This document shows, one piece after another, positions 1 through 44,001 of a stretch of 44,001 bases of DNA (positions are counted from its first letter, which is position 1; each line of letters starts with the position of its first letter). The DNA comes from Acidimicrobiales bacterium. Lineage in GTDB: Bacteria > Actinomycetota > Acidimicrobiia > Acidimicrobiales > JABEUL01. The DNA is taken from contig DAHXLF010000004.1 in NCBI GenBank assembly GCA_027371755.1, positions 1 through 44,001 on the forward strand, in the 5' to 3' direction. The translations under genes were made by a program, and so were the position numbers. Under the pieces are notes generated by a model, which was not told where the DNA came from, did no database searches, and saw only the letters and a list, made by a program, of their open reading frames with translations.

Positions 1-255
1 TCAAAAAGGGATCGCCCACAATCCAATTTGGAAGATAAGTGCTGCTGGCAAGGTCTTGAATTGTAAAAAAATTGAAATGCGATGAGATCTTAATGTGGTA
101 TTCAAGAGATTTTCAATACCATTATTTATAGAAACCACAGAACAATTCTCCGGAATTCTAGAATTATCGGTTTACTTACTTTCTGCTCATTTCTGGAGCG
201 CTAATCAAAAAATCTAGCTACGATAGTGTTGCTAATGTCTGGCAAAATCCTAGCG

Positions 256-319
256 TTATAATAGACCTTTAACCACGAACGAACAATCAAATTCATTCGT
301 GGTTAAAGGTCTATTATAA
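256..319. repeat. 28-bp-arm inverted repeat (hairpin) downstream of the 365-1150 lipoprotein gene
   Basis: TTATAATAGACCTTTAACCACGAACGAA (256-283), 8-nt loop, TTCATTCGTGGTTAAAGGTCTATTATAA (292-319); one mismatch, which is a G.U wobble in minus-strand RNA. Confidence 0.85.
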
Positions 320-364
320 TATATTTGAGTACTTGGTTAAGTGACGACCTTTGTCGTTCGTGTT

Positions 365-1150
365 TTAACCCGAAACAACTTGGATGTTGGCTCCAGCGGG
401 CGGAGCAAAATCACCTAAAGGTGCGGACATTGTTAGGTTCGTCAAAATATATTTGTCGCCCGAACCTGAATAAATTTCTGTAATTATTCCATCCTTTTGG
501 ATGCAATACATACTATTGCTTCCTGAATAATTAAAGCTAATACAGCTTGAATTTATTCCGTCAATTACCTTTGACGAAGTTGTGAAACTTAAGTGTTCAA
601 CTTCGGCATATTGCAACATTTCTGTTGCTAGGTAGCTTCCGCTAAAAAGTTGAATAACTGCTTGTGCTGATCCGCCACCTGAACTTTTTGGCTGCCGTAT
701 GCAAGAGTCTGGGGTGGTTGAATCGCCGCCCGTGCATTCGTAACTGTAGGTTTTTGTGTCTATAAACATTAACCCAGTAGCTTTTGAGCCTTCAACGAAA
801 AGAAAATCTGGAGAATGCTGTTCTAAGGTTAAAGGAGTGACTTGGCCGTTACTTGTTTGGTTGTATGTTGCAGTAAAGATAGCTTGCGACTGTGTTTGCA
901 AACTGTTATAGAACTGCTTTACAACCTTGTTGTTGGTTTTAAGGGGTGGTAACGTTGGTACGGTTTGACTGGATTGTGATCGACCTTGTTCAGTAGTGGA
1001 GCTATTGTTATTTCCGGAAGTTGTATTGGACGTGCTATTGCTTGAGCTAGAACACGACGCAAGTAATATAGCCGTTGCTATTAAAGCAGTTAAATAGAGC
1101 TTTAAATATTTGAAGCATAGGCTGTAACAGTGTTTAATTGTTTTTGTCAT
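365..1150 (-). CDS. Putative secreted lipoprotein of unknown function
   Basis: 261-aa ORF; N-terminal hydrophobic signal with lipobox LLASC followed by Ser/Thr/Asn-rich linker. Confidence 0.8.
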   Translation of the reverse strand: MTKTIKHCYSLCFKYLKLYLTALIATAILLASCSSSSNSTSNTTSGNNNSSTTEQGRSQSSQTVPTLPPLKTNNKVVKQFYNSLQTQSQAIFTATYNQTSNGQVTPLTLEQHSPDFLFVEGSKATGLMFIDTKTYSYECTGGDSTTPDSCIRQPKSSGGGSAQAVIQLFSGSYLATEMLQYAEVEHLSFTTSSKVIDGINSSCISFNYSGSNSMYCIQKDGIITEIYSGSGDKYILTNLTMSAPLGDFAPPAGANIQVVSG

Positions 1151-1195
1151 TTTTCACCACATTTCTTTTTGTAATGGGGGACCCCCCTGAATTGA

Positions 1196-1226
1196 TGCTA
1201 CATTAAAATTACATTAAAATGTAGCA
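1196..1226. promoter_or_regulatory. Inverted repeat upstream of the minus-strand lipoprotein gene (possible operator)
   Basis: TGCTACATT...AATGTAGCA enclosing ACATTAAAAT direct repeats. Confidence 0.4.
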
Positions 1227-1663
1227 TTCTTATTATATCACAATACGGCCTAACTTCGCATTTTTACGTCTTTTATAGCTCTCAAATAGCGTAATCAGTG
1301 AAGGGATTTAGATTAAATCATAAATCTCAGATAGCAACAAATTAATATTTATTTAGATTTGCCAATAGTATGCCAAATATTCGTCGTATTTATGGTTTGA
1401 TTACACTGGATAGTACACGCATTAGGCCTTGCCGCAAAGTAAGTTAGTTTGAGTTACTAACTATTATGTGAATGAATTATACTCTCAAGGAGAAATGCAG
1501 CGTAGTTAACCTTAAAATTCTGCGATTTCATTAAACACTTTAATCTTACTAAATTAGACGGGAATAACAACAAACTATTAACTGGCGTAATGAATTCATC
1601 GGGAATATATAGACATAAAAAAACTGAAAGTTGCTTATAAAAATAAAAATTTAATAAATTTAC

Positions 1664-1692
1664 TTGACAAGCAATAAAAAATGTATTAAAAT
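1664..1692 (+). promoter_or_regulatory. Predicted sigma70-type promoter for the 1893-2654 gene
   Basis: TTGACA (1664-1669), 17-nt spacer, TAAAAT (1687-1692); implies a ~195-nt 5' leader. Confidence 0.6.
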
Positions 1693-1892
1693 GATACCAA
1701 CGAACTAAAAGCGTTAATAGAGGATATACAGATCTATAACAGATATAAACTTGGTAGCATAAACTTAGGGTAGAAAAAGAAAGAATAACCCAATTTTTAA
1801 GGGAAATGTTGTAAGCTAAGTAGAAATGTGTTATAGTTATTAATGAATAGTATAAGTCGGTATTAATTAATTTAAGAGAAAAAGAGGGAGTA

Positions 1893-2654
1893 ATGAAAAC
1901 CAGACTCAGAACATTGGCAGTCGGTATCGCGATGGCAGGGGCGATGACACTAATGCTTTTACTGTCGCAAATTGGAAGTGCAGATGCAGCAGGAACGCCA
2001 ACATATGGTGTTACCCAGAATCCGTCTAACCCAGTGACCGGTTATACACAAGTCGTTTCAGAGACTCAGATACTTAAGAATGGAACGGCTACGACGCTGA
2101 CTGGTACATTGACTGTAGCAACGGGTACAATTACGATCAATATAAATTTGCCCGGTGGTGACTTCAATACCAGCGCTACACCTGATAACTATGAGTTGAT
2201 ATTGAGTACGTGTTCAAATCCTGCAACTGATGTAACGGGAATAAACGGATATACTGCATATGCTTGCTTCGGTGTTGAAATTTTAGATACGACAAATGCG
2301 TCCATATATGAGACTGCTCTTAACTCTCCAATGATTCTTACTGCAAGCGGTCCGATGATCCTTCCTCAAACTGCGAATATTTTGGCAATGTATAATCCCC
2401 TTTATAGCCTGTGGAATACGATTCCAGGTAACATAACTGGCGGAATTAATATTAATATAGCTAGTGATCCAGACTTTGCTTTGTTGGCTCAGAGTACTAC
2501 GTCGGCATCTTCTACCACTGGTACTGTATCTGGAGCAACCACAGCTACTACAGGCAAGCCTTTTATTGGAGAAGAATTAGGGGCTGGAGCAATCGGAATA
2601 GCCGCCATATTCGGAGCAGTGATGTTATATAAAACTAAGAAAAAAAGAGCATAA
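1893..2654 (+). CDS. Secreted, C-terminally membrane-anchored surface protein of unknown function
   Basis: 253-aa ORF with signal peptide, Thr-rich region, C-terminal hydrophobic helix and KTKKKRA tail; RBS-like gagggag before ATG. Confidence 0.75.
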   Translation: MKTRLRTLAVGIAMAGAMTLMLLLSQIGSADAAGTPTYGVTQNPSNPVTGYTQVVSETQILKNGTATTLTGTLTVATGTITININLPGGDFNTSATPDNYELILSTCSNPATDVTGINGYTAYACFGVEILDTTNASIYETALNSPMILTASGPMILPQTANILAMYNPLYSLWNTIPGNITGGININIASDPDFALLAQSTTSASSTTGTVSGATTATTGKPFIGEELGAGAIGIAAIFGAVMLYKTKKKRA

Positions 2655-2686
2655 GGAATTAAGTTCTAGAGCAATCTAGCAAGAGC

Positions 2687-2717
2687 AAGCTCTATGCATA
2701 TTTAATGTATAGAGCTT
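2687..2717 (+). terminator. Hairpin after the 1893-2654 gene (terminator-like)
   Basis: AAGCTCTATGCAT / ATGTATAGAGCTT 13-bp stem (one G.U), 5-nt loop, weak T-rich tail. Confidence 0.5.
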
Positions 2718-2861
2718 TGCTTATGTCAGGGATCAGTTTAAGTAAGCTCTGATTGATAATAAAATTCAGCTTGAGCTTTGAATTTTGTTAACCTGTTTCC
2801 GTCTATTGCAGACCCGTGTCAAAGTTACAATCTGAGTTAATTAATTATGGAGAAATTATAA

Positions 2862-3776
2862 ATGAAAAGAATAAATAAATTTGTGTCATTTGCGTTGTTT
2901 ATAGGCGTGGCATTGATACTTGCAGCATGTTCTACTTCTAGTCCAGGTAGTAATGTCTCCAGCGGAGGTGGTTCACTTGCTGGTTCCTCCGCAGTTAAAC
3001 CTATTAAGAGTTATGCAGGTCCAAAAGAGATTAAAAGTGCTACCGCAGTTATGTCTAATAATACTCAATGGTTATTAGCGGGAGGGCAGACGGATAAAAC
3101 TTTGGTACAAATGAATTTAGCGACTGGGGCCATTGGAACTCCTATTCCTGAAAGTTCATCAGCAGTAGCCGTTGCTGAGACTTCAAACCAGGTGCTTCTC
3201 GTTGGTTTGTCAACTTCGTCGGGTGGAGCAGTCGAGATAAGGAACGGTTCTAATGGTACCTTATTGGGTACAGTTCCGGTTTCTGATGCGGTACAGTCGT
3301 TATCGGTTAGTGCTGATGGTTCGTTGGCTTTTGTTGTAGAAAATAGTGGATCGGCTGTTTCTCTTCAGAAGATTGCATTGGATACTTATCACATAGTGGG
3401 AACGACAATTCCGTTAGTTAGTGATGCAATGTCGGTGGTATCTTCAACTAATGGTGCCGATCTTTTCGTATTAGAAGCAAATGGTAAAGTAGACGAATTG
3501 CCAGCCAGCGGCGTTGGTCAGATTAACAGTTTTAGTGTAGGGTCTGCAGCACTTTCAATGATTATCAGCCCAGATTCGCAAACATTGTTTGTATTAAAAT
3601 GCCCACCGGGTAGTTGCAATGTTTCAGTCGTAAATATTGCCGGTCAACAAGTTACTAAAGTGTTGCCTGCACCTTTAGCAACCGTACAGATTAATTTGTC
3701 GGTGAGTGGCAATTCATTGTGGGACGCTGTAGGGAGTGGCGCCTATGGTAATGTTCAGGAATTTAGCCTTTCGTAA
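2862..3776 (+). CDS. Lipoprotein with YVTN-like beta-propeller repeats
   Basis: Lipobox ILAACS; repeats of SLSVSADGSLAFVV / SMIISPDSQTLFVL type. Confidence 0.7.
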   Translation: MKRINKFVSFALFIGVALILAACSTSSPGSNVSSGGGSLAGSSAVKPIKSYAGPKEIKSATAVMSNNTQWLLAGGQTDKTLVQMNLATGAIGTPIPESSSAVAVAETSNQVLLVGLSTSSGGAVEIRNGSNGTLLGTVPVSDAVQSLSVSADGSLAFVVENSGSAVSLQKIALDTYHIVGTTIPLVSDAMSVVSSTNGADLFVLEANGKVDELPASGVGQINSFSVGSAALSMIISPDSQTLFVLKCPPGSCNVSVVNIAGQQVTKVLPAPLATVQINLSVSGNSLWDAVGSGAYGNVQEFSLS

Positions 3777-5843
3777 TTGACTGGTTCGGATCAAACAAAT
3801 TTAGTTTTAGATAGTAAACCAACTGTCGCTCGCTTATTGTGGGCGACAGTTGGTTTTGTGGTTATTTTATGGGCTTTGCGTATCGCTGATTATGTAACTT
3901 CGTTGAGTTGGGTCACGTTGTTTTGTGTCCTCGCGATAGGGCTAGGATTGTTTATTATCTTTGTTGCTGTTCTCTCGGAGTCACACAGGAGTATTGAATT
4001 GCGATGGGCGGGAATTTCAGCTTTAGCGGCGAGTATAATTTTATTGGGAGTTTGGGCATATTTACAGGTGTATCAAATTCCTGGTTATGGCACCGACGAA
4101 CTCGCATTTGACCAGTATGCAGGGCTACTTGCTGCTCATTGGCACAATCCCTATTTGACTTCAATGCTTCCTTCGTTTAAGCGTTATGGCGTTAGCCCTA
4201 ACAGCTACACTTTTTTATTGAACGGAGGCGTGGTTTCGAAGCTTTCATATCCTGCTTTGTCTTTTCTGTTTTACGTGCCATTTGAGTGGTTAGGCATAGA
4301 TCAGCAGGGGGCAGTTGTCGTAAATTTAATCGCCTGGGCCGTTTCTATTGTATTGATGTACAGGTTATTGCCTAGAGAATTCAAAGCCTTATCTGTCATT
4401 GTTGGTAGCTTTAGTGTGTACGTTGGTTATGCCGTAGGCGGAGTAACCGATGCCCTATTTGTGCCTTTTGCTATTTTGGCTGCCTATCAGTGGGATCGAT
4501 TTGGTAGCCGCGATCTTTCTTTCGTTAGGCGATATCTGTCGCCGGTTTGCTTAGGGCTAGCTATGGCCATTAAACAGAATATTTGGCTCGTCTTACCGTT
4601 GATTTGCCTAGCTTTTTTCCTGGAAGATCATGAAAACTTTTCATCACATAAGATGCAGAGAAAAAAAGCCTTAAAATATCTTACTATTACGGTAGTGGCT
4701 TTTATTATTCCGAATTTACCGTTTATTATAGATGCTCCGATTCAATGGTTCGACGGTATTTTACAACCTGTATTGGCCAGTGCAGTACCTGCGGGCCAGG
4801 GTATTATTGGGTTTTCGCTCTACCTTGGATTGGGTGGCGGTTCGCTTACGATTTATACGGTCATTGAATTATTGACAGTTATTATGATAGTCGTGGGATA
4901 TGCCGTCGGTTATCGATACTTGAAGCAACTGGCCTTTTTTCTACCGGCATATGTTTTCTTTTTCGCTACTCGTTCGTTTGGATCCTATTTCGTAACTCTT
5001 TTGCCTGCTCTTTTGATATCAGTTATTAGTGTGAAGCGAAGCAATATGGGTTTGCCTAAGGCGACTGTTGTTCGTTACTTTTTAGGAATGCTTGTGGTTA
5101 TGGTGGCATTCTTTGGTATAGGTATTATCTTTAATTCACCATTTCAAATAAACATAGTGTCAATTCATACAACCGGTGAGGTTCAAACTGTCGATCAAGT
5201 AACAGCAATAATAACTAATGAAACTAACAAAACTTTAAGGCCGTATTTTTCTATTCAAGAATACGGTACAGTTACAGCCTTCTGGAATGTTTCAAACAAC
5301 ATTACAACGATTGGCCCCCGCCAGACTGTGACCGTGATTTTGGATGCACCGAATTTTTATGCTATGCCCCCTATTACGGGAGGTTTTCAACTAGTGGCAT
5401 ATACTTCTAATCCCGGGTCAGTGTCTACGAGCAGTGTATTTATTGCCCAGCAATATCACATTAAAATCTATCCGGATGCCATAAATAAACTTGAGCCCTT
5501 AGGAAAGGTCATCCCTGTTGAGGCACAATTGGTGAATCAGTTTAATCAACCGGTACACCTGTCGGGTATTAAAATCTATTTTTCACAAATTGTATATGGT
5601 CAACAGGGCTTGTTACCTGGGTATGCCGTAATTTATTCGAATACGGACAATGAATATGCTAAATATTTAGGAACGAGTCCAGTTTATGGAATTACCAATA
5701 GTAGCGGGCAGGTGGAGTTTTATATTGTCGGAAAGACGGTATTTAGGGATCCCGTCTATTTTGAAGCTGACTTAGTTAACTCCACTAAATTATATCCCTA
5801 CGGTTATTCTGAAATATTGTATCTCAGATTCAAACAGAGTTGA
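3777..5843 (+). CDS. Polytopic membrane protein, glycosyltransferase (GT87/mannosyltransferase-like) with C-terminal Ig-like extracytoplasmic region
   Basis: 688 aa; many TM segments, GTDELAFDQYAGLLAAHWHNPY loop; C-terminal beta-rich segment (IPVEAQLVNQFNQPVHLSGIKIYF..NSSGQVEFYI); TTG start directly after preceding TAA. Confidence 0.65.
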   Translation: MTGSDQTNLVLDSKPTVARLLWATVGFVVILWALRIADYVTSLSWVTLFCVLAIGLGLFIIFVAVLSESHRSIELRWAGISALAASIILLGVWAYLQVYQIPGYGTDELAFDQYAGLLAAHWHNPYLTSMLPSFKRYGVSPNSYTFLLNGGVVSKLSYPALSFLFYVPFEWLGIDQQGAVVVNLIAWAVSIVLMYRLLPREFKALSVIVGSFSVYVGYAVGGVTDALFVPFAILAAYQWDRFGSRDLSFVRRYLSPVCLGLAMAIKQNIWLVLPLICLAFFLEDHENFSSHKMQRKKALKYLTITVVAFIIPNLPFIIDAPIQWFDGILQPVLASAVPAGQGIIGFSLYLGLGGGSLTIYTVIELLTVIMIVVGYAVGYRYLKQLAFFLPAYVFFFATRSFGSYFVTLLPALLISVISVKRSNMGLPKATVVRYFLGMLVVMVAFFGIGIIFNSPFQINIVSIHTTGEVQTVDQVTAIITNETNKTLRPYFSIQEYGTVTAFWNVSNNITTIGPRQTVTVILDAPNFYAMPPITGGFQLVAYTSNPGSVSTSSVFIAQQYHIKIYPDAINKLEPLGKVIPVEAQLVNQFNQPVHLSGIKIYFSQIVYGQQGLLPGYAVIYSNTDNEYAKYLGTSPVYGITNSSGQVEFYIVGKTVFRDPVYFEADLVNSTKLYPYGYSEILYLRFKQS

Positions 5844-5883
5844 AAATTGTTTGATAGCATGGTAGAATTTAGTATTAATTATT

Positions 5884-6651
5884 ATGCTTAACGGAAAAAA
5901 AATAGCAGTGGTGTTGCCTGCATATAACGCAGGTTCTACACTAAAAATTACATATGATGAAATTGATCACAATGTTGTAGACGTCGTGATATTAGTTGAC
6001 GATTGCTCGTCAGATGATACGGTTCAGATTGCGAGAGATTTGGGAATTGTTGTTGTCGAACACGATAGGAATAAAGGTTATGGCGCTAATCAGAAGACGT
6101 GCTATAAAACTGCTTTGGAATTTGATGCTGATATTGTAATTATGTTGCATCCTGATTATCAATATACTCCACTATTGACTACAGCAATGTCTTCTATGAT
6201 CGCTTATGGCGTTTATGACTTTGTGTTAGCTTCGAGAATTATAGGTCCTGGTGCAGTAAAACAAGGCGGTATGCCGGTATGGAAGTATTTTGCAAATAGG
6301 TTCCTTACAGCTTTTGAAAATCTATTGTTAGGTTATAAGCTGTCGGAATATCATTCTGGTTACAGGGCATTTTCCAGTAAATTGCTAAAAAGTTTAAGAT
6401 TGGATCTTTTGTCCGATGACTTTGTATTTGATAATCAAATGATTGCACAAATTGTTTGCGGCAATTTTGCCGTTGGCGAAATATCATGTCCCACAAGATA
6501 TGACGAGGGTTCGTCTTCAATTAACTTTAGGCGAAGTGTTAAATACGGGTTTGGCGTTCTGAATACCGCTATACAATTCCGGCTTCATAAGAGCAACATC
6601 AAACGCTATGAATATCTTGAAGACAACAAAGAGTTTGACGGAACTTTGTAG
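5884..6651 (+). CDS. Family 2 glycosyltransferase (dolichyl-phosphate mannose synthase-like)
   Basis: VVLPAYNAGSTL..DDCSSDDTVQIARDLGI..HPDYQYTP motifs typical of GT2. Confidence 0.9.
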   Translation: MLNGKKIAVVLPAYNAGSTLKITYDEIDHNVVDVVILVDDCSSDDTVQIARDLGIVVVEHDRNKGYGANQKTCYKTALEFDADIVIMLHPDYQYTPLLTTAMSSMIAYGVYDFVLASRIIGPGAVKQGGMPVWKYFANRFLTAFENLLLGYKLSEYHSGYRAFSSKLLKSLRLDLLSDDFVFDNQMIAQIVCGNFAVGEISCPTRYDEGSSSINFRRSVKYGFGVLNTAIQFRLHKSNIKRYEYLEDNKEFDGTL

Positions 6652-6721
6652 ATGTTGATACTCCTCTAAATTATGACTACAATTTAACAAATTTGACTTT
6701 GAATGATCCAATTTAAGAGTC

Positions 6722-8686
6722 ATGACTTCAAAATTTAGAAATATTCTAAGAGGCTTGCTAGCAATAGCATTGCTAGGACAATTAACTTACTTGATTGTAT
6801 ATAGTGTTGGGATCTTTAATCACGATTCGCTCTCTTGGGACAGTTCTTTGTATATTCAGCCGTGGTGGCTAATATCTAAAGGAAATCTTTGGCCTTTTTC
6901 AACCACCATCAATGCTCCTTTTTTTGGAAATCACGGCGAGCTGATAATGTGGCTGCTCGGTTTGTTTGGTTTGATATTTAGATCACCGTTGTTTTTATTG
7001 GAATTACAAGATGTCGCATTAATAGCTACTGAAGCATTCACGTTGCTCTGGATATATGAGATTATTTTTGATCATCAAAGTCTTAGTGAAGCTACTGAAA
7101 ATAATAGTACGATTATCAGAAATAAAAACATCTTATTTTTTATAGCGGTTGCTATATTGCTAGTTAATCCTTGGAATTACTGGGCACTTGGTGCTGATTT
7201 TCATATTGAACCTTTAGCAACTTTATTTTTAGTTATGAGCGGACGATATCTCTATCGTAACGATAAAAAATACATTGTAACCGTTGGGTTGACTTTACTT
7301 TGCGGACAGGTTGCCGCCATCTGGTTGGTAGGTTTGGCCATCTCGGTCGTATTGGCGGGCGATAGAAGAATTAGGGGGCTCAAATTATTGCTCATGGGAT
7401 TCATTTGGTATCTTATTCTGGGGTTTTTTGGGGCCGATCAGTCTAACACCGTTTCTGAAGGTTACGGTTATTTGTCTTCATCTGGAGCTAACGTATCCAC
7501 GTTGAGTGTGCTATTAGGTACTTTTGAACATTTAAATCGGCTCATCTCTAAAATTGCGCAAAGATGGAAAGACATCTGGGCATACGTAAGCGCACCGGGT
7601 TTGATAGGAATTATTTCGCCTTGGGGAGTAGGCGTTACATTGGTTATTCTATTCGTAAATACGACCAACAACTACAGACACGGTGTATTTTCATTTCCTG
7701 GGTTTCAGGGCTTGCCAATCGGGTTTTTTATGGTGGTTGGTTTTGTAGATACTGTTGTAAAGTTGATTAACGGCAGATCTTTTAAAATTCTCGCTAAATT
7801 TAAGACAAAAACAGTTGGCATCATATCGATGCTTACTGTTTTTGTCCTGCTTTTAATATCAATAGGTTGGGCGGTTGTTTGGATTCCTCAAGTACAAAAT
7901 AATTGGGAAAAGGTAAGTTCGGCATCATCTGCTACCTTGAATTCAGTCCTTGCAGAAGTACCTTCAAATGACGAAGTAATTGCATCGCAAGGGATTGTAG
8001 GTAGGTTTGCCACTCGAAAATATGTATATCCCTTGAGAAGTTTGGAATGTATTCCCCTTAAAACGGCCGTCGTTTGGCTCGTCGTATCGCAAAATCAGGG
8101 AATTGAGACTCTTACATCATCTCAGACTGCGTCGGTTTTGTCTGAAGCCATTTTCCATCTGGGGGCAGACATTGTATCCAACACGAATAATATCTGGCTG
8201 TTAAAAGCAAACGACTCTCAAAAACGAGTATGTTTTAAGAATCAAAACTTGACAGCAGCATCATTTTTACCAACTAATGTCGGTGTTCCATACGTGGGAT
8301 TCGATTCACAGAGTTCGTACATGTACACTGGGGGAACTAAGAGTGGATATGTAACTTACGGTGCGTATGATAGAGTTCTGCCTGGCAAATCGGTAACCGC
8401 TCAGGTCAAGTTGTCGTCATTTTCAGGTGTTGATGTTGAGTTGTGGGATGATTCTACAAATACCCTTTTAGATCGATTGCAGCCTGATTTTAACGGTGTA
8501 AAGCAAACTTTCAGCCTTGAAGGCACAGTACCTAAGAATAACGTAACTCGTTTGCCGCTAGCAAACACAGGAAAATTTATATTTGTGGCAAAGCCGGCAA
8601 GCGGACCTAAGGGTGATTTAATAGAAGTAAGAGTCTATACTTCAGGAGGCAACCCGGTAAAAGTTTATAGTGTCAGCTACGGATGA
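6722..8686 (+). CDS. DUF2079-like polytopic membrane protein
   Basis: 654 aa; NHDSLSWDSSLYIQPWWLISKGNLWPFSTT..NHGELIMWLLG resembles DUF2079 N-terminus. Confidence 0.65.
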   Translation: MTSKFRNILRGLLAIALLGQLTYLIVYSVGIFNHDSLSWDSSLYIQPWWLISKGNLWPFSTTINAPFFGNHGELIMWLLGLFGLIFRSPLFLLELQDVALIATEAFTLLWIYEIIFDHQSLSEATENNSTIIRNKNILFFIAVAILLVNPWNYWALGADFHIEPLATLFLVMSGRYLYRNDKKYIVTVGLTLLCGQVAAIWLVGLAISVVLAGDRRIRGLKLLLMGFIWYLILGFFGADQSNTVSEGYGYLSSSGANVSTLSVLLGTFEHLNRLISKIAQRWKDIWAYVSAPGLIGIISPWGVGVTLVILFVNTTNNYRHGVFSFPGFQGLPIGFFMVVGFVDTVVKLINGRSFKILAKFKTKTVGIISMLTVFVLLLISIGWAVVWIPQVQNNWEKVSSASSATLNSVLAEVPSNDEVIASQGIVGRFATRKYVYPLRSLECIPLKTAVVWLVVSQNQGIETLTSSQTASVLSEAIFHLGADIVSNTNNIWLLKANDSQKRVCFKNQNLTAASFLPTNVGVPYVGFDSQSSYMYTGGTKSGYVTYGAYDRVLPGKSVTAQVKLSSFSGVDVELWDDSTNTLLDRLQPDFNGVKQTFSLEGTVPKNNVTRLPLANTGKFIFVAKPASGPKGDLIEVRVYTSGGNPVKVYSVSYG

Positions 8687-9897
8687 GAACTATTGGTTTT
8701 TACGGCAGATTTTATGTAAATTGCCATGGGGACGGCCAGCAATACCGAAAATATACCCCCTGCGTAAAAACTTAAATAGATGCTTTTAGAGGCCAATAAA
8801 CCCGAGGCAAAAGCAAATATGGCTTGCGTGGCAATTTGAAAAGATAGGATCAATCCTTGAGCGCGACCTTGATCATGAAAGCGTATTGACCTGGTAAGAA
8901 TAGTTTGAATGGCCGGAGAGCCGGGGAGAATCAGTATCGCTTCAACTGCGCAGAATATAACAATTATATCGACATTCTTTAAGATTGCATAAACAAAGAT
9001 AAAGATTCCACCAAATATTGGTTGAGTTAAAGCGAGAGAGGTAAGTTTTAAGTGCTTAAATATTTTGTCAATTTTCCATGAAAATAGGATATAGGGTGCT
9101 CCAAAACAAAACCAGGATAGCCCGAGCATTAATCCGCTTCCACCCCTGGAAATAAAGTACGGGCTCCAGAGAGTTTCATAGACCCCTGATATTGAACCAC
9201 TTGCTATTGCCCAGCAAATCGCACCGTAAACCGCCGGGTTTTTAAATAGCATACTATGTCTTTTTGCGGTTGGATTTATTAAAGATTGATCTGTATCCTT
9301 TAAGATTAAATTGGCTTTAGATTCGGATTGAATATGAGAATCTTTAATAAGCTTTAAATTAAATAATGTAAAAATTAAAGATATCAACGACAGACCTGCC
9401 GCTAAAAAAAACGTTTGTCTAAGGTGTGTAAGCCCAAATGTGCTGCCCAAAAGAGCGCCGATGGTTGTACCTGACATTTGTGCTCCAAAGATATACGCAA
9501 ACGCCTTCGTCTTTTCGTCATTTGTCGAGGTTTTTGCCACCAATGAATTCGTGGAAACCATAAATGCGCCTGAACCAACACCTTGAATTGACCTAAAGAC
9601 AATAAGACTTATAAAGTTATTGGCTAGTCCCATAAAGATTGAACCGAGTACGAATATCGTCAATCCAGCAACAATAGTTACAATAGGGCTGTGTTTGTCA
9701 ACATATTTACCGGTAGGGTATTGGGCAAGTAGATTAAATGCAAAAAATAGTCCTATTATTAGTCCGATAGAATACTCTTTTTGGGAAGCGTGCTTAAGAA
9801 AAATGGGCAATATTGGTGATATCGCCATAGCCCCTAAAAATTGCACGAATATTGAAACGGAAAGAATTATAACAATCCGTTGAGATGATTTTGACAA
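8677..9897 (-). CDS. MFS transporter
   Basis: 406 aa, ~12 TM; motif GKYVDKHSP and RSIQGVGSGAFM. Confidence 0.9.
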   Translation of the reverse strand: MSKSSQRIVIILSVSIFVQFLGAMAISPILPIFLKHASQKEYSIGLIIGLFFAFNLLAQYPTGKYVDKHSPIVTIVAGLTIFVLGSIFMGLANNFISLIVFRSIQGVGSGAFMVSTNSLVAKTSTNDEKTKAFAYIFGAQMSGTTIGALLGSTFGLTHLRQTFFLAAGLSLISLIFTLFNLKLIKDSHIQSESKANLILKDTDQSLINPTAKRHSMLFKNPAVYGAICWAIASGSISGVYETLWSPYFISRGGSGLMLGLSWFCFGAPYILFSWKIDKIFKHLKLTSLALTQPIFGGIFIFVYAILKNVDIIVIFCAVEAILILPGSPAIQTILTRSIRFHDQGRAQGLILSFQIATQAIFAFASGLLASKSIYLSFYAGGIFSVLLAVPMAIYIKSAVKTNSSHP

Positions 9898-10144
9898 GGT
9901 TGCCTTAGTGAAAATTAAAATAAAACAAATTCGAACAGGTTAAACAACGATGATTTGATCGTAGTTATTATATTCTAAAATTATCACATTAAATACCCGC
10001 TGTCTTCATGTTTTTGATGTAAAAGCTGACATACTTATATATAGTGGGGGTAGGTGAGAAGCTGTAGCCAAAGTTTTTGCATATCGGAGTTGTTATGCTT
10101 AGTAGGATTATTATAGATGATATTTAAACGAGGTAGCTATTTAA

Positions 10145-11554
10145 ATGAGTGATAATAAAGAATTTGATTTATTGATAGTAGGTGGAGGTCCGGGTGGATA
10201 TGCGGCAGCATTAAATGCCGCAGCGGCCAATTTAAAGGTAGGGTTAATCGAACGTGAAAAGGTGGGTGGAACATGCTTGCATCGCGGCTGTATTCCCGCC
10301 AAAGAATTATTGGAGACTTCCGCACATTATAAAAAATTATCAGAATTAGCGGAGTTTGGAATCGAAACAGGTACGATTAAATTTGACTATTCCAAGTCTC
10401 ACAAGAGAAAAACAGAAATTGTTGACCAACTGTATAAGGGCCTCAACGGACTCTTAAAAAGTAGAAAAATCGAAATCATACAGGGCAGTGGCTATGTCAA
10501 CGCTGACGGAACCGTTACTGTAACCGGCGATGACGGTGGAACCGCTAAATATTCGGGCAGATCTACGATATTAGCGATGGGATCGTCACCGAAGACTTTG
10601 CCTGGATTTGAAGTCGACAAAAATAAAATTATGACATCAGACGAGGTGCTTGAATACGCCAAAGTTCCGAATTCAGTTACCGTGATAGGTGGAGGTGCAA
10701 TTGGTTGCGAATTTGCGTCTTTATTTTCGGATCTCGGTTCACAAGTTACGATTTTAGAAGCGCTACCGAACCTATTAATGGGTTGTGACGCAGATGTGGT
10801 TTCTGCATTGGCTCGCTCTTTTAAGAAAAAAGGAATTACAACTTTAACGGGTGTAACAATTGTAGACCATGAAGTGAAAAAAAACTCAGTTACGGTAAAA
10901 CTTGCCGACGGCACGGCGGTGGATTCCGAGATTGTTGTGTTGTCCGTAGGACGTTCCCCCAACACTAACGAAGTTATAGATCCGTCATCTGGAATTGAAA
11001 TCGACCAAAAGGGGTACATAAAGGTTGATCCATTTATGCAGACCTCAAGACAGGATTTTTATGCGATTGGTGACGTGGTTAACACGCCGCAATTGGCTCA
11101 TATCGGTTTTTCGGAGGCATTGGTCGTCGTCGCAAAAATCTTAGGAGAGAATCCGGTGCCGATAGACTATTCTAAGGTGCCCTGGTGTATCTACAGCCAC
11201 CCCGAAGTTGCTTTTGTCGGACACAGTGAAGCTTCAGCGAAAGAAGCAGGCATAGAAATAGTTGTCAAAAAAGACCCTTATGCGGGTAACTCGCGAGCGA
11301 AAATTATAAACGAACCCGACGGACTTGTTAAAGTCATCGCTAAAAAACATGACGATGGTACGGCCGGAGAGGTGATCGGTGTCCACATGGTCGGACCGTG
11401 GGTAACCGAGCAGCTCGGCGCGGGTTATTTCGCCGTTAATTGGGGTGCTCAAGTTTCGGACATCGTAAAACTGATTCAGCCCCACCCTACTATTTCAGAG
11501 AGTTTTGGCGAGACGGTAATCGCACTTTCCGGAAGGGGGTTGCACGTTGGTTGA
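10145..11554 (+). CDS. lpdA: Dihydrolipoyl dehydrogenase (E3)
   Basis: GGGPGGYAAALNAA FAD motif; redox GGTCLHRGCIPAKELLET; C-terminal HPTISE. Confidence 0.97.
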   Translation: MSDNKEFDLLIVGGGPGGYAAALNAAAANLKVGLIEREKVGGTCLHRGCIPAKELLETSAHYKKLSELAEFGIETGTIKFDYSKSHKRKTEIVDQLYKGLNGLLKSRKIEIIQGSGYVNADGTVTVTGDDGGTAKYSGRSTILAMGSSPKTLPGFEVDKNKIMTSDEVLEYAKVPNSVTVIGGGAIGCEFASLFSDLGSQVTILEALPNLLMGCDADVVSALARSFKKKGITTLTGVTIVDHEVKKNSVTVKLADGTAVDSEIVVLSVGRSPNTNEVIDPSSGIEIDQKGYIKVDPFMQTSRQDFYAIGDVVNTPQLAHIGFSEALVVVAKILGENPVPIDYSKVPWCIYSHPEVAFVGHSEASAKEAGIEIVVKKDPYAGNSRAKIINEPDGLVKVIAKKHDDGTAGEVIGVHMVGPWVTEQLGAGYFAVNWGAQVSDIVKLIQPHPTISESFGETVIALSGRGLHVG

Positions 11555-12995
11555 TATTTTAATGCCGCAATTGGGAGAGTCGGTAACCGAAGGAACCATA
11601 ATAAAATGGTATAAGAAAGTTGGCGACAGCGTTAGTCTAGATGAAGTGCTGTTCGACGTCTCCACCGATAAAGTAGATACCGAAGTTCCGTCGCCGGCTG
11701 GGGGTGTTGTTGAAAAAATCCTAATCGACGAAGGCGAGACAGTTGAAGTGGGAACGATACTGGCAGTTATATCCGACTCCATTGAATCCGACGGCAGTAT
11801 CGACAGTGCTAGTGATGTCGCAAATCGTAATCAATTTTCGGAAGATAAAAACGGCGGAATGATGACAAATGTTGTTGAAACTCCGCTAAAGTTAAATATG
11901 CCGGTTGGTGGCGTTGAGGCGGTCCCCCCACCCCCGCCTCCGCCTACACCGGTTTTTACGACAAATTTAAGCGAGCAGAGTAGCCCTGTCGAGGTAAATC
12001 AAAAGTCTGTCAATAGTGGAAACTTAAATATTAATGCTTCTAGCGGTGAAAAGCATGTGGTGTCGCCGATTGTCAGAAATCTTATGACAGATAATGGGAT
12101 CTCTTTAGATGAAGTAAGTCCGACGGGAATTGGGAACCGGATTACTTTAGACGACGTTAAAGCTGCGGTGTTAGCGAAATCGGAAAACGGATCAGTCGGT
12201 TCTAAATTAGTTAAAGATAATGTAGTAACAAAGCCTGTTAGTTTAGTTACGCCCTTCGGCGCTACAGGTGTTGGATCATCTAACGCCGACGACGAATTTG
12301 TGGAATTCAATAACATTAGAAGATTGACTGCAGACCACATGTTGCAATCAAAGCATGTAGCGCCTCATTCTTCAATAATTACAGAAGTTGATTTTGAAGC
12401 TGTGGAAAAAGCGCGTCATGACTTGAGCCACAAACATTCAATTGGACAAGAAGTGCATCTTACGTACTTACCGTTCGTCGCAAGAGCTACTGTTGAAGCG
12501 TTGAAAATGTTCCCCAAACTAAATGCCAGTGTGGCGGAAAATGGTTTAATCATACACAAACATATTAACTTGGGTTTCGGAGTTGATCTTAATTTCGAAG
12601 GTCTTGTAGTCCCGGTCATACACGATGCGGATCAATATTCGGTAACCGGTTTGGCTTCAGTAATTTTTGACCTAGCATCAAGGGCAAGGAGCAAGAAACT
12701 TAGCGTGGATGAATTGGTAGGAGGTACTTTTACAATCAGTAATCCGGGTCCGTATCACACCATGCTGACAATCCCCATAATTAATCAGCCTGAAGTAGGA
12801 ATATTGGCAACGGATTCAATAAAGCGTAAGGCGGTAGTTGTAGATTCCGGTACGGAAGAGTACATCGGAATACACTCGATAGGATTGATTGGAATTACTT
12901 TTGATCACCGTGCGATTGACGGCGCTTATGCTGCCAAATTTGTTTCAACCATCGCTGATATGCTGTCGTCTCACGATTGGGACGGCGAAATTTAA
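11547..12995 (+). CDS. 2-oxo acid dehydrogenase E2 (dihydrolipoamide acyltransferase), one lipoyl domain
   Basis: Lipoyl motif DVSTDKVDTEVPSPAGG, E3-binding domain, catalytic DHRAIDG; TTG start, 8-bp overlap with lpdA. Confidence 0.95.
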   Translation: MVDILMPQLGESVTEGTIIKWYKKVGDSVSLDEVLFDVSTDKVDTEVPSPAGGVVEKILIDEGETVEVGTILAVISDSIESDGSIDSASDVANRNQFSEDKNGGMMTNVVETPLKLNMPVGGVEAVPPPPPPPTPVFTTNLSEQSSPVEVNQKSVNSGNLNINASSGEKHVVSPIVRNLMTDNGISLDEVSPTGIGNRITLDDVKAAVLAKSENGSVGSKLVKDNVVTKPVSLVTPFGATGVGSSNADDEFVEFNNIRRLTADHMLQSKHVAPHSSIITEVDFEAVEKARHDLSHKHSIGQEVHLTYLPFVARATVEALKMFPKLNASVAENGLIIHKHINLGFGVDLNFEGLVVPVIHDADQYSVTGLASVIFDLASRARSKKLSVDELVGGTFTISNPGPYHTMLTIPIINQPEVGILATDSIKRKAVVVDSGTEEYIGIHSIGLIGITFDHRAIDGAYAAKFVSTIADMLSSHDWDGEI

Positions 12996-13033
12996 TATAA
13001 TTTAGTCCATAGTTAGATTAAAATTTCGTATAA

Positions 13034-14809
13034 ATGGTTAATGTAATTGTACCGCATCTAAATGTTCGTTGGCTGGGAACCTTGGACTATGACCAGTCAC
13101 TTTATCTGCAACGATCACTTATCAGAAGTCCAATGGATTATCTATTGCTACTAGAGCATCCACCTGTTTATACATTCGGGTTACGGTATCGCTCAAAAAG
13201 TATATTAGACAACGTGATTGATGCTGGAAAATTTAACACGGTGCAACAGGTTGTAACCGACAGAGGCGGAGATGTTACCTTCCACGGCCCAGGACAGTTA
13301 GTGGGTTATCCAATTTTAACCGTGGGGGAGGGCAAGGCAAACGTAAGGCAATATGTGGAGAAGCTACAAGAGACTCTGATTGCAATTTTAGCTAGGATCG
13401 GTTTAAAAACGGCCCGGCTAATAGAAGGCGTGCCTGGAGTCTTTGTTCCTTCTGGCAATAATTCACTTTGTAAGATTGCTTCAGTCGGAATTAGAGCTAC
13501 AGGATCCAAAGTAATGCACGGATTTGCTCTTAATAATACTGTAGACCTTACGTACTTTGAATCCATTAATCCGTGTGGTATCTCCGAATATAAGATGACT
13601 TCACTATCGGAGATTGGTTTAGAGATTGATTTAGCAGACTTAATAGATGTCACAACCGAAACTTTTGTCGATGTTTTTGAACGACGCGAGTCCTACAGTA
13701 CAAGCTTTGTAGTTGATAAGTTGTCTACTTATAAAAATGTGGATGATGCGATTTATGAGATCGACGCACCCACAGATACAGTCGAAGAAACTGCTAAAGT
13801 AGCCCCTGCCATAACTATTAATAAAAGTATTGAAGTTATGAGTTCCGAACGGTCCTCTGTTAATATCCCATTGCCGAGTTCTTTTGTACGACTTGCCAAA
13901 TCTAAAAGCGATTTGGATCGGGCAAAAACGTTTCAGTCAGCGAAACCCAGTTACCTGAAAAAAAAGCTTACCTACAATCAAGACGTAATTGCTCTAAAAT
14001 CTAAGTTAAAGCAATTAAATTTGGTTACTGTTTGTCAGGAAGCAAGCTGTCCTAATCTTAGCGAGTGCTGGTCAAACTCTACGGCTACGTTTATGATTGC
14101 AGGTGATATCTGTACTCGAGCATGTGGTTTTTGTGATGTGAAAACGGGTAAACCCCAACCATTAAATGGCGACGAACCTAGTAAAGTAGCACAAGCAGTA
14201 AATGCACTTAATTTAAATTATGCAGTGATTACAAGCGTAGATCGAGATGATTTAAAGGACTTGGGGCTTAGTCATTGGGTTGACACCATAAATCAAGTCC
14301 GCTTTATGAATCCCGCAACCAAAATAGAAGTTCTCATTCCAGATTTCAAAGGGAACACCAATGTTATTGATGGTTTAATAGAGGCGAGGCCCGACATTTT
14401 AAATCACAATATGGAAACAGTGGCCAGGCTTCATAAAGCGGTTAGACCGTCCGCGAGTTATGGTAGATCCTTAAGCCTGTTGGCACAGAGTCAACAAAGC
14501 GGATTGATTACAAAGTCCGGTTTTATGGTGGGACTCGGAGAAACTAACGAGGAAGTTTTCGAACTTATTAAAGATCTTTATGCGACGGGCGTATCTATTG
14601 TTACTATCGGACAATATCTGCGCCCATCAATCAAGCATCTTCCCGTGATGAGATATGTGTCATTGCCAGATTTTGCGTTGTTTAAAAAGTATGGTGAATC
14701 TATGGGAATCCCTCATATAGAGTCGTCTCCGTTTACAAGATCAAGCTACCACGCCGAAGGTTCGGCAACCGCGTATCTTTACCGATCCTCTATAGGCGGC
14801 AATTCTTGA
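13034..14809 (+). CDS. lipB-lipA: Bifunctional octanoyltransferase (LipB) - lipoyl synthase (LipA) fusion
   Basis: N-terminal LipB: DRGGDVTFHGPGQLVGYPI, CKIASVG (Lys), NPCGI (Cys); C-terminal LipA: CQEASCPNLSEC (CX4CX5C), CTRACGFC (CX3CX2C), RSSYHAE. Confidence 0.95.
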   Translation: MVNVIVPHLNVRWLGTLDYDQSLYLQRSLIRSPMDYLLLLEHPPVYTFGLRYRSKSILDNVIDAGKFNTVQQVVTDRGGDVTFHGPGQLVGYPILTVGEGKANVRQYVEKLQETLIAILARIGLKTARLIEGVPGVFVPSGNNSLCKIASVGIRATGSKVMHGFALNNTVDLTYFESINPCGISEYKMTSLSEIGLEIDLADLIDVTTETFVDVFERRESYSTSFVVDKLSTYKNVDDAIYEIDAPTDTVEETAKVAPAITINKSIEVMSSERSSVNIPLPSSFVRLAKSKSDLDRAKTFQSAKPSYLKKKLTYNQDVIALKSKLKQLNLVTVCQEASCPNLSECWSNSTATFMIAGDICTRACGFCDVKTGKPQPLNGDEPSKVAQAVNALNLNYAVITSVDRDDLKDLGLSHWVDTINQVRFMNPATKIEVLIPDFKGNTNVIDGLIEARPDILNHNMETVARLHKAVRPSASYGRSLSLLAQSQQSGLITKSGFMVGLGETNEEVFELIKDLYATGVSIVTIGQYLRPSIKHLPVMRYVSLPDFALFKKYGESMGIPHIESSPFTRSSYHAEGSATAYLYRSSIGGNS

Positions 14810-14857
14810 AGCTTCGACACGTAAGCAATAAGTTAATTCATTATAGAAAGATATAAT

Positions 14858-15592
14858 ATGGATCTTGGTTTAAAAGATAAAGTTGCCCTAGTTACGGCCG
14901 CCTCCAAAGGGCTTGGTTATTTTAGTGCATTGGCTTTGGGTTTAGAAGGCGCCAAAGTCATAATAAATTCAAGTGATGCCGGGCATCTTGCAGGTGCTGC
15001 TTCAAAACTGACACAATTGGGGATTGAAGTTAATGCGATACAGGGGGATGTTACGGATCCGTCTGAACCTTCGGTGTTAATAAATTCAGTTCTTGAAAAA
15101 TATGGGCGTATCGATATCGTTGTTGCCAATGCAAGCGGCCCTAAACTTGCCTCGTCAATGGATTTAACTGAAGATGAGATATTAGGTGCCATTAATAATA
15201 ATATGTTGTCGGCGGTAAGGCTGTTTAAAAATGCCATGGATCCTATGATAAAAAATGGTTTCGGTAGGTTGATATCAATTTCGTCCTACAGTATCGTGCA
15301 GGCAATTCCCAATTTGGCGCTCTCTAATATTGCTAGAAAATCACTTGCGGCATGGATTAAAACCGCCGCATATGATTTGCGACATTGCCATGCAAACGTA
15401 ACGATAAATACCATATGTCCGGGGATTCATCTTACAGACCGAATAAAGGAACTTCGCAGTAGCGAGGCTAATCTTATTGCAGGTAATCCTGAAGACTTTG
15501 GTAAGGCGGTTGCTTTTGTTGCATCAACTCACGCTGGATATATCAACGGTGCTAGTTTGGTAATTGATGGTGGCGAAACATTAAATATATAA
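14858..15592 (+). CDS. SDR family oxidoreductase
   Basis: VTAASKGLGYFSALAL Rossmann motif, NASGP, ISSYS, C-terminal GASLVIDGGETLN. Confidence 0.9.
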   Translation: MDLGLKDKVALVTAASKGLGYFSALALGLEGAKVIINSSDAGHLAGAASKLTQLGIEVNAIQGDVTDPSEPSVLINSVLEKYGRIDIVVANASGPKLASSMDLTEDEILGAINNNMLSAVRLFKNAMDPMIKNGFGRLISISSYSIVQAIPNLALSNIARKSLAAWIKTAAYDLRHCHANVTINTICPGIHLTDRIKELRSSEANLIAGNPEDFGKAVAFVASTHAGYINGASLVIDGGETLNI

Positions 15593-15667
15593 ACTAAACA
15601 TTTCAATTTATTTAAATAAAAAACGTTATCTTTGTTATACCTTTAAACGATGTTAATTAACGCCAGC

Positions 15668-18600
15668 TTAGGCGACAAAATATTTTGCTTTCGGGTGATG
15701 ACTTACTATTGCAAGTGTTGTTTGTTCCGGGTGAAGTTGGAAGCCTTCGCTTACGGTAACTCCAATCTGATCAGCTTGTAAAATTTCCACCACTTTGGCA
15801 TTGTCTTCTAAATCCGGGCACGCAGGGTATCCAAAAGAGTAACGACCGCCCCGATATTTTTGTCTAAATAAGCCGGTAAGATTAGGACCGTCTTCATTAG
15901 CATAACCCCATTCTTGTCTTATTCGATGATGCCAGTATTCGGCCAAAGCTTCGGCCATTTCGACCCCCAAGCCGTGGAGTCTGACGTAACTGTTGTATTG
16001 ATTGTCCACAAATAGTTTATGTGTTTCTTCTGAAACTTTAGAGCCCATTGTGACTACAAAAAAGGCAGCATGATCATTCTCGTTCGAATCTATATCGCGA
16101 TAAAAGTCAGCTATACATAGGTATGGATCCTCTTTTTGTCGCGGAAATTCAAATCTGGTGAGCTCTTTGGTATTTGTTTCGTCTTTATAAACGATTAATG
16201 TATTTTCTTGAGAACGTACAGAAAAATACCCCCAAGCCACCATGGGATTGAGAATCTGTTCGGTAATGGCAAAATCAAGCTCTTCGCGGAGAATATTTCT
16301 GACTCGGTTCTTAAAGTCAGGATCGGTTTCGCCATTTTCGGGACGAAATCCCCATTGATTCCTAAATAACGAAGTCTCGTTAAGGTATTTTGAGATGTCC
16401 TTAATCGATATTCCTTTAGCTACTTTAGTTCCGATAAAAGGAGGTGTAAACAGTTGATTATCTGTTTGAACGACAGCCGATCTCTTAGGTAAAGTAGTCG
16501 GATCTATTTTAGCTAAAAGTTCAGATTTTCTAGGACCGCCGGTTCTTTGTTTAATTTGCTTTCCGAATGTTTCGTCGTCGGTTCCAGAAAGTTTCATGTC
16601 AATTAGTTTTGCCATAGTAGATAGACCCTCAAATGCGTCCTTGCCGTAAAAAACTCTGCCTTTATATATCTTTCTGAGGTCCGATTCTACATAAGTTCTC
16701 GTCAATGCCGCGCCGCCCAAAATGACAGGCACGTCGTGAAGATTTCGCCGGTTGAGTTCTTCTAGATTATCTTTCATGATTAAAGTTGATTTAACTAAAA
16801 GTCCCGACATACCTATTACGTCCGCATTGTACTGTTTCTGAGCTTCAAGCATTTCGGTGATCGGAATTTTAATCCCAAGATTGTAAACCGTGTAACCGTT
16901 ATTGCTCAAAATTATATCAACTAAATTTTTCCCGATATCGTGCACATCTCCGGCTACTGTTGCCAATACAATAGAACCTTTGCTAATGGTATCGACCTTA
17001 TCCATAAATTGTTCTAAGTAGCTTACGGCCAACTTCATCGTTTCGGCGGAGTTTAAAACAAACGGAAGCTGCATCTGTCCGCTGCCAAAAAGATCACCGA
17101 CGACCTTCATTCCTTCCAATAGGAAATCATTAATTATATTTAAGGGTGTATGTTGTTTAGCAAGGGCTTCGTCTAAATCGGACTCGATTCCGACTTTATT
17201 TCCGTCTACAATACGTTTTTTTAATCTTTCCTCCAGGGGAAGTGTTTCCAATGCGTTTTCATCGTCAGCGAAATCATTAATATCGGCAAAATATTCGAGT
17301 AGGGTTGCCAGCGGATCGTAGTAGCCGTGTTCATGTCCTTCGGGTCGTCGTCGGTCATAAATTAAATCAAGACAAATTTGTTTTATTTCGTCGTCGACAG
17401 TATGCATCGGTAGGATCTTGGCTGCATGAACTATCGCCGCATCGAGACCGGACTTGGCGCATTCATCCAAGAATATGGTATTTAAATATTTTCTGGCGAC
17501 TGGTTTAAGACCGAAAGATACGTTTGATATACCTAAAACCGTGTGAACTCCAGGCAGATTTTCTTTAATTAGCCTTATCCCTTCAATTGTTTCGATACCG
17601 TCTCTTCTGGATTCTTCCATCCCTGTTGACAGTGGGAGTACCAATGCATCAAATATTAGGTCTTCGGGTCTGATGCCGTATTTTTCGGTCGCGATGGAAT
17701 AAATACTTTGAGCCGCACGCAGCTTCCATTCTGCGGTTCGAGCTTGCCCCTGCGTATCGATGCAGGTACAGACTACCCCGCAGCCGTAATTTGCCGCTAA
17801 GGTCAAAAATTTATCCAAACGACTTCCTGGAACATCTCCTTCTTCCAGATTCACTGAATTTAGAATTGGTTTACCACCGATCCATTTAAGGGCAGTTTCA
17901 ATGACTTGATGTTCGGTGGAGTCAAGAACTATCGGCACGGTGGACTGAGTTGCTAGGCGACTTATAATATTTGCCATATCAAGTGTCCCGTCTTTGCCCG
18001 TGTAATCGACGCATACGTCGATCATGTGCGCGCCTTCGGCTATTTGGGTTTTTGTCATGGAAGAGATGGTTTCGTAGTCCTGATTCAGCATAGCTTCTCT
18101 AAACTGTTTGGACCCGTTGGCGTTTGTTCTTTCGCCTACGAGAAGAACCGACGATTCTTGCTCATAAGGTACAAATGAGTATAGAGATGCCGCTCCGGGT
18201 TCGATCACCGGTTTTCTGATAGGGCGCCGAGTTTTTCTGACCATATCAACAACATGTTTTAGATGGAGATCCGTCGTACCGCAACAGCCACCTACCACTT
18301 CAATGCCGTAATTTTCAATAAAATCTCGATGATGATGTGCAAGGTCGTCAGGCGTTAAATCATAATGCATCTTTGAGTCTTTTACACTGGGTAATCCTGC
18401 ATTGGGCAGTATTGAAATAGGTAATCTTGAATGCGAGCTGAGGTACCTGACAGACTCGATCATTTCAGCGGGGCCAGTGGCGCAATTCATCCCTATTAAA
18501 TCGGGTTTCATCGCATCCAAAGCACATAACGCAGCTGAAATTTCAGTTCCAGGCAGCATTCTTCCGGTTAGTTCGATCGTTATCTGAACTTGAATTGGTA

Positions 18601-19162
18601 TTTTAATCCCAGTTTCTTCCATGGCTTTCCTGCAGGCAACGATGGCAGCTTTAGCCTGCAAAAGGTCAAATACGGTTTCGATCAAAAAAAGGTCAACTTG
18701 ATTCTCTAAAAGAACTTTTGCCTGCCTATAATAGGATGCTGAAAGTTCGTCAAATGAAATTTGCCCCAAAGTCGGAAATTTTGTCCCGGGGCCTATCGAC
18801 CCAGCTATGAACTTAGGGCTTCCGGCCTTTCCATACTCGATCGCCAAAGTTTTCGCTAAGCGGGCAGCTTGTGAGTTGATCTCTTCGACTTTGCTTTGAA
18901 GCCCATATTCCTGTAGAACTATATCAAACGCTCCGAATGTATTAGTTTCAATTACATCTACACCCACTTCAAAAAACGATCTGTGGACTGTTTCGATGGC
19001 TGAAGGCTTTGACAGTATTAGATACTCATTGCAACCTTCGTAATCTTTTCCGCCAAAATCAGTAGCCGAAAGATCCTGCAATTGCAAGTTGGTACCCATA
19101 GCGCCATCAAAGACAACTACTCTTTGTTTTATTAGATCTAGATAATCTGATGACATATTCAA
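15668..19162 (-). CDS. metH: Cobalamin-dependent methionine synthase
   Basis: 1164 aa; FDGAMGTNLQ Hcy domain, VGGCCGTT, pterin domain, B12 motif GDVHDIGKNLV, C-terminal activation domain. Confidence 0.97.
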   Translation of the reverse strand: MNMSSDYLDLIKQRVVVFDGAMGTNLQLQDLSATDFGGKDYEGCNEYLILSKPSAIETVHRSFFEVGVDVIETNTFGAFDIVLQEYGLQSKVEEINSQAARLAKTLAIEYGKAGSPKFIAGSIGPGTKFPTLGQISFDELSASYYRQAKVLLENQVDLFLIETVFDLLQAKAAIVACRKAMEETGIKIPIQVQITIELTGRMLPGTEISAALCALDAMKPDLIGMNCATGPAEMIESVRYLSSHSRLPISILPNAGLPSVKDSKMHYDLTPDDLAHHHRDFIENYGIEVVGGCCGTTDLHLKHVVDMVRKTRRPIRKPVIEPGAASLYSFVPYEQESSVLLVGERTNANGSKQFREAMLNQDYETISSMTKTQIAEGAHMIDVCVDYTGKDGTLDMANIISRLATQSTVPIVLDSTEHQVIETALKWIGGKPILNSVNLEEGDVPGSRLDKFLTLAANYGCGVVCTCIDTQGQARTAEWKLRAAQSIYSIATEKYGIRPEDLIFDALVLPLSTGMEESRRDGIETIEGIRLIKENLPGVHTVLGISNVSFGLKPVARKYLNTIFLDECAKSGLDAAIVHAAKILPMHTVDDEIKQICLDLIYDRRRPEGHEHGYYDPLATLLEYFADINDFADDENALETLPLEERLKKRIVDGNKVGIESDLDEALAKQHTPLNIINDFLLEGMKVVGDLFGSGQMQLPFVLNSAETMKLAVSYLEQFMDKVDTISKGSIVLATVAGDVHDIGKNLVDIILSNNGYTVYNLGIKIPITEMLEAQKQYNADVIGMSGLLVKSTLIMKDNLEELNRRNLHDVPVILGGAALTRTYVESDLRKIYKGRVFYGKDAFEGLSTMAKLIDMKLSGTDDETFGKQIKQRTGGPRKSELLAKIDPTTLPKRSAVVQTDNQLFTPPFIGTKVAKGISIKDISKYLNETSLFRNQWGFRPENGETDPDFKNRVRNILREELDFAITEQILNPMVAWGYFSVRSQENTLIVYKDETNTKELTRFEFPRQKEDPYLCIADFYRDIDSNENDHAAFFVVTMGSKVSEETHKLFVDNQYNSYVRLHGLGVEMAEALAEYWHHRIRQEWGYANEDGPNLTGLFRQKYRGGRYSFGYPACPDLEDNAKVVEILQADQIGVTVSEGFQLHPEQTTLAIVSHHPKAKYFVA

Positions 19163-19580
19163 CCTGCGATTATTGATAAAAATTTTGAATTGAAATTTAA
19201 TTTTAGTGGCTCTAAGTATAGTAAAGGTACATCGAATTACAGTTTCATCAATAAATTAACTAACAGACTAATATGATTTCAAAAAATAGCTTGAACTAAT
19301 GTCTAGAATTATTCCGTGCTTCAAACTTGTTTGTGCGATACAATATATCGCTATTTGGTATTAAACTTATCAATATTAAACCGATTTTTGGGATTAATCT
19401 AAGAACGTATGCAAATAATCGATGTAGTTTGATCGACGATCTGTCTCAGGGTAATAATTAACCGGGTAAAATTTAACCAGGTAGTATTTAAATTAAAATT
19501 TAGGGGTTAATCGCGGTATTGAAGCCTAAAGTTTTGGTACTATGGGTATACTTTTGTACCTATTGGTATCATTTTTCAAA

Positions 19581-19649
19581 ATATTGTCACAGTGATTATA
19601 TTGTCACAGTGATTTCAGCATAAAATATAGTGATTTCAGTATAAAATAT
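19581..19649 (+). repeat. Two overlapping short tandem duplications upstream of the acyltransferase gene
   Basis: ATATTGTCACAGTGATT x2 perfect (19581-19597, 19598-19614); AGTGATTTCAG(C/T)ATAAAATAT x2 (19608-19628, 19629-19649). Confidence 0.9.
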
Positions 19650-19665
19650 AGTCTAATTGTAAACA

Positions 19666-21636
19666 TTGCATTACATGGTTAACAGAACCGAAAACCAATC
19701 TACATTTTCAATTGATGATCAGAATCGCTTACCTCAGTTAGACGGTTTGCGCGGCGTTTTTGTTGCATTGGTAGTTGTATTCCACGCCGGTATTTCATGG
19801 GCGGGCGGGTTTTATTCGGCTGTTGATGGATTTTTCGTGTTATCTGGATTCTTAATTACGTCTTTGCTTGTCAAAGATATTTCACAATTCGGTAGGGTAA
19901 AGTTCGAAACTTTTTGGATTAAACGAGCAAGGCGGCTTTTACCGGCATTGTTTATGTTGGTTTTGGTGGTAGCAATAGGAGAGGCTTTGTTTGGTGATCC
20001 CGCTTTGTTGCCCACCGTTAGAGGTGATTGTCTGGCGGCGCTATTTTACGTTTCAAATTGGTATTATATATCAACCCACGTTGGATATTTTGGACTTAGT
20101 GTCGTTAAATCTCCGCTTCAGCATACATGGACCCTTGCTATCGAAGAACAGTTTTACATATTTTGGCCGATTCTTATAGCCATACTTTATAAAGCGTTAA
20201 AGAAATTTCACTTGATGGCGATCATTACGTTGATTTTTTCATTGATTAGCGCCGTTTTGATGGTTGTGGTATACAACAATGGATCTGATTTAAACGGTGC
20301 GTATTATGGAACCGAAACTCGAGCTGAGGCTTTATTTTTAGGTTGTACACTGGGGTTAATTTCAGTTAACATAGGTCGACTCCCTGAGTGGTTTATGCGG
20401 TTTATTCGAATGACTGGACCAGCAGCTGCTTTTGGCGCACTGATAATTAGTGTATTCGCTGGTGGTCCGGCTAAATGGATGTTCTTCGGAGGGTTTTACT
20501 TGTTTGATGTGTGCATTGCAATTACTTTGGCATACGTCATATTTTTTCCTCATACGGTGTTTGCAAACCTATTTTCGGTAAAACCGCTGACTTTTTTGGG
20601 TATGATCTCATATGGTTTATACCTATGGCAGTATCCAGTAGTCCAAGTCGTAAATCAAGCCAGAACAGGATTCTCTGGTTGGTTTTTGTTCGCGATTCAA
20701 ACCATAATTGCAGTATTGCTTGCAATCAGTTCTTACTATTTGCTTGAGAAACCTGTTCGTATAGGGTCTTTCTTCAAGAAAGCGAAATCATTAATCGTCG
20801 CTGGTCCTTTTATGGCGGCAGTTGTTGTGATCGCAGTTATCATAGGGACATTGACACCTGCGGCTAAAAGTTTTGCTATTGCCTCAAATAATATAAAAGT
20901 TCAAGCGATTTTATTGAAATCCCATCCTATCCGGGCTCTGTTAGTGGGTGATTCATTGGCAGTAACGGCCGGTTTCGGGTTGGCCACAGTTGACAAGCAG
21001 TATGGCGTACAACTTTATGACCAAGGATTGGTCGGATGTGGAACTCTAATTCACGGATTAATCAGGGCAGACGTTAATATGCCTGCCGATAATCAAGTAG
21101 GGATCGGGGCAAACTGTTCTCTTTGGCCACAAACTTACGCCAATGATGTTAAAAAGTTTAATCCGGATGTTGCTATTTTGATGGCTGGAAGGTGGGAAGT
21201 CTATGATCGCAATTGGGGAAATGGATGGGAATATGCGGGTGAACCCTATTTTGACAATCGTTTAGCCACTTCCCTTGAAAAAGCTGTTGCCGTATTGGGC
21301 GTCAATAAAATTCCGGTGATTATTTGTACTACCCCATATTTTAATACGCTGAATCCGGTGACTGGAGCGTTGGAGGATTCGTCAAATCCTTCCAGGGTAA
21401 ACGCCTATAATGCAGTTGTAAATTCGGTGGCTGCAAAATATCCTGGGCATGTGTTCGTTTATAATTTAAATAAAATAATTGATCCAGCAGGGCACTACAG
21501 TGAATATATCGACGGCACTGAAATAAGATGGACTGACGGAATTCATATTACCGAACCTCAGGGCGGCGAATTTATCGCACAAACACTTCTGCCGTTGGCT
21601 GTTAATGTGGGCTTGAAATATAGGCAAAGTAAGTAG
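19666..21636 (+). CDS. OafA-like acyltransferase 3 with C-terminal SGNH domain (catalytic motifs intact)
   Basis: GLRGVFVALVVVFHAG (R-X10-H), TWTLAIEEQFYIFWP, GDSLA, DGIH. Confidence 0.92.
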   Translation: MHYMVNRTENQSTFSIDDQNRLPQLDGLRGVFVALVVVFHAGISWAGGFYSAVDGFFVLSGFLITSLLVKDISQFGRVKFETFWIKRARRLLPALFMLVLVVAIGEALFGDPALLPTVRGDCLAALFYVSNWYYISTHVGYFGLSVVKSPLQHTWTLAIEEQFYIFWPILIAILYKALKKFHLMAIITLIFSLISAVLMVVVYNNGSDLNGAYYGTETRAEALFLGCTLGLISVNIGRLPEWFMRFIRMTGPAAAFGALIISVFAGGPAKWMFFGGFYLFDVCIAITLAYVIFFPHTVFANLFSVKPLTFLGMISYGLYLWQYPVVQVVNQARTGFSGWFLFAIQTIIAVLLAISSYYLLEKPVRIGSFFKKAKSLIVAGPFMAAVVVIAVIIGTLTPAAKSFAIASNNIKVQAILLKSHPIRALLVGDSLAVTAGFGLATVDKQYGVQLYDQGLVGCGTLIHGLIRADVNMPADNQVGIGANCSLWPQTYANDVKKFNPDVAILMAGRWEVYDRNWGNGWEYAGEPYFDNRLATSLEKAVAVLGVNKIPVIICTTPYFNTLNPVTGALEDSSNPSRVNAYNAVVNSVAAKYPGHVFVYNLNKIIDPAGHYSEYIDGTEIRWTDGIHITEPQGGEFIAQTLLPLAVNVGLKYRQSK

Positions 21637-21876
21637 TTTTAGAATTCTGGGGGTAATCGTTTGATATCGTTTAGATTTAACGCTAATTCGTAAAACAATG
21701 GACTAATGAAAATAGCTATATCAGCTCAAAAACTGCATATTCGCTTTTCGAATAACGTTACTGGCCAACTGTGGAAATACATCGAAATATTATAGGCAAC
21801 CTTAAGCGTTTGTTCACCGATTTAAATGCCTTTGAATTAGAATTAATAGACACTGTAAATATCTGATTGATCCGGC

Positions 21877-23952
21877 ATGCCAAATAAATTAAAAATATTT
21901 AAAGATCTGTTTTTACCTGACGAAAATACTGATTCTGACGTCAATAAGAGATCTCGCATAAATAGGCGAAAACAGAACATTATCTCAAGAAACCCTGCTT
22001 TGGATGGACTTAGGGGTATATTTGTGATTTTGGTTGCAATCTATGATACGGGGTTAGTCGGATTTAGCGGTTTTTTTATTTGGGTTGATGCATTTTTTGT
22101 TTTTTCCGGATATTTAATTACCGCAAAATTAATTAAAGAAATTAACGCTACTGGTCGGATAAAACTTTTAAAGTTTTGGATTCGACGTGTTCGGCGTGTG
22201 TTTCCAGCTCTGATAACTGTCATTATTGTGTATGCCGTCGCAGAGACCATATTTGGCGCAGGAAGTATTATCTCGTCAGTTAGAGGAGATTGTATTGCAG
22301 CACTCCTAGGGGTGGTTAATTGGTACTTAATTTTTACACGATTTGGTTTGGAGGTACACGCACAGCATTTTGGATTAGTAAACGGTCAAATGGTATTGAA
22401 AGGCTTTACCTTTTATAAGGCTACTGATGGCAACAACGGTTTGCTAAACATTTGGATTTTATCTATATTGGAGCAGTTCTATCTCCTTTGGCCATTAATA
22501 GTGATTGGATTGTACAAATGGCTTAAAACCTATAGATTGCTATTTCGTATGACTTTATTCTTAGCAGTATTGTCGGCGGCAAGGATGTTTGCAGCTTACA
22601 ATCACGGTGCGAATTTTAATGGGGCATATTATTCTACTGACAGCCGCTCAGAAGCACTCATGATTGGAGCTGCGCTGGCCTTCTTAATGGCTATGCACGG
22701 TGAAGTTAAAGAATGGGTCAGATCAGCGCTTGATACTATTGCCCCCTTTGTATTTATAGCTTTACTGGTGATGACAGCGTATGCAATTAAATTTTCAAAT
22801 TGGGTATTTGCAGGAGGATTTCTTGTCTTTGATGTGTTTGTGGCTGTTTTAATAGCATTTGTAGTTCTTTGCCCTAAAAGCGAATTGATGAGTATCGTTA
22901 AAAACCGAGTATTTATATTGCTGGGTAATCTTTCTTTGGGATTATTTTTATGGCAATATCCGATAAGGGTAGCTTTAACTTACCATGATACGGGTCTAAA
23001 TACCGTACCGCTTTATATCCTACAAGAAGTTGTGACCTTTATTTTGGCTTGCATGTCACTTGTTTTTATCGAACGTCCTTTCATTGCAGGAGTCTATTTT
23101 AGAAAAATAAAAAAGCAGGTGGTCATAGCTCTTGCCGGAGCTATGATAGTGCTTGTCGTAATCTTTGTGGTTATGACTCTGGTCACCTCTTACACGACTT
23201 TAAAATCTCGTAATAACGAATTGGTGCGGTCGCTAACTGCCAAGGATCCAATCCGTGTTCTTGTCGTGGGTGATTCTATGGCTTATAGCCTTTCCGTCGG
23301 CCTTCAGCATGACGAGTCTCTATATGGAACAACCGTAGATAATGTCGGTTTGCCCAACTGTTCAAACGTCGGGATAAATTCGGTAAATTTAAGCCAGTCA
23401 CAGCTCAAAATATCAAATCAATGTTCGGATTGGAATACAATTTTCAAGAATGCGATCACAAATTTTAGCCCCGACGTCGTGATAGTTGTTGTAGGTGGAG
23501 CATCCGTGTTTCAATCAAATTGGAATACGGGATGGAATCGGCTGGGCAACGCCGCATATGACGTAAGTTTAGGCAATTCGTTAACTGGGCTAGGCGATAT
23601 TTTTAAGTCTGCGGGACTACCAGTTATATATTGTACGGTGCCATATTTTGCAGGTTCACTTTCACGGATTGCTAGTCAAAGCAAGGTTAATTCATTTAAC
23701 TCCATTATTAGAACGATAGTTCAAAATAACTCACACTGGTTTTATCTGTTTGATTTAAATAAGACCGTTGACCCGAATCAAAAATTTTCATCTGTCATAC
23801 AGGGAACATCGGTTCGATCTTCAAACGGAGCGTCATTTGCCGAACCTCAAGGCGGGCAATATGTCGCGCCTTACCTATTCTCAATGGCTATACAAATCGG
23901 GTTAAATTACCGACTGGCTCCCAGTATTCCGCGAATTGTAATAAATAAATAG
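21877..23952 (+). CDS. OafA-like acyltransferase 3/SGNH paralog with degenerate active sites
   Basis: 691 aa, clear paralog of the upstream gene (FNGAYYSTDSRSEALMIG, EPQGGQYVAP) but R-X10-D instead of R-X10-H and NGAS instead of DGIH. Confidence 0.88.
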   Translation: MPNKLKIFKDLFLPDENTDSDVNKRSRINRRKQNIISRNPALDGLRGIFVILVAIYDTGLVGFSGFFIWVDAFFVFSGYLITAKLIKEINATGRIKLLKFWIRRVRRVFPALITVIIVYAVAETIFGAGSIISSVRGDCIAALLGVVNWYLIFTRFGLEVHAQHFGLVNGQMVLKGFTFYKATDGNNGLLNIWILSILEQFYLLWPLIVIGLYKWLKTYRLLFRMTLFLAVLSAARMFAAYNHGANFNGAYYSTDSRSEALMIGAALAFLMAMHGEVKEWVRSALDTIAPFVFIALLVMTAYAIKFSNWVFAGGFLVFDVFVAVLIAFVVLCPKSELMSIVKNRVFILLGNLSLGLFLWQYPIRVALTYHDTGLNTVPLYILQEVVTFILACMSLVFIERPFIAGVYFRKIKKQVVIALAGAMIVLVVIFVVMTLVTSYTTLKSRNNELVRSLTAKDPIRVLVVGDSMAYSLSVGLQHDESLYGTTVDNVGLPNCSNVGINSVNLSQSQLKISNQCSDWNTIFKNAITNFSPDVVIVVVGGASVFQSNWNTGWNRLGNAAYDVSLGNSLTGLGDIFKSAGLPVIYCTVPYFAGSLSRIASQSKVNSFNSIIRTIVQNNSHWFYLFDLNKTVDPNQKFSSVIQGTSVRSSNGASFAEPQGGQYVAPYLFSMAIQIGLNYRLAPSIPRIVINK

Positions 23953-24010
23953 CCGGTTTTGGCCTATAGAGTATAACGGTGGTTATATAAGTAAATCTGT
24001 CAACTTTATA

Positions 24011-24388
24011 TTAACCTTCGTAATTGACACTTTGACACTGTGCGCTTAAGGCATTAATCAAATATTTTTCTGGAACGCGTGCCGATTCAGAAACCGTTGT
24101 GGCTAATGCCTGCCATCTGGTGTCGTTGCCCGCTGCATTTGCCGCTAAAGGAACTGCGTCTCTTAAATCGATGTATGCTTGCTTTAAGAGACGTTGTTTT
24201 GCACTTGAGTTGATGTCTTTTGTACCTAGTTCGTAGTCTTTAATGCTTTGATTGACGTAGGTACATGCTTGTTTGGCCATTGAGCGGGCTTCATTTGAAG
24301 AGCATGATGAAAGTATAATAACCGTAAGACATAAAACAACAACTATTAAAAGTGATGTTTTCCCTCTGACGGCAGATAATTGTTTTAT
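24011..24388 (-). CDS. Small lipoprotein; ORF track start (24280) is internal, signal peptide lies upstream with a non-canonical start
   Basis: In-frame extension reads (ATA)KQLSAVRGKTSLLIVVVLCLTVIILSSCSSNEARS-MAKQ; lipobox ILSSC; RBS-like AGAGG upstream; in-frame TAG just upstream. Confidence 0.6.
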   Translation of the reverse strand: MKQLSAVRGKTSLLIVVVLCLTVIILSSCSSNEARSMAKQACTYVNQSIKDYELGTKDINSSAKQRLLKQAYIDLRDAVPLAANAAGNDTRWQALATTVSESARVPEKYLINALSAQCQSVNYEG

Positions 24389-24450
24389 AATTAACCTCTA
24401 TTTAAATTTACTATTTCCTGGGATCCAATTGGTGTTTAGTCTTAGAAAAG

Positions 24451-25005
24451 TTAAAGCCATTCGGGAAGTTGTTCCAATAAATATTGGCTAACTTCCAAAG
24501 CCTTGTCAAAAATCTCGCACATAAGCTCTTCGCCGGCTAATATTTTTGTAAGTTTTACTTCAATTCTTGCGACAATTGTAAGTCTACGCTCAGATCCATC
24601 CGTAGGTGAGCTAAAAGAATCGATTGCGCTTACTTCAATAGGAAGCTCAATTCCGCCGATTCCTGCCAACTTTACCGCAAGCTGTAATAAATCCGGTGGA
24701 TTTTGAAGCGCCGGAATGGACCATGTAAAATTTAGAGGAAATGCATGCTCGCTAAAAGGATCGTCATCGTCGTCAAGTTCTATAATAAAGTCTTCGAAGT
24801 TAAGCAGTGTCCTAGGATCAACTTCAAGTGATAGGTGAAGATCCAACGGACCGCCGCATCCTTCCTCAGGATGTAGGTCGACTTCCCATGATTGTGACAG
24901 GGAGTAGGTCTCTACAAAGTGCCGCTCATCGTGCACATGAAATCCATGATCTACCGAGTGATCCTTCAGTTCGGTGATGTAACCCGCTACGTCGATGACA
25001 GCCAT
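24451..25005 (-). CDS. Conserved-looking hypothetical protein, acidic
   Basis: 184-aa ORF, no recognised domain; compact beta-rich sequence. Confidence 0.65.
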   Translation of the reverse strand: MAVIDVAGYITELKDHSVDHGFHVHDERHFVETYSLSQSWEVDLHPEEGCGGPLDLHLSLEVDPRTLLNFEDFIIELDDDDDPFSEHAFPLNFTWSIPALQNPPDLLQLAVKLAGIGGIELPIEVSAIDSFSSPTDGSERRLTIVARIEVKLTKILAGEELMCEIFDKALEVSQYLLEQLPEWL

Positions 25006-25368
25006 ATATTTTCCTTACCAATTGTTACCGTGAATTTAAGTTATATTCAAGTATATTAATTATCTGCTTCTATCTTAAAGCATCAAAGGTTTGAGTCTTT
25101 CCGTAAGTTTGTAAGAAGTCTTTAAGAATTCATTCTTTTTATCACTTCGGGGGCAATCTATTAATTTATGATGAGATCAAGGCAATTCTGGTGCTTGAAA
25201 GATTGAAGCAACATCAATCGAGGCATTAGCAAACAAAAGGAAACTGCCTAAAATTTGCAGTGAATAAAAAATTTAGACGTTCTTAATGTCGTCTTGTAAA
25301 GGGTTGGGCGATCCGATAGTGATATTGTTAAAAAAACGACAACCGTTTTTCATTAAAGTATAGGGTAT

Positions 25369-26688
25369 ATGAATTATTCGTCCTCTGAGCTTCTAGAATG
25401 CTGCCGCAGGGTTTCACGTAAAATTAATGAAAACATATCATCTCTGGAAGATTTAAAACGAATCGGTACCAGACAGGGGCAATATTTTTTGGATATAATT
25501 GCCGATAATGTCGGTCTTGAGATATTTGACGAATATAACATCGGGGTTTTGAGTGAGGAATCTGGGGTTACAAAAAGTGATTCGGATTATGTCGCCATTT
25601 TAGATCCCGTCGATGGTTCTACGAACGCATCAAACAAGATACCGTTGTTTTGCACGAGTATTTTGATTTTATTTAAAAACATACCAGTATTTGGTTTTAT
25701 CGCAGGACACAGATTCGATTTTGAGCTCCACGGATCAAAAGATTTGGGAGTTTATTTAAACGGAGATAAGGTAGATGATCTACCGCAAAATCAGCTCAGT
25801 GAAACGGTGGTGAGTTTTTCAGGTTATCCCATGGAGTGGGGGGGGTGGAAGCAGAGCAGATCACTTGGATCTGCGGCTTTAGAAATTGCATTCGTGGCTA
25901 CGGGGTCGTTGGGGGCATACTTTGACGCCAGTTTGGATGGATTGGCAATATGGGATTACGGAGCCGGAATATTTATTGCAGGTTTGCTTGGTTGCAGCGT
26001 GAAGGAACTCATGGGAAGGGATTTAAACGTCTATGACTTTAATTGCAGGCGACATCCAATAGTCGGTACCGATTCGGAGATAACAGACGACCTTATAAAT
26101 CGCCTGCAAAAGACACGCGCTGTCCAGCGAGACGCTGAAATTTTAAGATTGCTTAAGACACGTATTAAAGTAACACAAAACGATACCGAACTCAAAACCG
26201 CATGGAAGATTTGTGACGCCATTGAAAGCGGGGAGCAGATATTTTCCGCCGAAGATTCTAATTTACACCTAACCGGTTCGGCGATCATCGTATCTGACAA
26301 GGGAATACTTCTACACGAACACTTAAAACTTAAAAAATGGGTTCAACCGGGCGGTCATTTAGATTTTTTGGAGACTCCTTATGATGCAGCTAAGCGTGAG
26401 GCCCTTGAAGAGACGGGTTTAGAGATGATTGACTTGACTCCGGATCCAATATTGCTTAATGTGGCTGAAGTTGCCGGTCCCGACGGACATTGCCATCTTG
26501 ATATGAGATTTTTATTTTCAACTGCAGGAGGTCAACCTTCTCCAGCGATAGGTGAAAGTCAAAAAGTGGAGTGGTTTTCTTATGACAAAGCACTTACTAC
26601 TATTGACAATTCAAACAAGGATGCTTTGATCGCAGCAAAACACTATTTGGAGGCTAACTTGCAAAATATTATGTTGAAGGCATTATGA
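25369..26688 (+). CDS. Inositol monophosphatase-like domain fused to Nudix hydrolase domain
   Basis: IMPase motifs EESG, DPVDGSTNA, WDYGAG; Nudix box GHLDFLETPYDAAKREALEETGL matches GX5EX7REUXEEXGU. Confidence 0.9.
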   Translation: MNYSSSELLECCRRVSRKINENISSLEDLKRIGTRQGQYFLDIIADNVGLEIFDEYNIGVLSEESGVTKSDSDYVAILDPVDGSTNASNKIPLFCTSILILFKNIPVFGFIAGHRFDFELHGSKDLGVYLNGDKVDDLPQNQLSETVVSFSGYPMEWGGWKQSRSLGSAALEIAFVATGSLGAYFDASLDGLAIWDYGAGIFIAGLLGCSVKELMGRDLNVYDFNCRRHPIVGTDSEITDDLINRLQKTRAVQRDAEILRLLKTRIKVTQNDTELKTAWKICDAIESGEQIFSAEDSNLHLTGSAIIVSDKGILLHEHLKLKKWVQPGGHLDFLETPYDAAKREALEETGLEMIDLTPDPILLNVAEVAGPDGHCHLDMRFLFSTAGGQPSPAIGESQKVEWFSYDKALTTIDNSNKDALIAAKHYLEANLQNIMLKAL

Positions 26689-27401
26689 TGGAATTAAATT
26701 TTGACAATCTATTGGAACTGCAGTCTATAGATTTAGAGCGTGATGCTATAAGACATGAGATGCATGAAATCAGCAATAGTGCGGATGTAAAGGAACTGGA
26801 GTCAAAGTTAAATCGAATCAATGTCGATATCCAAGAGTTAAAATCAAACCATGACTTGTTGGCACTCAAAATTGAACAGATTGAAATCAGTTCGGTGAAA
26901 ATAAAATCAAAGATTGATGAGCTAAACGACAGGCTTTATAAGCAAGAAGGACTCGGGTCTAAAGATTTACAGGTAATGGCCAAAGAGATTGAGCACCAGA
27001 AAGTTTTGTTGGGTGATCTGGAAGACGAGGAATTGAACTTGTTGGATCAATTCGAAGTGTTACAGAAGATACTTTCCGATAACGAAGACAACAAACGAGT
27101 TATTTTGGACCAATTGAATAGTATAAAACATAACCTATCTGAACAGTCGGAGAAACTAACATCGAGCCTGGATGAACTTAATCGAAAGTACGATTTAATA
27201 GAACAAAATATCGACCACGACATTTTAGAAACTTATCTAAAGCTTCGCGGCAGTGGCAAACAGGTTGCAGTCGGCAAACTGATTACCAATAAATGTACCG
27301 GTTGCAGTGTTGATATTGCACAAGCCGAAGTAAATAGGATAAAAGCTGCCAAAGACCAATTAAACTTTTGCGAACAGTGCGGTTGTATATTGGCATTTTA
27401 A
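26685..27401 (+). CDS. Coiled-coil protein with C-terminal C4-type zinc ribbon
   Basis: Heptad-rich N-terminal 3/4, C-terminal CTGC...CEQCG. Confidence 0.85.
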   Translation: MMELNFDNLLELQSIDLERDAIRHEMHEISNSADVKELESKLNRINVDIQELKSNHDLLALKIEQIEISSVKIKSKIDELNDRLYKQEGLGSKDLQVMAKEIEHQKVLLGDLEDEELNLLDQFEVLQKILSDNEDNKRVILDQLNSIKHNLSEQSEKLTSSLDELNRKYDLIEQNIDHDILETYLKLRGSGKQVAVGKLITNKCTGCSVDIAQAEVNRIKAAKDQLNFCEQCGCILAF

Positions 27402-27422
27402 TATTGACAGCTTATTAAAAGA

Positions 27423-27760
27423 GACGAGTTGGCCTGTAGGCGGGGTTCTGTCGGGTAGTATTACCCGGGTGATTATCCATCTAAGCGGTCTACCAGAAGT
27501 TAAAGACAGGACATCAAACTTCTATATGACCTTGCTCCAAGTGGGGTTTACCCAGCCGACGAAGTCACCTCCGCCGCTGGTGCGCTCTTACCGCACCTTT
27601 TCACATTCACCTGTGAAGTAATTGTGTTACTTCCATCGGCTACCTATTCTCTGTGGCACTTTCCTTCAAGTCGCCTTGACTGGCCGTTAACCAGCACCTT
27701 AGTCCTGCGGAGCCCCGACCTTCCTCAGCTGAAAAGCCGCAATCACCCGGCCAACTCGTC
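27423..27760 (-). ncRNA. rnpB: RNase P RNA (bacterial type A)
   Basis: Minus strand: GACGAGTTGGCCGGGTGATT...GAGGAAGGTCGGGGCTCC...GTGCCACAGAGA...GGTGCGGTAAGAGCGCACC...GTAAACCCC...AGATGGATAATCACC...ACAGAACCCCGCCTACAGGCCAACTCGTC; ends pair with each other. Confidence 0.95.
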
Positions 27761-27853
27761 TATTATTACTTTAGTTCATTAAAGCTGACACACTTACCTG
27801 ACATACTGGATAACAGATATAAAAATTGAAAAGCAGAAAAGGTAATAGCTTAC

Positions 27854-28216
27854 ATGGAAAGAGAATTGTTTATAAAGATGGTAGCTGCTCTTAAGGAAAG
27901 TAAAGAATTAGATAATGTTTATATTCCTTCGGTTGTGATATTGTCGGATGGCGATAAAAAGGATCGATATGTCAAAAGATTTAAAAAATATGCAATAATC
28001 TATATGAAAATCGATTTAAAATCCGAAGTTAAGATCATAAATGAATTGGTTTTGGGTATTCTTGCAACAAATAGGTTCAACCCTCAAAGTCGAATAAATA
28101 TCCAGATAGCATTGCTTAAAAGTTGTTCTATAATTTTAAATGAACTTAGGTTTGGGCAGGGCTTAACTAATGCTAATTTTGGATTAAGACAAGCCAAGAC
28201 CCATGATGCGGCCTAA
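27854..28216 (+). CDS. Hypothetical protein
   Basis: 120-aa ORF between rnpB and xseA; no recognised domain. Confidence 0.5.
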   Translation: MERELFIKMVAALKESKELDNVYIPSVVILSDGDKKDRYVKRFKKYAIIYMKIDLKSEVKIINELVLGILATNRFNPQSRINIQIALLKSCSIILNELRFGQGLTNANFGLRQAKTHDAA

Positions 28217-28264
28217 AAATTGAGAAGCTAGATTAATTAGATATTTTGTAATGGAACTACGTAA

Positions 28265-29743
28265 ATGGTAACGCCGAAAAGCCCGATGAATTTGTTTGAT
28301 GCAATGGGGGAGCAGCCGTTTATTTCCGTAACGGAGTTATTTTCGCGCTTGGAAATCGCTCTTAAGCAGTCTTTTGGTTCGTCAATTTGGATTAAAGGGG
28401 AAATCAGTAATAACGTCACCGAGAAAGGCGGACACTGTTACTTTCAACTTTCTGATCACGATTCTACTTCAGACAATTCGCCTAACGTTAATTGCGTAAT
28501 TTGGTCAAGTAGCTATTCACGGATTAAAAAACAACTGATTCTTAGTAAACTTAGCATCGCCAAAGGGACCGTTATTAAAGTCAATGGTACAGTTAAGTAT
28601 TACCCAAGACGCTCAGAAATACAGTTCCAAATCATCGATTTGGATGTTGCTGGTTTGATTGGCGATATGGCACTAGCTCGGCTTAAGCTGATGGGACAGT
28701 TGGGTAAAGAGGGTCTGCTCAACAAGAATAAGCAAATTCCCATTCCTCTGGTTCCGTTAAAGGTAGCACTAGTCGGTTCGCCCGGTACGCAAGGTTTTCT
28801 TGATTTCATGACGCAGATTAATGCATCGAAATTTAATTTTAAGATTAGGGAATATCCCGTGCCAGTACAGGGACCCGAGACCCCTCCAAAAATTTCAGCA
28901 GTTCTTTCAAGAGAAGATATAAACGAAAATGACATAGTTGTTATTGTTCGAGGCGGAGGTTCGCAAAACGACTTAGCGGCATTCAATACTGAAATCATGG
29001 CTCGGTCGGCCGCAAATTGCTCCATTCCTGTTTTTACCGGGATCGGGCATACTGAAGATATGTCAGTTGTCGATGAAGTAGCCAGCAGATCTTTTATTAC
29101 ACCAACAGAGTGCGGGCAGCAAATTGTAAATATGGTACAACGTTTTTACGATGATTTACATGAAAAATTTAACATGATCTTTACGTTTGTAAATTTTCAA
29201 ATTACGGATAATACGGCTAAATTGGAAAAATTTACAGACAGAATAAATATAGAAGGAACTAAAATAGTAGATTCGTCCAATACTAGTGTAGAATTGCGGA
29301 GGCACAAACTGCAAGATGGTGGCAGGGGAGTTATCGTCGATGCTGAATCTAAAATGATGGTGCTTCGAAACTATCTTATTGGAAGTTCGATAGGCGTTAC
29401 AGTCGAAGCCAACAGAGAGCTAAGGGCAAGAAGCGGGGTTTTGTCATTGCACGCCAATAACTTAATTGAATCAAACAACAGAGAGTTGAGTAATTCTATA
29501 AATTCACTTCTAGTTGGTCAAAATGCAACTTTTAAATCCAAAATGCAGATGTTGGATTCAAAACGTTCCAATCTGTTGGCTTACGATCCCAAAGCTATTT
29601 TAAAGCGTGGTTATGCTGTGGTCAGATCCGAGGCTAAACATGTAGTGAAGTCTGTAACTGGCCTTGATAGAGGTAATACAATTTACACTGAATTTGATGA
29701 CGGTATTGTCAGTTCAAAAATAACAGAGATTGATATGTTCTGA
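28265..29743 (+). CDS. xseA: Exodeoxyribonuclease VII large subunit
   Basis: ISVTELFSRLEIALKQSFGSSIWIKGEISN OB fold; VIVRGGGSQNDLAAFN; GIGHTEDMSVVDEVA. Confidence 0.96.
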   Translation: MVTPKSPMNLFDAMGEQPFISVTELFSRLEIALKQSFGSSIWIKGEISNNVTEKGGHCYFQLSDHDSTSDNSPNVNCVIWSSSYSRIKKQLILSKLSIAKGTVIKVNGTVKYYPRRSEIQFQIIDLDVAGLIGDMALARLKLMGQLGKEGLLNKNKQIPIPLVPLKVALVGSPGTQGFLDFMTQINASKFNFKIREYPVPVQGPETPPKISAVLSREDINENDIVVIVRGGGSQNDLAAFNTEIMARSAANCSIPVFTGIGHTEDMSVVDEVASRSFITPTECGQQIVNMVQRFYDDLHEKFNMIFTFVNFQITDNTAKLEKFTDRINIEGTKIVDSSNTSVELRRHKLQDGGRGVIVDAESKMMVLRNYLIGSSIGVTVEANRELRARSGVLSLHANNLIESNNRELSNSINSLLVGQNATFKSKMQMLDSKRSNLLAYDPKAILKRGYAVVRSEAKHVVKSVTGLDRGNTIYTEFDDGIVSSKITEIDMF

Positions 29744-29807
29744 TTGCCACAGATTACCACAGAGTTCGAAAGAGTTATGACCAGTTCGATAAAACGAAAG
29801 GAGAAAA

Positions 29808-30053
29808 ATGGAAAATTCAGATAAGCCAGAAAACGATCTGGTTGACGTCAGTCAATTGAGCTTCGGCGATGGTATGAACGAAGTGGACCGTATAATTGAG
29901 GATTTAAATTCGGGAAACATAGATATTGATAATCTTGCCGAAAGGTTTCAAAGAGCTATTGACGTAGTAGAAGAGCTTGATAAAAGAATTAAGTCGGCCA
30001 AAACTAAGATTGACGACTTAACCCCGAGATTGCAAAATGTAACCGACAACTGA
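29808..30053 (+). CDS. xseB: Exodeoxyribonuclease VII small subunit
   Basis: 81 aa downstream of xseA; DRIIEDLNSGNIDIDNLAERFQRAIDVVEELDKRI. Confidence 0.92.
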   Translation: MENSDKPENDLVDVSQLSFGDGMNEVDRIIEDLNSGNIDIDNLAERFQRAIDVVEELDKRIKSAKTKIDDLTPRLQNVTDN

Positions 30054-30125
30054 CAAGATCACAATATTGATGACAAAGTAATTAACCCATTAGATTTGGC
30101 CGTTTGTCCTTATTTGATGTATTGG

Positions 30126-31409
30126 TTATTTTGTAATTAAGTTGACCTTAAGTTCTTTTATGCCTCTAAGAATTATTGCGTCTCTTCTGGGAGGATCCAA
30201 ATCGATTAGTTCAATGTCTTTATATTGTGTGACTAATTGTTGGAAAACTACTTGACCTTCCAATCTGGCCAATGGAGCACCCAAGCAATAATGGATCCCG
30301 TTCGCAAATGAAAGCGGAGGACCTTCGTCTCGGACGATATTAAGTTCTTCGGGATTCTTAAAGTGGGTGAAATCATGATTTGCGGCGCCCAATATTGTTA
30401 AAACGATTGTTCCTTGCGGTACAAACTGCCCATTAATATCGGCATCTTCCATAGCGGATCTTGCATCAAATTGAACTGGCGAATCAAACCTTAAAAGCTC
30501 TTCAACGGCAGGTTGGCATAATTCGGGATTTGATTTGAGAAGTTCAAATTGGCTTCTGTGGGTAAGCAAGGCATACAACCCATTCCCGATTAAATTAGTG
30601 GTCGTTTCAAATCCCGCTGCGTAAAGCAATTGACAGGTAGAAATCAATTCCATTTCGCTTAATGAGTCATTGCCGTCGCGTGCGGCAATTAACAACGAAA
30701 TTAAGTCATCTTTGGGACTCATTCGTCTAAGGTTAACCAAGTCTGTCAGCATTGCATTTATCTGTTTAAATGCCTCAATTGCTAATAGAAAGTCATCCTT
30801 GGAAAGAACGGGCTCTAAAAGCATAGTGGTTGCTCGCACTAACGGGCGAAATGTTTCTCTCTGATCTTGAGGCACCCCTAGTAGTTCGCTTATTACGGTA
30901 GCCGGAAGTATCCAGGCGAGTTTTTCCATAATATCGACTTCATTTTCAAGGTCTTTGAGAATGTCTTGGGTAATCTGAACGACATGCTCTCTCATCTTTT
31001 CTATTGTTCGGGGAGTAAATGCTCGTGAAATTAACGATCTTAAACGAGTGTGATCGGGAGGGTTTAAGAATAGGAGGGATCCTCTGTTTTCAAAAAACTT
31101 TGCTGCATCTTCAATTTCATCTTGAGTTAAACCCATCATTTCAGCACGCTGTCGGCGTTCGTCGGGGTTATTTGTGTCTTTGCCGAATCTGTTGTCCCTT
31201 AACAGTTGCCTGCAGTGATCATACTTTGTTAAAACGACGGAGCCCATAGGCATTTTAAATGCCGGACCCATTTCAAGCAATTGGCGATAGATAGGGTATG
31301 GATTTTTGCGACCTTCGGGGGTCCCAACCAGTGACATAAATAATTCATCCAAACGCGGATTTTGAAGGGATATGTCTAAAGAATCATCCAATGAGTTACT
31401 TGCGGCCAT
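30126..31409 (-). CDS. Cytochrome P450
   Basis: AGFETTTN I-helix; heme motif FANGIHYCLGAPLAR; ExxR-type segment. Confidence 0.96.
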   Translation of the reverse strand: MAASNSLDDSLDISLQNPRLDELFMSLVGTPEGRKNPYPIYRQLLEMGPAFKMPMGSVVLTKYDHCRQLLRDNRFGKDTNNPDERRQRAEMMGLTQDEIEDAAKFFENRGSLLFLNPPDHTRLRSLISRAFTPRTIEKMREHVVQITQDILKDLENEVDIMEKLAWILPATVISELLGVPQDQRETFRPLVRATTMLLEPVLSKDDFLLAIEAFKQINAMLTDLVNLRRMSPKDDLISLLIAARDGNDSLSEMELISTCQLLYAAGFETTTNLIGNGLYALLTHRSQFELLKSNPELCQPAVEELLRFDSPVQFDARSAMEDADINGQFVPQGTIVLTILGAANHDFTHFKNPEELNIVRDEGPPLSFANGIHYCLGAPLARLEGQVVFQQLVTQYKDIELIDLDPPRRDAIILRGIKELKVNLITK

Positions 31410-31557
31410 GCTCTTTGCCTCTGTTTAGTAGTTATTTCCTGACGATTGACCAATGGTTACAAAATACAAACTAAATGTTTTTTGTCGAGCCTTTATCGTT
31501 ACTTCAATATTTTAGCTATAGCTGCTGGCAAAAGTAAAATTACAATATACTGATTAT

Positions 31558-32043
31558 TTAATCAAGTAGTGATTTTATGGTTTGGACCAACTCTGGATCC
31601 TCGGGGGTAACTTGAGGTCTAAAGCGAAATTTGACGCTTTCATTGGGGCCGACTATGAATTTTTCAAAGTTCCATTTAATATCGCCAGCCTCTCCCGATG
31701 AATCTTCGATTTCAGCTAGCTCTTGATATATCGGATGACGATTTTGACCGTTAACTTCAATTTTTTCAAAGATAGGAAAGGTGACGTCATAAGTTGACTT
31801 GCAAAAAGTAAGAATTTCTTGTGAGGTGCCGGGCTCCTGTTCCAAAAACTGATTGCATGGAAACCCCAGAATTTCGAAACCTTGGGCGGCGTGATCCCTA
31901 TAAAGTTGTTCTAAGCCTTCATATTGCGGAGTCAGTCCGCATTTGGAGGCGACATTTACGATCAGTAAAGTCCGGTCTTTGTATTTAGATAAGTCTACGG
32001 AATCTCCGGCTAAAGTTTTTAAGTTGTAGTCATATATGGTCAT
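31558..32043 (-). CDS. Glutathione peroxidase family protein (Cys type)
   Basis: NVASKCGLTPQYEGLEQLY, GFPCNQF, KWNFEKF. Confidence 0.95.
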   Translation of the reverse strand: MTIYDYNLKTLAGDSVDLSKYKDRTLLIVNVASKCGLTPQYEGLEQLYRDHAAQGFEILGFPCNQFLEQEPGTSQEILTFCKSTYDVTFPIFEKIEVNGQNRHPIYQELAEIEDSSGEAGDIKWNFEKFIVGPNESVKFRFRPQVTPEDPELVQTIKSLLD

Positions 32044-32293
32044 TTTTATCTCCTAAATTAAAACGGCAAAAAGTCTTGTGTATGATTCTATACAAATTTT
32101 GAGATACTAATGCATGTACTTGAACCAGTTACTGTAGGCCAATACGTATTCAAACCAATTTTTACGCTGATCATATATCTCTAAATCCTTATAGTATTCA
32201 ATACCAATACACTCAATTTTGGTTGGGCGTAATGTCAAAAAAATATGGATTTGTATAATAATAAATCATCTTGTATTTGTTATTATATTTTAT

Positions 32294-34036
32294 GTGAGCA
32301 TTTCGATTAATCGCCGCAAGTTTTTAGGTCTGTCTTTGGGATTGGTTGGATCCGCGGTGTTTTATGAAGGGTATCGATTGAATGAATCCACTGGTGCGGT
32401 TATCGAAAATTCGCAAATTAGCAATAACTCAACTCCTGTTAATTTAAACTGGCCGGATACTCAACTCATGCCAACCTTTAATGCTCCCCTAAGTTTGGAC
32501 GTCGCAACGTTGGTTGGAATGCCCGAAGATCAACAGGTTATGTTTTCCACGTTACAGGGTCTGGTGAATAGAATAGATCCTCAAATTTATCTCTTACAAG
32601 ACGATGAAGAGGGTAGGCTCACATGGTTAGAGGAATTGGGTACCCCATATCGTTTCTTTAGTTCGCCGTGGGATCTGTTTGAAGTTCATAAGGACGTGTT
32701 GCGAGGAATGGTAGTTTATGACGAAGACATGTTGGACACTATAAATGTTGCCACCACGTTTAGTCCAATTTATTCAAGTATTGTTGTAAGTCCTAAATTA
32801 GTAAAAGAGGTTCAATCTTACACCTCATTGCCAGTTAGATTGTCCTTGGCGGGAAGGTATAATTCAGCCATAGAGGCTTATAGCTTGTCCTATTCTCAAT
32901 GGAAGAAGTCTGTTTCTAGGCGAATAATTGTTGGAATATCGCCTCAAGTTGCCGTGAGTCTACCCCCAGTCGACCAGAACCCTTTTTTTGGTGAAATCGG
33001 TATTGGTGAGATGTCTATAGAAGGTCCCTTCAGCTATGTAGCAAACCCTTTTTTAAGGGATTACTGCGTTGCCGTGAATGCCTTCTGTTTTTGGCTGGAT
33101 CCTTTAAATGCTTCCCAAAACGAACTTTTTGGCAATATCATATCCGACCAGGAACCGAACTCGTTATACATGGGCTGGTTCGCCAACGGTAGTAACGGCG
33201 GCGAGAATGCCGGCGTTGAACTTTGTTCGAAAAACCAGCTTAGAACGGTAGCGTCGGATTATTGTACAAATTTAACCGTGTTTTCCGGCATCAGTGCTTC
33301 AATCACGCCTCAAAAGATGCCCGCTGTCCCAAGCTTATCCAACGACGTCTATATAACGATCACTTTTACCGAAGGAGATAATCTGCAATATAATGAGCAT
33401 CGTTTACGGGTAATATTTGATGATTCAGACAGAGGCTCAATAGCAATGAATTATTCCATTGAACCGCTTTTAATTGAAGCCGCACCGAATATTTTAAAAT
33501 ATTATCTTAGCGCTTCTACTGCTAATGACTGTTTGGTTGCCGGACCATCCGGTGCTGGATATATCTTTCCGGGTTCTTGGCCAGAAAGCAATCTAACTGA
33601 TTATCTTCAAATTTCGGCCGGTTATCTAAACTCAATCGGGGTGAATGTCGTAAATGTTCTTAATCATCCTCAGGGTCAATATATTCCATTAACTGCTCAA
33701 GAGGGTTTACAATATGAATCAATTGTTAACCCAATCGGCATATTGGCCGACTGGTCAAAAATAAATTCGGTTACAACTTTAGGCAATAACCTTCCAGCTG
33801 TTACCGGTTTGCTGGCTTCAGATACGGTAGAACTTAGTTTGATATTAAATGAAATCTTAAATTCAAATGTAGCTACGCCGGCATTTTATTCAATCGGAGT
33901 GATTGCTTGGAATATCTTGCCAACCGATGTGGTTCAAACTTTAAATTCAATTCCTGCTAACTCGTTTAATGTAGTCAGGGCTGACGTGTTTTTTGCTTTA
34001 TTGAGACAACACCTGGGGCTAAGTCAATGGGTGTAG
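32294..34036 (+). CDS. GxGYxYP-like putative glycoside hydrolase, predicted Tat-exported
   Basis: ORF track start 32219; in-frame GTG at 32294 gives N-terminus VSISINRRKFLGLSLGLVGSA (twin-Arg); DQQVMFSTLQGLVNR, PSGAGYIFPGSWPES motif. Confidence 0.75.
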   Translation: MSISINRRKFLGLSLGLVGSAVFYEGYRLNESTGAVIENSQISNNSTPVNLNWPDTQLMPTFNAPLSLDVATLVGMPEDQQVMFSTLQGLVNRIDPQIYLLQDDEEGRLTWLEELGTPYRFFSSPWDLFEVHKDVLRGMVVYDEDMLDTINVATTFSPIYSSIVVSPKLVKEVQSYTSLPVRLSLAGRYNSAIEAYSLSYSQWKKSVSRRIIVGISPQVAVSLPPVDQNPFFGEIGIGEMSIEGPFSYVANPFLRDYCVAVNAFCFWLDPLNASQNELFGNIISDQEPNSLYMGWFANGSNGGENAGVELCSKNQLRTVASDYCTNLTVFSGISASITPQKMPAVPSLSNDVYITITFTEGDNLQYNEHRLRVIFDDSDRGSIAMNYSIEPLLIEAAPNILKYYLSASTANDCLVAGPSGAGYIFPGSWPESNLTDYLQISAGYLNSIGVNVVNVLNHPQGQYIPLTAQEGLQYESIVNPIGILADWSKINSVTTLGNNLPAVTGLLASDTVELSLILNEILNSNVATPAFYSIGVIAWNILPTDVVQTLNSIPANSFNVVRADVFFALLRQHLGLSQWV

Positions 34037-37000
34037 CTAAGGTAAGTCTGAGGGCCACACTAAAAAGAGTATTTGTGTTGTGTGTATTGTTGCCGTTAAT
34101 TTTGTTATTTGTTATTAAAAAACAACCTTCGCTAAGTCCAACAACATTGATACCTAAGTTCGTGTCGACAGTAAGTTCTTTGGTAACTGTAAGCGATAAC
34201 AGCTATTTCGATTCCATCAGTTGCCCAGTTGCGGACTTATGTTATGTTGGAGGCATGGCTTCAACGGGTCACGGTGTCTTGGCAGTAACAAAAGACGGTG
34301 GGAATTCCTTCTCTTTTTTATCGGCCGCACAAAGCATAAACCCGATCAATATAGTGCAATGCCCCAGTGGGCCTGTTTGTTACTTCGCGAGCGAAAATCA
34401 AAGCAATAACACTTCGCAGCTTGCATTAACCACAAATGGCGGCGGTACGTTTTTGACACTGGCTAACGGGCCTACTAATATAAGCAACTTTACGTCGATT
34501 TCCTGTATCGCTGATCAAGTTTGTATGACCGTCGGGAATGATGTCTATTCAAATCCCGTAATCTATACCACGTCTAACGAAGGTGCGTCGTTTAATCAGT
34601 CAGTTGTTCCTTCGGGGTTGGCTGAAATAAGTTCGGTGTCGTGTATCAATTCGCAGACTTGTGTAATTGGAGGGATTACCGATACGAGCTCACCAGAAGT
34701 GTTTGAAACTACAAATTTCGGTATTTCATGGCAGTCTGTATTGCTTCCGAGTACTTTCGGTAAACTTGCGGGTCTCAGTTGCAGTCCAAATAAATACTGT
34801 ACAGTTGTCGGAAATTCGGTAAATGCGCTTCCTGTTGCTTATTCTGTGAATCTTAGCGGATTGAACTATTCCCAATTACAGCTACCTTCCAATCTACAAG
34901 TCGTCAGTTCCGTGAGCTGTCAGAGTTCGCAATTAAATTTTATGTGTATGGCGGTGGGTCAACTTTCCAATGACCAACCGGCAGTTCTTGCTTCGATTTC
35001 AAATGGAAATTTTAACCTATTAATCAATGAATCATTTTCGGGTTTGTTAGAAGGCGTTAGCTGCTCGGGCGTCGGTTTTTGCGGAAGCTTAGGCAAAGCC
35101 GCGGGTGTTACTGGTCTTTTCGCAGGTTATTTAAACGGAACCGTATCATTTGGTGATATTTCAAATGCGCTGAGCAATCTCAGCAACTTAAATTGTTTGA
35201 GCGATGGTTTTTGTGCGGCAACGTCTTCGGATTCTCTGGTGGGTTCTCAGGTACTCATAAGTAATGACTTCGGCGCAACATTCAATCCTGTTTTGACCGA
35301 ACCCGGCGGGATCATGATTAGTTCTTTGTCTTGTCCTACCCAGTCAAATTGTTTCGTAGGCCTCAACAATAACGGTAGTCCAAATCTGATAGGTCTGGCG
35401 ATTCCCTCATATGTAGTTAGCAACATTACATTACCAGTCAACGTTGCGGCGGTAACGGGTTTGAGTTGTTATCAAGCGACCCAATGTGATATCGCTGGAA
35501 GTACGCTAACCGGACAGCCTTATGTTTACAATACCTCAGACAGCGGTGCTGGTTGGACGCAGATAGCTCTACCGACTTCTCAAGCTACTATAATTGGAAT
35601 CTCTTGTTTGTCTAACGGAGGCTGCTCGCTGATCGGAACTTCTACTTCGGGGACTGCGACTTCGTTGTATAGTTTAAATTCTGGCACTTCATTTGTGCAG
35701 AGTACTCTAAGCACGGTTCCGTCAAATCTGACTTCGATAGACTGCTATTCCACTAGTTCATGTATCTTAATCGGTGAAGATCAAGCCGGTGATCCCTATA
35801 TTGCGGTGTCGACTGACTCTGGCACCTCATATTCCATAGCCTCCATCGCTCCCTCAAACAATATTTTAAAATCAGTATCTTGCTATATAGATACAGCAGG
35901 AAATCTATGCGTGGTAACCGCGTTGGTTCCTTCCAATAATTCCAGTTTCGTATATGAAAGTAATAACAGCGGTGCTAACTGGATACAGCTAAATCAACCC
36001 GGCGGTAATTATCCTCTTGATTCGGTGTCTTGCGTTAGTTCGTCCGATTGTCTTGTAATTGGCGGATTGTTTAGCGAACTTTCGTTGGCTTTAAATCCCG
36101 TCCCCACAATAAGCACGCTGTCACCGGGAAGTGGACCGATCCAAGGAGGAACCGTTGTTACGATTCAAGGTAACTTTTTAAGCGGTGTTTCGTCCGTAAA
36201 TTTTGGAACTTCAGCGGCAGCTAGTTTTAAAGTTATTAGCGACAATTTGGTTCAGGCAGTTTCGCCACCTTCGCCCGGCGGAATTCAAGCATCGGTGGGG
36301 GTTGATGTCGTAACAAATGTCGGTGCATCAAACAGTTTAAATTTTTCATACTTAGAAATAATTTACAACCCTGTGACACCGTTCAGAATCTGCGACACCA
36401 GAGCTCCCAATGGCTCAGCCGTAACGGTCAATCAATGTGACACCTCAGGCGCTTCGCCTCTGCTAGCCAACTCTACATTAAACATTCAAGTCACCGGACT
36501 GGGTAGCCCAGCTATTCCGTCGGATGCGACCGCTGTTGTCGTAAATGTGACTGCCGCAGACACTACCGCAGCGGGTGGATTTCTTACGGTTTATCCCACC
36601 GGTGCTAATAGACCCACCGCTTCAAATTTAAATTTCGGACCTAATGATACGGTTGCGAATTTAGTTCAAGTCGGAATTGGTTCTGCCGGAGAGATCTCCG
36701 TGTATAGCTTTGATGGCTCCACTGATATCATTGTAGACGTTCAAGGATATTTCGCGCCGAATGCCATTGCTACCAATTCCGGAGGATTTATTCCTCTTAG
36801 TCCGGTACGTGTATGCGATACCCGGTCGACGGCATTTTCCAATCAGTGCAATCAGAACGGTCACGGTACATTGGGTGCGGGAGCCACGATTAATATCGGC
36901 GTGTCAGGTGGCAGTTACCCCGTTCCAGATACGGCTACTGCGGTAGTCGCCAACCTGACAGCTACGGACACTACGGCAGCGGGTGGATTTTTGACCGCAT

Positions 37001-37602
37001 GGCCGGGGGGGACAATACAAATGCCCAATTCGTCTAATTTGAATTTCGGTGCGGGTCAAAGTGTAGCTAATCGGATAATTATTCCAATTAATGTTGCGAC
37101 CGGCGACATCAGTATTTATAACTTTAATGGGACAACTGATATAATTTTGGATGTTACCGGCTATTTTACGTCATCTGCGTCTTCTCAGGCAGGTTTAGGG
37201 TTTAATTCAATAGTGCCGACGAGAATATGTGATACGCGACCAGTGGACGTGATTAATGTTGGATTTAATCAGTGTAATCTTAATGGGGCGGGAACTTTCA
37301 GTTCCGGGGAGACTCAGACGGTTATGGTCGGTGGAATCGATAACATTCCGACAAATGCCCAGGCGGTAGTTGCAAATGTAACGTCAACTAACACTTCACA
37401 AAACGGTGGATATTTTACCGTTTATCCGACGGTTGTGCCGACTCCGTCTACTCCGCCGAACATTTCTGATTTAAATTGGAATAGCGGAAACACGGTGGCA
37501 AATTTAGTGGAGGATGGTTTGGGTGCCAACGCGTCGATTAACGTATATAACTTTACGGGACAGGCCGACCTTATTATTGACGTTACCGGCTACTACAGTT
37601 AG
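34027..37602 (+). CDS. Large secreted protein: 14 Cys-paired blade-like repeats, IPT/TIG domain, 3 actinobacterial CDTR...GYF repeats
   Basis: N-terminal hydrophobic segment; SxSCxxxxxCxxxG repeated 14 times; PTISTLSPGSGPIQGGTVVTIQGNF; three ~125-aa C-terminal repeats; 10-bp overlap with upstream gene. Confidence 0.9.
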   Translation: MGVAKVSLRATLKRVFVLCVLLPLILLFVIKKQPSLSPTTLIPKFVSTVSSLVTVSDNSYFDSISCPVADLCYVGGMASTGHGVLAVTKDGGNSFSFLSAAQSINPINIVQCPSGPVCYFASENQSNNTSQLALTTNGGGTFLTLANGPTNISNFTSISCIADQVCMTVGNDVYSNPVIYTTSNEGASFNQSVVPSGLAEISSVSCINSQTCVIGGITDTSSPEVFETTNFGISWQSVLLPSTFGKLAGLSCSPNKYCTVVGNSVNALPVAYSVNLSGLNYSQLQLPSNLQVVSSVSCQSSQLNFMCMAVGQLSNDQPAVLASISNGNFNLLINESFSGLLEGVSCSGVGFCGSLGKAAGVTGLFAGYLNGTVSFGDISNALSNLSNLNCLSDGFCAATSSDSLVGSQVLISNDFGATFNPVLTEPGGIMISSLSCPTQSNCFVGLNNNGSPNLIGLAIPSYVVSNITLPVNVAAVTGLSCYQATQCDIAGSTLTGQPYVYNTSDSGAGWTQIALPTSQATIIGISCLSNGGCSLIGTSTSGTATSLYSLNSGTSFVQSTLSTVPSNLTSIDCYSTSSCILIGEDQAGDPYIAVSTDSGTSYSIASIAPSNNILKSVSCYIDTAGNLCVVTALVPSNNSSFVYESNNSGANWIQLNQPGGNYPLDSVSCVSSSDCLVIGGLFSELSLALNPVPTISTLSPGSGPIQGGTVVTIQGNFLSGVSSVNFGTSAAASFKVISDNLVQAVSPPSPGGIQASVGVDVVTNVGASNSLNFSYLEIIYNPVTPFRICDTRAPNGSAVTVNQCDTSGASPLLANSTLNIQVTGLGSPAIPSDATAVVVNVTAADTTAAGGFLTVYPTGANRPTASNLNFGPNDTVANLVQVGIGSAGEISVYSFDGSTDIIVDVQGYFAPNAIATNSGGFIPLSPVRVCDTRSTAFSNQCNQNGHGTLGAGATINIGVSGGSYPVPDTATAVVANLTATDTTAAGGFLTAWPGGTIQMPNSSNLNFGAGQSVANRIIIPINVATGDISIYNFNGTTDIILDVTGYFTSSASSQAGLGFNSIVPTRICDTRPVDVINVGFNQCNLNGAGTFSSGETQTVMVGGIDNIPTNAQAVVANVTSTNTSQNGGYFTVYPTVVPTPSTPPNISDLNWNSGNTVANLVEDGLGANASINVYNFTGQADLIIDVTGYYS
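36382..37599 (+). repeat. Three tandem protein-level repeats (RICDTR...VANL...IIVDVxGYF)
   Basis: Units starting near 36382, 36802 and 37216. Confidence 0.85.
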
Positions 37603-38102
37603 CTATTTTAGAAATTGTGTTTAATTGATTTTAGAGAAATTGGTATTGTTCTCGAATCCGATATCTTTTAAACGTTTGCGCTTCCGTTAGCTACTTCACA
37701 AAGATGTTCATAGGTGATTTATGTTTCACTAATTAAGTCGATTCGAATAAGTAAATAAACGTGTATTTGAAGTCCGCAAACCGATTCAGTTGGCTATAAC
37801 TCAAAATCATCAATTATCAATACATCCATATCAATATATACATATTCTCAGCTGAAATACCTTACTGAAGTTGGTAAAGCTATTATGGAAGCCTGAAACT
37901 CTGTATATTTAAATTAATCTAAAATGATTTTTAACCTGTGATATCTTTAGTTAAGGTTAGTTCGTGTAGCGCTAGTTCAATTATAGGTACCATTCGAATG
38001 CAATTGGAACGATGGCATAGGTACCTATGAATACTTTATAACCAACAAAAAATTAGAAACAATCAGATTGTTTGGCAGCTCCACAAAAATGTAAATAAAA
38101 AC

Positions 38103-38137
38103 AGACTAGTGTGATACCTAAGATATCACACTAGTCT
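38103..38137 (-). terminator. Rho-independent terminator of the 38186-39454 gene
   Basis: AGACTAGTGTGATA / TATCACACTAGTCT 14-bp stem, 7-nt loop, followed on the minus strand by GTTTTTATTT. Confidence 0.9.
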
Positions 38138-38185
38138 AGGATTGACTCAATCAATCCAAAAATCTACAAGTCTACAGATCCTATT

Positions 38186-39454
38186 TTATACGGCTCCGAT
38201 TGAACAACTGCCTATCCCGATGGCCGTTAGTTCTGAATTAAACGATGTATTGAGTTGCGATAACGTGCTGTTTGTTTGGGCAATTTGTGCCGAATTTGAA
38301 GTAGCAATAGCGTTTGATAGAGTTGTTTCATTTTTAGCAATTACAGAAAGATTGCCTTGCAGTTGAACAAGCTTTGTCTTTGTACCGTTAGGGGCAACAC
38401 CCAACAATGAATAGACTGCATTTGATTGTGCAATCTTTAAATTAGTTATATCTGAAATGAGTTGCATCTTGCTTTGATTTCCAGCATTAATTTGTTGAAC
38501 TAGCGGATTGGCTTGTGCGGTCAAATTTGAACAAATTGACTGAGCCTTTGAGGGAAACGACTTTGCCAATTTATCATTCTTATAAGTCTGATATCCGTAA
38601 GCGCTACAAGCCAATACCGCTAGAAGTCCAAATAGTATTAATATCGATTTAAAGGTTTTAAGACTCGATCGCTTTTTGCCGTAATGCACTTTATGTGAGC
38701 GTTTTATTGCGGATCTTTTGGCAAATGATTTTGTATTTTTTACCCCAGCAGTGTCAATTGCAGGGGAGTATACCAGGGCTGAAACAATCGACTTGCTTTT
38801 AACAGACGCCGTCTTAGTGTTTGATTTAACGTTTGCGATGGCGGAGTTCTTGGTTGTTTTGTTGTCTCTTCCAACAAAACTCATAAACCGAGCCTTTTGA
38901 TATTTCAACGCGTCAACAGGGTTTTGGATTAGATCATCGATGCGATCAAATATGGCCTTTAAAATTGATATTAAGTTTTTTAGCAATGCCGTAAAATTTA
39001 TTACCGAACTAATTCCGGCAAACTTTGATTGTTTACCCCCGGAACCAACAATCGAATCTCTGACCTGATTTTTCACTGGAATCAGTGTTACGGGTTGATA
39101 CCTACCGGAGGCTACACCAGTATTTATTGACTTAAGAACTATTGCAGGCCTCGAGTAGTTTTTGTCTGCTACAGCTACGCCCGCACTAGAATTAAATTCA
39201 TTAAAGTCATTGGCATGATTCACGGTAATAATTTTGGTCGGTATTTGCCTTAGGTGTGGCTCCCAAGAGCTAAATAAGTGCCAAGCCTGTTCCCATCCTT
39301 GCTGTGTTTTTTGAAAAATTTGTACGGGTTCGGTAAAAGTTCCTCTGCGATCTAGCTTGTCATAAATTGCAAAGAATTTATCGCTAAATCCTAAATAATA
39401 CCTTTCTCCCGCGTATGAAATGCTTACCGTTTCTGATTCCAATTGAGATACCAT
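38186..39454 (-). CDS. Single-pass membrane protein of unknown function
   Basis: 422 aa; N-terminal globular region, Lys/Ser-rich basic linker, TM SILILFGLLAVLACSAYGY, C-terminal helical extracytoplasmic domain. Confidence 0.75.
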   Translation of the reverse strand: MVSQLESETVSISYAGERYYLGFSDKFFAIYDKLDRRGTFTEPVQIFQKTQQGWEQAWHLFSSWEPHLRQIPTKIITVNHANDFNEFNSSAGVAVADKNYSRPAIVLKSINTGVASGRYQPVTLIPVKNQVRDSIVGSGGKQSKFAGISSVINFTALLKNLISILKAIFDRIDDLIQNPVDALKYQKARFMSFVGRDNKTTKNSAIANVKSNTKTASVKSKSIVSALVYSPAIDTAGVKNTKSFAKRSAIKRSHKVHYGKKRSSLKTFKSILILFGLLAVLACSAYGYQTYKNDKLAKSFPSKAQSICSNLTAQANPLVQQINAGNQSKMQLISDITNLKIAQSNAVYSLLGVAPNGTKTKLVQLQGNLSVIAKNETTLSNAIATSNSAQIAQTNSTLSQLNTSFNSELTAIGIGSCSIGAV

Positions 39455-39618
39455 TTCTTAACTCCTTTATCACTCTCCGTGTTATCATCCTCACTAACAA
39501 TGCTAACACTTAATTAAAGCACACGCATTAATTTAATATAGTTTTAATACTAATTAATAAATATTTCATACCTTAAAATCTACCGTACACTCTTTGATAG
39601 ACTTAAATAGCAAAATTG

Positions 39619-39692
39619 GGGCGTTTAGCTCAGTTGGTTAGAGCAGCTGGCTTACAACCAGCAGGTCGGAGGTTCGAGTCCTCTAGCGCCCA
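39619..39692 (+). tRNA. tRNA-Val (anticodon TAC), CCA not encoded
   Basis: GGGCGTT/AGCGCCC acceptor, GCTC-GAGC D stem, GCTGG CTTACAA CCAGC anticodon arm, GGAGG TTCGAGT CCTCT T arm. Confidence 0.97.
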
Positions 39693-39830
39693 CTTGATGT
39701 TGTTAAATTTAGAACGTTTATCCTAATCTTATTTGTTGAACTAGATCAGCTATATTTACCCACGGAAAACCCGGAAGAGCCAGATTTTTAATGATTAAGC
39801 AGACTTAATTTTGGTTCATTTTCTCCGTTA

Positions 39831-39848
39831 GTACATCAAATGGTGTAC
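39831..39848. promoter_or_regulatory. Dyad at the TA promoter, candidate autoregulatory operator
   Basis: GTACATC-AAAT-GGTGTAC immediately upstream of ATG 39858. Confidence 0.5.
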
Positions 39849-39857
39849 AATATTTAT

Positions 39858-40127
39858 ATGGCTAACAAAACCGAACGATTGAGTATTCGATTGACTCCGG
39901 AGCAAGATATACTCCTTCATCGTGCTGCTGAAGCCAGAGGTGAATCGACCAACGCTTACGTACTACGAAATGCGGTTGGGGCCGCACAATCTGATCTGGC
40001 AGATCTGCGGGTTTTCGTGGCAGATGAAAATGCCTGGCTTGAAATTGAATCCTCTCTCTGCCAACCAGTGACGTTCACTTCGGAGATGGTGAAACTTCTT
40101 ACCACCCCATCGGTACTTGAGAAATAA
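39858..40127 (+). CDS. DUF1778/TacA-type antitoxin
   Basis: MANKTERLSIRLTPEQDILLHRAAEARGESTNAYVLRNAV RHH-like N-terminus; directly upstream of GNAT toxin; ORF track start 39840. Confidence 0.88.
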   Translation: MANKTERLSIRLTPEQDILLHRAAEARGESTNAYVLRNAVGAAQSDLADLRVFVADENAWLEIESSLCQPVTFTSEMVKLLTTPSVLEK

Positions 40128-40133
40128 TTCAAC

Positions 40134-40637
40134 TTGAGTTTTCGGGGCCCTGTTCTTCTCGCAGATGATCATAATATTGAATATTTTCATTCTGGCGCTG
40201 AATTGCTAGACATTTGGATCAAAACTCGAGCTCGTGCTAATCAAGTCTCAGGTGCTTCAAGAACATGGGTGATTCTGAATGACCATTTTGTAGTCGCATA
40301 TTACGCTTCAGCAAGTGCTGCTGTAGTTCGAGATGCTGTGCCCAAAGCTATGAGACGTAATCAGCCGGAGATGCTTCCGGCAGTGTTACTTTCTCGACTT
40401 GCAGTACATACTGATTATCAAGGTCAAGGATTAGCGGCTTCACTGTTAAAACATTTCATGCTAAAAGCATTTGAGGTCAGTGAACGCATAGGTGTAAGAG
40501 TGGTTCTTGTTCACGCAAAAGATAACAATGCTAAGAGTTTTTATCTAAAGTACGGATTTGTACAATCTCCTTTTGATTCTCTCACGCTATTTCACCTACT
40601 ACCCCCTAGTTTAGGCAAATCCCATAACGATAGTTAG
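40134..40637 (+). CDS. GNAT toxin, TacT-like
   Basis: RLAVHTDYQGQGLAASLLKHFM acetyl-CoA motif, AKSFYLKYGFV; TTG start. Confidence 0.88.
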   Translation: MSFRGPVLLADDHNIEYFHSGAELLDIWIKTRARANQVSGASRTWVILNDHFVVAYYASASAAVVRDAVPKAMRRNQPEMLPAVLLSRLAVHTDYQGQGLAASLLKHFMLKAFEVSERIGVRVVLVHAKDNNAKSFYLKYGFVQSPFDSLTLFHLLPPSLGKSHNDS

Positions 40638-40704
40638 GGAAAACTTGAATCGGCAATTGAGAGAATGACAATTTTATTTCGATTGTTCAGAGCGGGTAAC
40701 AAAA

Positions 40705-40748
40705 GTTTGAAAGCTGTTCTATAAGGTCCACCGGGAAATTTTACAACG
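40705..40748 (+). repeat. 44-nt dispersed repeat, copy A
   Basis: GTTTGAAAGCTGTTCTATAAGGTCCACCGGGAAATTTTACAACG; 40/44 identical to 42527-42570. Confidence 0.9.
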
Positions 40749-40809
40749 ATTGGTCAGACAAATTACTTCCAATCATCATGTGAACAGCTTGAAATTGGTA
40801 ATTATGAAA

Positions 40810-41094
40810 TTAAGAGCACTTACCTCGGTGATAGATATCAGCACGATAGTCGATGTACAGGACATTAATCACTAGTTCGGATTCATTTAACTCGTAGATA
40901 ACGCGATAAACGCTCTGTCGAGCAGACCAAAGTCCTGAGAGTTCGTTCTTCAGGGGATGGCCCACTCTGCGAGGATTTGCAGTCAATGGGCCTAGCATAA
41001 ATTCAATTATTGCTCAAGCAATTTTTGGTGGAAGATGATCAAGTGAACGAGCAGCTGAAGACGCTACTAGCAGTTTCCAGGAGTTGGAAGTCAA
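40810..41094 (-). pseudogene. RelE/ParE-family toxin interrupted by one in-frame TGA
   Basis: Minus strand reads (TTG)TSNSWKLLVASSAARSLDHLPPKIA*AIIEFMLGPLTANPRRVGHPLKNELSGLWSARQSVYRVIYELNESELVINVLYIDYRADIYHR; stop at 41014-41016. Confidence 0.8.
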
Positions 41095-41221
41095 CGAACC
41101 AAGTATTTGGGATCATACTCAATTCATAGTTCGGTAATAGTTAAACTACTCTTAGAACCATATATTCAGTATGACCCATAATAATCGAATAAAAGTAACA
41201 GTCGATTGTTCAAAATAGGCC

Positions 41222-41689
41222 GTGTTTAATATTGCGCAACAGTTGACAACCCTTATTCGAAGGGTATATCGAGCACTTCCACATCATACTATAAACAGTG
41301 AAATTATAGGGAAGTTATATCGTGGGGAGGAATTAGAACGATTCAATAACGGCAAGCAAATCTATCTTCAAACTGCACAAGTTTTGTATACGATTGGAAA
41401 TGAGGGCAAGAGCATTTAGGCGTTCATAAATGCTCTAATCCAAAATGACATTCGTTCATTGTACGAAGTTCGGAAAAACCTTCCACGCCGCAAATTCGGG
41501 TTTTCTATGAGAACACTTGAACGCATCACGGAACCAGTCGGTATCGTGTATGTTCATATGCCTGATTTCAGTATTGAGTCCAAAAGCGACGTTCGCTTGA
41601 TACGTTCTAGGACTACCCATACCTGTTCAAAGATTATGCAAAGTCGGTTCCGTATGTATCACCATCAAAGTAGCCGATTTGAAGCATAA
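41222..41689 (+). pseudogene. Possible decayed CDS: two same-frame ORFs separated by one TAG
   Basis: ORFs 41222-41419 and 41459-41689 share a frame; only TAG at 41417-41419 interrupts; no confident family match. Confidence 0.35.
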
Positions 41690-41981
41690 TATTCCGAGTC
41701 CATAGCTCTATCTGCATATAGCCGAAAGTTAATTGTGATTGATCTTACTGAGTTAGATGACGACCTGGAGCGAGATATAAAAGAGATATTGAACTTATGT
41801 TGCATCTGATTCTATTTCAAACGAGAAATGACTGAAAAAGGCGAACGGGGTCAGGTACATCAATTCCGTATTTAAAGATTTGATTTCTACCGAATCAAAA
41901 TCGAAATTAATTGATCTGGTTAAATCTTCTGGCATCTCCAAGAATAACTTGCGATTGTCAAGAAAGTGTTAAAATGTAAGC

Positions 41982-42227
41982 ATGAAGACTTTAAATTCAA
42001 CAGCAACTTATCAGGCTGTATTTAATTCTATTTCGGAGGGTGGCTTTGAAGTGTCTTTTCCCGACTTTCCGGGATGTGTAACTTTTGGAAATACATTCGA
42101 GGAAGCACAAAAAATGGCTTCTGAAGTGTTAAGTTTATGGATTGAAGAATTAGAGGCAGACCACAAAACAATACCGGACTCTCATAAGCGACCTATTATT
42201 GCCGATGTAACGGTTTCTCTTGCCTAA
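41982..42227 (+). CDS. hicB: HicB-family antitoxin
   Basis: TYQAVFNSISEGGFEVSFPDFPGCVTFGNTFEEAQKMASEVLSLWIEEL. Confidence 0.93.
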   Translation: MKTLNSTATYQAVFNSISEGGFEVSFPDFPGCVTFGNTFEEAQKMASEVLSLWIEELEADHKTIPDSHKRPIIADVTVSLA

Positions 42228-42438
42228 ATCGCTAACTGCCAAGCAAATTATTAAAATTCTTGAAGCAAACAGTTTTTATATTGCAAGGCAACGAGGCAGT
42301 CATATTATTTACAAACAAAAGCAAACTGGTCAAATCGTACCAGTACCTTTGCATAGTGGAAATAAACCGTTACCGATCGGCACATTTTTGGCTATTGTGA
42401 AACAGTCAGGACTTGATTCAAAATTATTTGAGAAGTAG
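42220..42438 (+). CDS. hicA: HicA-family toxin
   Basis: LTAKQIIKILEANSFYIARQRGSHIIYKQ; dsRBD-like with conserved GSH; TTG start overlapping hicB by 8 bp. Confidence 0.93.
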   Translation: MPKSLTAKQIIKILEANSFYIARQRGSHIIYKQKQTGQIVPVPLHSGNKPLPIGTFLAIVKQSGLDSKLFEK

Positions 42439-42526
42439 TTGGTTTGGTCTCGAGTGAGTTGACAGATTGCTCTCATCGAGCTTGTGAGCCTTGTGTCCCA
42501 GCTGGAATGTATAATACGGCATTCGG

Positions 42527-42570
42527 GTTTGAAAGCTGTCCTATAATGTCCACCGGTAAATTTTATAACG
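42527..42570 (+). repeat. 44-nt dispersed repeat, copy B
   Basis: GTTTGAAAGCTGTCCTATAATGTCCACCGGTAAATTTTATAACG. Confidence 0.9.
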
Positions 42571-42620
42571 CCCTTATACAACGAGAGCTCTGAGGCAAGA
42601 TGTTTAAGATGGGATTAGAC

Positions 42621-42682
42621 AGATATAACCATTGGGGTGGTTATATCTAAACCGAAATGTGTGGTAAATTTCGGTTTAGATA
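42621..42682. repeat. Two overlapping hairpins between convergent hicA and WS/DGAT genes
   Basis: AGATATAACCA-TTGGGG-TGGTTATATCT (42621-42648); TATCTAAACCGAAAT-9 nt-ATTTCGGTTTAGATA (42644-42682). Confidence 0.85.
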
Positions 42683-42758
42683 GTCCCTAAGAGACTAGTA
42701 ATGGATCCTAACAAAAAAAGAACCTGATAAAGATTCTATTTGGGATATTTGGAATTGG

Positions 42759-44001
42759 TTAGTGTCTTGTTTTCTTTTGGGGCTTCATCGAAAAGAGCTT
42801 TTCAAAAGAACGGTTAAGATGCGTAGGTATCCTTTCGGGTTTGGAAATTAGGTTCGGGTCGCTTAAAATACTTATGTTTATTCGATCGTTATAGCTGAAT
42901 ATAGCAAAGCAAATACCGATTCCTTGGCCAAGTGCGCCTATTGGAATAACGTTGTCTAAGGGGATTGAATTGCTGTATAGCGCAAAATTTGGTCCAGGTA
43001 CGTTGGTGATTATGACGTTGGCGGGCGGATTGATTGTGTCGGAAGCTATGAGCTTGTAAACAGATTTTGCCATAATTTGTTGTAAATTGATTGGCAATAG
43101 AGTCGCAACATCTAAAAATATCTTTTCGCCTACGGTTTTTGACAACTCCTTGGCATTTTTGGCATTCTGAGACACCAGTTGCAGCTGTTTTAAAATATTT
43201 GGTTCGTTAGTAGGTAAGGCCACAACACCGGCGGAAACCTGATTATCCACGATCTGTTTATCGCTGTCATCTCGTATGGAAATTGGCATGAGCGCGGTTA
43301 AAGGTGAGTCTGGAATTTCTTTTGTCTCGGCAAGATAATTCCTCAAAGTATTTGTACATATCGTCATGATCACGTCGTTAATCGTTACGTTAAATCGATT
43401 CTTAATTTCTACGATATCGGTCATTTTAAATGCCACATACGAAAATGTACGTTTTTTTGACACGGCTTTATTCATCGATGTCCTTGGCGCAGTGAAAAGC
43501 AGAGGCGGTTTTTTGGCCGCTTGAGCTCCGTAAGCCTTGTGTAAATTATTCAGACTTTTGAATACTTTGGTTGCCGTCTTCGGCAAATTGATTACATAGT
43601 TGGTTTGAAACTGCGCTATTTGAGACATAACTTTGGGAGCCAAAGTTATGTTTTTTACGATTTCTTGTATGAATGATGGTCGGCTATCGTCGTTGCTTTC
43701 TTGCTCTTTGGGAACATACTTTACGATAGGATCTAAATCTAATAGTTGTACGAATAGATTTGCACCGCTAACGCCATCGATTAGGCTATGATGCACTTTA
43801 GCAACAACAGCTATCTGGTCTTCAAGATAGTTATCGATCAAGTAAAAATGCCACAGAGGGCGGTTTAAATTTAATGGCGATTGCCAGATTTCACCGATTC
43901 TGTTACATAAGGCCGAACTGTCATATGGAGGATCAAGACTGATTCTAGTTATATGATTTTCGATTTTAAAATTTGGATCTTTGATCCAAATAGGATTGAA
44001 T
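42759..44001 (-). CDS. Wax ester synthase/diacylglycerol acyltransferase (WS/DGAT) family, 5' end outside the window
   Basis: HHSLIDG catalytic motif; reading frame continues past the ORF track start (43841) to the edge: FNPIWIKDPNFKIENHITRISLDPPYD...LNLNRPLWHFYLIDNY. Confidence 0.93.
   Translation of the reverse strand, partial: FNPIWIKDPNFKIENHITRISLDPPYDSSALCNRIGEIWQSPLNLNRPLWHFYLIDNYLEDQIAVVAKVHHSLIDGVSGANLFVQLLDLDPIVKYVPKEQESNDDSRPSFIQEIVKNITLAPKVMSQIAQFQTNYVINLPKTATKVFKSLNNLHKAYGAQAAKKPPLLFTAPRTSMNKAVSKKRTFSYVAFKMTDIVEIKNRFNVTINDVIMTICTNTLRNYLAETKEIPDSPLTALMPISIRDDSDKQIVDNQVSAGVVALPTNEPNILKQLQLVSQNAKNAKELSKTVGEKIFLDVATLLPINLQQIMAKSVYKLIASDTINPPANVIITNVPGPNFALYSNSIPLDNVIPIGALGQGIGICFAIFSYNDRINISILSDPNLISKPERIPTHLNRSFEKLFSMKPQKKTRH

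Follow-up and report, generated by a model that had tools for sequence, protein, structure and literature searches.

A full-length RNase P RNA gene with two compensated pairs in P4

The window (the whole 44,001-nucleotide stretch of DNA analysed here) carries an rnpB gene that is very probably the ordinary working RNase P RNA gene of an Acidimicrobiales-type actinobacterium, and the base changes in its P4 helix would represent neutral compensated drift. It belongs to a known family in which it is an unremarkable member, with the sequence usual for its clade; nothing in the comparison points to an enzyme that works in another way, and the comparative interest is modest.

The gene occupies 27421–27758 of the minus strand and matches the class A RNase P RNA model RF00010 (Rfam) at full length, from model position 1 to 367, with 241.7 bits (E 5.1e-79) against a curated gathering score of 100. 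A sequence-only reading had placed it at 27423–27760, which is the correct locus with boundaries 2 bases away from those of Rfam, and the full-length match agrees with its remark that the other conserved blocks are intact. This is the single RF00010 match in the source genome, a draft assembly of 299 contigs and 2.2 Mb that is 82% complete. The partner protein RnpA is encoded on contig C270 in an open frame (PF00825, 55.3 bits, over the cut-off). Judged from its conservation, the RNA is likely to cleave the 5' leaders of pre-tRNAs.

A coiled-coil/zinc-ribbon protein gene (26685–27401) is convergent with rnpB, and xseA (28265–29743) lies near it. We also observed that 25369–26688 on the plus strand encodes one protein combining an inositol-monophosphatase-type domain with a C-terminal NUDIX domain, which has matches around rnpB in the loci of several relatives. 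The open reading frames at 27854–28216 (plus strand, 120 aa) and 24451–25005 (minus strand, 184 aa) have no Pfam match, and the former gave no tblastn match among 147 other loci compared.

Positions in P4 are numbered after E. coli MG1655 rnpB (L179), against which A67 and U69 were checked. Both strands of the helix can be read directly on the minus strand. CR-I with the 5' strand reads GAGGAAGGTCGGGGCTCC (27709–27726, read from 27726 to 27709), where alignment with E. coli rnpB places G67 at 27720, the bulged U69 at 27718 and G71 at 27716. CR-V with the 3' strand, ACAGAACCCCGCCTA, lies at 27437–27451, with C356 at 27442 and C359 at 27439; the minus strand from 27451 reads ACAGAACCCCGCCTACAGG, and the two strands pair at all 8 P4 positions. 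Compared with E. coli rnpB there are four substitutions (A67G, C71G, G356C and U359C), which form two Watson-Crick pairs, G67:C359 for A67:U359 and G71:C356 for C71:G356, while U69 is still bulged between 68:358 and 70:357. The letters quoted in the sequence-only reading are exactly present, and its description of two compensatory changes around a retained bulged U is borne out by the Watson-Crick character of both pairs and by covariation beyond that of shuffled controls (see below). That this is an RNase P RNA with compensatory changes stands; to call it a recoded core helix is an overstatement.

The RF00010 consensus identities A67:U359 and C71:G356 are both replaced by G:C, which is no argument against membership since other full-scoring members of the family differ there too. 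In the usual drawing P4 and P2 cross each other to give a pseudoknot (PMC12974513), and the structure line returned by cmscan draws the P4 columns as unpaired; the covariance model therefore scores P4 as single conserved columns and gives no credit for compensation.

The variant is the standard P4 of Acidimicrobiales

Sequencing or assembly error, or decay into a pseudogene, could be suspected in a draft of this many contigs. The four coordinated changes, however, recur unaltered in independent genomes from the same genus, family and order, the remaining conserved blocks are intact at the score given above, and this is the only rnpB found in the genome. The same variant is carried by L010, an independent genome from this genus, and by at least 118 other contigs, and the P4 of the source genome is identical to that of independent assemblies despite its incompleteness. 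The relatives with the same variant rule this explanation out, in agreement with the sequence-only reading, and its probability is negligible.

An RF00010 match was obtained in 38 of 40 relatives. G71 is present in each of the 30 close-relative loci that were read, every 3' strand located there has C356, and 67 is either G or A; the complete variant is shared by L010 and by every same-family genome with a match. When about 85,000 species genomes were scanned for the exact 18 bases of the 5' strand, at least 118 stretches of other species matched; among the matches listed, the labels are mostly Acidimicrobiales, Acidimicrobiaceae, Microthrix, Aquihabitans or unspecified Actinomycetota. By chance alone, an 18-mer should match about 7.5 times in 257 Gb, both strands included.

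Samples of the class and the phylum show G71 to be general in Acidimicrobiales, combined with G67, A67 or C67, and to extend to further orders of the class (L031, L243) and, elsewhere in the phylum, to two more family groups, f79 and f83. Within the order, L202 is different: it has C71 and, apart from A74:U353, a full canonical P4. The variant is what this order normally has in P4, and it is not peculiar to the source genome. The earlier suggestion of something particular to this RNA is not supported: the variant is common across the clade, which the sequence-only reading had itself named as a finding that would refute its claim, 67:359 and 71:356 covary across Actinomycetota, and independent cases occur in Pseudomonadota for 67 and in Spirochaetota for 71.

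Several other deviations were seen in and next to P4. In two Actinomycetota (L230 of f128 and L235 of f77) the pair 73:354 is A:U instead of G:C, and in L213 it is G:U; in L244 (G048, same class), an RNase P RNA that otherwise scores highly, a C:U mismatch occupies the first P4 pair, 66:360. Just before the 3' P4 strand, several actinobacterial groups have ACAAAA or ACAGGA in CR-V in place of ACAGAA (L037–L039, L212 and L058, L184–L186, L191, L263). Two matching loci carry other phylum labels: L063, labelled Acidobacteria, has the same P4, and for the genome of L167, labelled Acidobacteriota, the phylum search returned Actinomycetota genomes.

Positions 67 and 71 change freely as long as they pair

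We then compared 223 distinct RNase P RNAs, a sample enriched for the variant because one of the scans had selected for it. At 67:359 we counted 148 G:C, 57 A:U and 18 C:G, and at 71:356 167 G:C and 56 C:G, with no mispair at either; all six combinations of these states exist. The pair 74:353 is G:C in 161 RNAs, A:U in 56, C:G in 4 and G:U in 2, while 73:354 is G:C in 220, A:U in 2 and G:U in 1, and 66:360 is A:U in 222 and C:U in 1. The pairs 68:358, 70:357 and 72:355 and the bulged U69 are invariant. The sequence-only reading described P4 as close to invariant in well-known bacterial RNase P RNAs. This needs correcting: within Actinomycetota there is wide variation at 67:359 and 74:353, and several lineages differ at 71:356.

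Across 20 distinct P4 sequences, 99.4% of pairs are standard and the covariation score is 0.476, as compared to 0.136 ± 0.026 for shuffles (0 of 500 reach the observed value); sliding one strand along the other gives no more than 0.083. A tree from which the P4 motifs were left out calls for a minimum of 19 changes at 67 and 8 at 71, all of them compensated; it is weakly resolved, so that both counts are rough. Several events at 71 are nonetheless indicated, since G71 is found in separate taxonomic groups and C71 in L202.

One could imagine that G71:C356 and G67:C359 make up an adaptively recoded catalytic helix, with altered metal binding, substrate choice or protein contacts. The high conservation of C71:G356 elsewhere, as seen in Pseudomonadota (see below), speaks for such a reading, which we nevertheless consider very unlikely: positions 67 and 71 vary independently in six of six combinations, the genome encodes an ordinary RnpA, and L202 has the canonical P4 within the same order, so that the flip at 71 is reversible or dispensable. 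Moreover, no further position of the RNA changes with 71. In an alignment of 125 RNAs no column other than 356 tracks it, which led us to reject a compensating change hidden in some other part of the molecule and implies that the flip requires no visible tertiary partner. The next-ranked columns outside P4 do not follow in independent G71 lineages, and their differences appear to reflect common descent in the order.

Compensated changes in other phyla

Beyond Actinomycetota we sampled Pseudomonadota, Spirochaetota and Bacteroidota. The motif was present in 149 of 249 Pseudomonadota genomes, and among these 149 no G71 was verified, one most likely misbinned contig aside; compensated changes at 67 were found in two, G67:C359 in L260 and C67:G359 in L261. 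Nearly all Spirochaetota matches have C71. The Spirochaetota genome G1226 displays a third Watson-Crick type, U71:A356 (GAGGAAAGTCTGGACTCC ... ACAGAATCCAGCTTA, L265 from 65 and 526), at a pair that is commonly regarded as fixed. Most Bacteroidota matches are canonical. The 71:356 flip is rarer than the change at 67:359, and its clade-wide verification is confined to Actinomycetota.

A number of candidate cases were rejected. The contig PBFS01000001.1 (L170, from G590, a MAG labelled Gammaproteobacteria) carries an Acidimicrobiales-like rnpB, but the genome has a second, canonical rnpB of its own, so that the contig is most likely misbinned. The matches in L147 (Spirochaetes) and L158 (Bacteroidales) have no 3' partner, and canonical rnpB genes lie elsewhere in their genomes. 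An A71 match in G874 was judged to be chance, with canonical rnpB elsewhere in that genome, as was a G71-like Bacteroidota match in G1066, where the same pattern search gives a canonical P4-like match elsewhere. The few G71-like Bacteroidota matches, including those in G1024 and G1161, look like chance matches.

A helix probably required for its geometry

In the E. coli complex three groups hold the active-site metal, namely the A67 and G68 phosphates and O4 of U69 (PMC9433436; compare PMC4919922). The base at 67 is thus no metal ligand, and position 71 lies two positions beyond the bulge; base identity at 67 and 71 is presumably not read. Neutral compensated drift, the simplest reading, would then proceed as follows. 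The two compensated substitutions would have arisen in ancestors of the clade with the A-form helix and the bulged U69 preserved, and would persist because the active site uses the backbone phosphates of 67 and 68 and O4 of U69, not bases 67 and 71. The RNA together with RnpA would remove pre-tRNA 5' leaders by the usual two-metal hydrolysis at P4/J3-4. The pattern, in which 67, 71 and 74 are free but paired while 68, U69, 70 and 72 are fixed, fits a requirement for helix and bulge geometry, with base identity probably used only at the fixed positions; on these comparative grounds we infer that the changes are neutral.

C71:G356 may still carry some selective weight, given its strong conservation in the Pseudomonadota sample. 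It is conceivable, though improbable, that the whole order and a few other actinobacterial lineages use the inverted G71:C356 near U69 in a way that subtly alters metal preference or rate.

P4 is often quoted as near-invariant; here matched changes occur in at least four of the eight pairs, and 68:358, 70:357, 72:355 and U69 are constant. This pattern separates positions that need only pair from positions whose identity is used, and makes natural P4 variants available for testing the metal site. It also has a practical side, as AAGTCCG serves as a fixed P4 search motif (PMC4264200) and exact-motif searches for rnpB miss Acidimicrobiales.

Comparison with known RNase P RNAs

Within the partial coverage of the open-access literature, we found no description of the 71:356 flip or of the Acidimicrobiales P4. 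Two pseudoknots are reported in a published covariation study of RF00010 (PMC7657543). Of these, P6 is the one that the Rfam structure lacks, and the other is presumably P4. The RNA described here has the full length, all conserved regions, U69 and the P4 pairing in common with class A RNase P RNAs of RF00010 such as E. coli M1 RNA, and differs in having G:C at both 67:359 and 71:356 where the E. coli type has A:U and C:G. Actinomycetota of f91 (Streptomyces-size genomes of 7–10 Mb) and others with C67:G359 likewise carry a compensated change at 67:359, although it is C:G rather than G:C and C71:G356 is kept. Finally, natural P4 variation at the last pair has been studied by mutagenesis and activity assays in the Paulinella chromatophore RNase P RNA (PMC4264200); there the variation is a C-U mismatch at the helix end, whereas here Watson-Crick pairs are exchanged inside the helix.
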